49,304 bases of DNA from Verrucomicrobiota bacterium (GTDB taxonomy: Bacteria; Verrucomicrobiota; Verrucomicrobiia; Verrucomicrobiales; DEV007), in assembly GCA_018970725.1 (NCBI GenBank), contig JAGWVU010000036.1, forward strand, positions 1-49,304, given 5' to 3'. Of this stretch, positions 1 to 49,304 are shown piece by piece. Each line of letters begins with the position of its first letter. Within the stretch, counting starts at the first letter, position 1. A program made the position numbers and the translations under genes. The notes beneath the pieces were generated by a model, which did not search any database, was not told the origin of the DNA, and was given only the letters and a program-made list of their open reading frames with translations.

Positions 1-134
1 GTAACCATTCAGGTCCCTGCGGTGCAGGGAACCAGTTCGACGGCAGCTTGATCGGGGGAATCAAACATCCGTTTCAAGGTATCCAGAATGGAGCTGCCTG
101 CCTTTCTGGCCGTTGAGATGACACTGCGAGATCG
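1..134 (-). mobile_element. Terminal remnant of an IS66-family insertion sequence
   Basis: This segment matches the IS66-like end at 49050-49184 base for base from position 1 to 115, then has one substitution at 116 and a one-base deletion near 129/130. Homology stops at about 134. It begins with GTAA, the usual outer tetranucleotide of IS66-family ends (family knowledge), so the window starts exactly at the element boundary. It would encode about the last 40 residues of the transposase on the minus strand, with the stop codon at 9-11, but the one-base deletion and the truncation leave no function. It is a decayed relic, possibly of the same element type that is intact or longer beyond the right edge. 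Confidence 0.85.
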
Positions 135-219
135 CCTTGCCGGTGCCCGGCACCACACTGGACCCGACATTCCCCGAAACCGATGTCATCGGCACCGTCC
201 AAGTTGATCCGCCATCACT
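132..219 (-). pseudogene. Short fragment of an FGE/SUMF1-type or similar exported protein
   Basis: On the minus strand this roughly 88-bp piece reads DGGSTWTVPMTSVSG followed by a GNVGSSVVPGTGKAI-like stretch. I recognise this as the beta-rich module found N-terminal to formylglycine-generating-enzyme (SUMF1/EgtB-like) domains in verrucomicrobial and planctomycetal proteins, where it normally continues into a V-W-D-A-G motif. Here it runs into IS66 remnant on one side and sigma-factor sequence on the other, so it is only a scrap. The family call rests on pattern memory over about 29 residues and could be wrong. The abrupt change of coding strand and frame at both edges is directly visible. 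Confidence 0.45.
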
Positions 220-388
220 GGAGGCCTCGGCGCGGCTTGGCCTTTCCGAAAACAACGTGAAGATCCGGGTCTACCGGATGCGGGCCCGCTTCCGGCGCCT
301 TCTGGAGGACCGGGTCCGGGAAACCCTCGGGGCGGAGCCGGGGGAGTTGGCGGAAGAATTGCGACACCTGATCCGTGTCTTGGAATGA
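219..388 (+). pseudogene. ECF sigma factor, C-terminal fragment (region 4)
   Basis: The reading frame from about 219 to the TGA at 386-388 encodes a helix-turn-helix like sigma region 4 (residues reading ARLGLSENNVKIRVYRMRAR), followed by a basic helix and an acidic C-terminal tail ending EELRHLIRVLE. This C-terminal signature is typical of ECF sigma factors encoded beside Ser/Thr kinases in Planctomycetes and Verrucomicrobiota. Region 2 and the linker are missing, and the upstream sequence belongs to an unrelated gene fragment on the other strand, so the gene is 5'-truncated. Its stop overlaps the ATG of the kinase fragment (ATGA at 385-388), so the pair was once translationally coupled. Confidence 0.7.
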
Positions 389-964
389 ACGGTATGAACC
401 CGGAGCCGAAGCGAACCTTGCCCGGTGAGGACGCGGACGGTCCGGGCTCCGGGACCGCGCGGGCGCGGAACCTGCTCGCCCTGGCCCTGGAATCGTCTCC
501 GGGCCCGGGGAACTGGACCGAGCCGGAAATCAGCTCCTTGCGCGACGCGATCCCGGGTTACATGCTGCTGGAGCGCATCGGCCGGGGGGCCACGGGCGTG
601 GTCTACCTACCGGGCGGCGCGGGCTTCCGGGGCGGGTGCGGAAGAAGAGGCGGACGTGGCCATCAAGATTTTTCCGGTGCGGCCGGAGCGGGATCTGGAG
701 TTTGAAGCGCGTTTCCACCGGGAGACCAAGGCGATGCCCCGTTTGCAGCACCCGAATTTGGTGCGCGTCCTGGGGTCCGGACAGAGTGCAGGGGGCTTGT
801 GTTACCTGGTGATGGAATATCTGGAGGGCGGTGATCTCCGGCGGCGTCTGCAGAACGGACCCGTTGAGGCGGGGGCCGCGGTGGAAATGGGGCTCCAGAT
901 CTGCGCCGGTCTCCAAGGATGCGTTCTCAACCGCCGCGGGCGCGGTCGAGCAGATTCCGGGTGA
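385..964 (+). pseudogene. Ser/Thr protein kinase, frameshifted and 3'-truncated
   Basis: The start at 385 (or 394) gives about 50 linker residues, then the start of a eukaryotic-type kinase domain: YMLLERIGRGATGVVYL carries the glycine loop at about 541-606. Immediately afterwards the frame shifts (near 606-615), and the domain continues in the next frame with the beta-3 lysine (VAIKIF), an alpha-C region (FHRETKAM), the hinge (YLVMEYLEGGDL) and the first part of the C-lobe (GLQICAGLQ). It stops matching at about 918, before the catalytic loop, and the in-frame stop at 962-964 is fortuitous. With no catalytic loop or DFG motif it cannot be an active kinase. It was the partner of the sigma-factor fragment just upstream. 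Confidence 0.8.
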
Positions 965-2444
965 TCCGTTGCACGCGGGCGTCGGGGCCGTGGGGACGGG
1001 ACCAGTGGGACCAGGGGAGCATGTGGCCCGGCGGGGAGCTGAGTCCCTGACACCAGAAGATGGTGGAGGCGTTGAAGACGAAGTTTCCCTTGGGGCCCGG
1101 GTAGATGGTGGCGGTCCACGACTGGGGATTGACACCGCCCTGCAAAGCGGTGCCCGCTCCGACGACTTCGAGACCGGGAAGATCCTGCGGTGGATCCCCG
1201 TGATATTCCCAACCGATCAGACCGGGGATGGCCTCCCCCGCCTTCATCCCGGTTCCCGCGAAGATCCAGTGGTCTGGCTTGGTGCAGATCCAGTCGCCAC
1301 CGCCGTTGACCGGATCCACATTGCGCGCGCCCATGAGATACCCCTCGTCAGGACCGCGGTGAGGAAACGGTCCTTCATCGCGCTCCCTGGCAACGGCAAA
1401 ACGGTAGTCCCCGCCATAGGGCCCTCCGCGGAACATGATGCGATTGGGCCGGCCATCCGCAGCGGGCGTCAAGGGGCTGACCCAGCAGACGGAATTCCCG
1501 GAAAAAAAGAGCAGATTGGTTCCTGCGTCCCGCAGCTTGACCACGTTTTCATACTGACGGATATCCCAGTATTCGTCGTGCCCGTTGCTGAGAAATCCCT
1601 TGAAGCGGCCGGGACGTGCATAGGAGGGATCGGTCATGTCCGCATTGGTGCAATAGGTGACATCATAACCTTGTTCCTCGAGCCAATAGGCCATGGGAAA
1701 TTCAAAGCAGAGCCATTCCCCGGAGCCGATCGAATTCGGATTCTCGTAGATCTGCGAGTATTTGCCATAAGGGCGGTCGAAGCTGACATCGGCCCATGGT
1801 CCCTGATTGCCCTTGGGATGGGTGTAGACCGAAAAATTCTTCGGCCACTGGTTGTAGGCCTGCCAGGTGTTGTCGGATGTCTGGAGGCAGAAGTCGGCCG
1901 GCCGGTCATCCTTGACCACGAAGACGACGTAGTTCTGCCAGTAACCATACCCGGTGAGATCAGGAGTGGTGAGGCGCCCGAGATAGACTCCACTGGGCCA
2001 ATCCGGCGGGATGGTCAGGGTCACCGAAGGTTCCCAGAGGCATTCGTGCAGGTGGCGGTCCCCGCGAGTCGACGGCGGCACCGGCTGGCTTTTGCAGGAC
2101 ACATCCTCAAACGTCCGCATCAGCCTCGCTCCCTTCCCTCCATAGTAACCGGTGCGAAAAATCTCCAGCCTGCCCTTGGCCGGAACTTTGGCACTGATGA
2201 AGATTTCCAACTCCTGACCGGCGGCGACGGATTGCCGCGAACAATATCCCTCGATGTCCGACGAGCGCATGCCCGCCCGTTCATCGAGGCGCACGCGGGT
2301 GAGTTGCCAGTCGTCCGCGCCGGGCAAGGCGTTTTCCCGTTGGATCGCATTGGGTTGCGCCGCGTCCGCAGACTTCGCGCCCGAGCCAATGGCGAGCGCC
2401 GGGACCGCGGCGGAAGCGAGAAAGGAGCGTCGGGTGGATTTCAT
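927..2444 (-). CDS. Exported N,N-dimethylformamidase beta-subunit-like protein
   Basis: This 505-residue protein has a twin-arginine-type leader (MKSTRRSFLASAAVPALA) and is probably exported folded. The body resembles the large-subunit C-terminal domain of N,N-dimethylformamidase (DMFA2_C family), with hallmarks such as EIFRTGYYGG, the SDNTWQAYN stretch, GFLSNGHDEYWD near the middle and LLFFSGNS. Family members are often annotated only as DMFase beta-like; a true formamide substrate is not implied, because the small alpha subunit is absent here. The chosen ATG fits the leader; GGAGGA lies directly before it but only one base away. The 3' end abuts the broken kinase, so the last few residues (DRARGG) may come from the junction. 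Confidence 0.75.
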   Translation of the reverse strand: MKSTRRSFLASAAVPALAIGSGAKSADAAQPNAIQRENALPGADDWQLTRVRLDERAGMRSSDIEGYCSRQSVAAGQELEIFISAKVPAKGRLEIFRTGYYGGKGARLMRTFEDVSCKSQPVPPSTRGDRHLHECLWEPSVTLTIPPDWPSGVYLGRLTTPDLTGYGYWQNYVVFVVKDDRPADFCLQTSDNTWQAYNQWPKNFSVYTHPKGNQGPWADVSFDRPYGKYSQIYENPNSIGSGEWLCFEFPMAYWLEEQGYDVTYCTNADMTDPSYARPGRFKGFLSNGHDEYWDIRQYENVVKLRDAGTNLLFFSGNSVCWVSPLTPAADGRPNRIMFRGGPYGGDYRFAVARERDEGPFPHRGPDEGYLMGARNVDPVNGGGDWICTKPDHWIFAGTGMKAGEAIPGLIGWEYHGDPPQDLPGLEVVGAGTALQGGVNPQSWTATIYPGPKGNFVFNASTIFWCQGLSSPPGHMLPWSHWSRPHGPDARVQRITRNLLDRARGG

Positions 2445-2556
2445 TCCTCCGGTTGTAAACGAAATCACGGCGGAGGGCAATGACGGGAACGAAGCCGCGG
2501 ATTCAACGCTTGATCCCGACCGGGGACGGGATAGGATCCGGCGTTGCTTCCCGATC

Positions 2557-3336
2557 ATGCCCGTCCTCGATCTTTTCCGACTGGAAGGAAAGCGCGCGCT
2601 CATCACCGGCGGCACGCGCGGCCTGGGTTTGGAAATGGCGAGGGCCCTCGCGGAGGCGGGAGCCTCGGTGCTCCTGACCGGATCCAACCCGGAAAACCTG
2701 ACCCAAGCCGAAGCAACCCTGCGGGCCGGGGGCCATGATGTCACGTCCCTCCGCGCGGACCTCTCGCAACCCGAGGAAGCGGAGCGTTTGGGCGCTCTGG
2801 TGCTCCGCGAGCATCCGCCCGTGGATATCCTGATCAACAACGTCGGCGGCCGCCGGATCAACACGCCGACGGAGGATCTGGCGTTGGAAGATTGGCGGCG
2901 GATCCTCGATTTGAACCTGACCCAGGCCTTCATCCTGACGAAATGTCTCGGCGGAGCGATGATTCCGCGCCGGTGGGGCCGGATCATCAACCTGGCCTCG
3001 ATCAATGCGTTTTGGCCCGGCAAGGCGATGCGGGGGCGCGCCTACGAGACCTCGAAAGGCGCTCTCACGATGTTCACCAAGGCGCTGGCGGCGGACTGGG
3101 CGGTGCATGGGATCACGGTCAACGCCATCGCTCCCGGACCGTTCCTGACGGATGCCAACCGGCGATGGATTGGAGAGCGGCCCGAGTTCGAAGGGGAAGT
3201 GGCGGCGGGGATCCCGATGGGTCGGTGGGGCCGGCCCGCGGAGATCGGCCCGCTGGCGCTCTATCTGGCCAGCGAGGCGAGCAGCTTCATGACCGGAAGC
3301 GTCCTGGTTTTGGACGGCGGCAAGCTGTTATGGTGA
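2557..3336 (+). CDS. SDR family oxidoreductase
   Basis: This 259-residue classical short-chain dehydrogenase/reductase has the NAD(P) motif TGGTRGLG at residues 17-24, the NNVGG structural motif, Ser in the NLASIN strand, and the catalytic YETSK (YxxxK). The C-terminus GSVLVLDGGKLLW is the usual SDR ending. It resembles gluconate 5-dehydrogenase / 3-oxoacyl-reductase-like SDRs, but the substrate cannot be read from sequence. It is divergent from the exported protein at 927-2444 (112 bp between starts) and convergent with gmd. No Shine-Dalgarno motif precedes the ATG. Confidence 0.85.
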   Translation: MPVLDLFRLEGKRALITGGTRGLGLEMARALAEAGASVLLTGSNPENLTQAEATLRAGGHDVTSLRADLSQPEEAERLGALVLREHPPVDILINNVGGRRINTPTEDLALEDWRRILDLNLTQAFILTKCLGGAMIPRRWGRIINLASINAFWPGKAMRGRAYETSKGALTMFTKALAADWAVHGITVNAIAPGPFLTDANRRWIGERPEFEGEVAAGIPMGRWGRPAEIGPLALYLASEASSFMTGSVLVLDGGKLLW

Positions 3337-3382
3337 GAACCGCAACGCTCCCGGAGGCCCTTGTGGTCAGGCGAGCCTTTGA

Positions 3383-4396
3383 TCAGACGGAGTAGAGGGC
3401 TCCGTGGGCCTCGCGCGAGGCCAGTTCGAGGTCGGCATCGACCATGATCCTGACGAGTTCCTTGAACTTCACCCGGGGCTCCCACCCGAGCTTGTGTTTG
3501 GCTTTGGAAGGGTCACCGATCAGCAGCTCCACCTCCGCAGGACGTTCATAGCGTTGGTCATACTTCACGTATTGCTCCCAATCGAGGTCCAGACAGGCGA
3601 AGGTTTCCTGAACGAATTCACGGACGCTGTGGGTTTCTCCGGTGGCCACCACATAATCGTCCGGCTCGGCCTGCTGGAGCATCATCCACATCATCTCCAC
3701 ATAATCCTTGGCATAACCCCAATCCCGTTTGGCATCGAGGTTGCCGAGATAGAGCGCGTCTTGCAGGCCCATCTTGATCCGGGTCGCGGCCCGGGTGATC
3801 TTGCGGGTCACGAACGTTTCCCCGCGGCGGGGGGACTCGTGGTTGAAGAGGATGCCGGAGCTGGCGTGGAGACCGTAGCTCTCCCGGTAATTCACGGTCA
3901 ACCAGTGTGCGTAAACCTTGGCGCAAGCGTAAGGGGAACGGGGCCAGAACGGGGTGGTTTCCTTCTGCGGAACTTCCTGCACCTTGCCGAACATTTCCGA
4001 GGAAGAGGCTTGGTAGAAGCGGACGTCCCGGATCAGATCGGTCTCCCGGATCGCTTCCAGAATGCGTTGGGTCCCGAGACCGACGATGTCCCCGGTGCTC
4101 TCCGGGACATCGAAACTGACCCGGACATGGGACTGCGCCCCAAGGTTGTAGATCTCATCCGGGCGCAGTTGATAGAGCAACTTCACGAGCGCCACCGAGT
4201 CCGTCAAATCCCCGTAGTGGAGAAAGAGACGGTTGCCCGGCGCGTGGGGATCACGGTAGATGTGGTCGATCCGGGCGGTGTTGAAGGTGGACGACCGGCG
4301 GATGATGCCATGGACTTCATAGCCCTTGTCCAGAAGCAGTTCGGCCAGATAAGAGCCGTCCTGCCCGGTGATGCCGGTGATAAGCGCTTTCTTCAT
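3383..4396 (-). CDS. gmd: GDP-mannose 4,6-dehydratase
   Basis: This 337-residue extended SDR converts GDP-D-mannose to GDP-4-keto-6-deoxy-D-mannose, the entry point to GDP-fucose, GDP-rhamnose and perosamine for surface glycans. The N-terminus [18 protein letters not shown] is the Gmd cofactor motif. ASSSEMFG and YACAK supply the Thr/Ser-Glu and Tyr-Lys catalytic groups, [16 protein letters not shown] is the Gmd signature, and [11 protein letters not shown] follows. Length is normal. MKKALITG is preferred over an upstream in-frame ATG at 4456 because the extra 20 residues do not match the family. It lies about 100 bp downstream of the sugar aminotransferase on the same strand. Confidence 0.93.
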
Positions 4397-4497
4397 GCGG
4401 TGCAACGAGTTCCAAAGGCGCACATTGCGCGAGTTCCGCAACTTTGGCGACGACAAAATTCACGCGCTCCCTGGCGCGGCGGACGCGCGTTGCGAAT

Positions 4498-5691
4498 TCA
4501 CCCCTGTTCGAGAAAGGCGGTCACCGCCGCGATGACCTCGTCCTTCTGGCCATGGGTCAGCTCCGGATAAATTGGGAGGCTGATGGCCTCGCCCGAAAGC
4601 CGGTGCGCCACATCACAACCCCGGCGCGAGGTCTCGGGCGTGTCCGCAAAACAGGCCTGCCGATCCATCGTCACGGGGTAATAAATCTCACAGCCGATCT
4701 TCCGGTCGGTCAGGAACTGCTTGAACGCATCGCGACGCCCCTCCCCGAGGATGCGCAGGGTGTATTGGTTCCAAATGTGTTCATTGTGGGCGTAAGCGAC
4801 CGGCAACACGATGCGGGCCCCGGTTTCCTCGAGCCAGGCTGCTTGGGCCGCAGCGCAGCGGCAATGGGCCGGATCCGCCGTCACCACCCCCGGCAACTGC
4901 GCCAGCCGGGCGGAGTAATATCCGGCATTCTCCTGCCGCTTCCGCGTGTAGTCCCCGTAATGTGGGAGCTTCACCCGCAGCATCGCCGCCTGCAGTGGAT
5001 CCAACCGGAAGTTCCCCCCCACAAAGTGGTGGTAATACTTCGGCTGGGAACCATGCACCCGCAGGACCCGGCATCGCTCGGCCAGCGCATCGTCCTGACA
5101 GACCAAGGCTCCGCCGTCGCCAAAACCTCCGAGGTTCTTGCTGGGGAAAAAACTGTAGGTGCCGATATCCCCGATCGATCCACAGGGCCGTCCCTTGTAA
5201 GAGGCGCCGATCGACTGCGCCCCGTCCTCGATGACCTTGAGTCCGCATTCCCGGGCCAGATGGAGGACGGCATCCATGTCGGCGGCCTGGCCGAAGAGGT
5301 GCACAGGGATGATCGCCTTGGTCCGGGAGGTGACCTTGGCGCGGGCATCCGGGACATCGAGATTGAAACAGACCGGGCAGGCGTCCACGAAAACCGGGGT
5401 GGCCCCGGAGCGGGAGACGCAACCGGCGGTGGCGAAGAAGGTGTAAGAGGGCACAAGCACCTCGTCCCCCGGCCCGATTCCCAGAGCCATCAACGCGAGG
5501 AGAATGGCATCGGTCCCGGAGGAAACGCCGAGGGCATGCCGGGAAGCCGTGAGCCGCGCGATCTCCTCCTCCAGAGCGGTGACCTCGGGCCCCATGATGA
5601 ACTGGCCGCTCCGGAAGACCCGGAGAAAGGCTGCGGTGAACTCCGCTTCGAGCGGATGATTCTGGGCGTTGACGTCGAGCAGGGGAACCAT
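4498..5691 (-). CDS. DegT/DnrJ/EryC1/StrS sugar aminotransferase
   Basis: This 397-residue PLP enzyme of the nucleotide-sugar aminotransferase family transfers an amino group to a keto-sugar nucleotide. Visible landmarks are GVSSGTDAILLAL, PSYTFFATAG, the EDGAQSIGA PLP-binding segment, and the Schiff-base lysine in SFFPSKNLGGFGDGG. The stretch PKYYHHFVGGNFRLDPLQAA resembles the FdtB/WbpE-type (3-keto-sugar) group more than perosamine synthases, so it need not act on the gmd product beside it. Around residues 280-305 there is a Cys/Ala-rich stretch (HCRCAAAQAAWLEETG) that looks longer than in typical relatives. The start MVPLLDVNAQ was chosen by family fit; an upstream ATG at 5754 would add 21 poorly matching residues. 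Confidence 0.85.
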   Translation of the reverse strand: MVPLLDVNAQNHPLEAEFTAAFLRVFRSGQFIMGPEVTALEEEIARLTASRHALGVSSGTDAILLALMALGIGPGDEVLVPSYTFFATAGCVSRSGATPVFVDACPVCFNLDVPDARAKVTSRTKAIIPVHLFGQAADMDAVLHLARECGLKVIEDGAQSIGASYKGRPCGSIGDIGTYSFFPSKNLGGFGDGGALVCQDDALAERCRVLRVHGSQPKYYHHFVGGNFRLDPLQAAMLRVKLPHYGDYTRKRQENAGYYSARLAQLPGVVTADPAHCRCAAAQAAWLEETGARIVLPVAYAHNEHIWNQYTLRILGEGRRDAFKQFLTDRKIGCEIYYPVTMDRQACFADTPETSRRGCDVAHRLSGEAISLPIYPELTHGQKDEVIAAVTAFLEQG

Positions 5692-6118
5692 GGGCGGGAT
5701 CGGAAACCCTAGTCGTCCTACGTTTTTTGGGGGATGGCAAGTGGCTTCGACCAAGATGAGGCGGGACTGGAGGGGCCAAACAGGATGGAAGCGTGGCGGA
5801 GGTTGTCCCGGCCCTTCGGGACGGAATCGCGTGGGGCCCGTGCCCCCGGCCTGCTGTCGCCTCCGGCCCGGGCTATCCTGTCTTGGCCCTTCAGGCCGGT
5901 CCGCTGCACCTTCTGTGGGCGCGGAGTGCCGGGAAAGGATCAGCCCGGTGCCAAGCCCGCCGACTGGAAAGCGAAAGGCTGCCGCAGCGTCCCTGGCGGG
6001 AACGACCCCCTGCCCGTGGAACCCGCTTCCGATAAGTCCGCCAAAGAGAGTTTCCCAACCTGCCCCCGCCGAACAAAGTCACCACCATGAAACTCGGCAA
6101 CCGGGCCACTTAGGAAAC
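5692..6118. other. Intergenic region without a recognisable gene
   Basis: This roughly 430-bp gap separates the aminotransferase start from the 3' end of the tRNA-Lys gene. Open frames exist on both strands, but their translations are Arg/Pro/Gly-rich and match nothing I know. It must contain the aminotransferase promoter near 5700-5760, but I see no convincing -35/-10 pair. A small hairpin (GTCCCG/CGGGAC) lies near 5808-5825. Nothing else is supported. Confidence 0.5.
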
Positions 6119-6190
6119 TGCCTCGCGATGGACTCGAACCATCAACCTGCGGATTAAGAGTCCGTTGCTCTACCATTGAGCTAGCGAGGC
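6119..6190 (-). tRNA. tRNA-Lys (anticodon CTT)
   Basis: The minus strand folds into a full cloverleaf. The acceptor stem GCCTCGC/GCGAGGC has seven perfect pairs, the D stem is GCTC/GAGC, the anticodon loop CTCTTAA gives anticodon CTT (Lys, codon AAG), and the T stem is GATGG/CCATC with loop TTCGAGT. The discriminator base is A at 6119, and CCA is not encoded. The first anticodon-stem pair is an A-C mismatch; the other four pair. Confidence 0.93.
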
Positions 6191-6273
6191 GAAAGGGACC
6201 GGAACAGTAGTCAAACCAAGGAAAAACTCAAGGAGGAGCCCGCTCTTTTTTCCGGGAAAATAGGGCGGAATCC

Positions 6274-6302
6274 TTGAATATTCGTATTTCTTTACATTTT
6301 AG
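6274..6302 (+). promoter_or_regulatory. Weak sigma-70-like promoter candidate for the barrel gene
   Basis: The spacer between tRNA-Lys and the barrel gene turns sharply AT-rich at 6265-6305. Within it, TTGAAT (6274-6279) and TTTTAG (6297-6302) are 17 bases apart, but the -10 box matches only half the consensus. The AT-rich island in otherwise GC-rich DNA is the firmer observation. Confidence 0.25.
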
Positions 6303-6345
6303 TTGCTAACAAACCACCCAAGGGCTTTAATGGATTCGACTCGGT

Positions 6346-7080
6346 ATGAAAGCTCACTTCACGGCTCTGTTCCTTGCTCTTGGTTGGTCCGTTGCCCCGG
6401 CGGGAGACGCCCTTTTCGATGACTCCTTGGGCCGGTCGATCCTGCGGTCGAACGATCGACTGGCAAAGAATTGGTTCGTCGAAATGTCCGGGGGCCCGGT
6501 GTTCGGGGTCAACGGGGACCTGACGCGGGCGGTTTCGGACACGACCGGGATTCATCTGGATTCACAGACTTTCGGGGATGTTTTCGGCACTGCATGGGTG
6601 ACCGGGATCCGTGTTGGAAAGCATTTCGGGGTGTATGACGGCTACTTGCGCCTTGCTTACACGCAGGCCAACGGGGGACGGGATCAGGTGGGCACCGACG
6701 GTGGTTCCTCGGTCCTGGCGATTTTCAGTGATTACAGTGACTTCGCCCTGCTCGGCGGTGTGCGGCGGGAGTTCCTCCAGCCGGCCCGGATTCATCCCTA
6801 CCTCGGATTCGAGGCGGGGATCCGTTTTGTGGACGGGGTGGACATCACCCTATTCTCCTCGGATCCGGCTCCTTTTTACGACGACACCGCCGTCCTGACA
6901 GCCGAGGTAACCGCCGGGGTGGCTTTTGATGTGACGAATGCCTTCCGGGTCGGTCTCGAGACCGGCTTGCGTTACCAGGGGGGGCTCGATGATATCGATG
7001 GTGGTGTGTTGGAGGATTACAACACCAGCGAATACCTGTTGTTCGTCCCCATCATGCTGACCGGCTCCCTCCTCTTCTGA
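6346..7080 (+). CDS. Outer-membrane beta-barrel protein
   Basis: This is a 244-residue protein with an N-terminal signal peptide (KAHFTALFLALGWSVAPAGDA) and alternating hydrophobic/polar strands typical of a small outer-membrane barrel. Examples are the segments WFVEMSGGPVFGVNG, TAWVTGIRVGKHFGVYDGYLRLAYTQ, YSDFALLGGVRREF, YLGFEAGIRFV and FRVGLETGLRYQGG. It ends in SLLF, a C-terminal Phe like the BAM-recognition signal. The pattern resembles porin-family OmpA/OmpW-sized barrels, but no specific function can be read. It is followed by a strong hairpin at 7109-7145, so it is probably monocistronic. No Shine-Dalgarno sequence is present. Confidence 0.7.
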   Translation: MKAHFTALFLALGWSVAPAGDALFDDSLGRSILRSNDRLAKNWFVEMSGGPVFGVNGDLTRAVSDTTGIHLDSQTFGDVFGTAWVTGIRVGKHFGVYDGYLRLAYTQANGGRDQVGTDGGSSVLAIFSDYSDFALLGGVRREFLQPARIHPYLGFEAGIRFVDGVDITLFSSDPAPFYDDTAVLTAEVTAGVAFDVTNAFRVGLETGLRYQGGLDDIDGGVLEDYNTSEYLLFVPIMLTGSLLF

Positions 7081-7108
7081 GGCCCGGCACGGAGTTTCGT
7101 TCTTTCGT

Positions 7109-7145
7109 CAGCGTCAGGAGGCAATTGGCTTGCTTCCTGGCGCTG
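7109..7145 (+). terminator. Long hairpin downstream of the barrel gene
   Basis: The left arm 7109-7124 and right arm 7130-7145 pair over 16 bp with only two G-T wobbles and a 5-base loop (TTGGC). It begins 29 bp after the barrel stop codon. There is no T-tract after it, so it may act as an mRNA-stabilising 3' hairpin or an atypical terminator. Confidence 0.6.
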
Positions 7146-7173
7146 CTGCTGTTAGGACACCGGTCTCCTCTTC

Positions 7174-7554
7174 ATGAACGAATCCCTCGTGATCACTCCC
7201 GGCACGCTGAGAGGACCTGTGGTGTGTGCCGGGGGCCGGGATGTGGTCATCTCAGGGAATGGGTGTGAGGTGGCCTTGACCGGCACTTGTGAGGAACTGA
7301 AGGTGATCGGCAGCGGGCATCGGGTCAGGGTTGAGGCGGCCCGCATGGTAGGGGTATTAGGCAGCAACAACCATCTGGTGGTCGATACCCTGGGCGCAGC
7401 CAAAATCAACGGGACGGAAAATCACCTCAGCTGGAAGCGGGCGATGGAGGGCAGGAAAGCCCCGAGCTTCAGCCTGAGCGGGGAAGGGAATTCCGTTTCC
7501 ATGGAGGCGGAAAGCCCCGTGGCGGAGATTCCCTTGGAATCGCCGCGCGGCTGA
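7174..7554 (+). CDS. DUF3060-like small repeat protein
   Basis: This 126-residue protein shows the DUF3060 pattern of short beta repeats built on the G-x-G/N-N/H-x-V theme: VVISGNGCEVALTG, LKVIGSGHRVRVEA, VGVLGSNNHLVV, AKINGTENHLSW, then SLSGEGNSVSME. Such repeats form a right-handed parallel beta stack. No signal peptide or lipobox is visible, which is unusual because most DUF3060 proteins are exported; the ATG at 7174 follows a pyrimidine-rich leader and no earlier start adds a leader peptide. It is convergent with the ABC-F gene, with only 5 bp between stops. Role unknown. Confidence 0.65.
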   Translation: MNESLVITPGTLRGPVVCAGGRDVVISGNGCEVALTGTCEELKVIGSGHRVRVEAARMVGVLGSNNHLVVDTLGAAKINGTENHLSWKRAMEGRKAPSFSLSGEGNSVSMEAESPVAEIPLESPRG

Positions 7555-7559
7555 GGCGG

Positions 7560-9194
7560 TCAGACTTGGGCGTTCTCCAAGGGAGTGCCTGCGACGACGG
7601 CGGCGCGGGCGTTTTCCACGGCGTTGGTCTTCTCGAGATAGTAGTCGTAGCCTCCGGAGAACTTGGTGAGTTGCCCGGCGTTGATGTGATAGACCTGGGT
7701 GGCGAGTTGCCGGATGAAATGGACGTCGTGGGAAATGAAAACCAAGGTGCCTTCGTATTCCCGCAACGCGATGGTGAGGGCCTCGATGGAGACGATGTCG
7801 AGGTGGGTGGTCGGCTCGTCCATCAGCAGGAGGTTGGGCGGATCAACGAGGAATTTGACGAGGCTGAGGCGGCTTTTTTCGCCCCCTGAGAGGACGCGGC
7901 ATTTTTTGAAGACCTCCTCCTTGCGGAAAAGGAAGGAGCCGAGCACGCCGCGGGCCTCGTCCTCCTTCATCTTGGGATTGGACTTCATCACTTCGTCGAG
8001 GACGGTGGCGTCCCCGTCGAGCATCTCGGAACGGTGCTGGGAGAAGTAACCGATCTTGCAGTTGTGACCGGTCTTGCGGATCCCGCCCTGGATCTCCACG
8101 GCGCCGGCGAGGATCTTGAGGAGGGTCGATTTTCCGGCGCCGTTCGGGCCGACGAGAACCGTGCGATCCCCCCGCTCCACATCGACGTTGAGGTTGTCGT
8201 AGACCTTGACGGCCCCGTAGGAGAACTGCGCGTCCTCGAGATAAATGACGCGTTGGCCGCTGCGCTCCGGTTGGGGGAACTGGATGCGGAAGACCTTGCG
8301 CGGCGGCTTCGGTTTGGGGACCCGCTCGATTTTCTCCAATTGCTTGATGCGGCTTTGGACTTGGGCGGCCTTGGAGGTGGTGGAGCGGAAGCGGTCGATG
8401 AAATCCTGGATCTCCTTGATTTCCTTCTCCTGATTTTTCCAAGCGGCGTGCTGGGTCTCGAACCGGTCGCGAGCCTCCTTGAGGTAACCGGTGTAATTCG
8501 TTTTGTAATAGTCGAGCTGGCCGTCGTTGATATCGTAGATGGACCCGACGATATCGTCCATGAACTCGCGGTCGTGCGAGATCATGAGAATGGCGCCGGG
8601 GTAAGACTTCAGATGGTTCTGGAACCACCAGAGCGAGTGCAAGTCGAGATGGTTCGTCGGTTCGTCGAGCATCAGCAGATCCGGTTCCATGGCGAGTAGC
8701 CTGGCGAGGTGGGCGCGCATGACCCAGCCACCGGAGAGTTCGCGGGCGGGGCGCACCCAATCGTGCTCACGGAAGCCGAGCCCGCGGAGCATCGCCTTGG
8801 CCTTGGCTTCGAGGGCCGGATCGGACAGTTGATCGTGTTTGGTCTGCGCCTCGAAATAGGCCGGTTCGTCCGTGGTTCCGTTCGCCTCGTGTTCCTGAAG
8901 GATGGCCTCGAGGCGCTCCAATTCGCCGCCCCTGCCGAGCGCGATGTCGAGAGCGGTGAGATCGCCGACGGGTTCGCTTTCCTGAGGGAGGAAGCCGGTG
9001 GTGGACCATTCATCCCGCTCGATCTTTCCGGAGTCGGGCTCGTCCTCACCGAGGATGAGGCGGAACAGGGTGGTCTTGCCAGCGCCGTTCGGACCGACCA
9101 AGGCCACGCGGTCGCCATGGTTCACCGTCATGTTGGCGTCTTGGAAAAGCACTCGGGTGGCGACGGACTTTGTCAGTTTGCGGATCGTCAGCAT
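7560..9194 (-). CDS. ABC-F family ATPase (ribosome-associated)
   Basis: This 544-residue protein has two ABC nucleotide-binding domains and no membrane segments. Domain 1 has Walker A GPNGAGKTT (34-42), a signature-like LSGGWVMR and Walker B MLDEPTNHLD. A charged linker (roughly 240-310) follows with the helical-hairpin character of the ABC-F P-site tRNA-interaction motif. Domain 2 has GPNGAGKST, LSGGEKSRLSL and LLMDEPTTHLD. ABC-F proteins bind the ribosomal E site and modulate translation. The subgroup (Uup-, YbiT- or EttA-like) is not assigned here. It is separated by 198 bp from the upstream ATPase gene. Confidence 0.9.
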   Translation of the reverse strand: MLTIRKLTKSVATRVLFQDANMTVNHGDRVALVGPNGAGKTTLFRLILGEDEPDSGKIERDEWSTTGFLPQESEPVGDLTALDIALGRGGELERLEAILQEHEANGTTDEPAYFEAQTKHDQLSDPALEAKAKAMLRGLGFREHDWVRPARELSGGWVMRAHLARLLAMEPDLLMLDEPTNHLDLHSLWWFQNHLKSYPGAILMISHDREFMDDIVGSIYDINDGQLDYYKTNYTGYLKEARDRFETQHAAWKNQEKEIKEIQDFIDRFRSTTSKAAQVQSRIKQLEKIERVPKPKPPRKVFRIQFPQPERSGQRVIYLEDAQFSYGAVKVYDNLNVDVERGDRTVLVGPNGAGKSTLLKILAGAVEIQGGIRKTGHNCKIGYFSQHRSEMLDGDATVLDEVMKSNPKMKEDEARGVLGSFLFRKEEVFKKCRVLSGGEKSRLSLVKFLVDPPNLLLMDEPTTHLDIVSIEALTIALREYEGTLVFISHDVHFIRQLATQVYHINAGQLTKFSGGYDYYLEKTNAVENARAAVVAGTPLENAQV

Positions 9195-9392
9195 AGGAAG
9201 GGCGGGACAGTAAATTGATTTTGCGAAAAGGCCAGCGTGAGGATGACGCGGAGCCCAAGGATACGAACCAAAACCGGGCGGGAGACGGAATGGCTCACGG
9301 ATTCCTCCCGGAGGAGCCGGACCGAACGGGATGGGCCTTCTCCGTCTGACGCGGCCCCCCGGCCCGTCATTCAGAGGCGGCGGGAACTTGGT

Positions 9393-11846
9393 TCAAGACC
9401 AGGCTTCCTGCAACTCAAACTGGCTTTTGCGCACGTAAGGCAGCCAGGCGAGACCGCAAGCCTTGGTGGTGATGTTTTTCTTCAAGGCTTCCACGAGGAT
9501 GGGTTCCAGAGGGGTTGAAGCGGCATCGAAGTTGACCTTGAGCTTTTCGATTTCCCGCGCCAGTTCGGCCTCCGCCTCGCCCAAATTGGCCTCGAGACGG
9601 CGGACCTCCTCCTTGCCACGGTTCACGTCCTGATCCTCCTTCCAGATCCGGGAAGCGCCGGTGGTGGCGGCGCGCGCCTTGCTCCCGGAGACGCCCTTGG
9701 AGCGCCCGCCGAGAAAGAAATCGAGGATCGTGCTCCCGATGGACACGGCGGTCGAGACCTTGGCGGCGTTGGCTTGGGCGGTTTGCTCCTCCACCCTGGC
9801 CACGGCCCGTTGCAAACCCGCTTTGGCGGCCTCGATCTTCTTCTGGTGGCGGCCCTCCAGTTCCGCGACCGCTTGATCGCGAAGTTCGCGGGCCGCGTGC
9901 TGGAGCCGCGCCCGGAAGTCCCCCTCGGTTTCCTCAGGTCTGGAGACGAGCTTGAAGACCGGGGCCGACCAGAGCGGCAGCTTTTCATTCTGCTGCAACC
10001 AATCGGTGAACTCGCCCCGCACCCGGGTGTAGAACGGGGAATCCGTCACTTCGGCGGGCAACCCGCCCCATTCGCCCGCCTTGCCGGGCCTCCGTTGGAA
10101 ATGCGTCAGGTTGAGGGTGGCCGGCAACGCGACCTCGTGTTCCCAATCCACCGGGCTTTCCCCCTCGGCGATGCGGTTCAGCTTCAGGACCGGTTTGCCT
10201 CCGTTGATCTGCAGCTTGGCATCCGAGTAACGCACCTCGGCGGCCCGGAGCACGGCGGGAAGATAGATCACGGCCTGATCCATCCAAGGGGCCGCGGGAG
10301 GAAGGAAATACTCCTCCACCTTGCTGGAAACGGGCGGCTTGTTGCTGTCGCTCTCCTGCGCCGCCGCGGTCAGGCGCCGGACTTCCCCGGCCCCGGATTC
10401 GTGCACTTCAAAGGGAAAGAGGTCCCGTTTCGGGTCCATCAACACCTTGATCTGGTCCCGGGACAACGGGCCGCGCAAATACGACATGGCCCAGCGCACC
10501 TGAAAAGTCGCGGGTCCTCCGGCGTGGACGTTGTTCAGGAGAAACACCCGCGTGGCCAGCCCGGAAAGCAGTTCGTCCATCGCAGCCCGGTCGAATCCAC
10601 CCTTGCCGGAGGCGGCGCCTTCCAGACCATCGAGGACCCGCGCCTTGTCCCGCTCCGTCTGCAACCTGCCGAGAAACCAGGTGCCGATGTTGGAGAGCGC
10701 CTTGTAATCGAGATCGACGGGGTTTTGGGTGGCCAGCAACAGCCCGAGTCCGAAGGCCCGTCCCTGTTTCAGCAGGGTGAGCATCGGTTTTTTGGAGGGA
10801 GGGTTGGCGGTCGGCGGCAGATAGCCGTAAATCTCGTCCATATAGAACAGGGCCCGCAACGAGGTGGTCCCGGACTGCGCCCGCATCCAGCCCAGCATTT
10901 GGTTGAGCAGCAGCGAGACGAAGAACATGCGTTCGCTGTCGCCAAGATGGGAAATGGAAAAGATCGAGATCCGGGCCCGGCCATCCGGGGCGTGCATCAT
11001 CCGGTTGATGTCGAGCGGCACGCCCTTGAGCCAGACGCTGAATCCCGGGGAAGCGAGAAGACTGTTGAGCCGCATGGCCAGCTCCTGTCGTTTCTTCCCG
11101 GCGAAGAACTCGTTCACCTCGACCACACCGATGCTGGTGAAAGGAGGATCCTGAATGTAACCGATCAGCGAGGCCAGGCTGAGGCTCTCCTGATTCTGCC
11201 AACAGGTCGAGAAGATGTTGGAGAGGAGGATGTGCTCCTTGGACTGGATCGGATCCGCGGCGATGCCCATGAGCGCGAGCAGACTCGACACGGTGGATTC
11301 GATCCGCTCGGCGAAAAGCTCGTGGTCCTCCACAAGGGCGGCTTCCGGCGCGTCGAGCGAGCTGACGATCGACACCGGCACGCCCGAGCGCGATCCGGGG
11401 GTGAACACATTGATATCCACCTTTTCCTGCAGCCGGCGGATCCGGTCCGCATCCTGGCCCCACTCCGCCAGACCGTTCTTCCAGAGCGCGGCCTGTTGCC
11501 CGGCGAAATCATCAGGGCTCACCCCCTTGCGGGCGGCGTCGTCCTCGTTGATCCAAGGACGGAAATCCGACCCGCGCAATTCGGGGAACTGGAGCATTAG
11601 GTTGGGGATATCCCCTTTTGGATCGATGACGATGGCCGGAATCCCATCCATGGCCGCCTCCTCGAGGAGGGCGAGACAGAGCCCGGTCTTGCCCGAGCCT
11701 GTCATACCCAGAACCACCCCGTGCGTGACTAGGTCCCTGGAATCGTAAAGCACCAGTTCATCGGCCATCCCCCGGGTGTGGAGATCATACTTGCGGCCAA
11801 GGTAGAACTTGCCCGGTTTTTCGTAGTCAGAAACTTGGATGTCCAT
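9393..11846 (-). CDS. HerA-like AAA ATPase with C-terminal coiled coil
   Basis: This 817-residue soluble protein begins with a DUF87/HerA-type ATPase core. Walker A is GMTGSGKT at about residues 46-53, preceded by the typical LVTHGVVLGMTGSGK context, then VIDPKGD (about 73-79), a second acidic strand LFYMDEIYGYLPP, and the LLATQNPVDLDYKALSNIGTWF segment seen in VirB4/HerA-like pumps. The C-terminal third is unlike HerA. It contains an Ala/Glu/Lys-rich coiled coil, a short SIGSTILDFFLGGRSKG element and a second coiled coil. The start MDIQVSDYE was chosen because upstream sequence is antisense to the ABC gene. Function is unassigned; DNA remodelling or pumping is the family expectation. Confidence 0.75.
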   Translation of the reverse strand: MDIQVSDYEKPGKFYLGRKYDLHTRGMADELVLYDSRDLVTHGVVLGMTGSGKTGLCLALLEEAAMDGIPAIVIDPKGDIPNLMLQFPELRGSDFRPWINEDDAARKGVSPDDFAGQQAALWKNGLAEWGQDADRIRRLQEKVDINVFTPGSRSGVPVSIVSSLDAPEAALVEDHELFAERIESTVSSLLALMGIAADPIQSKEHILLSNIFSTCWQNQESLSLASLIGYIQDPPFTSIGVVEVNEFFAGKKRQELAMRLNSLLASPGFSVWLKGVPLDINRMMHAPDGRARISIFSISHLGDSERMFFVSLLLNQMLGWMRAQSGTTSLRALFYMDEIYGYLPPTANPPSKKPMLTLLKQGRAFGLGLLLATQNPVDLDYKALSNIGTWFLGRLQTERDKARVLDGLEGAASGKGGFDRAAMDELLSGLATRVFLLNNVHAGGPATFQVRWAMSYLRGPLSRDQIKVLMDPKRDLFPFEVHESGAGEVRRLTAAAQESDSNKPPVSSKVEEYFLPPAAPWMDQAVIYLPAVLRAAEVRYSDAKLQINGGKPVLKLNRIAEGESPVDWEHEVALPATLNLTHFQRRPGKAGEWGGLPAEVTDSPFYTRVRGEFTDWLQQNEKLPLWSAPVFKLVSRPEETEGDFRARLQHAARELRDQAVAELEGRHQKKIEAAKAGLQRAVARVEEQTAQANAAKVSTAVSIGSTILDFFLGGRSKGVSGSKARAATTGASRIWKEDQDVNRGKEEVRRLEANLGEAEAELAREIEKLKVNFDAASTPLEPILVEALKKNITTKACGLAWLPYVRKSQFELQEAWS

Positions 11847-11985
11847 GGTGGTCCGATGCCGCCGCCGATTGTCCCTTGAAGAGCCCGTCAGAGTCACGGA
11901 TTCCGGGCGGTCGTGGCAACGAGCGCTGCCAAAACGGCCGGGTCCGGGAGCCTGACCCGGCAACGTAACGGCGTTCGCCCTCCAG

Positions 11986-13848
11986 TCAACGCTCCGGGCG
12001 GCCTTGTTCGGGTTCCGAGAGGCCGGCTCCGACCCACAAAGCCCGGAACCGGCCTGCGTCACGCGCCAGCAGTTCATCCGGTGACCCGCTCTCGACGAGT
12101 TGTCCCCCGTCCAGAACCAGCACGAGATCCGCATGACGCAAGGTGCTGAGACGATGCGCCACCACGAAGCTGGTCCGTCCGGCCAACAACCGCCGCATGG
12201 CCGCCTGGGTCCGCTTTTCGGTGATGGGATCGATGGCGCTGGTGGCCTCGTCCAGAATGAGAATGCGCGGATCCGCCAGAAGCGCCCTGGCGAAGCAGGC
12301 CAGCTGCCGTTGTCCCAAGGACAGGGCGGCCCCGCGCTCCCCCACCCCGGTCTCGAGCCCTTGCGGCAAGGACTCGAAAAGGTCGAGGCAATCCAGCCGC
12401 CGCAAGGCATCGCGCACTTCCTCCACGGACGCCTCGGGACGGGCGAGACGGATGTTTTCGAGCAAGGTGCCTCCGAAGAGGTGGTTCTGCTGGGGCACAA
12501 TGGCCAACTGCCGATGCAACCAGGGACTGGAAATCCGGCGGGTATCGATTCCATCGAGCCGGACCACGCCGGAATCCGGGAGATAGAACTTCGCGGCCAA
12601 GCCGGCGAGCGTGCTTTTTCCGCCGCCGGTGGCGCCGACGATGGCCACCGTCTGTCCCGGTTGGATCCCGAAGCTGAGGCCGCGGAGCACGGGCCGGTCC
12701 GGCTGATAGGAAAAGACGACGTCCTCGAATTCGACGCGCCCTTGGAAATGCGGAATTTCCACCGCGTCCGGCGGGTCCTCCCATCCGGGCTTTTGATCGA
12801 GGATGGCAAAGACCTTTTCGGCCCCGGCCATGGCGTTGAGGGCCTCGTTGAACATATTTCCGAGCACCGTGATCGGGCTGAAAAAGAGTCCCGCGAGGAA
12901 GAAAAACTGCACCATGCTTCCGAGAGGCATGGCGATTTCCGGGTGCAGCACCCGCCACCCTCCGACCACGATGAGCAAGGCCATGAAGAGTTGGCCGTTG
13001 AGTTCCAACAACGGCAAAAAGGTTCCGCTGGTCCGGGCCGAAACGAAGTTGAATCCGGCGTGGTCCGTGACCAAGTCCCGGAAGAGACCGGCGTTGATCT
13101 CCCCGCGCCCGAAACTCTGGGTCACCCGGATCCCGCTGACACTCTCCGCCATCGTGGCGGTGATCCGGCTGTAGCTATCGCTCTGCCGGCGATACGCCCG
13201 GCTCAGCCGGTCCCGGAAATAATGGTTCAGGAGCCAGACCACCGGGGCCATCCCCAGCACGAGCAAAAAGAGGACCCGATCCTCCAGCATCATGAGCAAA
13301 GCGCACCCGAGCATCTGGCCGACCTGCACGAGGCTCACGAAAAACACGTTTTGCACGCCCACACGAACGCTCTCGGCATCGCCCGTGAGCCGGCTGATGA
13401 GGCGGCCGACCGGATTGGCGTTGAAATACTGCATGGTCATCCGCAGCCAGTGACGGAACAGGGCCGCCCGGAGGTCACGGATCACCGCTTCCCCCACTTC
13501 CAAGGCCAGCTTGATGCGGAACGCGAAGGTCACTTCCGTGAGGAGCGCAAACCCGAAAAATCCGCCCACCCACCCAAGCAACGACGCTTCGTCCCCGCTG
13601 GCCACCGGTCCGCTGATGATGGCCCCGACCGCCCAGGCCAGCACCGGCATCTGCACCGCCCGGGCCAAAACCAGAAAGATGAGCCACCCCATCTTTTTCC
13701 GGTAGGGAACCGTGAACCCGAAGAGCCGGCGGATCAACTGGAAGGACAAGGGCGCCTGGTCCCGCTCCTCCACCTCGCCCTGTTCCTTGCGAAGGCGGTC
13801 GAGCACTTCACGGTCGACAATTCCGGCGATGGCCCGCTTGCCGCTCAC
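11986..13848 (-). CDS. ABC exporter half-transporter (canonical ATP site subunit)
   Basis: This 620-residue protein has an N-terminal six-helix exporter domain (about 30-330) and a C-terminal nucleotide-binding domain. Motifs are Walker A GATGGGKST, Q-loop PQQNHLFGG, signature LSLGQRQL (non-canonical second residue pair), Walker B LILDEATSAID with the catalytic Glu present, and switch His in VAHRLSTL. The start is GTG at 13848-13846, overlapping the stop of the upstream half-transporter (GTGA), so the two are co-translated. Together they look like a heterodimeric multidrug/lipid-type exporter of the MsbA/TM287-288 kind. Substrate unknown. Confidence 0.88.
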   Translation of the reverse strand: MSGKRAIAGIVDREVLDRLRKEQGEVEERDQAPLSFQLIRRLFGFTVPYRKKMGWLIFLVLARAVQMPVLAWAVGAIISGPVASGDEASLLGWVGGFFGFALLTEVTFAFRIKLALEVGEAVIRDLRAALFRHWLRMTMQYFNANPVGRLISRLTGDAESVRVGVQNVFFVSLVQVGQMLGCALLMMLEDRVLFLLVLGMAPVVWLLNHYFRDRLSRAYRRQSDSYSRITATMAESVSGIRVTQSFGRGEINAGLFRDLVTDHAGFNFVSARTSGTFLPLLELNGQLFMALLIVVGGWRVLHPEIAMPLGSMVQFFFLAGLFFSPITVLGNMFNEALNAMAGAEKVFAILDQKPGWEDPPDAVEIPHFQGRVEFEDVVFSYQPDRPVLRGLSFGIQPGQTVAIVGATGGGKSTLAGLAAKFYLPDSGVVRLDGIDTRRISSPWLHRQLAIVPQQNHLFGGTLLENIRLARPEASVEEVRDALRRLDCLDLFESLPQGLETGVGERGAALSLGQRQLACFARALLADPRILILDEATSAIDPITEKRTQAAMRRLLAGRTSFVVAHRLSTLRHADLVLVLDGGQLVESGSPDELLARDAGRFRALWVGAGLSEPEQGRPER

Positions 13849-15680
13849 GGCTCCTGCCCTCCCTTCTCCGCCAGCAAGGCGTCCCGGTAATAGCCGGGCA
13901 CCGCCGCCAACTCCCGATGCGTTCCCACGGCGGCAATCCGCCCCCCGTCCAGCACCACGATGCGGTCCGCGCGCCGCACCGAGCTGAAGCGGTGCGCGAT
14001 CAGAACCGTGGTCCGGCCCGCCATCACTCCCTCCATGGCGGTCAGGATTTCCTGTTCCGTGCCGGCATCGACCGCCGCGGTCGGGTCATCGAGAATGAGG
14101 ATGGCGGGATCCAGGAGGATGGCCCGGGCCAGGGCGAGCCGCTGCCGCTGGCCTCCGGACAAGTTCGCGCCGTTCTCGTGCAACACGGAATCGTATCCGT
14201 CCGGCAACCGCTCGATGAATTCCGCGGCCGAAGCCAGCCGGGCGGCGCGCTCGACCGCCTCGCGCGAAGCCGACGGGTTCCCGAACGAAATGTTCGCCGC
14301 CACGCTGGCCCGGAAGAGGAAGCTCTCTTGGAAAACAACCCCCACCTGACGCCGCACATCTTCAAGCCGCCAGTCCCGCAGGTCCCGGCCGTCGAGCCGC
14401 ACCACGCCCCGGTCCGGATCATAAAAGCGCGGGATGAGCGAAACCAACGCACTCTTGCCGGAACCGGTGGGGCCGACCAGCGCCACTTTTTCGCCGGGAC
14501 GGATCACGAGGTCGATGCCCTGGAGCACGGTGGCCTTGGGCTCGAAACGGAAGTCGACGCCTTCGAAGCGGATTTCTCCGGCGGCCCGGGGCAAAGGCAG
14601 CGCTCCGGGGCGCTCCGGCAAGCCGTCGGGCGCATCGAGGATTTCATAGACACGTTCGGCCCCGGTGAGGGTCTGCTGGAGGTTGTCGGCAATGCCGCCG
14701 ATGGCGTTGACCTGGGCGGAAAGCTGCTGCAGCACCCCGGCAAAGACGAGAAGTCCCGTGCCCACAGGGATTTCCCCGCGGATCGCCAGAACCCCGCCAT
14801 AACCCAACAGGATGGTCATACCGATCTGATTGAGCAAGGAGACCAACGGGGAAAGCACGGTCAGCTTCCCGAAGAGACGGCGTTTCTGGGCGGTCACCGC
14901 CTCGTTGCTGGCGAGAAAGCGTCCGGCGGCCCACGGCTCCAAGCCGAAGCTCTTGACCACGCCGATCCCTCTGGCCAGTTCCTCGAAGGTCCGCACCAGC
15001 GTGTCCATCCGATCCCTGCCTTCCTCGTAATCCTTGCGCAACCACCTCGCGAAGAGCACCACCACGGCGAGCAGCACCGGCAGGTAGGCCAGGCACGCGA
15101 AGGCCAAACCCTGATGAATCCGGATCATGGTAGCGAGGTAGATGCATCCCGAAATGATCACGCCCACCGCTTGCAAGAGCACGCCGTCCACGAACAACCG
15201 CACCGCTTGCACGTCCCCGGTCACCCGGTTGATCAGGGACCCGGTGGCGTTGGTATCGAAGAAACGGAAACTGAGCTTCTGCATCCGGGCGTAAACCCGC
15301 GCCCGCAACTCGACCACGATACGGCGCTGTCCGAGACGGTTGGCCGCCATCGCGTTGAGGATCGACAACCCGGCCCGCAACGCCGCCGCCGCGAACACAA
15401 TCCCTCCCAAGACCAGCAACACCTCGAACGGCTGCCAGTCCGGCGCTGGCGTCCAACCGAACGGAAAGCGGAACGCGGCGGGACCCGGATCCAAGGTGGC
15501 CCGGAGGTAATCGATGGCCCAGCCCGTGGCCGCCAAACCCGCCAAACCGAGCGACAACAACGCCACCTGGAGCGCCAACAAGCCGAGGCATTCCAACCAG
15601 TATTCGCCGGCCAACCGCAACAACCTGCCGAGCAACTCCATCTGCCGCGACCTTCCGGCGGCGCCCTCACCGTCTCTCAT
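13845..15680 (-). CDS. ABC exporter half-transporter (degenerate ATP site subunit)
   Basis: This 611-residue half-exporter has a membrane domain (about 20-320), Walker A GPTGSGKSALVSL, Q-loop FQESFLF, canonical signature LSGGQRQRLALARA and switch His in IAHRFSSV. Walker B reads LILDDPTAAVD: the catalytic Glu is replaced by Asp. That swap marks the degenerate-site subunit of heterodimeric ABC exporters (family knowledge), matching the LSLGQ signature in its partner. The first 13 residues overlap the end of the CYTH-CHAD gene, so MELLGRLL at 15641 is an alternative start. It lies in a tight cluster with the CHAD gene upstream and its partner downstream. Confidence 0.88.
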   Translation of the reverse strand: MRDGEGAAGRSRQMELLGRLLRLAGEYWLECLGLLALQVALLSLGLAGLAATGWAIDYLRATLDPGPAAFRFPFGWTPAPDWQPFEVLLVLGGIVFAAAALRAGLSILNAMAANRLGQRRIVVELRARVYARMQKLSFRFFDTNATGSLINRVTGDVQAVRLFVDGVLLQAVGVIISGCIYLATMIRIHQGLAFACLAYLPVLLAVVVLFARWLRKDYEEGRDRMDTLVRTFEELARGIGVVKSFGLEPWAAGRFLASNEAVTAQKRRLFGKLTVLSPLVSLLNQIGMTILLGYGGVLAIRGEIPVGTGLLVFAGVLQQLSAQVNAIGGIADNLQQTLTGAERVYEILDAPDGLPERPGALPLPRAAGEIRFEGVDFRFEPKATVLQGIDLVIRPGEKVALVGPTGSGKSALVSLIPRFYDPDRGVVRLDGRDLRDWRLEDVRRQVGVVFQESFLFRASVAANISFGNPSASREAVERAARLASAAEFIERLPDGYDSVLHENGANLSGGQRQRLALARAILLDPAILILDDPTAAVDAGTEQEILTAMEGVMAGRTTVLIAHRFSSVRRADRIVVLDGGRIAAVGTHRELAAVPGYYRDALLAEKGGQEP

Positions 15681-17253
15681 GCCAAGGTCGCTTCATTTCG
15701 GAGAATTCGCTCCAGCCCTGCAAGACCCTTTCCCGCAAACAGGCCCGCTCACCGGTCTGCCCCGCCACCATGCCGCCGAGGAAGGCCCGGACCTCCCCGG
15801 TCCGTCCCCGGCCCAACCCGCCGAGCAAATCACGGGCCGTCACCAGATCCTGCAGTTCCCCCAGAGCCTCCTGCAAGTTCTGCAGGGCCCCTGCGTAACG
15901 GGACGTGACTTTGCCCGCAAAGCAATCCTCGAAGGAGTCCAGCAAATAGCGCTGCCGCTTGATGGCAATCCGCAACGCATGCCAGGCGGCGTCCTCCCCG
16001 GACGACAGGTCGGCCCCGGCGCGCTCGAGCCGGTGATGCCCTGTTTCCAATGCGTTCCGCGCCATTTTGCCGACCGATCCACGGAACTGCCGAAGCTCTC
16101 CGCGGGACATCCGCCGGCGCCACCGCCGGCAGCTGATCCAACCCGTGAGGCGGAGAACCATGAGGCCGTATTCACGGGAAAGGAGGAACTTGCGGAGACG
16201 GGCGGCGGCTTTGGCGCGCGCTTTTCCGGCCAGGGTCAGAACCTCGGCGAACAACGGTTCCCCGGCCGATCCGGTTTCGACCGCGGCGAGACGGTCCGTG
16301 ACAAGAACATCCCAATCCCGCGCCGGGCCGAGGACCGCGAGCATTCCGCGGAGCCAAGCCCGGACCGGTTCCACCTCCCCGTCCGGCAACCGGGGGCGAA
16401 AGGCACTCAAACAAGCGCGCAACCGCCGCAACGCGACCCGCATCTGATGCACCGCCTCAGGATCACCGGTCAGCAGGATCACCCGTTCGTTGGCCCGCAT
16501 CTGCCGCAGCGCGTTTTCCAGAATCCCGGCAAAAACCTCCTCCGCCGGACGGCTCCAACGGACCGTTCGCGGACACGCCTTCTCCGGAAGAAGGGCCTTT
16601 CCCTGCAAGAGCGCATACCCCAGATCCGCCTTGCCCCGGATCTCCGGCCGGAGGTCCACGGACTCGGACAACGTCTCGGCCAAGCGGAAGAGGTTTTCCG
16701 GACTCTCCCCCCTGGCTTCCAACTCGACCTCGCACAACGGAGCGGTCCGGCGCCCCGCGCTGAGCCTTCCCACATCAATGGAAAGCTCGATCTCCCCGCC
16801 TTGCTCCCCCGCCAGATGGTAAACCCTCCTCTCCACCCGGGTGGCGAATACCGGGCGCAACCGACCGCGGATCCGTTTCCGCCCGAGGAGGGCGAGGCCC
16901 GGCCGACGCGACAAAGCGCTCAAATCCGGACTCGGTCCGTCCAACGGCATCTCGCTCTCCAGACGGTTGAACAGGCCCGTCGGGGCTCCCGCCGCCCGTT
17001 GCTTCACCGTCTGCACCCACCCGCCACCGACCTCCCGCCGCACCCGCAACTCAATCCCCCCGGCGGCGAGATCGAGATCCGGCGTGTCGAAATACACGGC
17101 CTCAAGGTGACGCACCTCCGCCCCCGCCCGCCCGGCCCGGCTGGAGGGAAAAACGAGGGCCCGCGCTTCCAAAAGCGGCAGCTCATCCCGCCGGAACCCG
17201 AGCTTCAACTCCTGCTCCCTCGGGGTGACCTCATCTGCCGGATCCGCGCGCAT
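15667..17253 (-). CDS. CYTH-CHAD domain protein
   Basis: This 528-residue protein has two domains. Residues about 10-220 are a CYTH (triphosphate tunnel metalloenzyme) domain beginning EQELKL, the ExExK-type motif, with further acidic and basic tunnel residues (EIELSIDVG, CEVELEA). Residues about 235-520 are a CHAD helical domain rich in conserved His/Arg (VHQMRVALRRLRACL, WHALRIAIKRQRYLLDSF). CHAD domains bind inorganic polyphosphate, and CYTH domains hydrolyse triphosphate or related substrates, so a polyphosphate or triphosphate role is likely. Its 3' end overlaps the first ABC half-exporter by 14 bp, which suggests co-expression. Confidence 0.88.
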   Translation of the reverse strand: MRADPADEVTPREQELKLGFRRDELPLLEARALVFPSSRAGRAGAEVRHLEAVYFDTPDLDLAAGGIELRVRREVGGGWVQTVKQRAAGAPTGLFNRLESEMPLDGPSPDLSALSRRPGLALLGRKRIRGRLRPVFATRVERRVYHLAGEQGGEIELSIDVGRLSAGRRTAPLCEVELEARGESPENLFRLAETLSESVDLRPEIRGKADLGYALLQGKALLPEKACPRTVRWSRPAEEVFAGILENALRQMRANERVILLTGDPEAVHQMRVALRRLRACLSAFRPRLPDGEVEPVRAWLRGMLAVLGPARDWDVLVTDRLAAVETGSAGEPLFAEVLTLAGKARAKAAARLRKFLLSREYGLMVLRLTGWISCRRWRRRMSRGELRQFRGSVGKMARNALETGHHRLERAGADLSSGEDAAWHALRIAIKRQRYLLDSFEDCFAGKVTSRYAGALQNLQEALGELQDLVTARDLLGGLGRGRTGEVRAFLGGMVAGQTGERACLRERVLQGWSEFSEMKRPWHERR

Positions 17254-17341
17254 CAGCGGAGAACAGCATGCAACCTGGGGACGTGAAGTTCAAGGAGAGC
17301 CCGGAAAAACCTCCGCGCGACCATGAGGAAATCCGGACGGA

Positions 17342-17815
17342 TCACTGCAATTTCTCGCGGACCGAGACGGCGGTCAGGTCCGAGGGATGCCCGGCCCAGC
17401 GCACCTTGCCGGTCCGGTCCACCAAGAGCGCGTAGGGAATGCTGGGAACCTTGAAATAACGCGCCAGACGGTTCCCCCGGTCCAGCGCCAAGGTGTATTC
17501 CATGGAAACGCCGCGACGGAACTCCTCCACAACGGGCAACTCCTCTTCCGTGACCCCGATGATCGGGATGCCCAGATCGGCAATGCCCCGCTTCAAGCGG
17601 TTGAGGTGCGGGATGCTGTCGCGGCAGGGCGGACACCACGTGGCCCAAAACTCGATGACAGCGGGAACCCCCGGCGTGTAGGGCTCCCCCGGCGGCAGAT
17701 ACTCCACCACCATCGGCGGCAAACGCTTCCCCACGGGATTCCCGGCGAAGGGCGAGATCGTCCAAAGCCAATAGGCAATCGCCAAAAAAATCAATCCCTT
17801 TAAGACTCTGGTCAT
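17342..17815 (-). CDS. TlpA/ResA-like membrane-anchored thioredoxin
   Basis: This 157-residue protein has an uncleaved N-terminal helix (VLKGLIFLAIAYWLW), then a thioredoxin fold with active site FWATWCPPCRDS and the cis-Pro segment VPSIPYALLVDRTGKV. The WCPPC pair and topology place it with periplasmic thiol-disulphide reductants such as TlpA/ResA used in cytochrome c maturation; the DUF1549 protein in this window carries CxxCH haem motifs. Its start overlaps the cysS stop (ATGA at 17812-17815), so it is translationally coupled to cysS. Confidence 0.85.
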   Translation of the reverse strand: MTRVLKGLIFLAIAYWLWTISPFAGNPVGKRLPPMVVEYLPPGEPYTPGVPAVIEFWATWCPPCRDSIPHLNRLKRGIADLGIPIIGVTEEELPVVEEFRRGVSMEYTLALDRGNRLARYFKVPSIPYALLVDRTGKVRWAGHPSDLTAVSVREKLQ

Positions 17816-19272
17816 CGGCCGCTTTCCTGGTTCGGGGACAAAGGAAGGATTTCAAAACCCTCTTTGCCATCCTTGATTTGCCATCCCTGCGCGGCCAACT
17901 CAAGCCTCAAAGCGTCGGCCCGGGCCCAATCGCGCGAAAGTTTGGCCTCCCAGCGCCTTTGCGCAAGATCCCGGATCGCCTCCGGGACGGGGGCGGCGGT
18001 TTGTTCCTCCGGCAGAACCAATCCCAACGCCGCCAGCATGAAATGCAAACCGCGGAAACCGGCCAGCGGCTCCGCATCCTCCAAATCGCGCAACGCTGTG
18101 AAGATTTGTCCCAGCGCCTCCGGCGTGTTCATGTCGTCCAACAAGGCTTGCCAAGCCGGGGCGAAGACGCCCGGATCCGTTCCTCCAAGAAATTCCCCGT
18201 AGGTCGGCACCGGCGGATTCCCGGCCCTCTCGGCGAGACGCCGCGCGGCTTTGGCGAGCCGCTCCATGGCCTGGCGGGCGGAGGTCAGGGAGGGAAACGT
18301 CTCCTCGCCCGATTTATCGCGCGAGACGAAATTGAGTGGTTGCCGGTAGTGGGAACTGACCAGTGCGTAGCGCAGTTCCGCCGGGGTAAAGCCCCGTTCG
18401 GCCAGATCCGAAAGGGTGTAAAAGTTCCCCTGGCTTTTGCTCATCTTGCCGCCGTTCACCATGAGGTGGGTGATGTGGAACCAGTGGCGGCACATCTCCC
18501 GGTCGGTCGCGGCCTCGCTCTGCGCGATTTCATTCTCATGGTGCGGGAAGCAGAGGTCCACCCCGCCGGAATGAAGGTCGAAGCCCTCGCCGAGATACTC
18601 GTGGCTCATCGCGGAACATTCCAGATGCCAGCCGGGCCGCCCCTCGCCCCACGGACTGGGCCAGAAATTCCCGCCGTCCTCCGGCTTGCGCGCCTTCCAG
18701 AGGGCGAAGTCGGCCAACGCATCCTTCTGGTATTCGTCGGCGTCATTGGCCGAGGCCCCGAGGACGATCTCGCGCTCATCGAGATGGGAGAGCTTGCCAT
18801 AACGCGGAAACGAAGAAACCCGAAAGTAGACGGAGCCGTCCCCGCCCTGGTAGGCATGACCTCCATCCATCAATTTGCCAATCATCCCGATCTGGTGCGG
18901 GATATGATCGACCGCCCCGGGTTCGACATGGGGTGGCAACAGGTTGAGCCTCCGGCAGTCCTCCTGGAAACGATCCCTCCAAAAGGCGGTGAACTCCCGC
19001 AGCTCCCTTCCCTGCGCCCGGGAATCCCGGATGGTCTTGTCGTCCACGTCGGTGATGTTGCGGACATGCCGGGTCGGCACTCCGGACAGCTCCACGACCC
19101 GCCGGAAGACATCCTGGAGCACGAAGGTGCGGAAGTTCCCGATGTGCGCCGGGCCGTAAACCGTGGGGCCGCAACAGTAAAACCGCAGGGTTTTCCCGTC
19201 CGCGGGCACCACCTCCAGGTTTTGGCGGCGCAGCGTGTCGTAAAGCCGGAGGGGCGTTCCTTGGGTGGTCAT
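17812..19272 (-). CDS. cysS: Cysteinyl-tRNA synthetase
   Basis: This 486-residue class I synthetase charges tRNA-Cys. It has the zinc/active-site segment CCGPTVYGPAHIGNFRT (HIGN is the HIGH variant), TDVDDKTI, the zinc-ligand region GWHLECSAM and HSGGVDLCFPHHENEIAQ, and KMSKSQGN. Length and order are normal for bacterial CysS. It is followed by the overlapping thioredoxin gene and preceded 15 bp upstream by the rfbA stop, so tadA-rfbA-cysS-trx is a plausible transcription unit. Confidence 0.96.
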   Translation of the reverse strand: MTTQGTPLRLYDTLRRQNLEVVPADGKTLRFYCCGPTVYGPAHIGNFRTFVLQDVFRRVVELSGVPTRHVRNITDVDDKTIRDSRAQGRELREFTAFWRDRFQEDCRRLNLLPPHVEPGAVDHIPHQIGMIGKLMDGGHAYQGGDGSVYFRVSSFPRYGKLSHLDEREIVLGASANDADEYQKDALADFALWKARKPEDGGNFWPSPWGEGRPGWHLECSAMSHEYLGEGFDLHSGGVDLCFPHHENEIAQSEAATDREMCRHWFHITHLMVNGGKMSKSQGNFYTLSDLAERGFTPAELRYALVSSHYRQPLNFVSRDKSGEETFPSLTSARQAMERLAKAARRLAERAGNPPVPTYGEFLGGTDPGVFAPAWQALLDDMNTPEALGQIFTALRDLEDAEPLAGFRGLHFMLAALGLVLPEEQTAAPVPEAIRDLAQRRWEAKLSRDWARADALRLELAAQGWQIKDGKEGFEILPLSPNQESGR

Positions 19273-19287
19273 GATCGGAGCAATGCT

Positions 19288-20181
19288 TCAGCCGGGAAAT
19301 GAGGAAACGACGGGCTCATCCAACACCATCCGCAGGTAGGCCCGGTAGTCGGGGCTCTTGATTCCGTGGATGATCCGTTCCAGACCGGACCGATCGATGA
19401 AACCCATGTTGTACGCGATCTCCTCCAGACAGGCGACCTTGAGATTCTGCTGGTTTTCGATGGTGGCCATGTAATTGCTCGCCTCCAGCATGCTGGCGGG
19501 GGTTCCGGTATCGAGCCACGCGATGCCCCGCCCGAGCAATTCCACCTTGAGCCGCCCCTCCCTGAGGTAGGAGACATTGAGGTCGGTGATCTCCAGTTCG
19601 CCCCGGGCGGAGGGCAACAAGCGCTTGGTCAACGCGACGACCTCCCCGTCGTAAACATACAATCCGGGCACCGCGTAATGGCTCTTCGGCCGGACCGGTT
19701 TTTCCTCGATGCTGATGACGGTCCCGTCCGTGCCGAATTCGACGACCCCGAAGCGTTCGGGATCGCGAACGTGGTAGCCGAAGACACAGGCCCCTTCCTC
19801 CATCGCGAGGGCCCGGCGGAAGAAATCGAGTTTCCCGTAGAAAATGTTGTCGCCGAGAATCAACACCGCCCCGGCCCCGCCAAGAAAATCTTCCGCCAGA
19901 AGAAAGGCCTGGGCGATTCCCTGGGGCGCGGGTTGGACCTGATAGCTGAGGCGGATGCCGAGGGCCGATCCATCCCCGAGAAGGGCCTCGAAATCCGGGG
20001 TGTCCTTGGGGGTCGAGATGATCAGGATATCGCGGATCCCGCCCAGCATCAGGGTGGACAGCGGGTAATAGATCATCGGCTTGTCGTAGATCGGGAGCAA
20101 CTGCTTGCAGGCCACCTCGGTGAGTGGGTAGAGCCGCGTCCCCGCCCCTCCGGCCAAAATGATCCCCTTGCGCTGCTTCAT
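19288..20181 (-). CDS. rfbA: Glucose-1-phosphate thymidylyltransferase
   Basis: This 297-residue enzyme makes dTDP-glucose from glucose-1-phosphate and dTTP, the first step of dTDP-rhamnose and other dTDP-sugars. It carries the nucleotidyltransferase signature [11 protein letters not shown], the [17 protein letters not shown] motif, ILGDNIFYG, and the [17 protein letters not shown] block, all characteristic of RmlA/RfbA. Start MKQRKGI is preferred over an upstream ATG at 20217. The other dTDP-rhamnose genes (rfbBCD) are not in this window, so it is isolated from its pathway. Confidence 0.95.
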
Positions 20182-20229
20182 TCCCGAAGCTTTCGACGAA
20201 ATCACCGGACCATGCAACCTTTGAGTCTG

Positions 20230-20781
20230 TCAGGCGCCGGGCGGCTTGCGGGGCCGGTCCTTGTTCTGGCGGGCCCCGGCGAAAAACTCGCGCAGGAGCG
20301 CGGCGCATTCCTCCTCTCGGACGGCGGGCGTGATTTCACTGCGGTGGTTCAAGGTGGGTTGCTGGAGAAGGTTGACGAGGCTCCCCGCCGCCCCGTCCTT
20401 GGGGGAGCGGCACCCAAAGATGACCCGGCGGATCCGGCAGTGGTAAATGGCCCCGGCGCACATCGGGCAAGGCTCCTTGGTGACGTAGAGATCGCAGTCG
20501 TTGAGCCGCCAGTCTCCATGACTCGCCTGGGCGCTGGAGAGGGCCAGCATCTCGGCGTGGGCCGTCGCGTCCTTCAGCAATTCGACCTGATTGAACCCCC
20601 GCGCGAGCACGCGCCCGGCCCGCACGATCACCGCGCCCACCGGCACCTCCCCGCCCGCGGCCGCCTTCCGCGCCTGGCGCAAGGCTTCGGCCATGAACTC
20701 CTCGTCGCGTGAGGTTGCGGAATCGGAGTCAGAGGAGATGGGAAGTTGCACGACGGTTGGCTCGCAGATACTCGTGCCCAT
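20230..20781 (-). CDS. tadA: tRNA-specific adenosine deaminase
   Basis: This zinc-dependent deaminase converts A34 to inosine in tRNA-Arg(ACG). It contains the HAE motif (ATAHAEML) and PCPMCAGAIYHCRI with the two zinc cysteines, plus the EVPVGAVIV strand. From the ATG at 20781 it has 183 residues, with about 25 more at the N-terminus than usual; GTG at 20751 or ATG at 20694 are alternatives. If 20781 is used, its start codon overlaps the rpe start on the other strand by two bases, which leaves no leader and makes a later start attractive. Confidence 0.9.
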   Translation of the reverse strand: MGTSICEPTVVQLPISSDSDSATSRDEEFMAEALRQARKAAAGGEVPVGAVIVRAGRVLARGFNQVELLKDATAHAEMLALSSAQASHGDWRLNDCDLYVTKEPCPMCAGAIYHCRIRRVIFGCRSPKDGAAGSLVNLLQQPTLNHRSEITPAVREEECAALLREFFAGARQNKDRPRKPPGA

Positions 20782-21451
20782 GATCGATTTCAACCGGCGA
20801 ATCATCGCCCCCAGCATTCTCGCGGCCGACTGGTCCCGGCTCGCCGAAGAGGTGCGGAGAGCGGAAACTTCCGGCGCCGACTGGCTTCACCTCGATGTCA
20901 TGGACGGTCACTTCGTGGACAACATCTCCTTCGGCCCCTCCTTCGTGGCCCAGATCCGCCCCCACACCCGGCTCCCCCTCGACGTCCACCTCATGCTGGC
21001 CCGCCCGGATCACTACGTGCCGCGCTTCGTGGAAGCCGGGGCCGACCACATCACCGTGCACGTCGAAGCCGCCGCCGACCCGGCCGCCACCTTGCAGACG
21101 ATCCGCGGGGCGGGTTGCCACGCCGGTCTCGCCCTCAGCCCGGACACGGCGTTCGACAAGGTCATTCCCTACCTCGGTCTGATCGATATCCTGCTGGTCA
21201 TGACGGTCCGGCCCGGGTTCGGCGGCCAGGCGTTCATGGCGCGGGAAACGATGCCACACGTGGCCAGGGCGCATCAAATCCGCAGGGATCTGGGGCTCGC
21301 CTTCCACATCGAGGTGGACGGGGGGATCGATGCCACCACCGTCCACGTCGCCGCCAGCCATGGGGCCAATGTCATGGTGGCCGGCACTTCCCTGTTCGGC
21401 GCGGCGGACATGGGGGAAGCGATTGCCTCCCAGCGCCGATCGCAGATCTGA
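20780..21451 (+). CDS. rpe: Ribulose-phosphate 3-epimerase
   Basis: This 223-residue TIM-barrel enzyme interconverts ribulose-5-phosphate and xylulose-5-phosphate in the pentose phosphate pathway. Motifs are IIAPSILAADWSRL, LHLDVMDGHFVDNISFGP (metal-binding Asp and His), DVHLML, VMTVRPGFGGQ and IEVDGGID. Length is normal. The first Met fits the family, and its ATG lies in the same CATG as the proposed tadA start. It heads a run of plus-strand genes. Confidence 0.95.
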   Translation: MIDFNRRIIAPSILAADWSRLAEEVRRAETSGADWLHLDVMDGHFVDNISFGPSFVAQIRPHTRLPLDVHLMLARPDHYVPRFVEAGADHITVHVEAAADPAATLQTIRGAGCHAGLALSPDTAFDKVIPYLGLIDILLVMTVRPGFGGQAFMARETMPHVARAHQIRRDLGLAFHIEVDGGIDATTVHVAASHGANVMVAGTSLFGAADMGEAIASQRRSQI

Positions 21452-21656
21452 AGGGACCATGGCCCCGTTGATTTCCAAGTTGCATGAACCCGGTTTTACC
21501 GTATGCTCTCCCTCCCGGTTGAACCGGCGGCCCGCGTTGTTTTCCCGGCAGATCCCCTCCTCCCCGTTTTTCCTCCCGACGACCCCGATGACGCAGCCGA
21601 AGATCATTCCGTTTCCCTCCGCCCGGCCAACGGGTGGTGCCGTTGATCGCCCCGCC

Positions 21657-21869
21657 ATGAAAAGTGACCTGCTCGAACAAGCCTCCCACGTCGTCCCGGA
21701 CATCCCCGTCCTGATTAACATGGTCTCCCAGCGCGTCCGCCAATTGAACAACGGTCGGCCACCGCTCGTCAGGATCAACCAGCGCGTCGGCCAGGCGGAC
21801 ATCGCCCTAATGGAGATCATCCAAGGCAAGATCGTCCTCGTGGAAGGCAGCGCCGAAGAACGGTTCTGA
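21657..21869 (+). CDS. rpoZ: RNA polymerase omega subunit
   Basis: This small protein has the omega pattern: an N-terminal helix MKSDLLEQASHVV, then VLINMVSQRVRQLNNGRPPLVR, and ADIALMEIIQGKIVLVE, matching the conserved helix around VxxRARQL...AxxEIxxGKI. Omega assists assembly of the beta-prime subunit. The 70-residue form from 21657 is reported; an in-frame ATG at 21588 would add 23 Pro/Arg-rich residues. Neither start has a Shine-Dalgarno sequence. Its position just before smpB (34 bp gap) puts two expression housekeeping genes together. Confidence 0.8.
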   Translation: MKSDLLEQASHVVPDIPVLINMVSQRVRQLNNGRPPLVRINQRVGQADIALMEIIQGKIVLVEGSAEERF

Positions 21870-21903
21870 GCCGACGGCCGGTGCGGCTTGGGCCCCGCGA
21901 CCC

Positions 21904-22365
21904 ATGACCAAACAAGCCGACATCGCCACCAACAAGAAGGCCCGGCACGATTTCGAAATCGTGGAGACCTACGAGGCCGGGCTGGTCCTTCGTGGCACCG
22001 AGGTCAAGTCCGTCCGTGCCGGTCACATCAATATCCGGGACTCGTTCGCCCGGGTGGAGAAAGGGGAGGTCCTCCTCCACGGCTGCGACATCCAGCCTTA
22101 CCAGAACGCCAGTTTCGTCCAACACGAGGCCAAGCGCCCGCGGAAACTGCTCCTCCATCGCAAGGAGATCCTCAAACTGGCCTCGTTGACTCACGAGAAA
22201 GGGTTCACTCTGGTCGCCCTCCGCGCTTACTGGAGCGGTCGACGGGTCAAGATGGAGATCGGCGTGGCCCGCGGCAAAGCCAAGGGAGACCGGCGCGAGG
22301 ATCTCAAGAAACGGGTCGAAACCCGGGAAGCGGAGCGGGCGGTGGCGAATTTCAACCGGCGTTGA
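21904..22365 (+). CDS. smpB: SsrA-binding protein
   Basis: This 153-residue OB-fold partner of tmRNA in trans-translation has the hallmarks NKKARHDFEIVETYEAGLVL, LRGTEVKSVRAG, a GCDIQPY..AS strand region, RKLLLHRKEI, and the basic C-terminal tail (GKAKGDRREDLKKR) that enters the ribosomal decoding site. Length is normal. I found no tmRNA gene in the window. Confidence 0.97.
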   Translation: MTKQADIATNKKARHDFEIVETYEAGLVLRGTEVKSVRAGHINIRDSFARVEKGEVLLHGCDIQPYQNASFVQHEAKRPRKLLLHRKEILKLASLTHEKGFTLVALRAYWSGRRVKMEIGVARGKAKGDRREDLKKRVETREAERAVANFNRR

Positions 22366-22531
22366 AGCGGCGTCACCGGGAATATATCTAAATAAACTTG
22401 TTTTTTAGATTTTCTGTAATTTTTGCTTGCGACATCTTCGAGACTGACGCTTATTTTACAGGGGTTATCCGGGACTTTTGCGTTTTCTATCGCCACCAGA
22501 CCGTCTAGGATTGCCCTTGTCACGCCACGCC
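22366..22531 (+). promoter_or_regulatory. AT-rich leader before the membrane channel gene
   Basis: This 166-bp interval contains the strongest AT-rich patch in the plus-strand gene run (22380-22460). TTGCGA at 22427-22432 is a -35 candidate, but the best -10-like box (TTATTT near 22451) sits 18 bp away and is a weak match. The base composition supports a promoter here; the exact boxes are not secure. No riboswitch fold or terminator with a T-tract is evident. Confidence 0.35.
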
Positions 22532-23692
22532 ATGGACCCCGTCAGTCAATTCCTGAACTACGTCGGCCAGCTCACCGAAAATCTTCCGGGGGCCCGGGCC
22601 GCCATGATCCTGCTCGGCGGCATCGTGGGGGCGATGCTGATCAAATTCCTCGTGCGCGCCCTGCTGCACCGGACAGGCCTCGATGAATGGATGGCGCGCC
22701 GGTTGGGGCTGGACGACGCGAACACGGAGCAGGCCATCAGCCAGTTTATTTTCCTCATTTTGTTGCTGGTGGTGGCGATCTCGGCGCTGAACGCGGCCGG
22801 TCTGGGCGAGGTCACGCTGCGTCTCCAGACCTTGACGGAGCCCGTGGTGCAAACCGTCCCGCGCCTCGTTCTGGCAGGAGCGTGGTGCTTCCTCACCTGG
22901 GTGCTGGCGACCCTCGCCAAAAAAATCGTGCAGGGGGTGCTCACCGCCTCCCGCTTGGATGAGCGCCTCGGTTTGGACGGGACCCAACCGCTCTCGCGGG
23001 CCATTCTGACGGTTTTGGTCTCCCTGATCTGGCTCATCCTTTTGCCCATCATCGTGAACAGCCTGGAGATCCCGGAAGTCTCCAGCGTCCTGAACCGTTT
23101 TATCACCCAGATCTGGGCCTCCCTCCCCGGACTGGTGTTCGGGACCCTCATCATCGCGTTCGGTGTCTTCGTGGCCAACATCGTGAGAAAGATGGTGACG
23201 GCGGTCCTCGAAGGGATCCGGATCGACCACCTCTCGCAAACCCTCGGTTACGAGGGCAAGGTTCCGGTCCTCGGCCTGAGTCTCTCGTCCGCTCTCGGCT
23301 GGGTGGCCATGATTTCCATCATCGTGACGATGACCGCCCAAGGATTGCAGGTGATGAATCTGGAGTTCGTCTCCGGGCTCGCCGTCCTGATCAGTAATTT
23401 CTGGGCCGCCACCCTCATCTTCCTCGTGGGTCTCGTCCTGGCTGACCTGGCCAGGCGCGCCATCGGTTCGCGCAACAGCCTGTTCGGCAACATCGCCAGA
23501 TACGTGGTCGTGTTCCTCTTCGGCGGCATGGCCCTGCAGCGCGCCGAGATCACCGCCCTCAGCAGCAACGTCGTGGAATACCTCATCACCGGGGCCATCG
23601 TGGCGGCGGTCATCGCCTTCGGGATCGGGGGGGCGATCGCCATCGGGCTCGGCGGACGCGACCGTGTAAAGCGTTATCTCGATTCCAAGTAG
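22532..23692 (+). CDS. Mechanosensitive-channel-like protein with conserved TM-helix repeats
   Basis: This 386-residue integral membrane protein has about seven or eight hydrophobic helices. Soluble loops carry the repeated ASRLDERLGLDGTQPLSRAI and GIRIDHLSQTLGYEGKVP type sequences, with a matching first copy LDEWMARRLGLDD. This loop-helix repeat is the Conserved TM helix (PF05552) pattern found in small-conductance mechanosensitive channel relatives such as CmpX. The canonical MscS beta domain is not visible. It ends GLGGRDRVKRYLDSK, a short basic cytoplasmic tail. It probably acts as a channel or envelope-stress membrane protein. The start MDPVSQ is preferred over an ATG at 22478. Confidence 0.78.
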   Translation: MDPVSQFLNYVGQLTENLPGARAAMILLGGIVGAMLIKFLVRALLHRTGLDEWMARRLGLDDANTEQAISQFIFLILLLVVAISALNAAGLGEVTLRLQTLTEPVVQTVPRLVLAGAWCFLTWVLATLAKKIVQGVLTASRLDERLGLDGTQPLSRAILTVLVSLIWLILLPIIVNSLEIPEVSSVLNRFITQIWASLPGLVFGTLIIAFGVFVANIVRKMVTAVLEGIRIDHLSQTLGYEGKVPVLGLSLSSALGWVAMISIIVTMTAQGLQVMNLEFVSGLAVLISNFWAATLIFLVGLVLADLARRAIGSRNSLFGNIARYVVVFLFGGMALQRAEITALSSNVVEYLITGAIVAAVIAFGIGGAIAIGLGGRDRVKRYLDSK

Positions 23693-23800
23693 CGCGTTGT
23701 TTCTGCTTTTCGCCCGGACCGCCCCATCTTATGCTGTAAGGACCGAGCCCCAGCCTCCCGCACTGATCGCCGTTTTCCCCTCTTCATCCCCCTTGACCCC

Positions 23801-24526
23801 ATGTCCCGGTTCACGCCCCTTCTCGCCCTGATCATCGCAATGGCATCCAGCAGTTGCGTCTCCAACGCCAAGGGTTCCCGCCACGCGGGAATCGGCAGCC
23901 CGTTCAACGTCTGGGGCCAGACGCCGGTGGCCTACAGCACCGGGATCTACCCCGGCAACTTCGGGGAAATGCTCGCGGATTCGGTCGATGGCAGCTACGG
24001 CTATCCCCAGGCCGCGAATTGGCCCTACACCGGGGTCTCCGGGCTCCCCGAACCGTCGCGTTTCCAGCAACCTTTGCCGACCTCCTACTACCCGGGCGAT
24101 TCCGGTCCCCGTTCCGGCGGCGGGGAGCGCCGCTTTTCCCGCACCGCCGGTTCCCGCTCCCTCACCCCCCGCAGCGAGGTTTTTCCCGCCCAACGCCACG
24201 CCCTCTCCCCGATCAATGAACCTTGGCGGCGTCGCATGACCACCACTCGCGGCGGCTCCGTCGCGGATCGCCTCGCCTCCGCTTCCACCGGGACCCGGCC
24301 CGAGCCCGAGCCGGAACCCGCGACCGACAGGACCTCCGCTCCCGCCCCGTCCGACACTTCCAAGCTCCCGTTTGCCCAGCCCGTCCCCGGTCGCTCCGGT
24401 TACGTGAAACTTTCCGCCCATCCCGATCTCCCGGAAATCGACGTGCGCGGCATCGCTCCGGGCACGCCTGTCGAGATCCCCAACCCGGGCCAATCGGGGC
24501 AAACCATCCAGTTCCGGGTCCCCTGA
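23801..24526 (+). CDS. Putative lipoprotein with C-terminal conserved motif
   Basis: This 241-residue protein has a lipoprotein signal peptide (LLALIIAMASSSC, the Cys at residue 19 being the likely lipidation site). The middle is Gly/Pro/Ser/Arg-rich and low complexity, including an alternating Pro-Glu run near residue 170. The final 50 residues (PVPGRSGYVKLSAH, then DVRGIAPGTPVEIPNPG and QIQFRVP-like end) resemble a motif I associate with other verrucomicrobial envelope proteins, of the form G-x-V-x-x-P then D-V-x-G-x-x-P-G-T. Function unknown. It ends 3 bp before the tyrA start codon. Confidence 0.6.
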   Translation: MSRFTPLLALIIAMASSSCVSNAKGSRHAGIGSPFNVWGQTPVAYSTGIYPGNFGEMLADSVDGSYGYPQAANWPYTGVSGLPEPSRFQQPLPTSYYPGDSGPRSGGGERRFSRTAGSRSLTPRSEVFPAQRHALSPINEPWRRRMTTTRGGSVADRLASASTGTRPEPEPEPATDRTSAPAPSDTSKLPFAQPVPGRSGYVKLSAHPDLPEIDVRGIAPGTPVEIPNPGQSGQTIQFRVP

Positions 24527-24529
24527 GCC

Positions 24530-25414
24530 TTGCGCCCCGTCTTGTCCGGACAATTCGCCAAGGTCGCCATTCTGGGTCCGGGATTGCTCGGAGGTTCCAT
24601 TGCGCTCGCCCTGAAACAGAGACCGGGGCCCGCACTCCGGCTCTGGACCCGCCGGGCCGAGACGCTCCCCCGGTTGCGCGACCGTGGTTTCTCCGCCGGG
24701 GAAATCACCAGCAGCCTGGCCGAGGCCGGCCGGGGGGCGGACCTCATCATCCTCTGTTCCCCGGTCGGGGCCATGCCCGGTCTGATCGCCGGGCTCGTGA
24801 GCGAACACGCGCTCGCCCCGGGGGCAATCGTCACGGACGTGGGCAGCGTGAAAGCCCGGGTGGTGAGCGAGCTGACCCCCATGGTGGCAGCCGCGGGGGC
24901 GGTCTTCATCGGTTCCCATCCAATGGCCGGTTCGGAGCAGGGGGGCATCGCGCACGCCCGGCCGGATCTTTTTGAGAGAGCCACCTGTCTCCTCACGCCC
25001 CTGCTGGAGACTCCTTCGGCAGCGCTGGAAAGGCTGGAAGCCTTTTGGCGGGAGCTTGGCCTGCAAGTGCGGCGCCTTGCCCCGGGAACCCATGACGAAG
25101 CCCTCGCCCGGGTCAGCCATTTGCCCCACGCGGTGGCGGCGGCCCTGACCCTCGCCGCGCTCGGTCCCCGCCCGGAGGATGGCGCCCTTTGCGGCAACGG
25201 CCTCCGGGACACCACCCGCATCGCCAAGGGAGGAACCGCGATGTGGAGCGAGATTCTTCTGGAGAACCGGGACGCCCTCCTCGGCCCGTTGCGGAATCTC
25301 AACGGCATTCTGGGTGATTTACTTGTCTTTTTGGAGAATCGGGACCAAGAAGGACTCGCCGGATTCCTCCGTGAGGCGCGGGAGTTGCGCGAGCAACTGG
25401 ATCGCCCCCTGTGA
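24530..25414 (+). CDS. tyrA: Prephenate dehydrogenase
   Basis: This 294-residue NAD(P)-dependent enzyme of tyrosine synthesis has the Rossmann motif ILGPGLLGGSIALAL, the conserved GSVKARVV and GSHPMAGSEQGG active-site stretch, VSHLPHAVAAAL and DTTRIAKGG. No in-frame ATG precedes the Rossmann motif, so a TTG start (24530 or 24542) is inferred. It is followed directly by aroA, so these two aromatic pathway genes are co-transcribed, and the tyrA stop overlaps an in-frame GTG of the aroA frame (GTGA at 25411-25414). Confidence 0.9.
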   Translation: MRPVLSGQFAKVAILGPGLLGGSIALALKQRPGPALRLWTRRAETLPRLRDRGFSAGEITSSLAEAGRGADLIILCSPVGAMPGLIAGLVSEHALAPGAIVTDVGSVKARVVSELTPMVAAAGAVFIGSHPMAGSEQGGIAHARPDLFERATCLLTPLLETPSAALERLEAFWRELGLQVRRLAPGTHDEALARVSHLPHAVAAALTLAALGPRPEDGALCGNGLRDTTRIAKGGTAMWSEILLENRDALLGPLRNLNGILGDLLVFLENRDQEGLAGFLREARELREQLDRPL

Positions 25415-25446
25415 GGCCGGCTCAAAACGCTCCGCTTCTCCGCAGC

Positions 25447-26820
25447 ATGTCAGAATTCAAGGTCAAAAGGTGCCGGCCCATCCGGATGGAACTCCGCGTC
25501 CCCGGAGACAAGAGTATCTCCCACCGGTCCATCATGATGGCCGCCCTCGCCAACGGCCCGTGCGAAATCCAGGGTTTCCTCCCCAGTGAGGACTGTCTTT
25601 CCACGGTCAATGCGTTCCGCGCCATGGGCGTCCAAATCGAGGAACTCGATGCCACGAAATGGGGCCCCACCCACTTGCGCGTCCATGGCTGCCGCGGAGA
25701 ATTCCGGTCCCCGGACGGGGATATCGATTGCGGGAACTCGGGAACCACGATGCGCCTCCTCAGCGGCATTCTGGCCGGTCAGAAAGAGGGCTTCCGTGCC
25801 CGCCTCACCGGAGATGCCTCCCTGACCAAACGACCGATGCGGCGCATCATTGAACCGCTCGCCCGGATGGGCGCCAACATCCGGGCGGAGGGGCCGGGCG
25901 ATACCGCGCCCCTGGTCATTGAGGGGGCCCGTTTGCAGCCGATCGACTACCAATCTCCGGTCGCCAGCGCGCAGGTTAAAAGCGCGATCCTGCTGGCCTC
26001 CCTCTTCACCACGGGGAAAACCACGGTGACCGAACCGGTCCAGAGCCGGGATCACACGGAGCGCATGCTCCAGTATTTCCAGGTCAAGACGCTCCGTCAG
26101 GAAAACCACCTCAGCATCTGGGGGGGACAGACCTTGGAATCCCGGGACTTTGAAGTGCCGGGCGACATGTCGAGCGCCGCCTTCTGGGTGGTTGCCGCCG
26201 CCGCCATGCCCGGGGCCCACCTGCGCGTGGACAACGTGGGGCTCAACCAAAGCCGGACCGGCCTTCTTAAAATCCTGATCCGCATGGGAGCCCAGATCAC
26301 CGAGGTCATCGACCACAGCCGCTGCGGGGAACCCGTCGGACGGATCGAGGTCCACGGCGGCCGCCTCCGGGGGACGACCATCGAGGGCGCGGACATTCCC
26401 AACGTGATCGACGAAATCCCTGTCATCGCCGTGGCCGGAGCGCTCGCGGAGGGTAAGACCACCATCCGGGACGCCAAGGAATTGCGCGTCAAGGAATCCG
26501 ATCGCATCGCCACCGTGACCCACAGCCTCCGCCTCATGGGAGCCGAAGTGGAGGAGTTTTTCGACGGGATGGAAATCCAAGGGGGGGCCCATCTCAAGGG
26601 GGCCCGGATCGATTCCCACGGAGATCACCGCATCGCCATGGCCTTCGCCATCGCCGGCCTCCACGCGGAGGGAGAAACCGTGATCACCGGAACCGAGTGC
26701 ATCCGCACCAGTTACCCGGGCTTCGAGGACCGGATCCGCGAGGTCATGGCCGCGAAAAACAAGGACAACCACACCCCCGTGATCAAATCCTTGAATCCGG
26801 CCACGGAACGGGAATCTTGA
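25447..26820 (+). CDS. aroA: 3-phosphoshikimate 1-carboxyvinyltransferase (EPSP synthase)
   Basis: This 457-residue enzyme joins shikimate-3-phosphate and PEP in the shikimate pathway. Motifs in order are PGDKSISHRS (N-terminal Lys), CGNSGTTMRLLSG, DASLTKRPMRR, QVKSAILLASLF, SRDHTERML, ELRVKESDRI and the final GDHRIAMAFAIAGL. The ATG at 25447 gives the usual N-terminus; a GTG at 25411 overlapping the tyrA stop would add 12 residues. It is followed 26 bp later by the cmk-plsC fusion, a common aroA-cmk adjacency in bacteria. Confidence 0.95.
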   Translation: MSEFKVKRCRPIRMELRVPGDKSISHRSIMMAALANGPCEIQGFLPSEDCLSTVNAFRAMGVQIEELDATKWGPTHLRVHGCRGEFRSPDGDIDCGNSGTTMRLLSGILAGQKEGFRARLTGDASLTKRPMRRIIEPLARMGANIRAEGPGDTAPLVIEGARLQPIDYQSPVASAQVKSAILLASLFTTGKTTVTEPVQSRDHTERMLQYFQVKTLRQENHLSIWGGQTLESRDFEVPGDMSSAAFWVVAAAAMPGAHLRVDNVGLNQSRTGLLKILIRMGAQITEVIDHSRCGEPVGRIEVHGGRLRGTTIEGADIPNVIDEIPVIAVAGALAEGKTTIRDAKELRVKESDRIATVTHSLRLMGAEVEEFFDGMEIQGGAHLKGARIDSHGDHRIAMAFAIAGLHAEGETVITGTECIRTSYPGFEDRIREVMAAKNKDNHTPVIKSLNPATERES

Positions 26821-26846
26821 TCCAACCGGTTTTCCACCCAGTCCCC

Positions 26847-28142
26847 ATGCACTTCGTCGCCATCGCCATCGACGGCCCGGCCGCCTCTGGGAAAAGCAGC
26901 GTGGCACGCCGCGTGGCGGAGCATTTCGGCTTCCTCTTCATCAACTCCGGGGCGATGTATCGCGCCTTCACCTGGTGGGTATTGGAAAACCGGGTGAACC
27001 CCGCGGACTCCGCCGCCGTCCTCTCCCTGCTCCACCGCAGTCGGTTCGAGTGCGCTCTCCATGGCCGGGAATCCGTCATCCGGATCGACGACCGGGACGT
27101 GACCGAAGCCTGCATGCGTCTGGAGGCCGTCAACGGCACCGTCTCGACCATCGCCGCCCTCCCGGAAGTCCGCCGCGTCCTCGTCGCCCGCCAGCAGGAT
27201 TTCCGTTCCATGGGCGATGTCGTGATGGAGGGCCGGGACATCGGCACGGTGGTCTTCCCGGATACCCCCTTCAAGTTCTTCCTCGAGGCCTCGGCGGAGG
27301 TGCGGGAACGGCGCCGGCGGGCGCAGGGGATCGATGACAACATCAGGGAGCGCGACCTCAAGGACTCCTCCCGCGAAGCCGATCCCCTCCGAGCGGCGGC
27401 CGACGCCCGGCGGATCGACACCTCCCACCTCACTCTGGAGGAAGTCACCGCCAAGGTCATCGAAATCCTCCAGATCGAGGGCGTGAAACCCCGGCCCCCG
27501 GCCCGTCCGGTCATGTCCTGGGTCTACCGCCTCACCTACGACGTATCCAAGGCTTTCTTCCGCACCGCTTACGCCATGGAGGTTCATCACGCGGAGCGGG
27601 CCGCGATCCCCGGTGGCGCCTACTTCGCCGCCAACCATGCCAGTTTCCTCGATCCTCCGCTCGTCGGCACCGCCCTGGAGGAACCGATCCATTACCTCGC
27701 CCGCAACACCCTATTCAAGCCGCCGCTCTTCACCTGGCTCCTCCCCAGGCTCAACACCGTGCCGGTGGACCGGGACAACGCCGAACTCTCCTCCCTGCGC
27801 ATCTCCATGCAACTCGTCAAGGAAGGCAAGAAAATGGTCGTCTTCCCCGAGGGCACCCGCACCCCGGACGGCTCCCTCCAACCGGCACAACGCGGCGTCG
27901 GCCTGCTGGTGGCCAAAACCGGCGTTCCCGTCATTCCGGTTCGCATCTTCGGAAGTTTCGAGGCCTTCCCGAGAAACCGGAAATTCCCCCGGCTCGACGG
28001 CAAAATCCACGTCGTCTTCGGCCATCCCATCCAGTTCTCCGAGGAGGAACTGGCCGCCAAGGGCAAGGCCGGGCAACAGGCGATTTCCGAACGGGTGATG
28101 CAAGCCATCGCCAACCTCGCGGTGCCGGAAAACGGATCCTGA
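26847..28142 (+). CDS. cmk: Cytidylate kinase fused to PlsC-type acyltransferase
   Basis: This 431-residue single reading frame joins two normally separate enzymes. Residues 1-220 are cytidylate kinase: Walker A GPAASGKSS at about 10-18, INSGAMYRAFTW, GRDIGTVVFPDT and RRRAQGIDDN. After a Pro-rich linker (KPRPPARP), residues about 235-431 form a 1-acyl-glycerol-3-phosphate acyltransferase: NHASFLD with His264 and Asp269 (HX4D), FPEGTR at 333-338, and the GVPVIPV strand. No stop or internal frame change separates them. It would couple CDP production to phosphatidic acid synthesis; both products feed CDP-diacylglycerol formation. Start ATG fits Cmk families. Confidence 0.92.
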   Translation: MHFVAIAIDGPAASGKSSVARRVAEHFGFLFINSGAMYRAFTWWVLENRVNPADSAAVLSLLHRSRFECALHGRESVIRIDDRDVTEACMRLEAVNGTVSTIAALPEVRRVLVARQQDFRSMGDVVMEGRDIGTVVFPDTPFKFFLEASAEVRERRRRAQGIDDNIRERDLKDSSREADPLRAAADARRIDTSHLTLEEVTAKVIEILQIEGVKPRPPARPVMSWVYRLTYDVSKAFFRTAYAMEVHHAERAAIPGGAYFAANHASFLDPPLVGTALEEPIHYLARNTLFKPPLFTWLLPRLNTVPVDRDNAELSSLRISMQLVKEGKKMVVFPEGTRTPDGSLQPAQRGVGLLVAKTGVPVIPVRIFGSFEAFPRNRKFPRLDGKIHVVFGHPIQFSEEELAAKGKAGQQAISERVMQAIANLAVPENGS

Positions 28143-28227
28143 GACGCTCACCGTCAAAATTACTGGATTGCCCCGGGTCAGAGGGTGTAGGGTGTGACCG
28201 ACGCCGAACTCGTTCTCCCTCGCTTCC

Positions 28228-29775
28228 ATGTCCCCGGGCCCTCGCTTCTTCTCCCCCGTCCTCTCCCTGGCCATCCTCCTTCTCGCCGTTCCCCCGGCCT
28301 TGCGGGCGGACAAGGTCTACCTCAAATCCGGGGAGGTCGTCAGCGGCAATGTCATCGAAGAGACCCCCGATGTCGTCCGCATCCAGGTGCTCCGGGGGAC
28401 CATCAAGGACAAGCGCACGATCAACCGGATCAGCATCGATCGGGTGGAGAAAACCACGCCCGAGGACGTCGAACGCGAGGCTTGCCTGCCCCTCAAAACC
28501 ACCCCGGACGGGTTGCCCGCAAAGAACTACGAGGAACGTCTCAAGACCGTCAATGAGTTCCTCACCAAATACCCCGCCAGCACCCACCTCGCGGAAATTC
28601 AGGGAATCCGGGATTCACTCAACGCCGAGTTGGAAAAGGTCAAATCCGGCCAGACCCGGTTCCGCGGGAACTGGCTCTCACCGGAACAGCAGGCCGTTCA
28701 CGTCCTCAACCTCGAGGCCTACGGCGCCCTGAGGGTGATGCGTCAGGCCGCCGCCGGGGGGAACCTCTTCGGGGCCCTCCGCCAATTCGAGATGATCGAA
28801 CGGGTCTATCCCGGCACCCTCGCTTATCCCGCCGCCGTGACCGACGCCAAGAACATCCTCCCGGCTTACGGAAGAAGCCTCACCCAGGAACTCGAATACG
28901 CCCGTTACGAGGCCACCCAGAACGCCAAGGGCCTCGCCAGCCTCCCCGAATCCGCCCGCGCCGCCGCCCAACAGGAAATCGCCGCTGCCGCCGCCAATTT
29001 CAAGGCCCTCGTGGAAGCGGAAAAGGCCAAGAAAATCACCTGGCTCAGTGTCGATCTCAAATCCGAGCCCAGCATCAACGAAGCCATCGCACGGGTCCGC
29101 AAGGAAATGGAACGCGTCGCCAAACTCGATGCCGCCGCCTTGGAGGAGCAAGCCAAGGCCTTCTACGACGCCGGGGAACTCATCCACGCCGGCAAACTCG
29201 AAGAGGCCAAGGCTGCCCTGACCAATGCCAACATGGTCAAAAACGGCGCCAAACTCCCGGCCCCCATCGCCAAGCCCGCCTCCTCCGCCCCCCAAACGAC
29301 CACCGGCGAACGCCCTTCCATTCTTGCCTTCCTCCAGCAACAACTCGACGACCGGGTCAAAAAGAAAATCGCCGACGACAAACTGGCCGCAGCCGCCGAA
29401 GCCGAAAAGACCGCCAAGGCCGCCGAGAGCACCAAGCCCACCGAGACCGCTCCCCTTTCCGGCGATGACGCCCTCAACGCCCTCGTTATGCAGCGCACCG
29501 CCTCCGCTCCGGCCCCGGGCAAGGACAAACCGGCCAAAGGCGCCGGGACCTCGCCGACCGCTTCGGGCACGAAAGCCTCCACCAAGCCATCCGCTCCCGT
29601 TCGCCCCTCCTCCGCGGTTGACCCGGATGCGCCCGCCCGCCCGGCCCCGGTCATCGCCGCGCCCCGTTCATCCGGCTCGCCCCTCCCGTTCATCGTCGGC
29701 GGAATCGCCGTTTGCCTGGTCGGGGCTACCACCTTCCTCTTCATTCAGGAGCGGAAAAAGCAACAGGGAGGCTGA
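28228..29775 (+). CDS. Membrane-anchored hypothetical protein with coiled-coil and Pro/Ala-rich region
   Basis: This 515-residue protein begins with a signal peptide (PVLSLAILLLAVPPALRA). Then comes a small beta domain DKVYLKSGEVVSGNVIEETPD, the pattern of verrucomicrobial and planctomycetal proteins with a KSG-x-V-x-x-G-x-V motif. Residues about 100-350 are helical and Ala/Glu/Lys-rich, with SPEQQAVHVLNLEAYGAL and a long coiled coil. Residues 350-480 are Ala/Pro/Ser/Thr-rich and disordered. A C-terminal transmembrane helix (PFIVGGIAVCLVGATTFLFI) precedes a basic tail ERKKQQGG. The bulk is likely periplasmic. It ends 3 bp before the next gene, so the two are probably co-expressed. Function unknown. 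Confidence 0.65.
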   Translation: MSPGPRFFSPVLSLAILLLAVPPALRADKVYLKSGEVVSGNVIEETPDVVRIQVLRGTIKDKRTINRISIDRVEKTTPEDVEREACLPLKTTPDGLPAKNYEERLKTVNEFLTKYPASTHLAEIQGIRDSLNAELEKVKSGQTRFRGNWLSPEQQAVHVLNLEAYGALRVMRQAAAGGNLFGALRQFEMIERVYPGTLAYPAAVTDAKNILPAYGRSLTQELEYARYEATQNAKGLASLPESARAAAQQEIAAAAANFKALVEAEKAKKITWLSVDLKSEPSINEAIARVRKEMERVAKLDAAALEEQAKAFYDAGELIHAGKLEEAKAALTNANMVKNGAKLPAPIAKPASSAPQTTTGERPSILAFLQQQLDDRVKKKIADDKLAAAAEAEKTAKAAESTKPTETAPLSGDDALNALVMQRTASAPAPGKDKPAKGAGTSPTASGTKASTKPSAPVRPSSAVDPDAPARPAPVIAAPRSSGSPLPFIVGGIAVCLVGATTFLFIQERKKQQGG

Positions 29776-29778
29776 CCG

Positions 29779-31266
29779 GTGACCTGCCCGGATTGCGGCG
29801 GTGTCCCCTTGGATCCGGCCTCCGGGCCATGGGACCTGGCCACCTGGCCCTGCCCCGCCTGCCAGGGGGAGTGGATTCCTTCTTTCCACTACTGGCGTTG
29901 GTTGGCAGAAAACCGTCACCGGCGTCCCAAGATCCAACCCGCGGACTCGGGCCGGAGCGATACCTCTTCCAAGGCCCCGGTCCCCTGCCTCGAATGCGGC
30001 CATCCCCTGCGCCCGGCCCTGGCCGGTCCCTGGCTCTCCCTGCAGGTCCTCCACTGCGGATCCTGCGGCGCGGTTTGGTTGCCCGGCACGCAATCGCGGA
30101 AAATCGAACCCGGCAACAAACGCCCCATCCTCGCCGCCGTCTCTTCCACGATCTTTCACCGGGAAAAGGCCGCGGCCCGGGAGTCCGCCCACCAAGCCGA
30201 GGAAAAATCGAGGGCCGATTCTCCCGAACTCCCGGCGCGCTACTGCCAAATCTCACGGCGCAAGGCTTTCTACGAAGTCGTTCCGGAGCTGACCGCCTTC
30301 CTGACGGAGTTCGGCCGTTCCGTGGAATTCCCGCCCGTCTATGAGATGATGCTGGAATTCCACGGGATGTTCCCCTGCCAGACGTCCGACGGCGGCGATT
30401 CCCTGTGGAAAACAGTCACGTATGACCCGGAGCGCACCAAGGAACTCAACCGGATCTTGAGCCGGATCTATTGCCTACTCAAAACTGGTAAGAACGATTC
30501 TCTCGGACACCTCTATATTGAACGGATCGACTTTTGCGAGTTCGGGAACTCCAAACCTTTCCGGGTCCGCGTGGTCAACCAGTTCAATGACAATTATGAT
30601 CACTTTTATGTCAAGGTGCCGGATGCCTCCAGAATCTTCGGTCTGGAACTGGAACACACGCTCTCTCCCAACCGCATCAACTATCTCGTGCACCAAAACT
30701 CCCTGATCGAGGAACATATCGCCGGCGTCCCTGGCGACACCTTCATCCGGGAATACCTCGACGACAGCCATCTCAACCGCGTCCGGGTGGCCAAGGAATT
30801 TGTCAAATTCACCGAACGCTGCTTCATCCGCCTGCTCGGGGACATGCGGACCTACAATTATGTGGTCGATATCACGCCCGACTTCGAGGAAGTGCAGTTC
30901 CGGGTCCGAGCGATCGACTTCGACCAGCAGTGTTACGAAGGGGATCTCCAGATCTATCGCCCGCAGTTTTTTCGCGAAAACGAAATGGTGGTGAAACTCT
31001 GCACCGATCTGCTGAACTACCCGACCATGCAGCAGTATCAAGTCGAGGAACGCAGTCTCATGGCCCGCCGCGTCAAGGTGGAGCACCAGCGCCTCGACGC
31101 CCTCTTCCGGGCCATGCGGCAACAACCCCTCTCCACGGAACCCAAAATCCACCGGCTCCGCGCGGAACTGAACGAAGCCCACCAATGCCGCGCCTTCGAT
31201 CCATGCCGCAACATGTCGGATTTGGTCGAGACCAACCTCCGGTTCACGCTCTCGATCCCGGTCTGA
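29779..31266 (+). CDS. Double zinc-ribbon protein with possible kinase-like domain
   Basis: This 495-residue protein starts at GTG 29779. Two CxxC...CxxC zinc ribbons lie in the first 110 residues (CPDCGG/CPACQG, then CLECGH/CGSCGA). The remaining ~350 residues belong to a conserved family I recognise only as uncharacterised. It shows features that fit a divergent protein-kinase fold: Lys279 in FYVKVPD, Glu311/Glu312 in LIEEHIAG, Asp355 and Asn360 in GDMRTYN (D-x4-N as in catalytic loops), and Asp380-Phe-Asp382 in AIDFDQQ. Kinase activity is inference. No signal peptide is present, so it is cytoplasmic. The gene follows the membrane protein after 3 bp. Confidence 0.7.
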   Translation: MTCPDCGGVPLDPASGPWDLATWPCPACQGEWIPSFHYWRWLAENRHRRPKIQPADSGRSDTSSKAPVPCLECGHPLRPALAGPWLSLQVLHCGSCGAVWLPGTQSRKIEPGNKRPILAAVSSTIFHREKAAARESAHQAEEKSRADSPELPARYCQISRRKAFYEVVPELTAFLTEFGRSVEFPPVYEMMLEFHGMFPCQTSDGGDSLWKTVTYDPERTKELNRILSRIYCLLKTGKNDSLGHLYIERIDFCEFGNSKPFRVRVVNQFNDNYDHFYVKVPDASRIFGLELEHTLSPNRINYLVHQNSLIEEHIAGVPGDTFIREYLDDSHLNRVRVAKEFVKFTERCFIRLLGDMRTYNYVVDITPDFEEVQFRVRAIDFDQQCYEGDLQIYRPQFFRENEMVVKLCTDLLNYPTMQQYQVEERSLMARRVKVEHQRLDALFRAMRQQPLSTEPKIHRLRAELNEAHQCRAFDPCRNMSDLVETNLRFTLSIPV

Positions 31267-31321
31267 CCGGGGATCGGAAGGTGTTTTGTGAGGATCCGCC
31301 GCTTGACAGCGAGTTGTTCGC

Positions 31322-32428
31322 ATGTTGAGTAAACGAATGATCACCTCCCTGCACGAGTTCGCCCCTCCCCCGGGCCGCGGCACCCCGGGAAATCCGGGCA
31401 ATCGCTTTGAATCCATGCACGTGGAAGTGGATGGAGAGGCCATGGATGACCTCCTGGCTTCCGAGGGTCATGGGGTGCCCTCACGCCCGCTCACCACCAT
31501 CCACCGGGACTTCTCCCGGTCCATCATCAGCCGCAACGAAAGCCCCGACCTCCGCTTCCACGCCAGCCTGAATCCTTACCGCGGCTGTGAACATGGCTGT
31601 GCCTACTGTTACGCCCGCCCCTACCATGAATACCTCGGCTTCAGCGCCGGGCTGGACTTCGAAACCCGCCTCATGGTGAAGGAGGACGCGCCGGCGCTCC
31701 TCCGCAAGGAATTGTCCGCGCCCGCCTGGGCCCCGCAACCTCTCGCCTGCAGCGGGATCACGGACTGCTACCAACCCGTGGAAAAAGGACTCGGCATCAC
31801 CCGCTCCTGTCTGCAGGTTCTTCTGGATTTCCGCAACCCCGTCGCGGTCATCACCAAAAACCACCTCGTGACGAGGGATGCGGATCTCCTGACCGGATTG
31901 GCCGCCCATCAAGCCGCCTCCGTGTTGCTCTCGCTCACCAGTCTGGACCCCGGATTGGCGCGCCGCATGGAACCCCGCGCCGCTTCGCCCGGGTTCCGGC
32001 TCCGGGCCATCCGGGATCTGGCGGATGCCGGCGTGCCGGTGGGCGTTTCCGTGGCTCCGGTCATCCCTGGCCTGAACGACCATGAAATCCCCGGGATCCT
32101 CGACGCGGCGCACTCCCACGGAGCCTCCTTCGCCGCCTTCAGCCTGCTCCGCCTCCCCCATGGCGTGGCAGACCTTTTCATGAAGTGGTTGGACCTTCAC
32201 TACCCGGGCCGCCGTCATACGGTGGAAACCCGGCTCCGGGCGATGCATGGCGGGGAGTTGCACCAAGGCCGCTTCGGTCAGCGGATGCGCGGCTCCGGAC
32301 CCGAGGCCCAGCTGCTGGAGAACCTTTTCGCCACCTCATGCCGCCGGATCGGTCTGGCTCCGCGGTCTCCGGAACTTTCGATCACCTCCTTCCGACGGGT
32401 GGACCAAGGCCAGCTCTGGCTTTTCTGA
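31322..32428 (+). CDS. PA0069-family radical SAM protein
   Basis: This 368-residue protein has a radical SAM cluster motif CEHGCAYC (C-x3-C-x2-C) in the context NPYRGCEHGCAYCYARPYHEYLG, as in PA0069/Rv2578c and SplB-like enzymes. Supporting motifs are ITDCYQPVEKGLGITR, VAVITKN, SLTSLDP, and GVSVAPVIPGLND. The substrate is unknown. The ATG at 31322 starts with a poorly conserved 60-residue extension. A TTGACA at 31303 has no spaced -10 box. It ends the long plus-strand run and is convergent with the aminotransferase (37 bp apart). Confidence 0.88.
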   Translation: MLSKRMITSLHEFAPPPGRGTPGNPGNRFESMHVEVDGEAMDDLLASEGHGVPSRPLTTIHRDFSRSIISRNESPDLRFHASLNPYRGCEHGCAYCYARPYHEYLGFSAGLDFETRLMVKEDAPALLRKELSAPAWAPQPLACSGITDCYQPVEKGLGITRSCLQVLLDFRNPVAVITKNHLVTRDADLLTGLAAHQAASVLLSLTSLDPGLARRMEPRAASPGFRLRAIRDLADAGVPVGVSVAPVIPGLNDHEIPGILDAAHSHGASFAAFSLLRLPHGVADLFMKWLDLHYPGRRHTVETRLRAMHGGELHQGRFGQRMRGSGPEAQLLENLFATSCRRIGLAPRSPELSITSFRRVDQGQLWLF

Positions 32429-32465
32429 TCCCCTTGTCCCCTTGGGAGGGGTTGCCGGGAGCCCG

Positions 32466-33356
32466 TCAGTCCAACGGTTCCCCTTCCCCGCTCGTCTTGG
32501 CGAGGAAGAGTTCCTGGAGGCGCTGCAGGACCGGTCCGCGTCCTCCGCTCCCGATGCTCCGCCCATCCACTTCCGTGACCGGCGTCAGCTCGCCCATCGT
32601 CCCGGTGGTGAAACACTCGTCCGCCGTGTAAACCTCCGTCAGGGAGAGATTCCGCTCGACCAGGGGAATCCCGTGCTCCCGGCAAATCCCGATCACCACG
32701 CCCCGGGTGATCCCGGGCAGACAGGCATCCGCGTGAGGGGTCAGGACAAGGCCGTTTTTCACACAGAAGAGATTGGTCGCGTTCGTCTCCGCCACAAAGC
32801 CGTGCTGATCCAGCATGATGGCATCATCAACTCCTGCCAGATTGGCTTGGATCTTGGCCAGGATATTGTTCAGCAGGTTGTTATGATGCACCTTGGAATC
32901 GAGGAACTGAGGTCCGTTGCGGCGGATCGCGGAAGTGATGAGCCGAATGCCCGCGGCATTGTCATAGACAGGCGGTTTCCATTCGGCGAGGACGATCAAG
33001 GTACAACCGGATTGATTGTTTTTCGGCGACATCCCTGACGTGACCTTGAGGCCACGTGTCAGGGTGAGGCGGATGTGCGCCTGATCGCGCATGCCATTCG
33101 CCGCCAGGGTGCGCCGGATGGCGCTCTTGATGAAGTCCCGGCCGGGGACTCCGGCGAAAGCGAGGGCATGGGCGGAGGCAAACATCCTGTCCAGGTGCGC
33201 CTCCAGCTGGAAGATCCTGCCCTCATAAACACGCAATCCTTCCCAGACCGCATCGCCGCCTTGGACGACGGAATCGAAGACCGACACCTTGGCCTCTTCA
33301 CGGGGCCAGAGGCGGTCTCCCACCCAGATTTGAATGGTTTCATTGCGTGGATCCAT
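32466..33356 (-). CDS. Class IV PLP aminotransferase (ilvE/dat-like)
   Basis: This 296-residue fold-type IV aminotransferase of the branched-chain / D-alanine aminotransferase / ADC lyase group has an N-terminal strand VSVFDSVVQGGDAVWEGLRVYEGRIF, the PLP lysine in LDSKVHHNNLLNN, the FVAETNATNLF segment and the C-terminal ECFTTGTMGELTPV motif. Specificity is not certain; the QGGDAVWEGLR pattern resembles BCAT-like relatives. Its start overlaps the end of the sulfotransferase-like gene by 17 bp, so the two are tightly coupled. Plant proteins annotated as branched-chain aminotransferase-like carry both domains in one chain. Confidence 0.85.
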   Translation of the reverse strand: MDPRNETIQIWVGDRLWPREEAKVSVFDSVVQGGDAVWEGLRVYEGRIFQLEAHLDRMFASAHALAFAGVPGRDFIKSAIRRTLAANGMRDQAHIRLTLTRGLKVTSGMSPKNNQSGCTLIVLAEWKPPVYDNAAGIRLITSAIRRNGPQFLDSKVHHNNLLNNILAKIQANLAGVDDAIMLDQHGFVAETNATNLFCVKNGLVLTPHADACLPGITRGVVIGICREHGIPLVERNLSLTEVYTADECFTTGTMGELTPVTEVDGRSIGSGGRGPVLQRLQELFLAKTSGEGEPLD

Positions 33357-34107
33357 GATGTTGAGGCGTGATCGTGATGCGATGACGGTGGAGAAACTCG
33401 TAGTGTGGCAGGCATTCCGCCAGAAGGGGCCGCAATTTCTCCGGGAAAGGGGCCTTCTTTTCCCCATAGGGCTCAAACCCGGTGGACCGGTGGACGTTGT
33501 GATACCAATCCTTCGCCCAAGGACCGTCTTCCGGCCGCGGCCCGGCCTCCCATCGCAACATGGCGGAATCAAAAGGGATCCCCGCCCGGTCACAAAGCTC
33601 CCCGAGCACCGCGGCGGGATCGAGCAAAAGATCCCGGGAATCGATCACCCCGGGCTTCCGGCCGACCGCCTCCAGTTCCCGGAACCAACGCGCCTGATCG
33701 GCATACGCGGCGTCCCGCAGGACGGGCTCCGTGATCTGGTGGACCAGCGAGGGCAGCATTTGCACCGGATCACGGATCAGGAAGACGTTGAGCACCCGCG
33801 GATCCGCCAGCCATTCGGTGGGCAGTGCCACCAGATGATGCGCCATGTTCTTGATGAACCAAACCGCCTTGCCCGGGGGCGGTCGCAAGATGACTTCGCG
33901 GATCATCCTCACCCCGTCGGTATCAAGCATCCGGACCAGTTCCTCACGGTTCGGCTGGGGGGCGTGGGTCAAACGGAGATAATGCCCGTAAAGCGGTTCG
34001 TCCACCACCGCCGTGTCCTCCCGTTGGGCGAAGGAATACATCAGCGCCGTCGAGACGTTTCGCGGTCCCGAAAGCAAATTGAGGATGAGAGGGGGGCTCT
34101 CCGGCAT
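33340..34107 (-). CDS. Sulfotransferase-like P-loop protein
   Basis: This 255-residue protein has a P-loop like the 5'-phosphosulfate-binding loop: ILNLLSGPRNVSTALMYSF at the N-terminus, then VVDEPLYGHYL, and the NVFLIRDPVQMLPSLVHQ segment, which matches the 3'-phosphate-binding RDP motif of sulfotransferases. It belongs to the sulfotransferase-like group found beside or fused to class IV aminotransferases. True sulfate transfer is unproven. Start MPESPPLIL is chosen over upstream Met residues that lack conservation. It is the first gene of a two-gene unit with the aminotransferase and is divergent from the PHP gene. Confidence 0.78.
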   Translation of the reverse strand: MPESPPLILNLLSGPRNVSTALMYSFAQREDTAVVDEPLYGHYLRLTHAPQPNREELVRMLDTDGVRMIREVILRPPPGKAVWFIKNMAHHLVALPTEWLADPRVLNVFLIRDPVQMLPSLVHQITEPVLRDAAYADQARWFRELEAVGRKPGVIDSRDLLLDPAAVLGELCDRAGIPFDSAMLRWEAGPRPEDGPWAKDWYHNVHRSTGFEPYGEKKAPFPEKLRPLLAECLPHYEFLHRHRITITPQHHGSTQ

Positions 34108-34315
34108 CAGAGTTCCGATCCTATCTTTGCCCCGGCTCCAGGTCAACGCCCGACCGACCGCCGGGTGGGAATGACGGTGAAGGACGCTGGAACGGAATTC
34201 CGGGGCATTCCGCTCCTCAGAATTCATTCTCGTAGCGGAATCGCCCACCGATTCCGTCCTTGGACCGGGTGATCTCCGTCCGACAGAACGAACGGGGCCC
34301 GACCGTGTATCCGGC

Positions 34316-35560
34316 ATGTCTGTCAACGCCCTGTCCAGGCTCTGGCTCTCCGGCTTTCTGATCGCCCCGCTCCTCACCGCCGCCGAGCCGGTCCGGTGGT
34401 TCCGCGGCAACACCCACACGCACTCCCTGTGGAGTGATGGGAATGATTTTCCGGAGATGATTGTGGGTTGGTATCAGGAGCACGGGTATGACTTCATCGC
34501 CCTCAGCGATCACAATGTCCTCGCCACCACGGAGAAATGGATGCCTCTGGACCAGATCCTGAAGCGGCAGAAAACCCTCGGCCGCTCCGCCTACGACAAA
34601 TATCTGGCCAAGCATGGTATTCCCTGGGTGGAGACCCGAGAGGTGGACGGCAAACGCCAGGTGCGCCTCAAAAGGATCGAGGAATACCGCCCGTTGTTCG
34701 AGTCTCCGGGAGCCTTTCTCGTGCTTCAGGCCGAGGAAATCACCAATTCCTCAAACGGCAAACCGGTCCACATCAACGCGGTGAATGTCCCGGGCACCAC
34801 CCCGATCCCCGCCGTCCCGCCCGGCCTGACGGTGCAAGAAATCATCAACGAGACGATGCGCCGCGCCTTGGCCTTGGAGAAACAAACCGGGCAACCCATT
34901 CTGGTTCACCTCAATCATCCGAATTTTCAGTGGGGCGTCACCGCCGATGACCTGGCCCGCGCCGTGGAGGAACGCTTCTTCGAGGTCTACAACGGGCATC
35001 CCTCCATCAACCACCTCGGTGAAGCCGGACGTCCGGGCGACGAGGCGATTTGGGACCTCTGCAACGCGATCCGGCTCAAGGAATTGAAGAGCGCGCCCCT
35101 CTTCGGTTTGGCCACGGATGATTCCCACCAATACCACGGCGGTTCCAACACTCCGGGACGCGGCTGGGTCATGGTCAAAGCTCCCGCCCTCACCGGCAAC
35201 CACCTCGTGGAAGCGATGCGACGCGGCGATTTTTATGCCAGCTCCGGGGTCATTCTCCAAGATGTTTCCTACGATCCCCCATCCCGGACGCTGCACGTTT
35301 CCGTGCGGAACGAGAAGGGCCTGTCCTACCGGATTCACTGGATCGGAACGCGCGCGGCCTGTGATCTGACGGCTCCGCATCGCGCGGACACCGGCATCGG
35401 CGTGGTGTTCGGGGAAGAGACCGGACCGGAGGCCAGCTTCGTTCTGCCCGCGGATCTCCTCTACGCCCGGGCGGTCATCACCTCCAGCCGTCCCCACCCC
35501 AATCCTTCGTTCGAAGGCCAGTTCGAACAGGCGTGGACCCAACCGGTCGGTTGGAAATGA
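34316..35560 (+). CDS. Exported PHP-domain metal-dependent phosphoesterase-like protein
   Basis: This 414-residue protein has a signal peptide (LWLSGFLIAPLLTAAEP) followed by a PHP fold. Metal-binding motifs are GNTHTHSLWSDG (H-x-H), IALSDHN, an Glu in LQAEEIT, HLNHPNFQW, and late DDSHQYHG. Such secreted PHP proteins are common in Planctomycetes and Verrucomicrobiota and are presumed hydrolases of phosphorylated or polymer-derived substrates; the substrate here is unknown. The C-terminal third, with VSYDPPSRTLHVSVRN, resembles an immunoglobulin-like tail. The gene ends 2 bp from the convergent phosphodiesterase stop. Confidence 0.83.
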   Translation: MSVNALSRLWLSGFLIAPLLTAAEPVRWFRGNTHTHSLWSDGNDFPEMIVGWYQEHGYDFIALSDHNVLATTEKWMPLDQILKRQKTLGRSAYDKYLAKHGIPWVETREVDGKRQVRLKRIEEYRPLFESPGAFLVLQAEEITNSSNGKPVHINAVNVPGTTPIPAVPPGLTVQEIINETMRRALALEKQTGQPILVHLNHPNFQWGVTADDLARAVEERFFEVYNGHPSINHLGEAGRPGDEAIWDLCNAIRLKELKSAPLFGLATDDSHQYHGGSNTPGRGWVMVKAPALTGNHLVEAMRRGDFYASSGVILQDVSYDPPSRTLHVSVRNEKGLSYRIHWIGTRAACDLTAPHRADTGIGVVFGEETGPEASFVLPADLLYARAVITSSRPHPNPSFEGQFEQAWTQPVGWK

Positions 35561-35562
35561 AC

Positions 35563-36474
35563 TCAGTCGAGAAACGCCGCGGTGACCGGTTTTCCCTCCA
35601 TGCCGGGACCGGGCTTCACGCCCAGCAACCAGAGCACCGTGGCAGCGGTGTCGACGGTGCTCACCGGCCCGGGGATGACACTTCCCTTCTTCACCCCGTG
35701 TCCCCACGCCATCCAGGGAATGATCATGTCGTCCGGGATATCCAACCCGTGTCCCTTGTCATGCCCTCCGTGATCCGCCGAGACGAGGACGACGCTGCGT
35801 TCCGCCATCCCGCTTTCCCGCAGCGCGCGGAGGATTTGTCCCAATGCCTGGTCGGTCACTTTCAGGGCCTCCTTCTGCTCCGGCGATCCCCAACCACTGG
35901 CGTGCCCGGCGCTGTCCGGGTCCGTGAAATGAACGAACGCCAGCTTCGGCTTGTGTTCCCGGATCCAGGCCGCAGCACGCGCTGCCACGGTTTGGGAGGG
36001 GATCTTGTTTTTTTCCATGTCAGGAGCCGCTCCCACCGCCGTGGCGCTTTGCGGACCGCCGAAGTCAAACACCGTCAGGGAATCCGGGAGCCACAAATGC
36101 CGGAACTTCACCTTGCCCACGAACATGGCGGTGACCGCTTCCGGTTGCTCCCGGCGCAACGCGGAAAAGACGGTGGGCACCTTGACCACCCCCTTGATCG
36201 GAGTATAACCGTTCCACAGGATCTGGTGCTTGTCAGGCCCCACCCCGGTCAACATCGAGGTGTGCGAGGGCAGGGTCAACGGAGGGAAGATCGTCCGCGC
36301 CTGCCATGTCACCGCGCCCTCCGCCGCCATCTGCTTGAGCACCGGCATCGCACTCTCCGCCACCACCGGGGGCTTGGCCCCGTCGATGCTCACCACGATG
36401 ACGTGCTCCACAGGGGGCACGGCCCTGACCAGCCCGGGAAAGAGAAGCGCAAGGAGAAAGAGAATCCTCATCAT
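35563..36474 (-). CDS. Exported alkaline-phosphatase-superfamily phosphodiesterase
   Basis: This 303-residue protein has a signal peptide (RILFLLALLFPGLVRA). The fold matches type I phosphodiesterase/nucleotide pyrophosphatase of the alkaline phosphatase superfamily: VIVVSIDGAKP, the nucleophile Thr in FPPLTLPSHTSMLTG, FVHFTDPDSAGHASGWGS (metal ligands), and VSADHGGHDKGHG. It would hydrolyse phosphodiester or phosphonate substrates in the periplasm. The first of two consecutive Met codons (36474) was used; an earlier start at 36729 would add 85 unlikely residues. It is convergent with the PHP gene. Confidence 0.88.
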   Translation of the reverse strand: MMRILFLLALLFPGLVRAVPPVEHVIVVSIDGAKPPVVAESAMPVLKQMAAEGAVTWQARTIFPPLTLPSHTSMLTGVGPDKHQILWNGYTPIKGVVKVPTVFSALRREQPEAVTAMFVGKVKFRHLWLPDSLTVFDFGGPQSATAVGAAPDMEKNKIPSQTVAARAAAWIREHKPKLAFVHFTDPDSAGHASGWGSPEQKEALKVTDQALGQILRALRESGMAERSVVLVSADHGGHDKGHGLDIPDDMIIPWMAWGHGVKKGSVIPGPVSTVDTAATVLWLLGVKPGPGMEGKPVTAAFLD

Positions 36475-36650
36475 CGGGGTATTTCCTGTAACCTCTCGCC
36501 TCAACCCGCCGCCACGCAATCCAAAAAACGCAGGGCCCGAATTTGCGGCACCTTCCGGCAAGTCTCCGCCAGGACGGGCCGCCGGCTTTTCCATTGACAC
36601 AAACGACATAACTCTTAGCCCGATCCAATGGCTCCGGCTCCAACGCCCCC

Positions 36651-38672
36651 ATGACTCCCCCGCTCCCACCCGCGCTCCTCGTTTGCGCGTTGGCCATGGT
36701 CCCGGCCCTGCAAGCGGTCGACTACCCACGCGAGATCCGGCCGCTCCTGCGCGACCGCTGCTCCTCCTGCCATGGCCCCCTCAAACAGAAGGGCGACCTC
36801 CGGCTCGACGCCGGATCGCTCATTCCCCGGGAAAGCCACCGGGAAATCCTCACCCGAATCCTTTCGCACGACGAGGACGAGCGCATGCCGCCGGAGGGCG
36901 CTCGACTTTCCGCCGAACAGGTGGCGCTGCTGAGGGATTGGCTGGCCGAGGGGGCTCCGTTTCCTCAAGATGAAGTCGTGGCCCGGGCTCCGGCGGAACA
37001 TTGGTCTTTCCAACCTCTCTCGCCCGGACCGGTGCCCCGGTCTCCCCACGCCCACCCGGTCGATGCCTTTCTGTTCGGCAACGGAGCGGCACCGCCCCGG
37101 GCACCGGACACCAGTCTCCTGAGAAGGGCCCACCTCGATCTCACGGGCCTGCCCCCCACTCTGGAGGAGCAACGCCGCTTCGAGCAGACTCCGGACCTCG
37201 GGACCGTGATCGACCATCTGCTGACCCGACCCGAATATGGCGAGCGCTGGGCGCGGCACTGGCTGGATGTGGTTCGTTATGCCGACAGCAACGGTTACGA
37301 GCGGGACGCCGCAAAGCCTTTCGTCTGGCGCTACCGGGATTACGTGATCGAGTCGCTGAACCGGGACAAGCCCTATGACCGGTTCGTGCTGGAACAGATC
37401 GCCGGGGACGAACTGGACGACGCTTCGGTGGAGACCCACGTCGCCACCGGCTTCCTCCGCCTCGGGCATTGGGACGACGAGCCCGCGGACCCGCAAACCG
37501 ATCGTTATGATCAGCTTGACGACATCGTCAGCACCACCGGCCAAGCCTTCCTCGGCCTGACCATCGGCTGCGCCCGTTGCCATGACCACAAATTCGAGCC
37601 TCTCACCACCCGGGATTACTACAGCCTCGTCTCCATCTTCGAGCCCCTCGAGCGTCCCCGCAAAGGCCGGACCGAACTCCCGGTGATGGTGGACGGGACC
37701 GAGGTCTATGCCTGGCGCGAGCCCTCCGCCCCGCCCCCGCTCTCCACGATCCTGATCCGCGGGTCGGCCACCCGGCGCGGAGAACCGGTGACGCCTGCGG
37801 TGCCCGTCATCCTCGCGTCACGACAACCCGACTTTCCCGCGCCCGGCCGCCCCGGCACGGGACGCCGTCTCGGTCTGGCCCGGTGGATTGCGGATGAGCA
37901 CAACCCGCTCACGGCGCGCGTGATCGTGAACCGCGTCTGGCAACAACACTTCGGCGAGGGACTGGTCACCACGGCGAACGATTTCGGCCTGATGGGTGCC
38001 CCGCCGGCCCGCCCCGGGTTGCTGGATTGGCTCGCCGCTTGGTTCATGCAGGACGCCCGTTGGTCCCTCAAGGAACTGCATCGCCTGCTGCTCACCTCAC
38101 GCGCCTGGCAGACCGTGAAGACCGGGGACTCGCCCATCCGCTACCGCCGTCTCGAGGCCGAGGCAATCCGGGATTCCATGCTCGCCGCCAGCGGCCAACT
38201 CAACCCGAAACGATTCGGGCCCGCCTTCCGCCCTTCCATCCCGGCCGCCGCGATCGAGGCCAACACCGACAAAACCTCCGTCTGGTCGCCGTCCGCGGAA
38301 CCGGAAGCCTCGCGCCGCAGTGTCTATGCCTTCATCAAGCGGGGCCTTGTCATCCCGATGTTCGAGACCCTCGATCTCGCCGACACCGTGAGCAGTTGCC
38401 CGCAGCGTCAGGTGACCACCGTGGCCCCTCAGGCGCTCACCCTCTTCAACGGGGATTTTGCCAATGCCCAGGCCACGCACTTCGCCGCGCGCCTGCGTCG
38501 GGAAGCGGGCCCTGAACCGGAGCAGCAAATCACCATGGCCTGGCGTCTCGCCCTCTGCCGGACGCCTTCGGAGGGCGAGGCCGCCCGGATGAAAGCGTTC
38601 CTCGCCGGCGAATCCCTGGAGCAACTCTGCCGCGTCATCCTCAACCTCAACGAATTCGTCTACCCGGAATGA
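36651..38672 (+). CDS. Planctomycete-type cytochrome c DUF1549/DUF1553 protein
   Basis: This 673-residue exported protein has a signal peptide and the PSD1-like N-terminal cytochrome module (YPREIRPLLRDRCSSCHGPLKQKGDLRLD; CxxCH), then DUF1549 (RRAHLDLTGLPPTLEE, HWLDVVRYADSNGYERD, a second haem-like motif CARCHDHKFEP) and DUF1553 (NPLTARVIVNRVWQQHFGEGLV to VAPQALTLFNG). Proteins of this family partner DUF1501 proteins in Planctomycetes and Verrucomicrobiota and are linked by genome context to polysaccharide breakdown; their chemistry is not established. It is shorter than many relatives because the domain between DUF1549 and DUF1553 is reduced. It is 4 bp from the DUF1501 gene. Confidence 0.93.
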   Translation: MTPPLPPALLVCALAMVPALQAVDYPREIRPLLRDRCSSCHGPLKQKGDLRLDAGSLIPRESHREILTRILSHDEDERMPPEGARLSAEQVALLRDWLAEGAPFPQDEVVARAPAEHWSFQPLSPGPVPRSPHAHPVDAFLFGNGAAPPRAPDTSLLRRAHLDLTGLPPTLEEQRRFEQTPDLGTVIDHLLTRPEYGERWARHWLDVVRYADSNGYERDAAKPFVWRYRDYVIESLNRDKPYDRFVLEQIAGDELDDASVETHVATGFLRLGHWDDEPADPQTDRYDQLDDIVSTTGQAFLGLTIGCARCHDHKFEPLTTRDYYSLVSIFEPLERPRKGRTELPVMVDGTEVYAWREPSAPPPLSTILIRGSATRRGEPVTPAVPVILASRQPDFPAPGRPGTGRRLGLARWIADEHNPLTARVIVNRVWQQHFGEGLVTTANDFGLMGAPPARPGLLDWLAAWFMQDARWSLKELHRLLLTSRAWQTVKTGDSPIRYRRLEAEAIRDSMLAASGQLNPKRFGPAFRPSIPAAAIEANTDKTSVWSPSAEPEASRRSVYAFIKRGLVIPMFETLDLADTVSSCPQRQVTTVAPQALTLFNGDFANAQATHFAARLRREAGPEPEQQITMAWRLALCRTPSEGEAARMKAFLAGESLEQLCRVILNLNEFVYPE

Positions 38673-38676
38673 CCCG

Positions 38677-40107
38677 ATGAACCGCTTCAACCCTCATCCC
38701 TCCCCCCGCGATCGCACCCGCCGGGATTTTTTCTGGCAGGCGGGCGGCGGTTTTGCCGGACTCGCCCTAGCCGATCTCCTCTGCCGGGACGCGCTCGCCT
38801 CCTCCCCTCATTCCGCCCTGCCCCATTTCCCTGCCAAGGCCAGACACTGCATCTTCCTGTTCATGAACGGGGGGCCCAGCCAGGTGGACACGTTCGATCC
38901 CAAACCCGCCCTCGCCAAATACCATGGCCAACCCTACCGGGGCGACGCCAAGGTGGGTTCCAATGGAAGGCCGGTGGGCCACCTCATGCAGTCCCCGTTT
39001 CCCTTCGCCCCACACGGAAACTCCGGCCTCGAAATCAGCAGCCTGTTTCCCCATCTTTCCCGCCATGCGGACGATCTCTGCGTGATCCGGTCCGTGCACG
39101 CCGATACAGCGGCCCACGCCTCCGGTTGCCTCCAAATGAACACCGGCGGCATCTTTATCGGCAAACCCTGTCTCGGCTCTTGGTTGAGCTACGGTCTCGG
39201 CTCCGCCAACGCCAATCTCCCCTCCTTTGTCGTCATGACGGATCCCCGTGGCGGCCCGATCGGCAGCGCATCGAACTGGTCCGCCGGTTACATGCCCGCC
39301 GCCTATCAGGGAACGCTCTTCCGCGGCAGTGGCTCCCCTCTGCTCGATCTGGCCACCCCCAAAGGCACCACGGCTCAGACCCAGCGCCGCAGCTTGGATC
39401 TCTTGAAGTCACTCAACGAGACCCACTTGGAATCGCGTCCCGGGGACACCGAACTGATGGCCCGCATCGAGTCCTATGAACTGGCCTTCCGCATGCAGAG
39501 CGAGGCCGCCACCGTCGTCGATCTCTCCACCGAATCCCCCGCCACCCTTGAAATGTATGGCCTGAACCAGCCGCTCACCGCCGACTTCGGCCGCAAGTGC
39601 CTGATCACCCGGAGGCTCATCGAGAACGGCGTCCGCTTTATCCAACTCTACTCCGGCGGCGGTCACATCGAGGATACCTGGGATGGTCATACCGATTGCA
39701 TCAAGAACCACCGCACCCATGCCGCCGAAACCGATCAACCGATCGCCGCACTCATTGCCGACTTGAAACGCACCGGACTCTGGGACGAAACCCTCCTGAT
39801 TTGGGGCGGCGAGTTCGGCCGCACGCCGACCAGTGAAGGCGTCGGCAAACCGGGCCGGGATCACAATTGGCACGGATTCTCCATGTGGCTCGCGGGCGCG
39901 GGCGTGAAGGGCGGCCAAGCCGTCGGAGCCACCGATGAATTCGGCTTCAAGGCCGTCGAGGAACGCTGCCATGTCAGTGATCTTCACGCCACCATCCTGC
40001 ATCTCATGGGCATCGACCACACCCGCCTCTCCTACCCCCACCAAGGGCTCAACCAGCGCCTCACCGGGGTCGAGGAAAGGCACCTCGTCACCAAGGCCCT
40101 GGCCTGA
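38677..40107 (+). CDS. DUF1501 protein with twin-arginine leader
   Basis: This 476-residue protein has a Tat leader (RTRRDFFWQAGGGFAGLALADLL). The body belongs to DUF1501, a branch of the alkaline-phosphatase/sulfatase-like superfamily. Visible blocks are HCIFLFMNGGPSQVDTFDPK, SSLFPHLSRHADDLCVIRS, GCLQMNTG, the WGGEFGRTPTSEG strand and DLHATILHLMGIDH near the end. It follows the DUF1549/DUF1553 gene after 4 bp, the standard pair. Its function is unproven. Confidence 0.94.
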   Translation: MNRFNPHPSPRDRTRRDFFWQAGGGFAGLALADLLCRDALASSPHSALPHFPAKARHCIFLFMNGGPSQVDTFDPKPALAKYHGQPYRGDAKVGSNGRPVGHLMQSPFPFAPHGNSGLEISSLFPHLSRHADDLCVIRSVHADTAAHASGCLQMNTGGIFIGKPCLGSWLSYGLGSANANLPSFVVMTDPRGGPIGSASNWSAGYMPAAYQGTLFRGSGSPLLDLATPKGTTAQTQRRSLDLLKSLNETHLESRPGDTELMARIESYELAFRMQSEAATVVDLSTESPATLEMYGLNQPLTADFGRKCLITRRLIENGVRFIQLYSGGGHIEDTWDGHTDCIKNHRTHAAETDQPIAALIADLKRTGLWDETLLIWGGEFGRTPTSEGVGKPGRDHNWHGFSMWLAGAGVKGGQAVGATDEFGFKAVEERCHVSDLHATILHLMGIDHTRLSYPHQGLNQRLTGVEERHLVTKALA

Positions 40108-40176
40108 CTCCCCTCCGGCCGGGCCCAATCTTTCGCGTGGACAGCCGCTCCCGCCCGGCCTACTTCTTGCCCTCCA

Positions 40177-41277
40177 ATGGAAGAATTTCGCATCGTCCCC
40201 GAGTCCCTCCACAACGACCTCGTCACCCGCGCCTACCAACGTCGCGGCTATTCCGCCGAAGAGGCCGCCCTCGCCACCCGGATGTGCGCGGAAGCCACCC
40301 GTCACGGCAACCGCACTCACAACGCCCTCAAGGCCCTCCACCTCGATCACCTCTTCGGCACCGGCATCGGCGAGTGGAACCCGGGTGCCAAGATCGATGT
40401 CCGTCCCTCCCGCTTCCCCGCCGTCCAGCATTGGAACGCCAACCGCAAGATCGGCCAGGCCGTCGCCTACCAAGCCTTCGATACCTGCATCGAACTCGCC
40501 GAGAAATTCGGCGTCGGCGTCGTCGCGGTCGACAATGCCACCCACTATCTCTGGGGAGGCGGATACGCCATCGATGTCGCCCAGCGCGGTTACATCGCCT
40601 ACACCAATTGCACCTCCTCCCTCGCGGAGGTCGTTCCCTTCGGCGGCAAATTCCCCACCCTCGGCACCAACCCGCACACTTGGGGCTTCCCCACCACGGA
40701 GGCCATCGGCTTCCCCATCGTCCTCGATTGGGCCACCTCCACCGTCGCCATGGGCCGCGTCCAGCAACTCAAGCGCGAGGGCGGCACCCTCCCGCCGGAT
40801 TCCGCCGTGGATCACGAAGGCCGCGATACCCGCGACCCCAACGCGGTCTACGCCCTGAAAACCTTCGGTGCCCACAAGGGCTACGGCATGGCGCTCCTCA
40901 ATGAACTCTTCGGCGCCGCCATCGGAGGCTCGCTTCCCACCATCCGCAACCGCCCCGGTGCTCCGGCCGGCGAGAAAACGACCGCTTCCTTCTACTTCCA
41001 GGTCATTCATCCGGAAGCCATCCGCACCGATCACTTCGCCCAGGGCCGTTCCCTCGCCGAAAATCTCACCGCCGTGATCCGCGATATCCTCGGGCATGGG
41101 AATGAAAATTCGATGCTCCCCGGCCAACCCGAAGCCGAAGGAGCCAAACGCTCCGCAAAAGCCGGCGGTCTCCTCTTCAGCAACGCCGAAATCGCCGAGT
41201 TCGCCCCCATCGCCCACGAATGCGGCGCCGACGAACGCCAATGGCAACCCGCCTATTTCCCCGTCTTCCAGCCATGA
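40177..41277 (+). CDS. Malate/L-lactate dehydrogenase-family oxidoreductase
   Basis: This 366-residue NAD(P)-dependent Ldh/YlbC family enzyme has an N-terminal helical region with [15 protein letters not shown], the conserved [23 protein letters not shown] segment, [19 protein letters not shown] and [14 protein letters not shown]. Family members oxidise 2-hydroxy acids, ureidoglycolate or 2,3-diketogulonate; the substrate here is not readable. The stop overlaps the next SDR start (ATGA at 41274-41277), so the two enzymes are translationally coupled and may work on consecutive steps. Confidence 0.88.
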
Positions 41278-42053
41278 CCCCTTTCCTCGACCAACTTTTC
41301 GGCCTGCACGGAAAATCCGCCGTCGTCATCGGCGGCACCGGCACCCTCTGCGGCGTCATGGCCCAAGGCCTTGCCGAAGCCGGGGCGGAGGTCACCATCG
41401 TCGGTCGCTCGGAGGAAAAAGCCCGGGAACGCCTCGACCTCATCGCCGCCGCGAACGCCAGGGGTTCCTTCTTCGCCGCCGATGTCGCCGACCGCGCCTC
41501 GCTCCAAGCGTTGTGCGATCACGTCGTCGCCACTCAGGGCAAGGTCGACATCCTCATCAACGGCGCGGGCGTCAATTCCCCCACCCCGTTCCTCGAAATC
41601 ACCGACGAGGAGTTCCTCCGCATCGTGGACATCAACACCGCCGCCGTTTTCCGCTCCTGCCAAATCTTCGGTGGGCAAATGCTGCAACAAGCAGGCGGCG
41701 GCAGCATCGTGAACCTCGGTTCCATCTCCGGGCTCGGCCCGCTCTCCCGGGTTTTCACCTATTCCCTGAGCAAAGCCGCCGTCCACAACCTCACGAAAAA
41801 CCTCGCGCGCGAATGGGCCACCCAAGGCATCCGCGTGAACACCCTGGTCCCGGGCTTTTTCCCGGCGGAACAAAACCGCAAGGTCCTCACCCCGGACCGG
41901 GTTGCCAAAATCATGAGCCACACCCCGATGAACCGGTTCGGCGAAGCTCGGGAACTCATCGGCGCCACCCTCCTGCTCTGCAGCCAGGCCGGCAGTTTCA
42001 TCACCGGTCATGAAATGATCGTGGACGGCGGTTTCTCCGCCATGACGATTTGA
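41274..42053 (+). CDS. SDR family oxidoreductase (fructuronate-reductase-like)
   Basis: This 259-residue classical SDR has the nucleotide motif [19 protein letters not shown] (slightly variant Gly spacing), NGAGVNSP, catalytic Ser in LGSISGLGP, and YSLSK (YxxxK), and ends [18 protein letters not shown]. It resembles SDRs associated with D-mannonate/fructuronate metabolism, an impression that needs a tree. It is coupled to the preceding Ldh-family gene by an ATGA overlap and is followed by a bidirectional hairpin. Confidence 0.85.
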
Positions 42054-42090
42054 TCCTCGTCCCCGCAAAACGACCAAACCACCAAACCAA

Positions 42091-42123
42091 AAGGCCGCCC
42101 CGGAACAAATCCGGAGCGGCCTT
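42091..42123 (-). terminator. Terminator hairpin between SDR and glnA
   Basis: AAGGCCGCCCCGG (42091-42103) pairs with CCGGAGCGGCCTT (42111-42123) over 13 bp with one C-A mismatch and loop AACAAAT. On the minus strand a TTTT run follows the stem, so it best fits a rho-independent terminator for glnA. It also lies downstream of the plus-strand SDR and may serve both. Confidence 0.75.
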
Positions 42124-42159
42124 GGATGAGAGCCAGCTAACGCAAAGGCAACGGGAGGC

Positions 42160-43269
42160 TCAGGCCGACGGCGCCGGATACCCCGGATAAACCGGCGGGA
42201 TGGCCGGTGGCACCGGAGGAGCGGGTGGCGCCACCGGAGCCGGGGCGGCCGTTGGAACCGTGGCAATCGTCTGCAGGATCCGGCTGGCGATCTGATACGG
42301 ATCCCCTTGGGAATTCGGACGACGGTCCTCGAGGTAGCCCCGGTAGTTGTTCTCCACGAAACTGTGGGGAACCCGGATTGAGGCGCCGCGGTTGGCCACA
42401 CCGTAGTTGAACTTGTCGATCGACTGGGTCTCGTGCAACCCGGTCAGACGAAGATGGTTATCCGGGCCGTAGACGGCAATGTGCTCGTTCTTGTACTTGT
42501 CGAAAGCGGCCATCAGGGCCTCGAAATAAGCCTGACCACCCACCTCACGCAGATACTTGGTGGAGAAGTTCGCGTGCATCCCGGAACCGTTCCAATCCAC
42601 GTCCTTGCCAAGCGGCTTGCAGTGGAAGTTCACATCCACCTTGTATTTTTCGCAGAGACGGATGAGGAGGTAGCGGGCCATCCAGATCTGGTCGGCAGCG
42701 GTCCGTGAACCCTTGCCAAAGATTTGGAATTCCCACTGCCCCTTCGCCACCTCGGCGTTGATGCCTTCGTGATTGATCCCAGCGGCCAAACAAAGGTCAA
42801 GGTGGGTGTCCACGATCTCGCGGGCAATGTCGCCCACGTTCTTGTAGCCCACGCCGGTGTAATACTCACCCTGCGGCGGCGGGAAACCACCACCCGACGG
42901 GAACCCAAGCGGCACCCCGTCCTTGTAGAGGAAATATTCCTGCTCAAAGCCGAACCAGGCATCCGGATCATCGAGGATCGTCGCCCGGCCGTTGCTCGGG
43001 TGCGGCGTCACTTTGTCGGGCATGTAAACCTCGCACATCACCAACACCCCGTTGGTCTTCGTCGGATCTGGATACACCGCCACCGGCTTCAGCATGCAGT
43101 CGGAACTCCGCCCCTCGGCTTGCCGGGTCGAGCTCCCGTCGAATCCCCACCAAGGCAACTCCGCCAGCGTCGGGAAACTCGCGTATTCCTTGATTTGGGT
43201 TTTGCCGCGGAGATTCGGCACTGGCTCGTAACCGTCAAGCCAGATGTATTCCAGTTTGTATTTGGCCAT
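42160..43269 (-). CDS. glnA: Glutamine synthetase, GSII (eukaryote-like) type
   Basis: This 369-residue GSII-type glutamine synthetase makes glutamine from glutamate, ammonia and ATP. It starts AKYKLEYIWLDGYEPVPNLRGKT like eukaryotic and some bacterial GSII enzymes. Catalytic motifs are WWGFDGSST, the FGFEQEYFLY metal site, INHEGINAEV, NGSGMHANFS, GPDNHLRLTG and NRGASIRVP. Family length is about 330-370; here residues about 337-369 form a Pro/Ala tail, TVPTAAPAPVAPPAPP followed by more Pro. A sigma-54-like site lies about 90 bp upstream, fitting nitrogen control. Start MAKYKLEY is the family start. The adjacent plus-strand gene is divergent. Confidence 0.93.
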   Translation of the reverse strand: MAKYKLEYIWLDGYEPVPNLRGKTQIKEYASFPTLAELPWWGFDGSSTRQAEGRSSDCMLKPVAVYPDPTKTNGVLVMCEVYMPDKVTPHPSNGRATILDDPDAWFGFEQEYFLYKDGVPLGFPSGGGFPPPQGEYYTGVGYKNVGDIAREIVDTHLDLCLAAGINHEGINAEVAKGQWEFQIFGKGSRTAADQIWMARYLLIRLCEKYKVDVNFHCKPLGKDVDWNGSGMHANFSTKYLREVGGQAYFEALMAAFDKYKNEHIAVYGPDNHLRLTGLHETQSIDKFNYGVANRGASIRVPHSFVENNYRGYLEDRRPNSQGDPYQIASRILQTIATVPTAAPAPVAPPAPPVPPAIPPVYPGYPAPSA

Positions 43270-43356
43270 AGTTTTGATCGTGTATCTGTCTGTTTTTCGG
43301 CGGACTGCGCGGCTTTCTGCCACTGATCAGGGATTTTTCCGCACCCCATCTGCCAA

Positions 43357-43372
43357 AGCAGGATTCTTGCCA
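43357..43372 (-). promoter_or_regulatory. Sigma-54 (-24/-12) promoter candidate for glnA
   Basis: The minus strand reads TGGCAAGAATCCTGCT. It keeps the invariant GG and GC dinucleotides with exactly ten bases between them, and matches the TGGCACGnnnnTTGCA consensus at all but three specified positions. It sits about 88 bp upstream of the glnA start codon, leaving a leader of roughly 75 bases. glnA is a classic sigma-54/NtrC target (established knowledge). I did not find a clear upstream activator binding site. Confidence 0.55.
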
Positions 43373-43465
43373 GCTTTCCTTGAAAACTCCACCTTTTTCG
43401 ACGCAAAAATCATTCCAGCGTTCCCCGCTTGCCCTTCGCTCCTGCCAGACCATCGTTTCCCCCTC

Positions 43466-43852
43466 ATGCGCGACGTCAAAGACACCCAGCGCTCCCTCGT
43501 CCGCATCGGTTACGACGGTCGCGTTTGGAAAACCTTCCGTGGTCCCGAGGCGGAAACCCGCTTCGCCAATGAAGTGCGCGTTTTGCGCCACCTCGAAGAC
43601 CGCGGCTGTCCATTTGTGCCCCGCCTCATCGAGTCCGACCCGGAATCCCTCCGCATCGTGACCACAAACTGCGGCCAGCGGGTGGAACACCTCGACGACG
43701 CCCGCGCCCGGCAGATCTTCGCCGAACTCGAGACCTACGGCGTCCGCCATGACGATGCCGAGGTCCGCAACATCACCTACCGGGCGGCCGACGGCAGGTT
43801 CTGCATCATCGACTTCGAATTCGCCACCATCCTCGATGGATCAACCAACTGA
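43466..43852 (+). CDS. Minimal protein-kinase-like protein
   Basis: This 128-residue protein packs the key kinase landmarks into half a normal domain: Lys22 in VWKTF (beta-3), Glu36 in FANEVRVL (alpha-C), the exact HxDxxxxN catalytic loop (His95, Asp97, Asn102) in VRHDDAEVRNI, and Asp116-Phe-Glu in IIDFEFA. The chain ends ten residues later, so the activation loop and C-lobe helices are missing, as in RIO- or Bud32-like atypical kinases. Start MRDVKDTQRS is inferred from the N-terminal strand. It overlaps the following PP2C phosphatase gene by 17 bp, so the two are co-translated. Activity is inferred from motifs only. Confidence 0.7.
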   Translation: MRDVKDTQRSLVRIGYDGRVWKTFRGPEAETRFANEVRVLRHLEDRGCPFVPRLIESDPESLRIVTTNCGQRVEHLDDARARQIFAELETYGVRHDDAEVRNITYRAADGRFCIIDFEFATILDGSTN

Positions 43853-44660
43853 CGTCCCCGCCCCAACACGCCTCCGCTGGTTCGGCTTGACCGATCGCGG
43901 CAAAATCCGCGCCAACAACGAGGACTCCTTCCTCGGGCTGCGGTTCGATGCCCGGGACGTGCATCGCCTCGGGAAGATCGGTGAAGCTTCCATCGCCGAG
44001 ATGGACTTCGCCTTCGCGGTGAGCGATGGCATGGGCGGCGCCATGGCGGGAGAATTCGCCAGCCGGATTACGGTGGACAAAATCACCCGCCTGCTGCCCC
44101 GCGCCTTCAAGCTGGCCGCCTCCGGGCTGGACGCGGGCCGGGGGGACGTTCTGGGCGAGCTCTTCACCGCCATCCACGCCTCCATGAACGAACTCGACCG
44201 CTCCTATCCGGAGTGCGCCGGGATGGGCGCCACCCTCAGCCTCGCCTGGTTCACCCCGGGCTGGATGTTCTTCGCCCACGTCGGCGACAGCCGCATCTAT
44301 TACCTCCCGGGCAGGGGAGAATTGAAGCAACTGACCATGGACGACACCTTCGTCGGCTGGCTCCACCGCAACGGCAAACTCTCCGAATACGAGGCCCGCA
44401 CCCACCCGGCCCGCAACCGCCTGCAAAAAGCCCTCGGAGGCGGCAACCAGTTCGTTTCCCCACAGCTCGGCGCCGTCGGCTATGAACCGGGCGACGCCTT
44501 CGTCCTCTGCACCGACGGCGTCACCGAAGGCCTCTACGATGAACAGATCGCCCGCTGCCTGCGCGATCCCGGTTCCAACCCGGCCGAACGCCTCGTCCGC
44601 TCCGCCTTGGACAATTCCGGGCGGGACAACACCACGGCCCTCGTGATCGAAGTCCTCTGA
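43836..44660 (+). CDS. PP2C-type Ser/Thr protein phosphatase
   Basis: This 274-residue PPM/PP2C metal-dependent phosphatase has motifs in order: GLTDRGKIRANNEDSFL (N-terminal metal/phosphate site), FAVSDGMGGAMAGEFAS (DGMGG), MGATLSLAWF, HVGDSRIYYL, LCTDGVTEGLYD and GRDNTTALVIEVL (C-terminal metal Asp). All the metal-binding aspartates are present, so it should be active on Ser/Thr phosphoproteins. It overlaps the minimal kinase gene by 17 bp, implying that the two act on the same substrate or on each other. Confidence 0.93.
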   Translation: MDQPTDVPAPTRLRWFGLTDRGKIRANNEDSFLGLRFDARDVHRLGKIGEASIAEMDFAFAVSDGMGGAMAGEFASRITVDKITRLLPRAFKLAASGLDAGRGDVLGELFTAIHASMNELDRSYPECAGMGATLSLAWFTPGWMFFAHVGDSRIYYLPGRGELKQLTMDDTFVGWLHRNGKLSEYEARTHPARNRLQKALGGGNQFVSPQLGAVGYEPGDAFVLCTDGVTEGLYDEQIARCLRDPGSNPAERLVRSALDNSGRDNTTALVIEVL

Positions 44661-44675
44661 CTCCGATCCTTCGGT

Positions 44676-44885
44676 TCAGTTCAACCCCATGTAAGGCGGG
44701 CAGGAACGAAACACGATCAGCATCCGGGCCAAGTTCGGGCAGTATTTGACGATATCCTCGGCCAGTTGCCGCAAATCCTCGCGAGCGGGCTCCTCCGGGA
44801 TTTCGCCTTCGGGGGCGGTGCCCGGGGTTGGCGGGGAAACTCGGAGCGAGGGGATTCCGCCTCGGAAACGATGGGAGGATTTCAT
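44676..44885 (-). CDS. Small hypothetical protein
   Basis: This 69-residue reading frame lies 43 bp downstream of trmO on the same strand. The C-terminal half EDLRQLAEDIVKYCPNLARM reads like an amphipathic helical protein, whereas the N-terminal 27 residues are Arg/Pro/Ser-rich and less protein-like, so the true start may be internal. No family recognised. It could be a real small gene or spurious. Confidence 0.35.
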   Translation of the reverse strand: MKSSHRFRGGIPSLRVSPPTPGTAPEGEIPEEPAREDLRQLAEDIVKYCPNLARMLIVFRSCPPYMGLN

Positions 44886-44928
44886 GAGTCAAAGGTTGCT
44901 GCTTCCTTGGAAGCGTTTCAGCCCGCCA

Positions 44929-45657
44929 TTATTCGGGCTTCTTCCGGATAGACTCCTCGATCGCGATCACTTGCAGACACGCCCCGCCATCGTCCACCCG
45001 CCAGCGGATCTCGTGCCCCGCGTAAGTCAGGCCGTATTCCCGCCCTCCGTCGTCCCGCCGATAGGCCGGCCGCGGGTCCAACCCCAGAATCCGCTCCAAC
45101 TCCCCCGCCAGACGATGCCCTTCCAATCCGGGCCCAAAGGTCACTTCCAACCGCCCCCCCGGCGCCTTACCCGCGAATCCCCCGCTCTCCTCCTCCCCGG
45201 CACCCGGCCGGTCCGCCCACCCCAACCACGGCTTGATGTCATAAACCGGCGTGCCATCCACCCCATCCGCGCCCGATACCACGATACGGTCCGGAAACAC
45301 CCCGCACAACTTCACCAACGAGAGCCCCAACGGGTTCGGCCGATACGGCGATCGCGTCGCGAAGACCCCCACCCGCTCGTTCCCCCCGAGCCGGGGCGGA
45401 CGCACCGTCGAACGTCCTCCGCGTCCCGGCTCGTTCAAGTGAAATCCGAACAACAACCAGACATGCGAAAACCCCTCCAACCCCCGCACCGCCTCCCCGT
45501 TGTCCCAAGGACTCGCCAACTCCACCACGGATTCCACCCCCGGAACCAACCCCGGCTGCCGGGGCGTCCCGAACTTCTCCGCGAACGGACTCCGCAAATA
45601 GCCGATGGGCACAAGATGCACGGACGGATCAATAGCTTGGCATCCCTTGAATCGCAA
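44929..45657 (-). CDS. trmO: tRNA (t6A37) N6-methyltransferase, TrmO/TsaA family
   Basis: This 242-residue SAM-dependent enzyme of the TsaA/TrmO (UPF0066) fold methylates t6A at tRNA position 37. Motifs are PIGYLRSPFAEKFGTPRQPGL, the LEGFSHVWLLFGFH strand, RPPRLGGNERVGVFATRSPYRPNPLGLS and YDIKPWL. The C-terminal half carries a 90-residue domain ending EESIRKKPE. A TTG start at 45657 is assumed; no in-frame ATG exists nearby, and GTG at about 45621 is an alternative. It lies divergent from a tRNA gene 18 bp away. Confidence 0.88.
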   Translation of the reverse strand: MRFKGCQAIDPSVHLVPIGYLRSPFAEKFGTPRQPGLVPGVESVVELASPWDNGEAVRGLEGFSHVWLLFGFHLNEPGRGGRSTVRPPRLGGNERVGVFATRSPYRPNPLGLSLVKLCGVFPDRIVVSGADGVDGTPVYDIKPWLGWADRPGAGEEESGGFAGKAPGGRLEVTFGPGLEGHRLAGELERILGLDPRPAYRRDDGGREYGLTYAGHEIRWRVDDGGACLQVIAIEESIRKKPE

Positions 45658-45675
45658 CGTAGACTCCCTTCAGCG

Positions 45676-45748
45676 GGGCCTGTAGCTCAACGGTCAGAGC
45701 AGAGGACTCATAATCCTTTGGTTCCGGGTTCGAATCCCGGCGGGCCCA
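45676..45748 (+). tRNA. tRNA with CAT anticodon (Ile2 or elongator Met)
   Basis: Full cloverleaf: acceptor GGGCCTG/CGGGCCC (one G-T), D arm GCTC/GAGC, anticodon loop CTCATAA giving CAT, T arm CCGGG/CCCGG with TTCGAAT. The discriminator base is A, and CCA is not encoded. CAT can be elongator Met or lysidine-modified Ile2; GGGCCTGTAGCTCA and ACTCATAATCC resemble both, so the choice is open. It is the insertion point of the remnant integrase immediately downstream. Confidence 0.92.
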
Positions 45749-45776
45749 CTCCCTCAAAATCAGGGACTTATGACGA

Positions 45777-46290
45777 TTGGACCGAGGGGTTGATACCCCA
45801 CTTGAAGCAGTGTCCGACAAATTTCCGACAAACGCGGCCCGGAACCCGGAGCCAGAACAGAGCCAGCCCCCCCCTTCCAACGGCAGGTCAAAGCAGCGGA
45901 AACCCTTTCAGGTCGTCCGGTTTCTTTCGGTCAACATCCCGGTTTACGCTTTCGAGCACCACGGCAAGATCCGCTACACGATCGCCTTCTACCTGAACGG
46001 AGGGCGGCAGCGGAGGGAGTTCACCGACCTTGAGGTCGCCAAGCGAGAGGCCAAGCTAGCCGCGTCCGAGGACTACGTCCAGTGCCGGAAGCTGCTTGGC
46101 AACGTCCCCCTGCGTCAGGCGGTCGAGGACTTTTGCCGCCGGACCCTTGGCGTGAAGCTTGGCGTGAAGGTCCCCGAGGTCGCGCAGGAGGTGATCGCCG
46201 CCAAGGAAGAGGACGGCATGAGCGGCGATTTCTTGGTTCGGCTTCGAAGCCCCCTCGGGATCTTCGGGCTCGCCTTTCCCGGTCCGATTA
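45777..46290 (+). pseudogene. Truncated tyrosine-recombinase integrase
   Basis: The frame encodes the N-terminal part of a verrucomicrobial-type phage integrase: an arm-like beta domain (YAFEHHGKIRYTIAFYLNGG, then REFTDLEVAKREAKLAA), a helical linker, and a SAM-like core-binding segment (EVAQEVIAAKEEDGMSG, LRSPLGIFGLAFPG). It breaks near 46285, before any catalytic Arg/His/Tyr residue. The gene begins about 30 bp after a tRNA gene in the same orientation, the classical layout of an integrated island. A TTG or upstream start is uncertain. It is a dead remnant. Confidence 0.65.
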
Positions 46291-46391
46291 TGGATCCGGA
46301 GAACCCTTCGCTGGGAATCGTGAAAAATCCGGGTCGCTTGCTCATCGTTGGCTTGCGCCAGCGCCTGCAGGATGCTTCCTTCTGCTGTCAT
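46284..46391 (-). pseudogene. Inverted fragment resembling a histidine-kinase N-terminus
   Basis: On the minus strand, from ATG 46391 the frame reads MTAEGSILQALAQANDEQAT, then RIFHDSQRRVLRIHNRT before running into integrase DNA. The sequence resembles the cytoplasmic N-terminal helix of verrucomicrobial sensor kinases, where RIHNRTD leads into the first membrane helix. Only about 36 residues remain. Identification is by pattern memory and moderate; that this frame is interrupted at the integrase junction is directly visible. Confidence 0.4.
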
Positions 46392-46420
46392 TTCGTATGG
46401 ATTGAAGGTAGACCCTTCTT

Positions 46421-46446
46421 GAGGACTCCGCGAGTGTGGAGTCCTC
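46421..46446. repeat. Perfect 9-bp inverted repeat (REP-like hairpin)
   Basis: GAGGACTCC (46421-46429) and GGAGTCCTC (46438-46446) form a perfect 9-bp stem with loop GCGAGTGT. There is no T-tract. It could be a terminator for the lost upstream gene, a REP-type element, or an operator for the ATPase gene 52 bp downstream. Confidence 0.6.
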
Positions 46447-46498
46447 ACCATCCATCCAAGGATTGTAACGGTGTCAGGGACGCTTCCTTCGTTCAGCC

Positions 46499-49015
46499 AT
46501 GAACATCCATCTGCTATCCATCGAAGAAGCGTTGCGGCATGTAGAATCGCAGGCCGGAGGGCTTTCGGCGAGTCATGCGGCGGAACGGCTGGCTTTGCAA
46601 AAGGCGAGGCAAAGCAAACGAGGTGACGGCGGAGCGTGCCGACTGCTGCTCAATCAATTCCGCAGCCCGCTGGTGATCCTGCTGCTGGTGGCGATGTCGA
46701 TCTCGCTGGCGCTGGGCGATCGCATGGATGTGCTGATCGTGTTGATGGTGGTGTTGATGAGCACGCTACTGGGCTTCTGGCAGGAATACCGTGCCGCGAA
46801 TGCGGTGGCGGCGCTGCTAGCGGTGATCCAGGCGAAGGCGACGGCGCTGCGCGACGGCAAGGAGACCGATCTGCCAGTGGATGAGATCGTGCAAGGTGAT
46901 GTGGTGGTGCTGCGGGCGGGCGACACCATTCCCGGCGATGGGCTGCTGCTCGAATCGAAGGACCTCTTCGTCGATGAATCCACGCTGACGGGCGAAAGCT
47001 ACCCAGCGGAGAAAAAAGTCGGCGTGGTGGCGGCTGGCGCGCGCCAGAGTGAACGAACCAACTCCGTCTTCGAGGGCACACACGTCGTCAGCGGCACAGC
47101 ACGCGTGCTCATCGTCACCACAGGCGATGAAACGGAATTTGGTGGTATTTCGGAGCGGTTGCGGCTGCGCGCGCCTGAAACGGACTTTGAGCGAGGACTG
47201 CGCGGCTTTGGCGAGATGCTCATCCGCATGACGCTGGTCTTCGTCATCGCCATCTTCGCCATCAATGTCTTCTTCCATCGCCCCGTGCTGGAGGCGTTCA
47301 TGTTCGCACTGGCGCTCGCGGTGGGCATGACGCCGGAGCTGTTGCCCGCCATCGTTAGCATCACACTGGCGCGGGGCGCGAAGCACATGGCGCAGGAGCA
47401 TGTCATCGTGCGCCGCCTTCCGGCCATCGAAAACTTCGGCAGCATGAACGTGCTGTGCTCCGACAAAACGGGCACGCTCACGGAGGGCCAGGTCAAGCTG
47501 CAGGGCACGCACGACGCACTGGGCAACCCAAGCGACACCGTGCGCCTGCATGCCATACTCAATGCCACGTTTGAAAGCGGCTTTGCCAATCCCATTGACG
47601 CCGCGCTGCGTGCCGAGCCTGGCATCGACCTCAGCGGCTTCACGAAATGCGATGAGGTGCCGTATGACTTCATCCGCAAGCGCCTCAGCGTCGTCGTGGA
47701 ACACGCGGTGGTGGACCGACGTCACCTGATGATCACCAAGGGCGCTTTCGTCAACGTGCTGGCCGTTTGCACGAAAGTGGCCACGCCGGACGGGGAAAAG
47801 CCGATGGAGAGCATGCGCGAGGCCTTGCAGCAGCGCTTCGCTGACTTCAGCAATGCCGGACACCGCGTGCTTGGCCTCGCCACCCGCGATGTGACGGATG
47901 ATCCGGTGATCACCAAGGACGACGAGCAGGAGATGACCTTCGCGGGCTTCCTGCTGTTTGACGATCCGCCCAAAGCGGGGGCCATGGAGGCCATTCAGGA
48001 ACTGCGGACGCTCGGCATCGGCTTCAAGGTCATCACCGGCGACAACCGCCTCGTGGGGCAATCTCTTGGCATGCAGATGGGCATCGCCAAACCGGAAGTG
48101 CTCACCGGCGATGCCCTGCACGAGATGAGCGACACCGCGCTGATCGCCCGCGTGGGCGAGGTGGACATCTTCGCGGAGATCGAGCCGAACCAGAAAGAGC
48201 GGGTCATCATCGCGCTTCGAAAGGCCGGGAACGTCGTCGGCTATCTCGGCGACGGCATCAACGACGCCTCGGCGCTGCATGCCGCCGATGTCGGCATCTC
48301 CGTGGATGGTGCCGTGGATGTGGCCAAGGAGGCCGCGGACATCGTGCTGCTGCGTCACGACCTCGCCGTGCTCGCCCGTGGTGTGCGCAACGGCCGCATC
48401 ACCTTCGCCAACACGATCAAATACATCTTCATCACCACCAGCGCGAACTTCGGCAACATGTTCAGCATGGCCGGTGCCTCCCTGTTCCTGCCCTTCCTGC
48501 CGCTCCTGCCAAAGCAGATCCTGCTCAACAACCTCCTCTCCGACCTGCCCGCACTCACCATCGCAACGGACTCCGTCGATCCCGAGCAGGTGAACCGCCC
48601 GCGCCGCTGGGATCATCAGTTCATCCGCCGCTTCATGATCGCCTTCGGCCTTGTCAGCTCCGTGTTCGACTACCTCACCTTCGGCGTATTGATGCTCATG
48701 CTGCACGCCAGCGAGGCGCAGTTCCAGACCGGCTGGTTCGTCGAATCCCTCATGACGGAGCTGTTCATCGTCATGGTCATCCGCACGCATCGCTCGATCT
48801 TCCAGAGCAAACCGGGCCGCATCCTCGCCATCGCCACGCTCATCGTCTCCGGCACCACCATCATCCTGCCCTACACCGCCATAGGCGCCCTGTTTGGTCT
48901 CGTCCCGCTGCCGTGGACCTTCATGCTCACGCTCATCGTCATCACACTGCTGTATCTCCTCACGAGCGAGATGGTGAAGCGTGTCATGTTTGTCCGCTTG
49001 GAGCAGCGCATCTGA
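46499..49015 (+). CDS. mgtA: Mg2+-importing P-type ATPase (MgtA-like, P3B)
   Basis: This 838-residue membrane pump has all P-type hallmarks: actuator TGES at residues 164-167, the M4 motif VGMTPELLPAIV typical of MgtA rather than Ca2+/Na+ pumps, phosphorylation site DKTGT with Asp322, TGDN in the nucleotide domain and GDGIND at about 584-589. Ten hydrophobic segments are visible, in two pairs before the catalytic domains and six after. It probably drives Mg2+ influx with ATP. It uses more CTG Leu and GGC Gly codons in its first half and less CCGG than neighbouring genes, consistent with acquisition with the flanking mobile DNA. Start ATG lacks a Shine-Dalgarno motif. Confidence 0.9.
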   Translation: MNIHLLSIEEALRHVESQAGGLSASHAAERLALQKARQSKRGDGGACRLLLNQFRSPLVILLLVAMSISLALGDRMDVLIVLMVVLMSTLLGFWQEYRAANAVAALLAVIQAKATALRDGKETDLPVDEIVQGDVVVLRAGDTIPGDGLLLESKDLFVDESTLTGESYPAEKKVGVVAAGARQSERTNSVFEGTHVVSGTARVLIVTTGDETEFGGISERLRLRAPETDFERGLRGFGEMLIRMTLVFVIAIFAINVFFHRPVLEAFMFALALAVGMTPELLPAIVSITLARGAKHMAQEHVIVRRLPAIENFGSMNVLCSDKTGTLTEGQVKLQGTHDALGNPSDTVRLHAILNATFESGFANPIDAALRAEPGIDLSGFTKCDEVPYDFIRKRLSVVVEHAVVDRRHLMITKGAFVNVLAVCTKVATPDGEKPMESMREALQQRFADFSNAGHRVLGLATRDVTDDPVITKDDEQEMTFAGFLLFDDPPKAGAMEAIQELRTLGIGFKVITGDNRLVGQSLGMQMGIAKPEVLTGDALHEMSDTALIARVGEVDIFAEIEPNQKERVIIALRKAGNVVGYLGDGINDASALHAADVGISVDGAVDVAKEAADIVLLRHDLAVLARGVRNGRITFANTIKYIFITTSANFGNMFSMAGASLFLPFLPLLPKQILLNNLLSDLPALTIATDSVDPEQVNRPRRWDHQFIRRFMIAFGLVSSVFDYLTFGVLMLMLHASEAQFQTGWFVESLMTELFIVMVIRTHRSIFQSKPGRILAIATLIVSGTTIILPYTAIGALFGLVPLPWTFMLTLIVITLLYLLTSEMVKRVMFVRLEQRI

Positions 49016-49049
49016 TCACGCGTTACCCCCCCACCATCCATCCCACGCC

Positions 49050-49304
49050 GTAACCATTCAGGTCCCTGCGGTGCAGGGAACCAGTTCGACGGCAGCTTGA
49101 TCGGGGGAATCAAACATCCGTTTCAAGGTATCCAGAATGGAGCTGCCTGCCTTTCTGGCCGTTGCGATGACACTGCGAAGATCGGCGAACGCCGCCGCCC
49201 CTTCGGCGGATCGGAAGCATCCGCTGATCTTCAGCTTGGCCTTGATCATGCGAAGGTCGCGCTCGGCTTGGTTGTTGTCGAACGGGATGCTCTCGCACAG
49301 AAAG
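49050..49304 (-). mobile_element. IS66-family insertion sequence, terminal part (continues past window)
   Basis: The outer end starts GTAACCATTCAGG at 49050, fitting IS66-family termini. The enclosed transposase frame (49058-49303, minus) encodes the C-terminal 82 residues, with the catalytic Glu in IPFDNNQAERDLR and the ISGCFRS motif. The stop codon lies only 8 bp from the element end. The first 134 bp match the remnant at the window start with one substitution and one indel, in the same orientation. A target-site duplication cannot be tested because the other end is outside. Confidence 0.9.
49058..49303 (-). CDS. IS66-family transposase, C-terminal part (partial at window edge)
   Basis: 82 codons are visible, reading into the window from the right edge. 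The DDE-domain end contains NNQAERDLR with the third acidic residue (Glu), then the conserved AKLKISGCFRSAEGA and DLRSVIATARKAG helices, matching IS66 TnpC C-termini. The 5' part of the gene and accessory genes tnpA/tnpB lie outside. No frameshift is visible in the part seen, so this copy may be functional, unlike the relic at the left end. Confidence 0.9.
   Translation of the reverse strand, partial: FLCESIPFDNNQAERDLRMIKAKLKISGCFRSAEGAAAFADLRSVIATARKAGSSILDTLKRMFDSPDQAAVELVPCTAGT

Follow-up and report, generated by a model that had tools for sequence, protein, structure and literature searches.

What can a bacterium do with a kinase-like protein of 128 residues, and why does its gene run into that of a PP2C-type phosphatase? 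The two genes lie in a stretch of 49,304 nucleotides from a Verrucomicrobiota bacterium, called here the window, and the original prediction, made from the letters of this stretch, wavered between one of the smallest kinases and a pseudokinase that regulates the phosphatase. It named the phosphatase as the partner, as we also find, but it missed a third gene, which encodes a type II glutamine synthetase (GSII) on the opposite strand (Table 1). The link of the small kinase, hereafter the mini-kinase, to both PP2C and GSII is strong. As to what the three do together, we are about evenly divided on whether an active minimal kinase and the PP2C form a reversible phosphorylation switch for GSII, a counterpart of GlnE for the type I enzyme, GSI.

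Table 1. Features of the locus, as positions in the window
Feature	Position	Strand	Basis or remark
Type-II glutamine synthetase (GSII) gene	42160..43269	-	divergent neighbour; start MAKYK conserved
Intergenic region between GSII (-) and kinase-PP2C (+)	43270..43465	.	196 bp
Mini-kinase, 128 aa	43466..43852	+	ORF translation; APH match; AF2 model; homologues
Mini-kinase K22 codon (beta-3 Lys)	43529-43531	+	
Mini-kinase E36 codon (alpha-C Glu)	43571-43573	+	
Mini-kinase H95 codon	43748-43750	+	
Mini-kinase D97 codon	43754-43756	+	
Mini-kinase N102 codon	43769-43771	+	
Mini-kinase D116-E118 codons (DFE)	43811-43819	+	
Overlap of kinase 3' end and PP2C 5' end, 17 nt	43836..43852	+	sequence
PP2C-type Ser/Thr phosphatase, 274 aa	43836..44660	+	PF13672, 63.4 bits, over cut-off
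tRNA-Met	45676-45749		
Cation-transporting P-type ATPase	46499-49015		

Fold and conserved residues of the mini-kinase

Is such a short gene a gene at all? Its translation contains every motif that had been claimed for it: the beta-3 lysine (K22), the alpha-C glutamate (E36), a catalytic loop of the form HxDxxxxN (H95-D-D97-AEVR-N102) and an Asp-Phe-Glu metal motif (D116-F117-E118). A single scan through genomes of bacteria and archaea gave 195 relatives, and the 80 retained show 65-85% identity along their full length and are all from Verrucomicrobiota or Planctomycetota records. Against six relatives, dN/dS is 0.07-0.20, with the changes concentrated at third codon positions. If divergent members fetched from other genomes are taken in to make a set of 129 sequences, K5, K22, R32, E36, P52, G70, D97, R101, N102, T104, Y105, I115 and D116-F117-E118 are invariant (129/129), and H95 is kept in 128. 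With full-length relatives, low dN/dS, invariant catalytic residues and a confident model of a kinase fold, the reading frame is not a product of chance, and the pattern of conservation argues for an enzyme rather than a decayed kinase. Three cysteines, C48, C69 and C113, are near-invariant as well (128, 125 and 124 of the 129), which is unusual for a cytosolic kinase fold; a redox or metal role is possible.

The AlphaFold2 (AF2) model of the chain alone takes a kinase fold, as had been expected, with a pLDDT of 93.4 and a pTM of 0.86. It contains, in order, an N-lobe sheet, helix C, one helix E, the catalytic loop and the metal-binding strand, and there the chain ends. By Foldseek the best solved match is Geoglobus Ark1, an archaeal RNA kinase (8yv5, E 2e-7, 27% identity), followed by Kae1-Bud32 and then by many protein kinases; in VIA-align against assorted kinases, Z values reach 12.8 over 121-126 residues, with ranks tied within one unit. 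All these matches come from fold comparison, since nothing significant was found when the mini-kinase sequence was searched against solved structures. An activation loop and a large C-lobe had been said to be absent. That is true of the activation segment and of helices F to I, but a C-lobe stub, made up of alpha-E, catalytic loop and metal-binding strand, exists in the model, according to which the kinase fold of the mini-kinase breaks off after subdomain VII. Is the remaining lobe hidden in the sequence that follows? The chain ends about 10 residues past DFE, and in 32 natural fusions the PP2C domain begins about 12-40 residues past DFE. Since PP2C directly follows the kinase in these fusions, there is no hidden C-lobe and the chain end is the true one.

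Kannan et al. (2007; PMC1821047) described ten key residues of the protein-kinase-like superfamily, nearly every one of which is dispensable in some family. Seven of the ten are found here, namely K72, E91, P104, H164, D166, N171 and D184 in PKA numbering, which map to K22, E36, P52, H95, D97, N102 and D116 of the mini-kinase. G52 of the glycine loop, H158 and D220 are not found in it, there being neither a GxGxxG nor an LxxLH motif; D220, which belongs to helix F, has no counterpart because of the early chain end. Judged by its residues, the mini-kinase belongs to this superfamily.

Could it then be one of the small kinases already described? ArkI/Ark1 (COG2112, AQ578 family) is not only the nearest solved fold; it is also small, with a DFE metal motif and a reduced C-lobe, and its bacterial homologues are active (PMC9095486). 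That the mini-kinase likewise phosphorylates tRNA U47 at the 2' position is nevertheless very improbable. ArkI keeps subdomains IX/XI, an important C-terminal YKR helix and HGQ (PMC9095486), while the mini-kinase has HxD and nothing beyond subdomain VII, and on the two points of HxD and the YKR helix it was rejected as an ArkI. In addition, its pI is 5.6 (family median 6.3), and the genes linked to it are those of PP2C and GSII rather than RNA genes. Bud32/PRPK of KEOPS, which has a small kinase fold too, was rejected by the score of its model TIGR03724 (21.1 bits over residues 30-122, against a curated cut-off of 125 bits); the C-terminal part of Bud32 is absent here, and no Kae1 neighbour was seen.

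A small-molecule kinase of the APH or Kdo type is suggested by Pfam, as APH (PF01636) matches the mini-kinase with 29.6 bits, over the gathering cut-off of 23.2, and matches all 54 of 54 family members (E<=1e-3), Kdo being found in 19. However, the match covers residues 72-122 only, that is, the catalytic loop and the metal strand, which excludes a normal APH, and the mini-kinase lacks the C-lobe in which APH holds its small substrates. It would also be hard to see what such an enzyme needs a PP2C partner for, and we give this reading hardly any credence. OspG-type effectors are small kinases which a partner protein makes more active (PMC9950578), and the OspG-type structure 4q5h aligns to the mini-kinase model at Z 10.5 (VIA-align), but its chain has 169 residues and it is a secreted effector from an unrelated context.

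The PP2C partner

The phosphatase has all the metal-site residues of PP2C, D30, D64, G65, D227 and D264; the first four are invariant in 116 of 116 homologues, and D264 is present in 115 and gapped in one. It matches the Stp1 model (P0002) with E 4e-49 and 167.2 bits, below the equivalog cut-off of 230 bits. Its start in Table 1 is the one conserved in relatives, whereas the longer start given by the ORF caller (43749) is not, and the coding overlap that had been predicted with the kinase is confirmed. The same 17-nt overlap is found in L005, L006, L008, L019 and L051. Among the 80 retained loci, PP2C is directly downstream of the kinase in 79, and the 80th ends at a contig edge. Natural fusions of the two in frame as one ORF number 32 in the family, and the tree requires at least four, probably six, changes between the fused and separate states. 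The AF2 model of one fused protein shows two confident domains (pLDDT 93.9), with a moderate pTM of 0.76 which makes their placement relative to each other tentative. An orthologue of the PP2C (E<1e-40) was found in 18 of the 18 kinase genomes tested and in none of 39 genomes without the kinase, where the best E is 4e-29. Thus the pair is kept in relatives, and the expectation that its members function together is supported both by the nearly complete pairing and by the repeated, separate events of fusion or fission. In a planctomycete copy (L041/L099) the kinase frame runs for 233 aa and PP2C continues in another frame, which is a frameshift or an assembly error inside a fusion. A literature search, which covered few subscription journals, found no published description of the mini-kinase-PP2C pair.

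Not every kinase of the family stays at this place. In one lineage (10 loci: L150, L152, L153, L157-L161, L164 and L165) the kinase comes directly after an mgtE-like gene, named as a magnesium transporter (MgtE) from sequence alone, and PP2C is not beside it; the mgtE-like gene and the kinase overlap, by 4 nt in several of these loci, or abut. Kinases of this type keep their motifs intact. In G177, G251 and G268, the three genomes with such a kinase in which positions were compared, a lone PP2C, 56-57% identical, is divergent to GSII. Therefore, the link between PP2C and GSII is kept in these genomes, and the kinase can act from elsewhere.

Is the mini-kinase, then, a pseudokinase or a nucleotide sensor that binds Mg-ATP and has allosteric control of the PP2C, with the PP2C acting on GSII or on another nitrogen protein that is phosphorylated elsewhere? 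The lack of a C-lobe substrate site and of a glycine loop agrees with such a role, and so do the fusion or coupling to PP2C and the survival of the PP2C-GSII adjacency where the kinase has moved away. But the catalytic Asp, the Asn and the metal Asp are invariant in all 129 sequences, which is unusual for a pseudokinase family, and a kinase with intact motifs persists beside mgtE, at a distance from PP2C. We consider a pseudokinase unlikely; between the two possibilities of the original prediction, the invariant catalytic residues favour one of the smallest kinases, a putatively active one.

The family is rare in Planctomycetota (4 of 294 genomes, a count which includes the centre genome). The members there are fusions nested among verrucomicrobial sequences in the tree, which points to transfer. 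No kinase of this family was found on plasmids in the plasmid collection, and none on phages apart from L183 of IMG/VR, a contig classed as viral which carries a mini-kinase at 65% identity and may be bacterial sequence. As for anti-phage defence, the mini-kinase has no PADLOC match, and the PP2C has a weak match to a candidate family.

The neighbouring glutamine synthetase and nitrogen control genes

Among the models of glutamine synthetases, GlnII (NF041605) is by far the best for the product of the divergent neighbour (E 4.4e-110, 367.9 bits); as this score is under the equivalog cut-off of 500, the product is named GSII-type and not a GlnII equivalog. How firmly is it tied to the kinase-PP2C pair? 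GSII lies next to the pair at 95 of 128 relative loci and in three gene orders: 82 are divergent, 10 have kinase-PP2C and then GS in the same direction, and 3, which are Planctomycetota fusions, have GS and then kinase-PP2C, again in one direction. At the other 33 loci GSII was not found within the fetched stretch, which in many cases is truncated upstream. An adjacency that is retained through rearrangement points to function rather than inertia. Among 80 verrucomicrobial genomes, all 41 that have the kinase carry GSII, versus 2 of the 39 without it (G015 and G023), and within the class the counts are 41 of 41 versus 0 of 7 (Fisher p 9e-21 and 1e-8, respectively, values that overstate independence since the genomes are related). 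Genome G327 contains two kinase-PP2C fusions (L142 and L143), each of them with a GSII gene of its own at its side; the second GSII is 48% identical to the query and has a different orientation.

It might also be supposed that the neighbourhood of GSII is merely an inherited gene order, and that the cellular role of the pair is unrelated to it. Indeed, the kinase can leave the locus, as in the mgtE type, and a scan for sigma-54 sites in 83 GSII/kinase intergenic regions gave no clear excess over shuffles. Yet inheritance has to face three different gene orders, the duplicate pairs of G327 and the fact that genomes within the class lack kinase, PP2C and GSII together, and we would be very surprised if it were the whole explanation. 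No Ser, Thr or Tyr specific to the kinase-linked GSII was found in comparison with rhizobial GSII-type enzymes; those encoded on rhizobial plasmids are 77-81% identical, and no such kinase was found on the same plasmids in the plasmid collection. In 40 of the 80 loci, mostly of Opitutales, a gamma-glutamylcyclotransferase-like gene follows PP2C about 0.9 kb past the kinase, which is a further hint of glutamine/glutamate metabolism. The genes downstream in the window (44929-49015) look unrelated, and include, besides those in Table 1, TrmO on the minus strand.

GlnE is the classic adenylyltransferase/adenylyl-removing enzyme of glutamine synthetase, and it acts on GSI. What has become of it in these bacteria? 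If canonical GSI is defined by a score over the curated cut-off, GlnE and canonical GSI are found in the same five genomes out of 51 (G004, G008, G013, G042 and G128), neither of them without the other, and 40 of the 41 mini-kinase genomes have neither of them, G128 being the exception; eleven other kinase genomes hold only GSI-like paralogues under the cut-off. Akkermansia-like genomes without the kinase carry GSIII instead. GlnD and PII, on the other hand, are kept in all 41 kinase genomes.

Might PII itself be the substrate? An active kinase could serve another protein of nitrogen signalling, such as PII, which cyanobacteria phosphorylate at T-loop Ser49, or could act on the PP2C. PII lies within 4 kb in 8 of the 80 loci, and Amt in 5. 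The sole PII found in the bacterium's own genome (L108:1465-1905) has the T-loop IYRGSEYTVDF, in which RGSEYT holds both Ser49, the residue phosphorylated in cyanobacteria, and Tyr51, the residue of uridylylation. The PP2C resembles in sequence the PP2C structures 2j82 and 2xzv (E 5e-28 and 7e-27), which are among the closest solved PP2C sequences and which we take to be cyanobacterial PphA. PphA dephosphorylates PII, whose kinase was unknown according to a 2015 review (PMC4285133); it is likewise a PP2C in nitrogen control, but one with neither a known kinase partner nor a fused kinase. Against such a substrate, every kinase genome has GlnD, so that PII can be uridylylated, and this weakens the idea that the kinase phosphorylates PII in place of uridylylation. 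Moreover, PII is also found in 23 of the 39 genomes without the kinase, and adjacency is far more to GSII than to PII (61 versus 8 of the 80 loci). We regard a substrate other than GSII in nitrogen signalling as quite improbable.

A putative phosphorylation switch on GSII

It is the combination of sensors that are kept (GlnD and PII), a GlnE that is missing, and a writer-plus-eraser pair beside the glutamine synthetase in use that leads to the preferred reading, a phosphorylation switch on GSII. The mini-kinase would phosphorylate GSII, or a protein that controls or binds GSII, and the PP2C would reverse this phosphorylation, the two acting together through translational coupling or within one chain. 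PP2C or the substrate itself may stand in for the missing C-lobe. The input is probably PII or glutamine, and the switch would probably stand downstream of GlnD/PII. Its catalysis, its substrate, the direction of regulation and the PII input are what we infer. The fuller form of the proposal, in which an active kinase of about 125 residues and PP2C replace GlnE in Verrucomicrobiota as a GSII switch under the control of GlnD/PII, we put forward tentatively and lean slightly against. The proposal of a GSII switch is weakened by the lack of a phosphosite specific to the linked GSII, by the two genomes that have GSII and no kinase, by the mgtE lineage, and by the missing glycine-rich loop and D220 region.

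The closest functional analogies would be GlnE for GSI and AceK for isocitrate dehydrogenase. Like the pair, GlnE is a dedicated two-domain writer and eraser for a glutamine synthetase, but its two domains are both nucleotidyltransferases, while here a kinase and a PP2C are combined and the putative target is GSII, which to our knowledge is not adenylylated. AceK, the isocitrate dehydrogenase kinase/phosphatase, is also a kinase-fold regulator of one metabolic enzyme that writes and erases. AceK carries out both reactions in a single kinase active site, whereas in the kinase-PP2C pair a separate PP2C domain would erase.

If the switch exists, it would be a previously unknown covalent control for GSII, which takes the place of canonical GSI in 40 of the 41 genomes with a mini-kinase, and it would explain why GlnD and PII are retained in bacteria from which GlnE is gone. 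The mini-kinase would then rank with the smallest active kinases known, and it would make plain how small a part of the kinase fold suffices for phosphotransfer, with the missing half of the kinase perhaps lent by its partner phosphatase or by its substrate.
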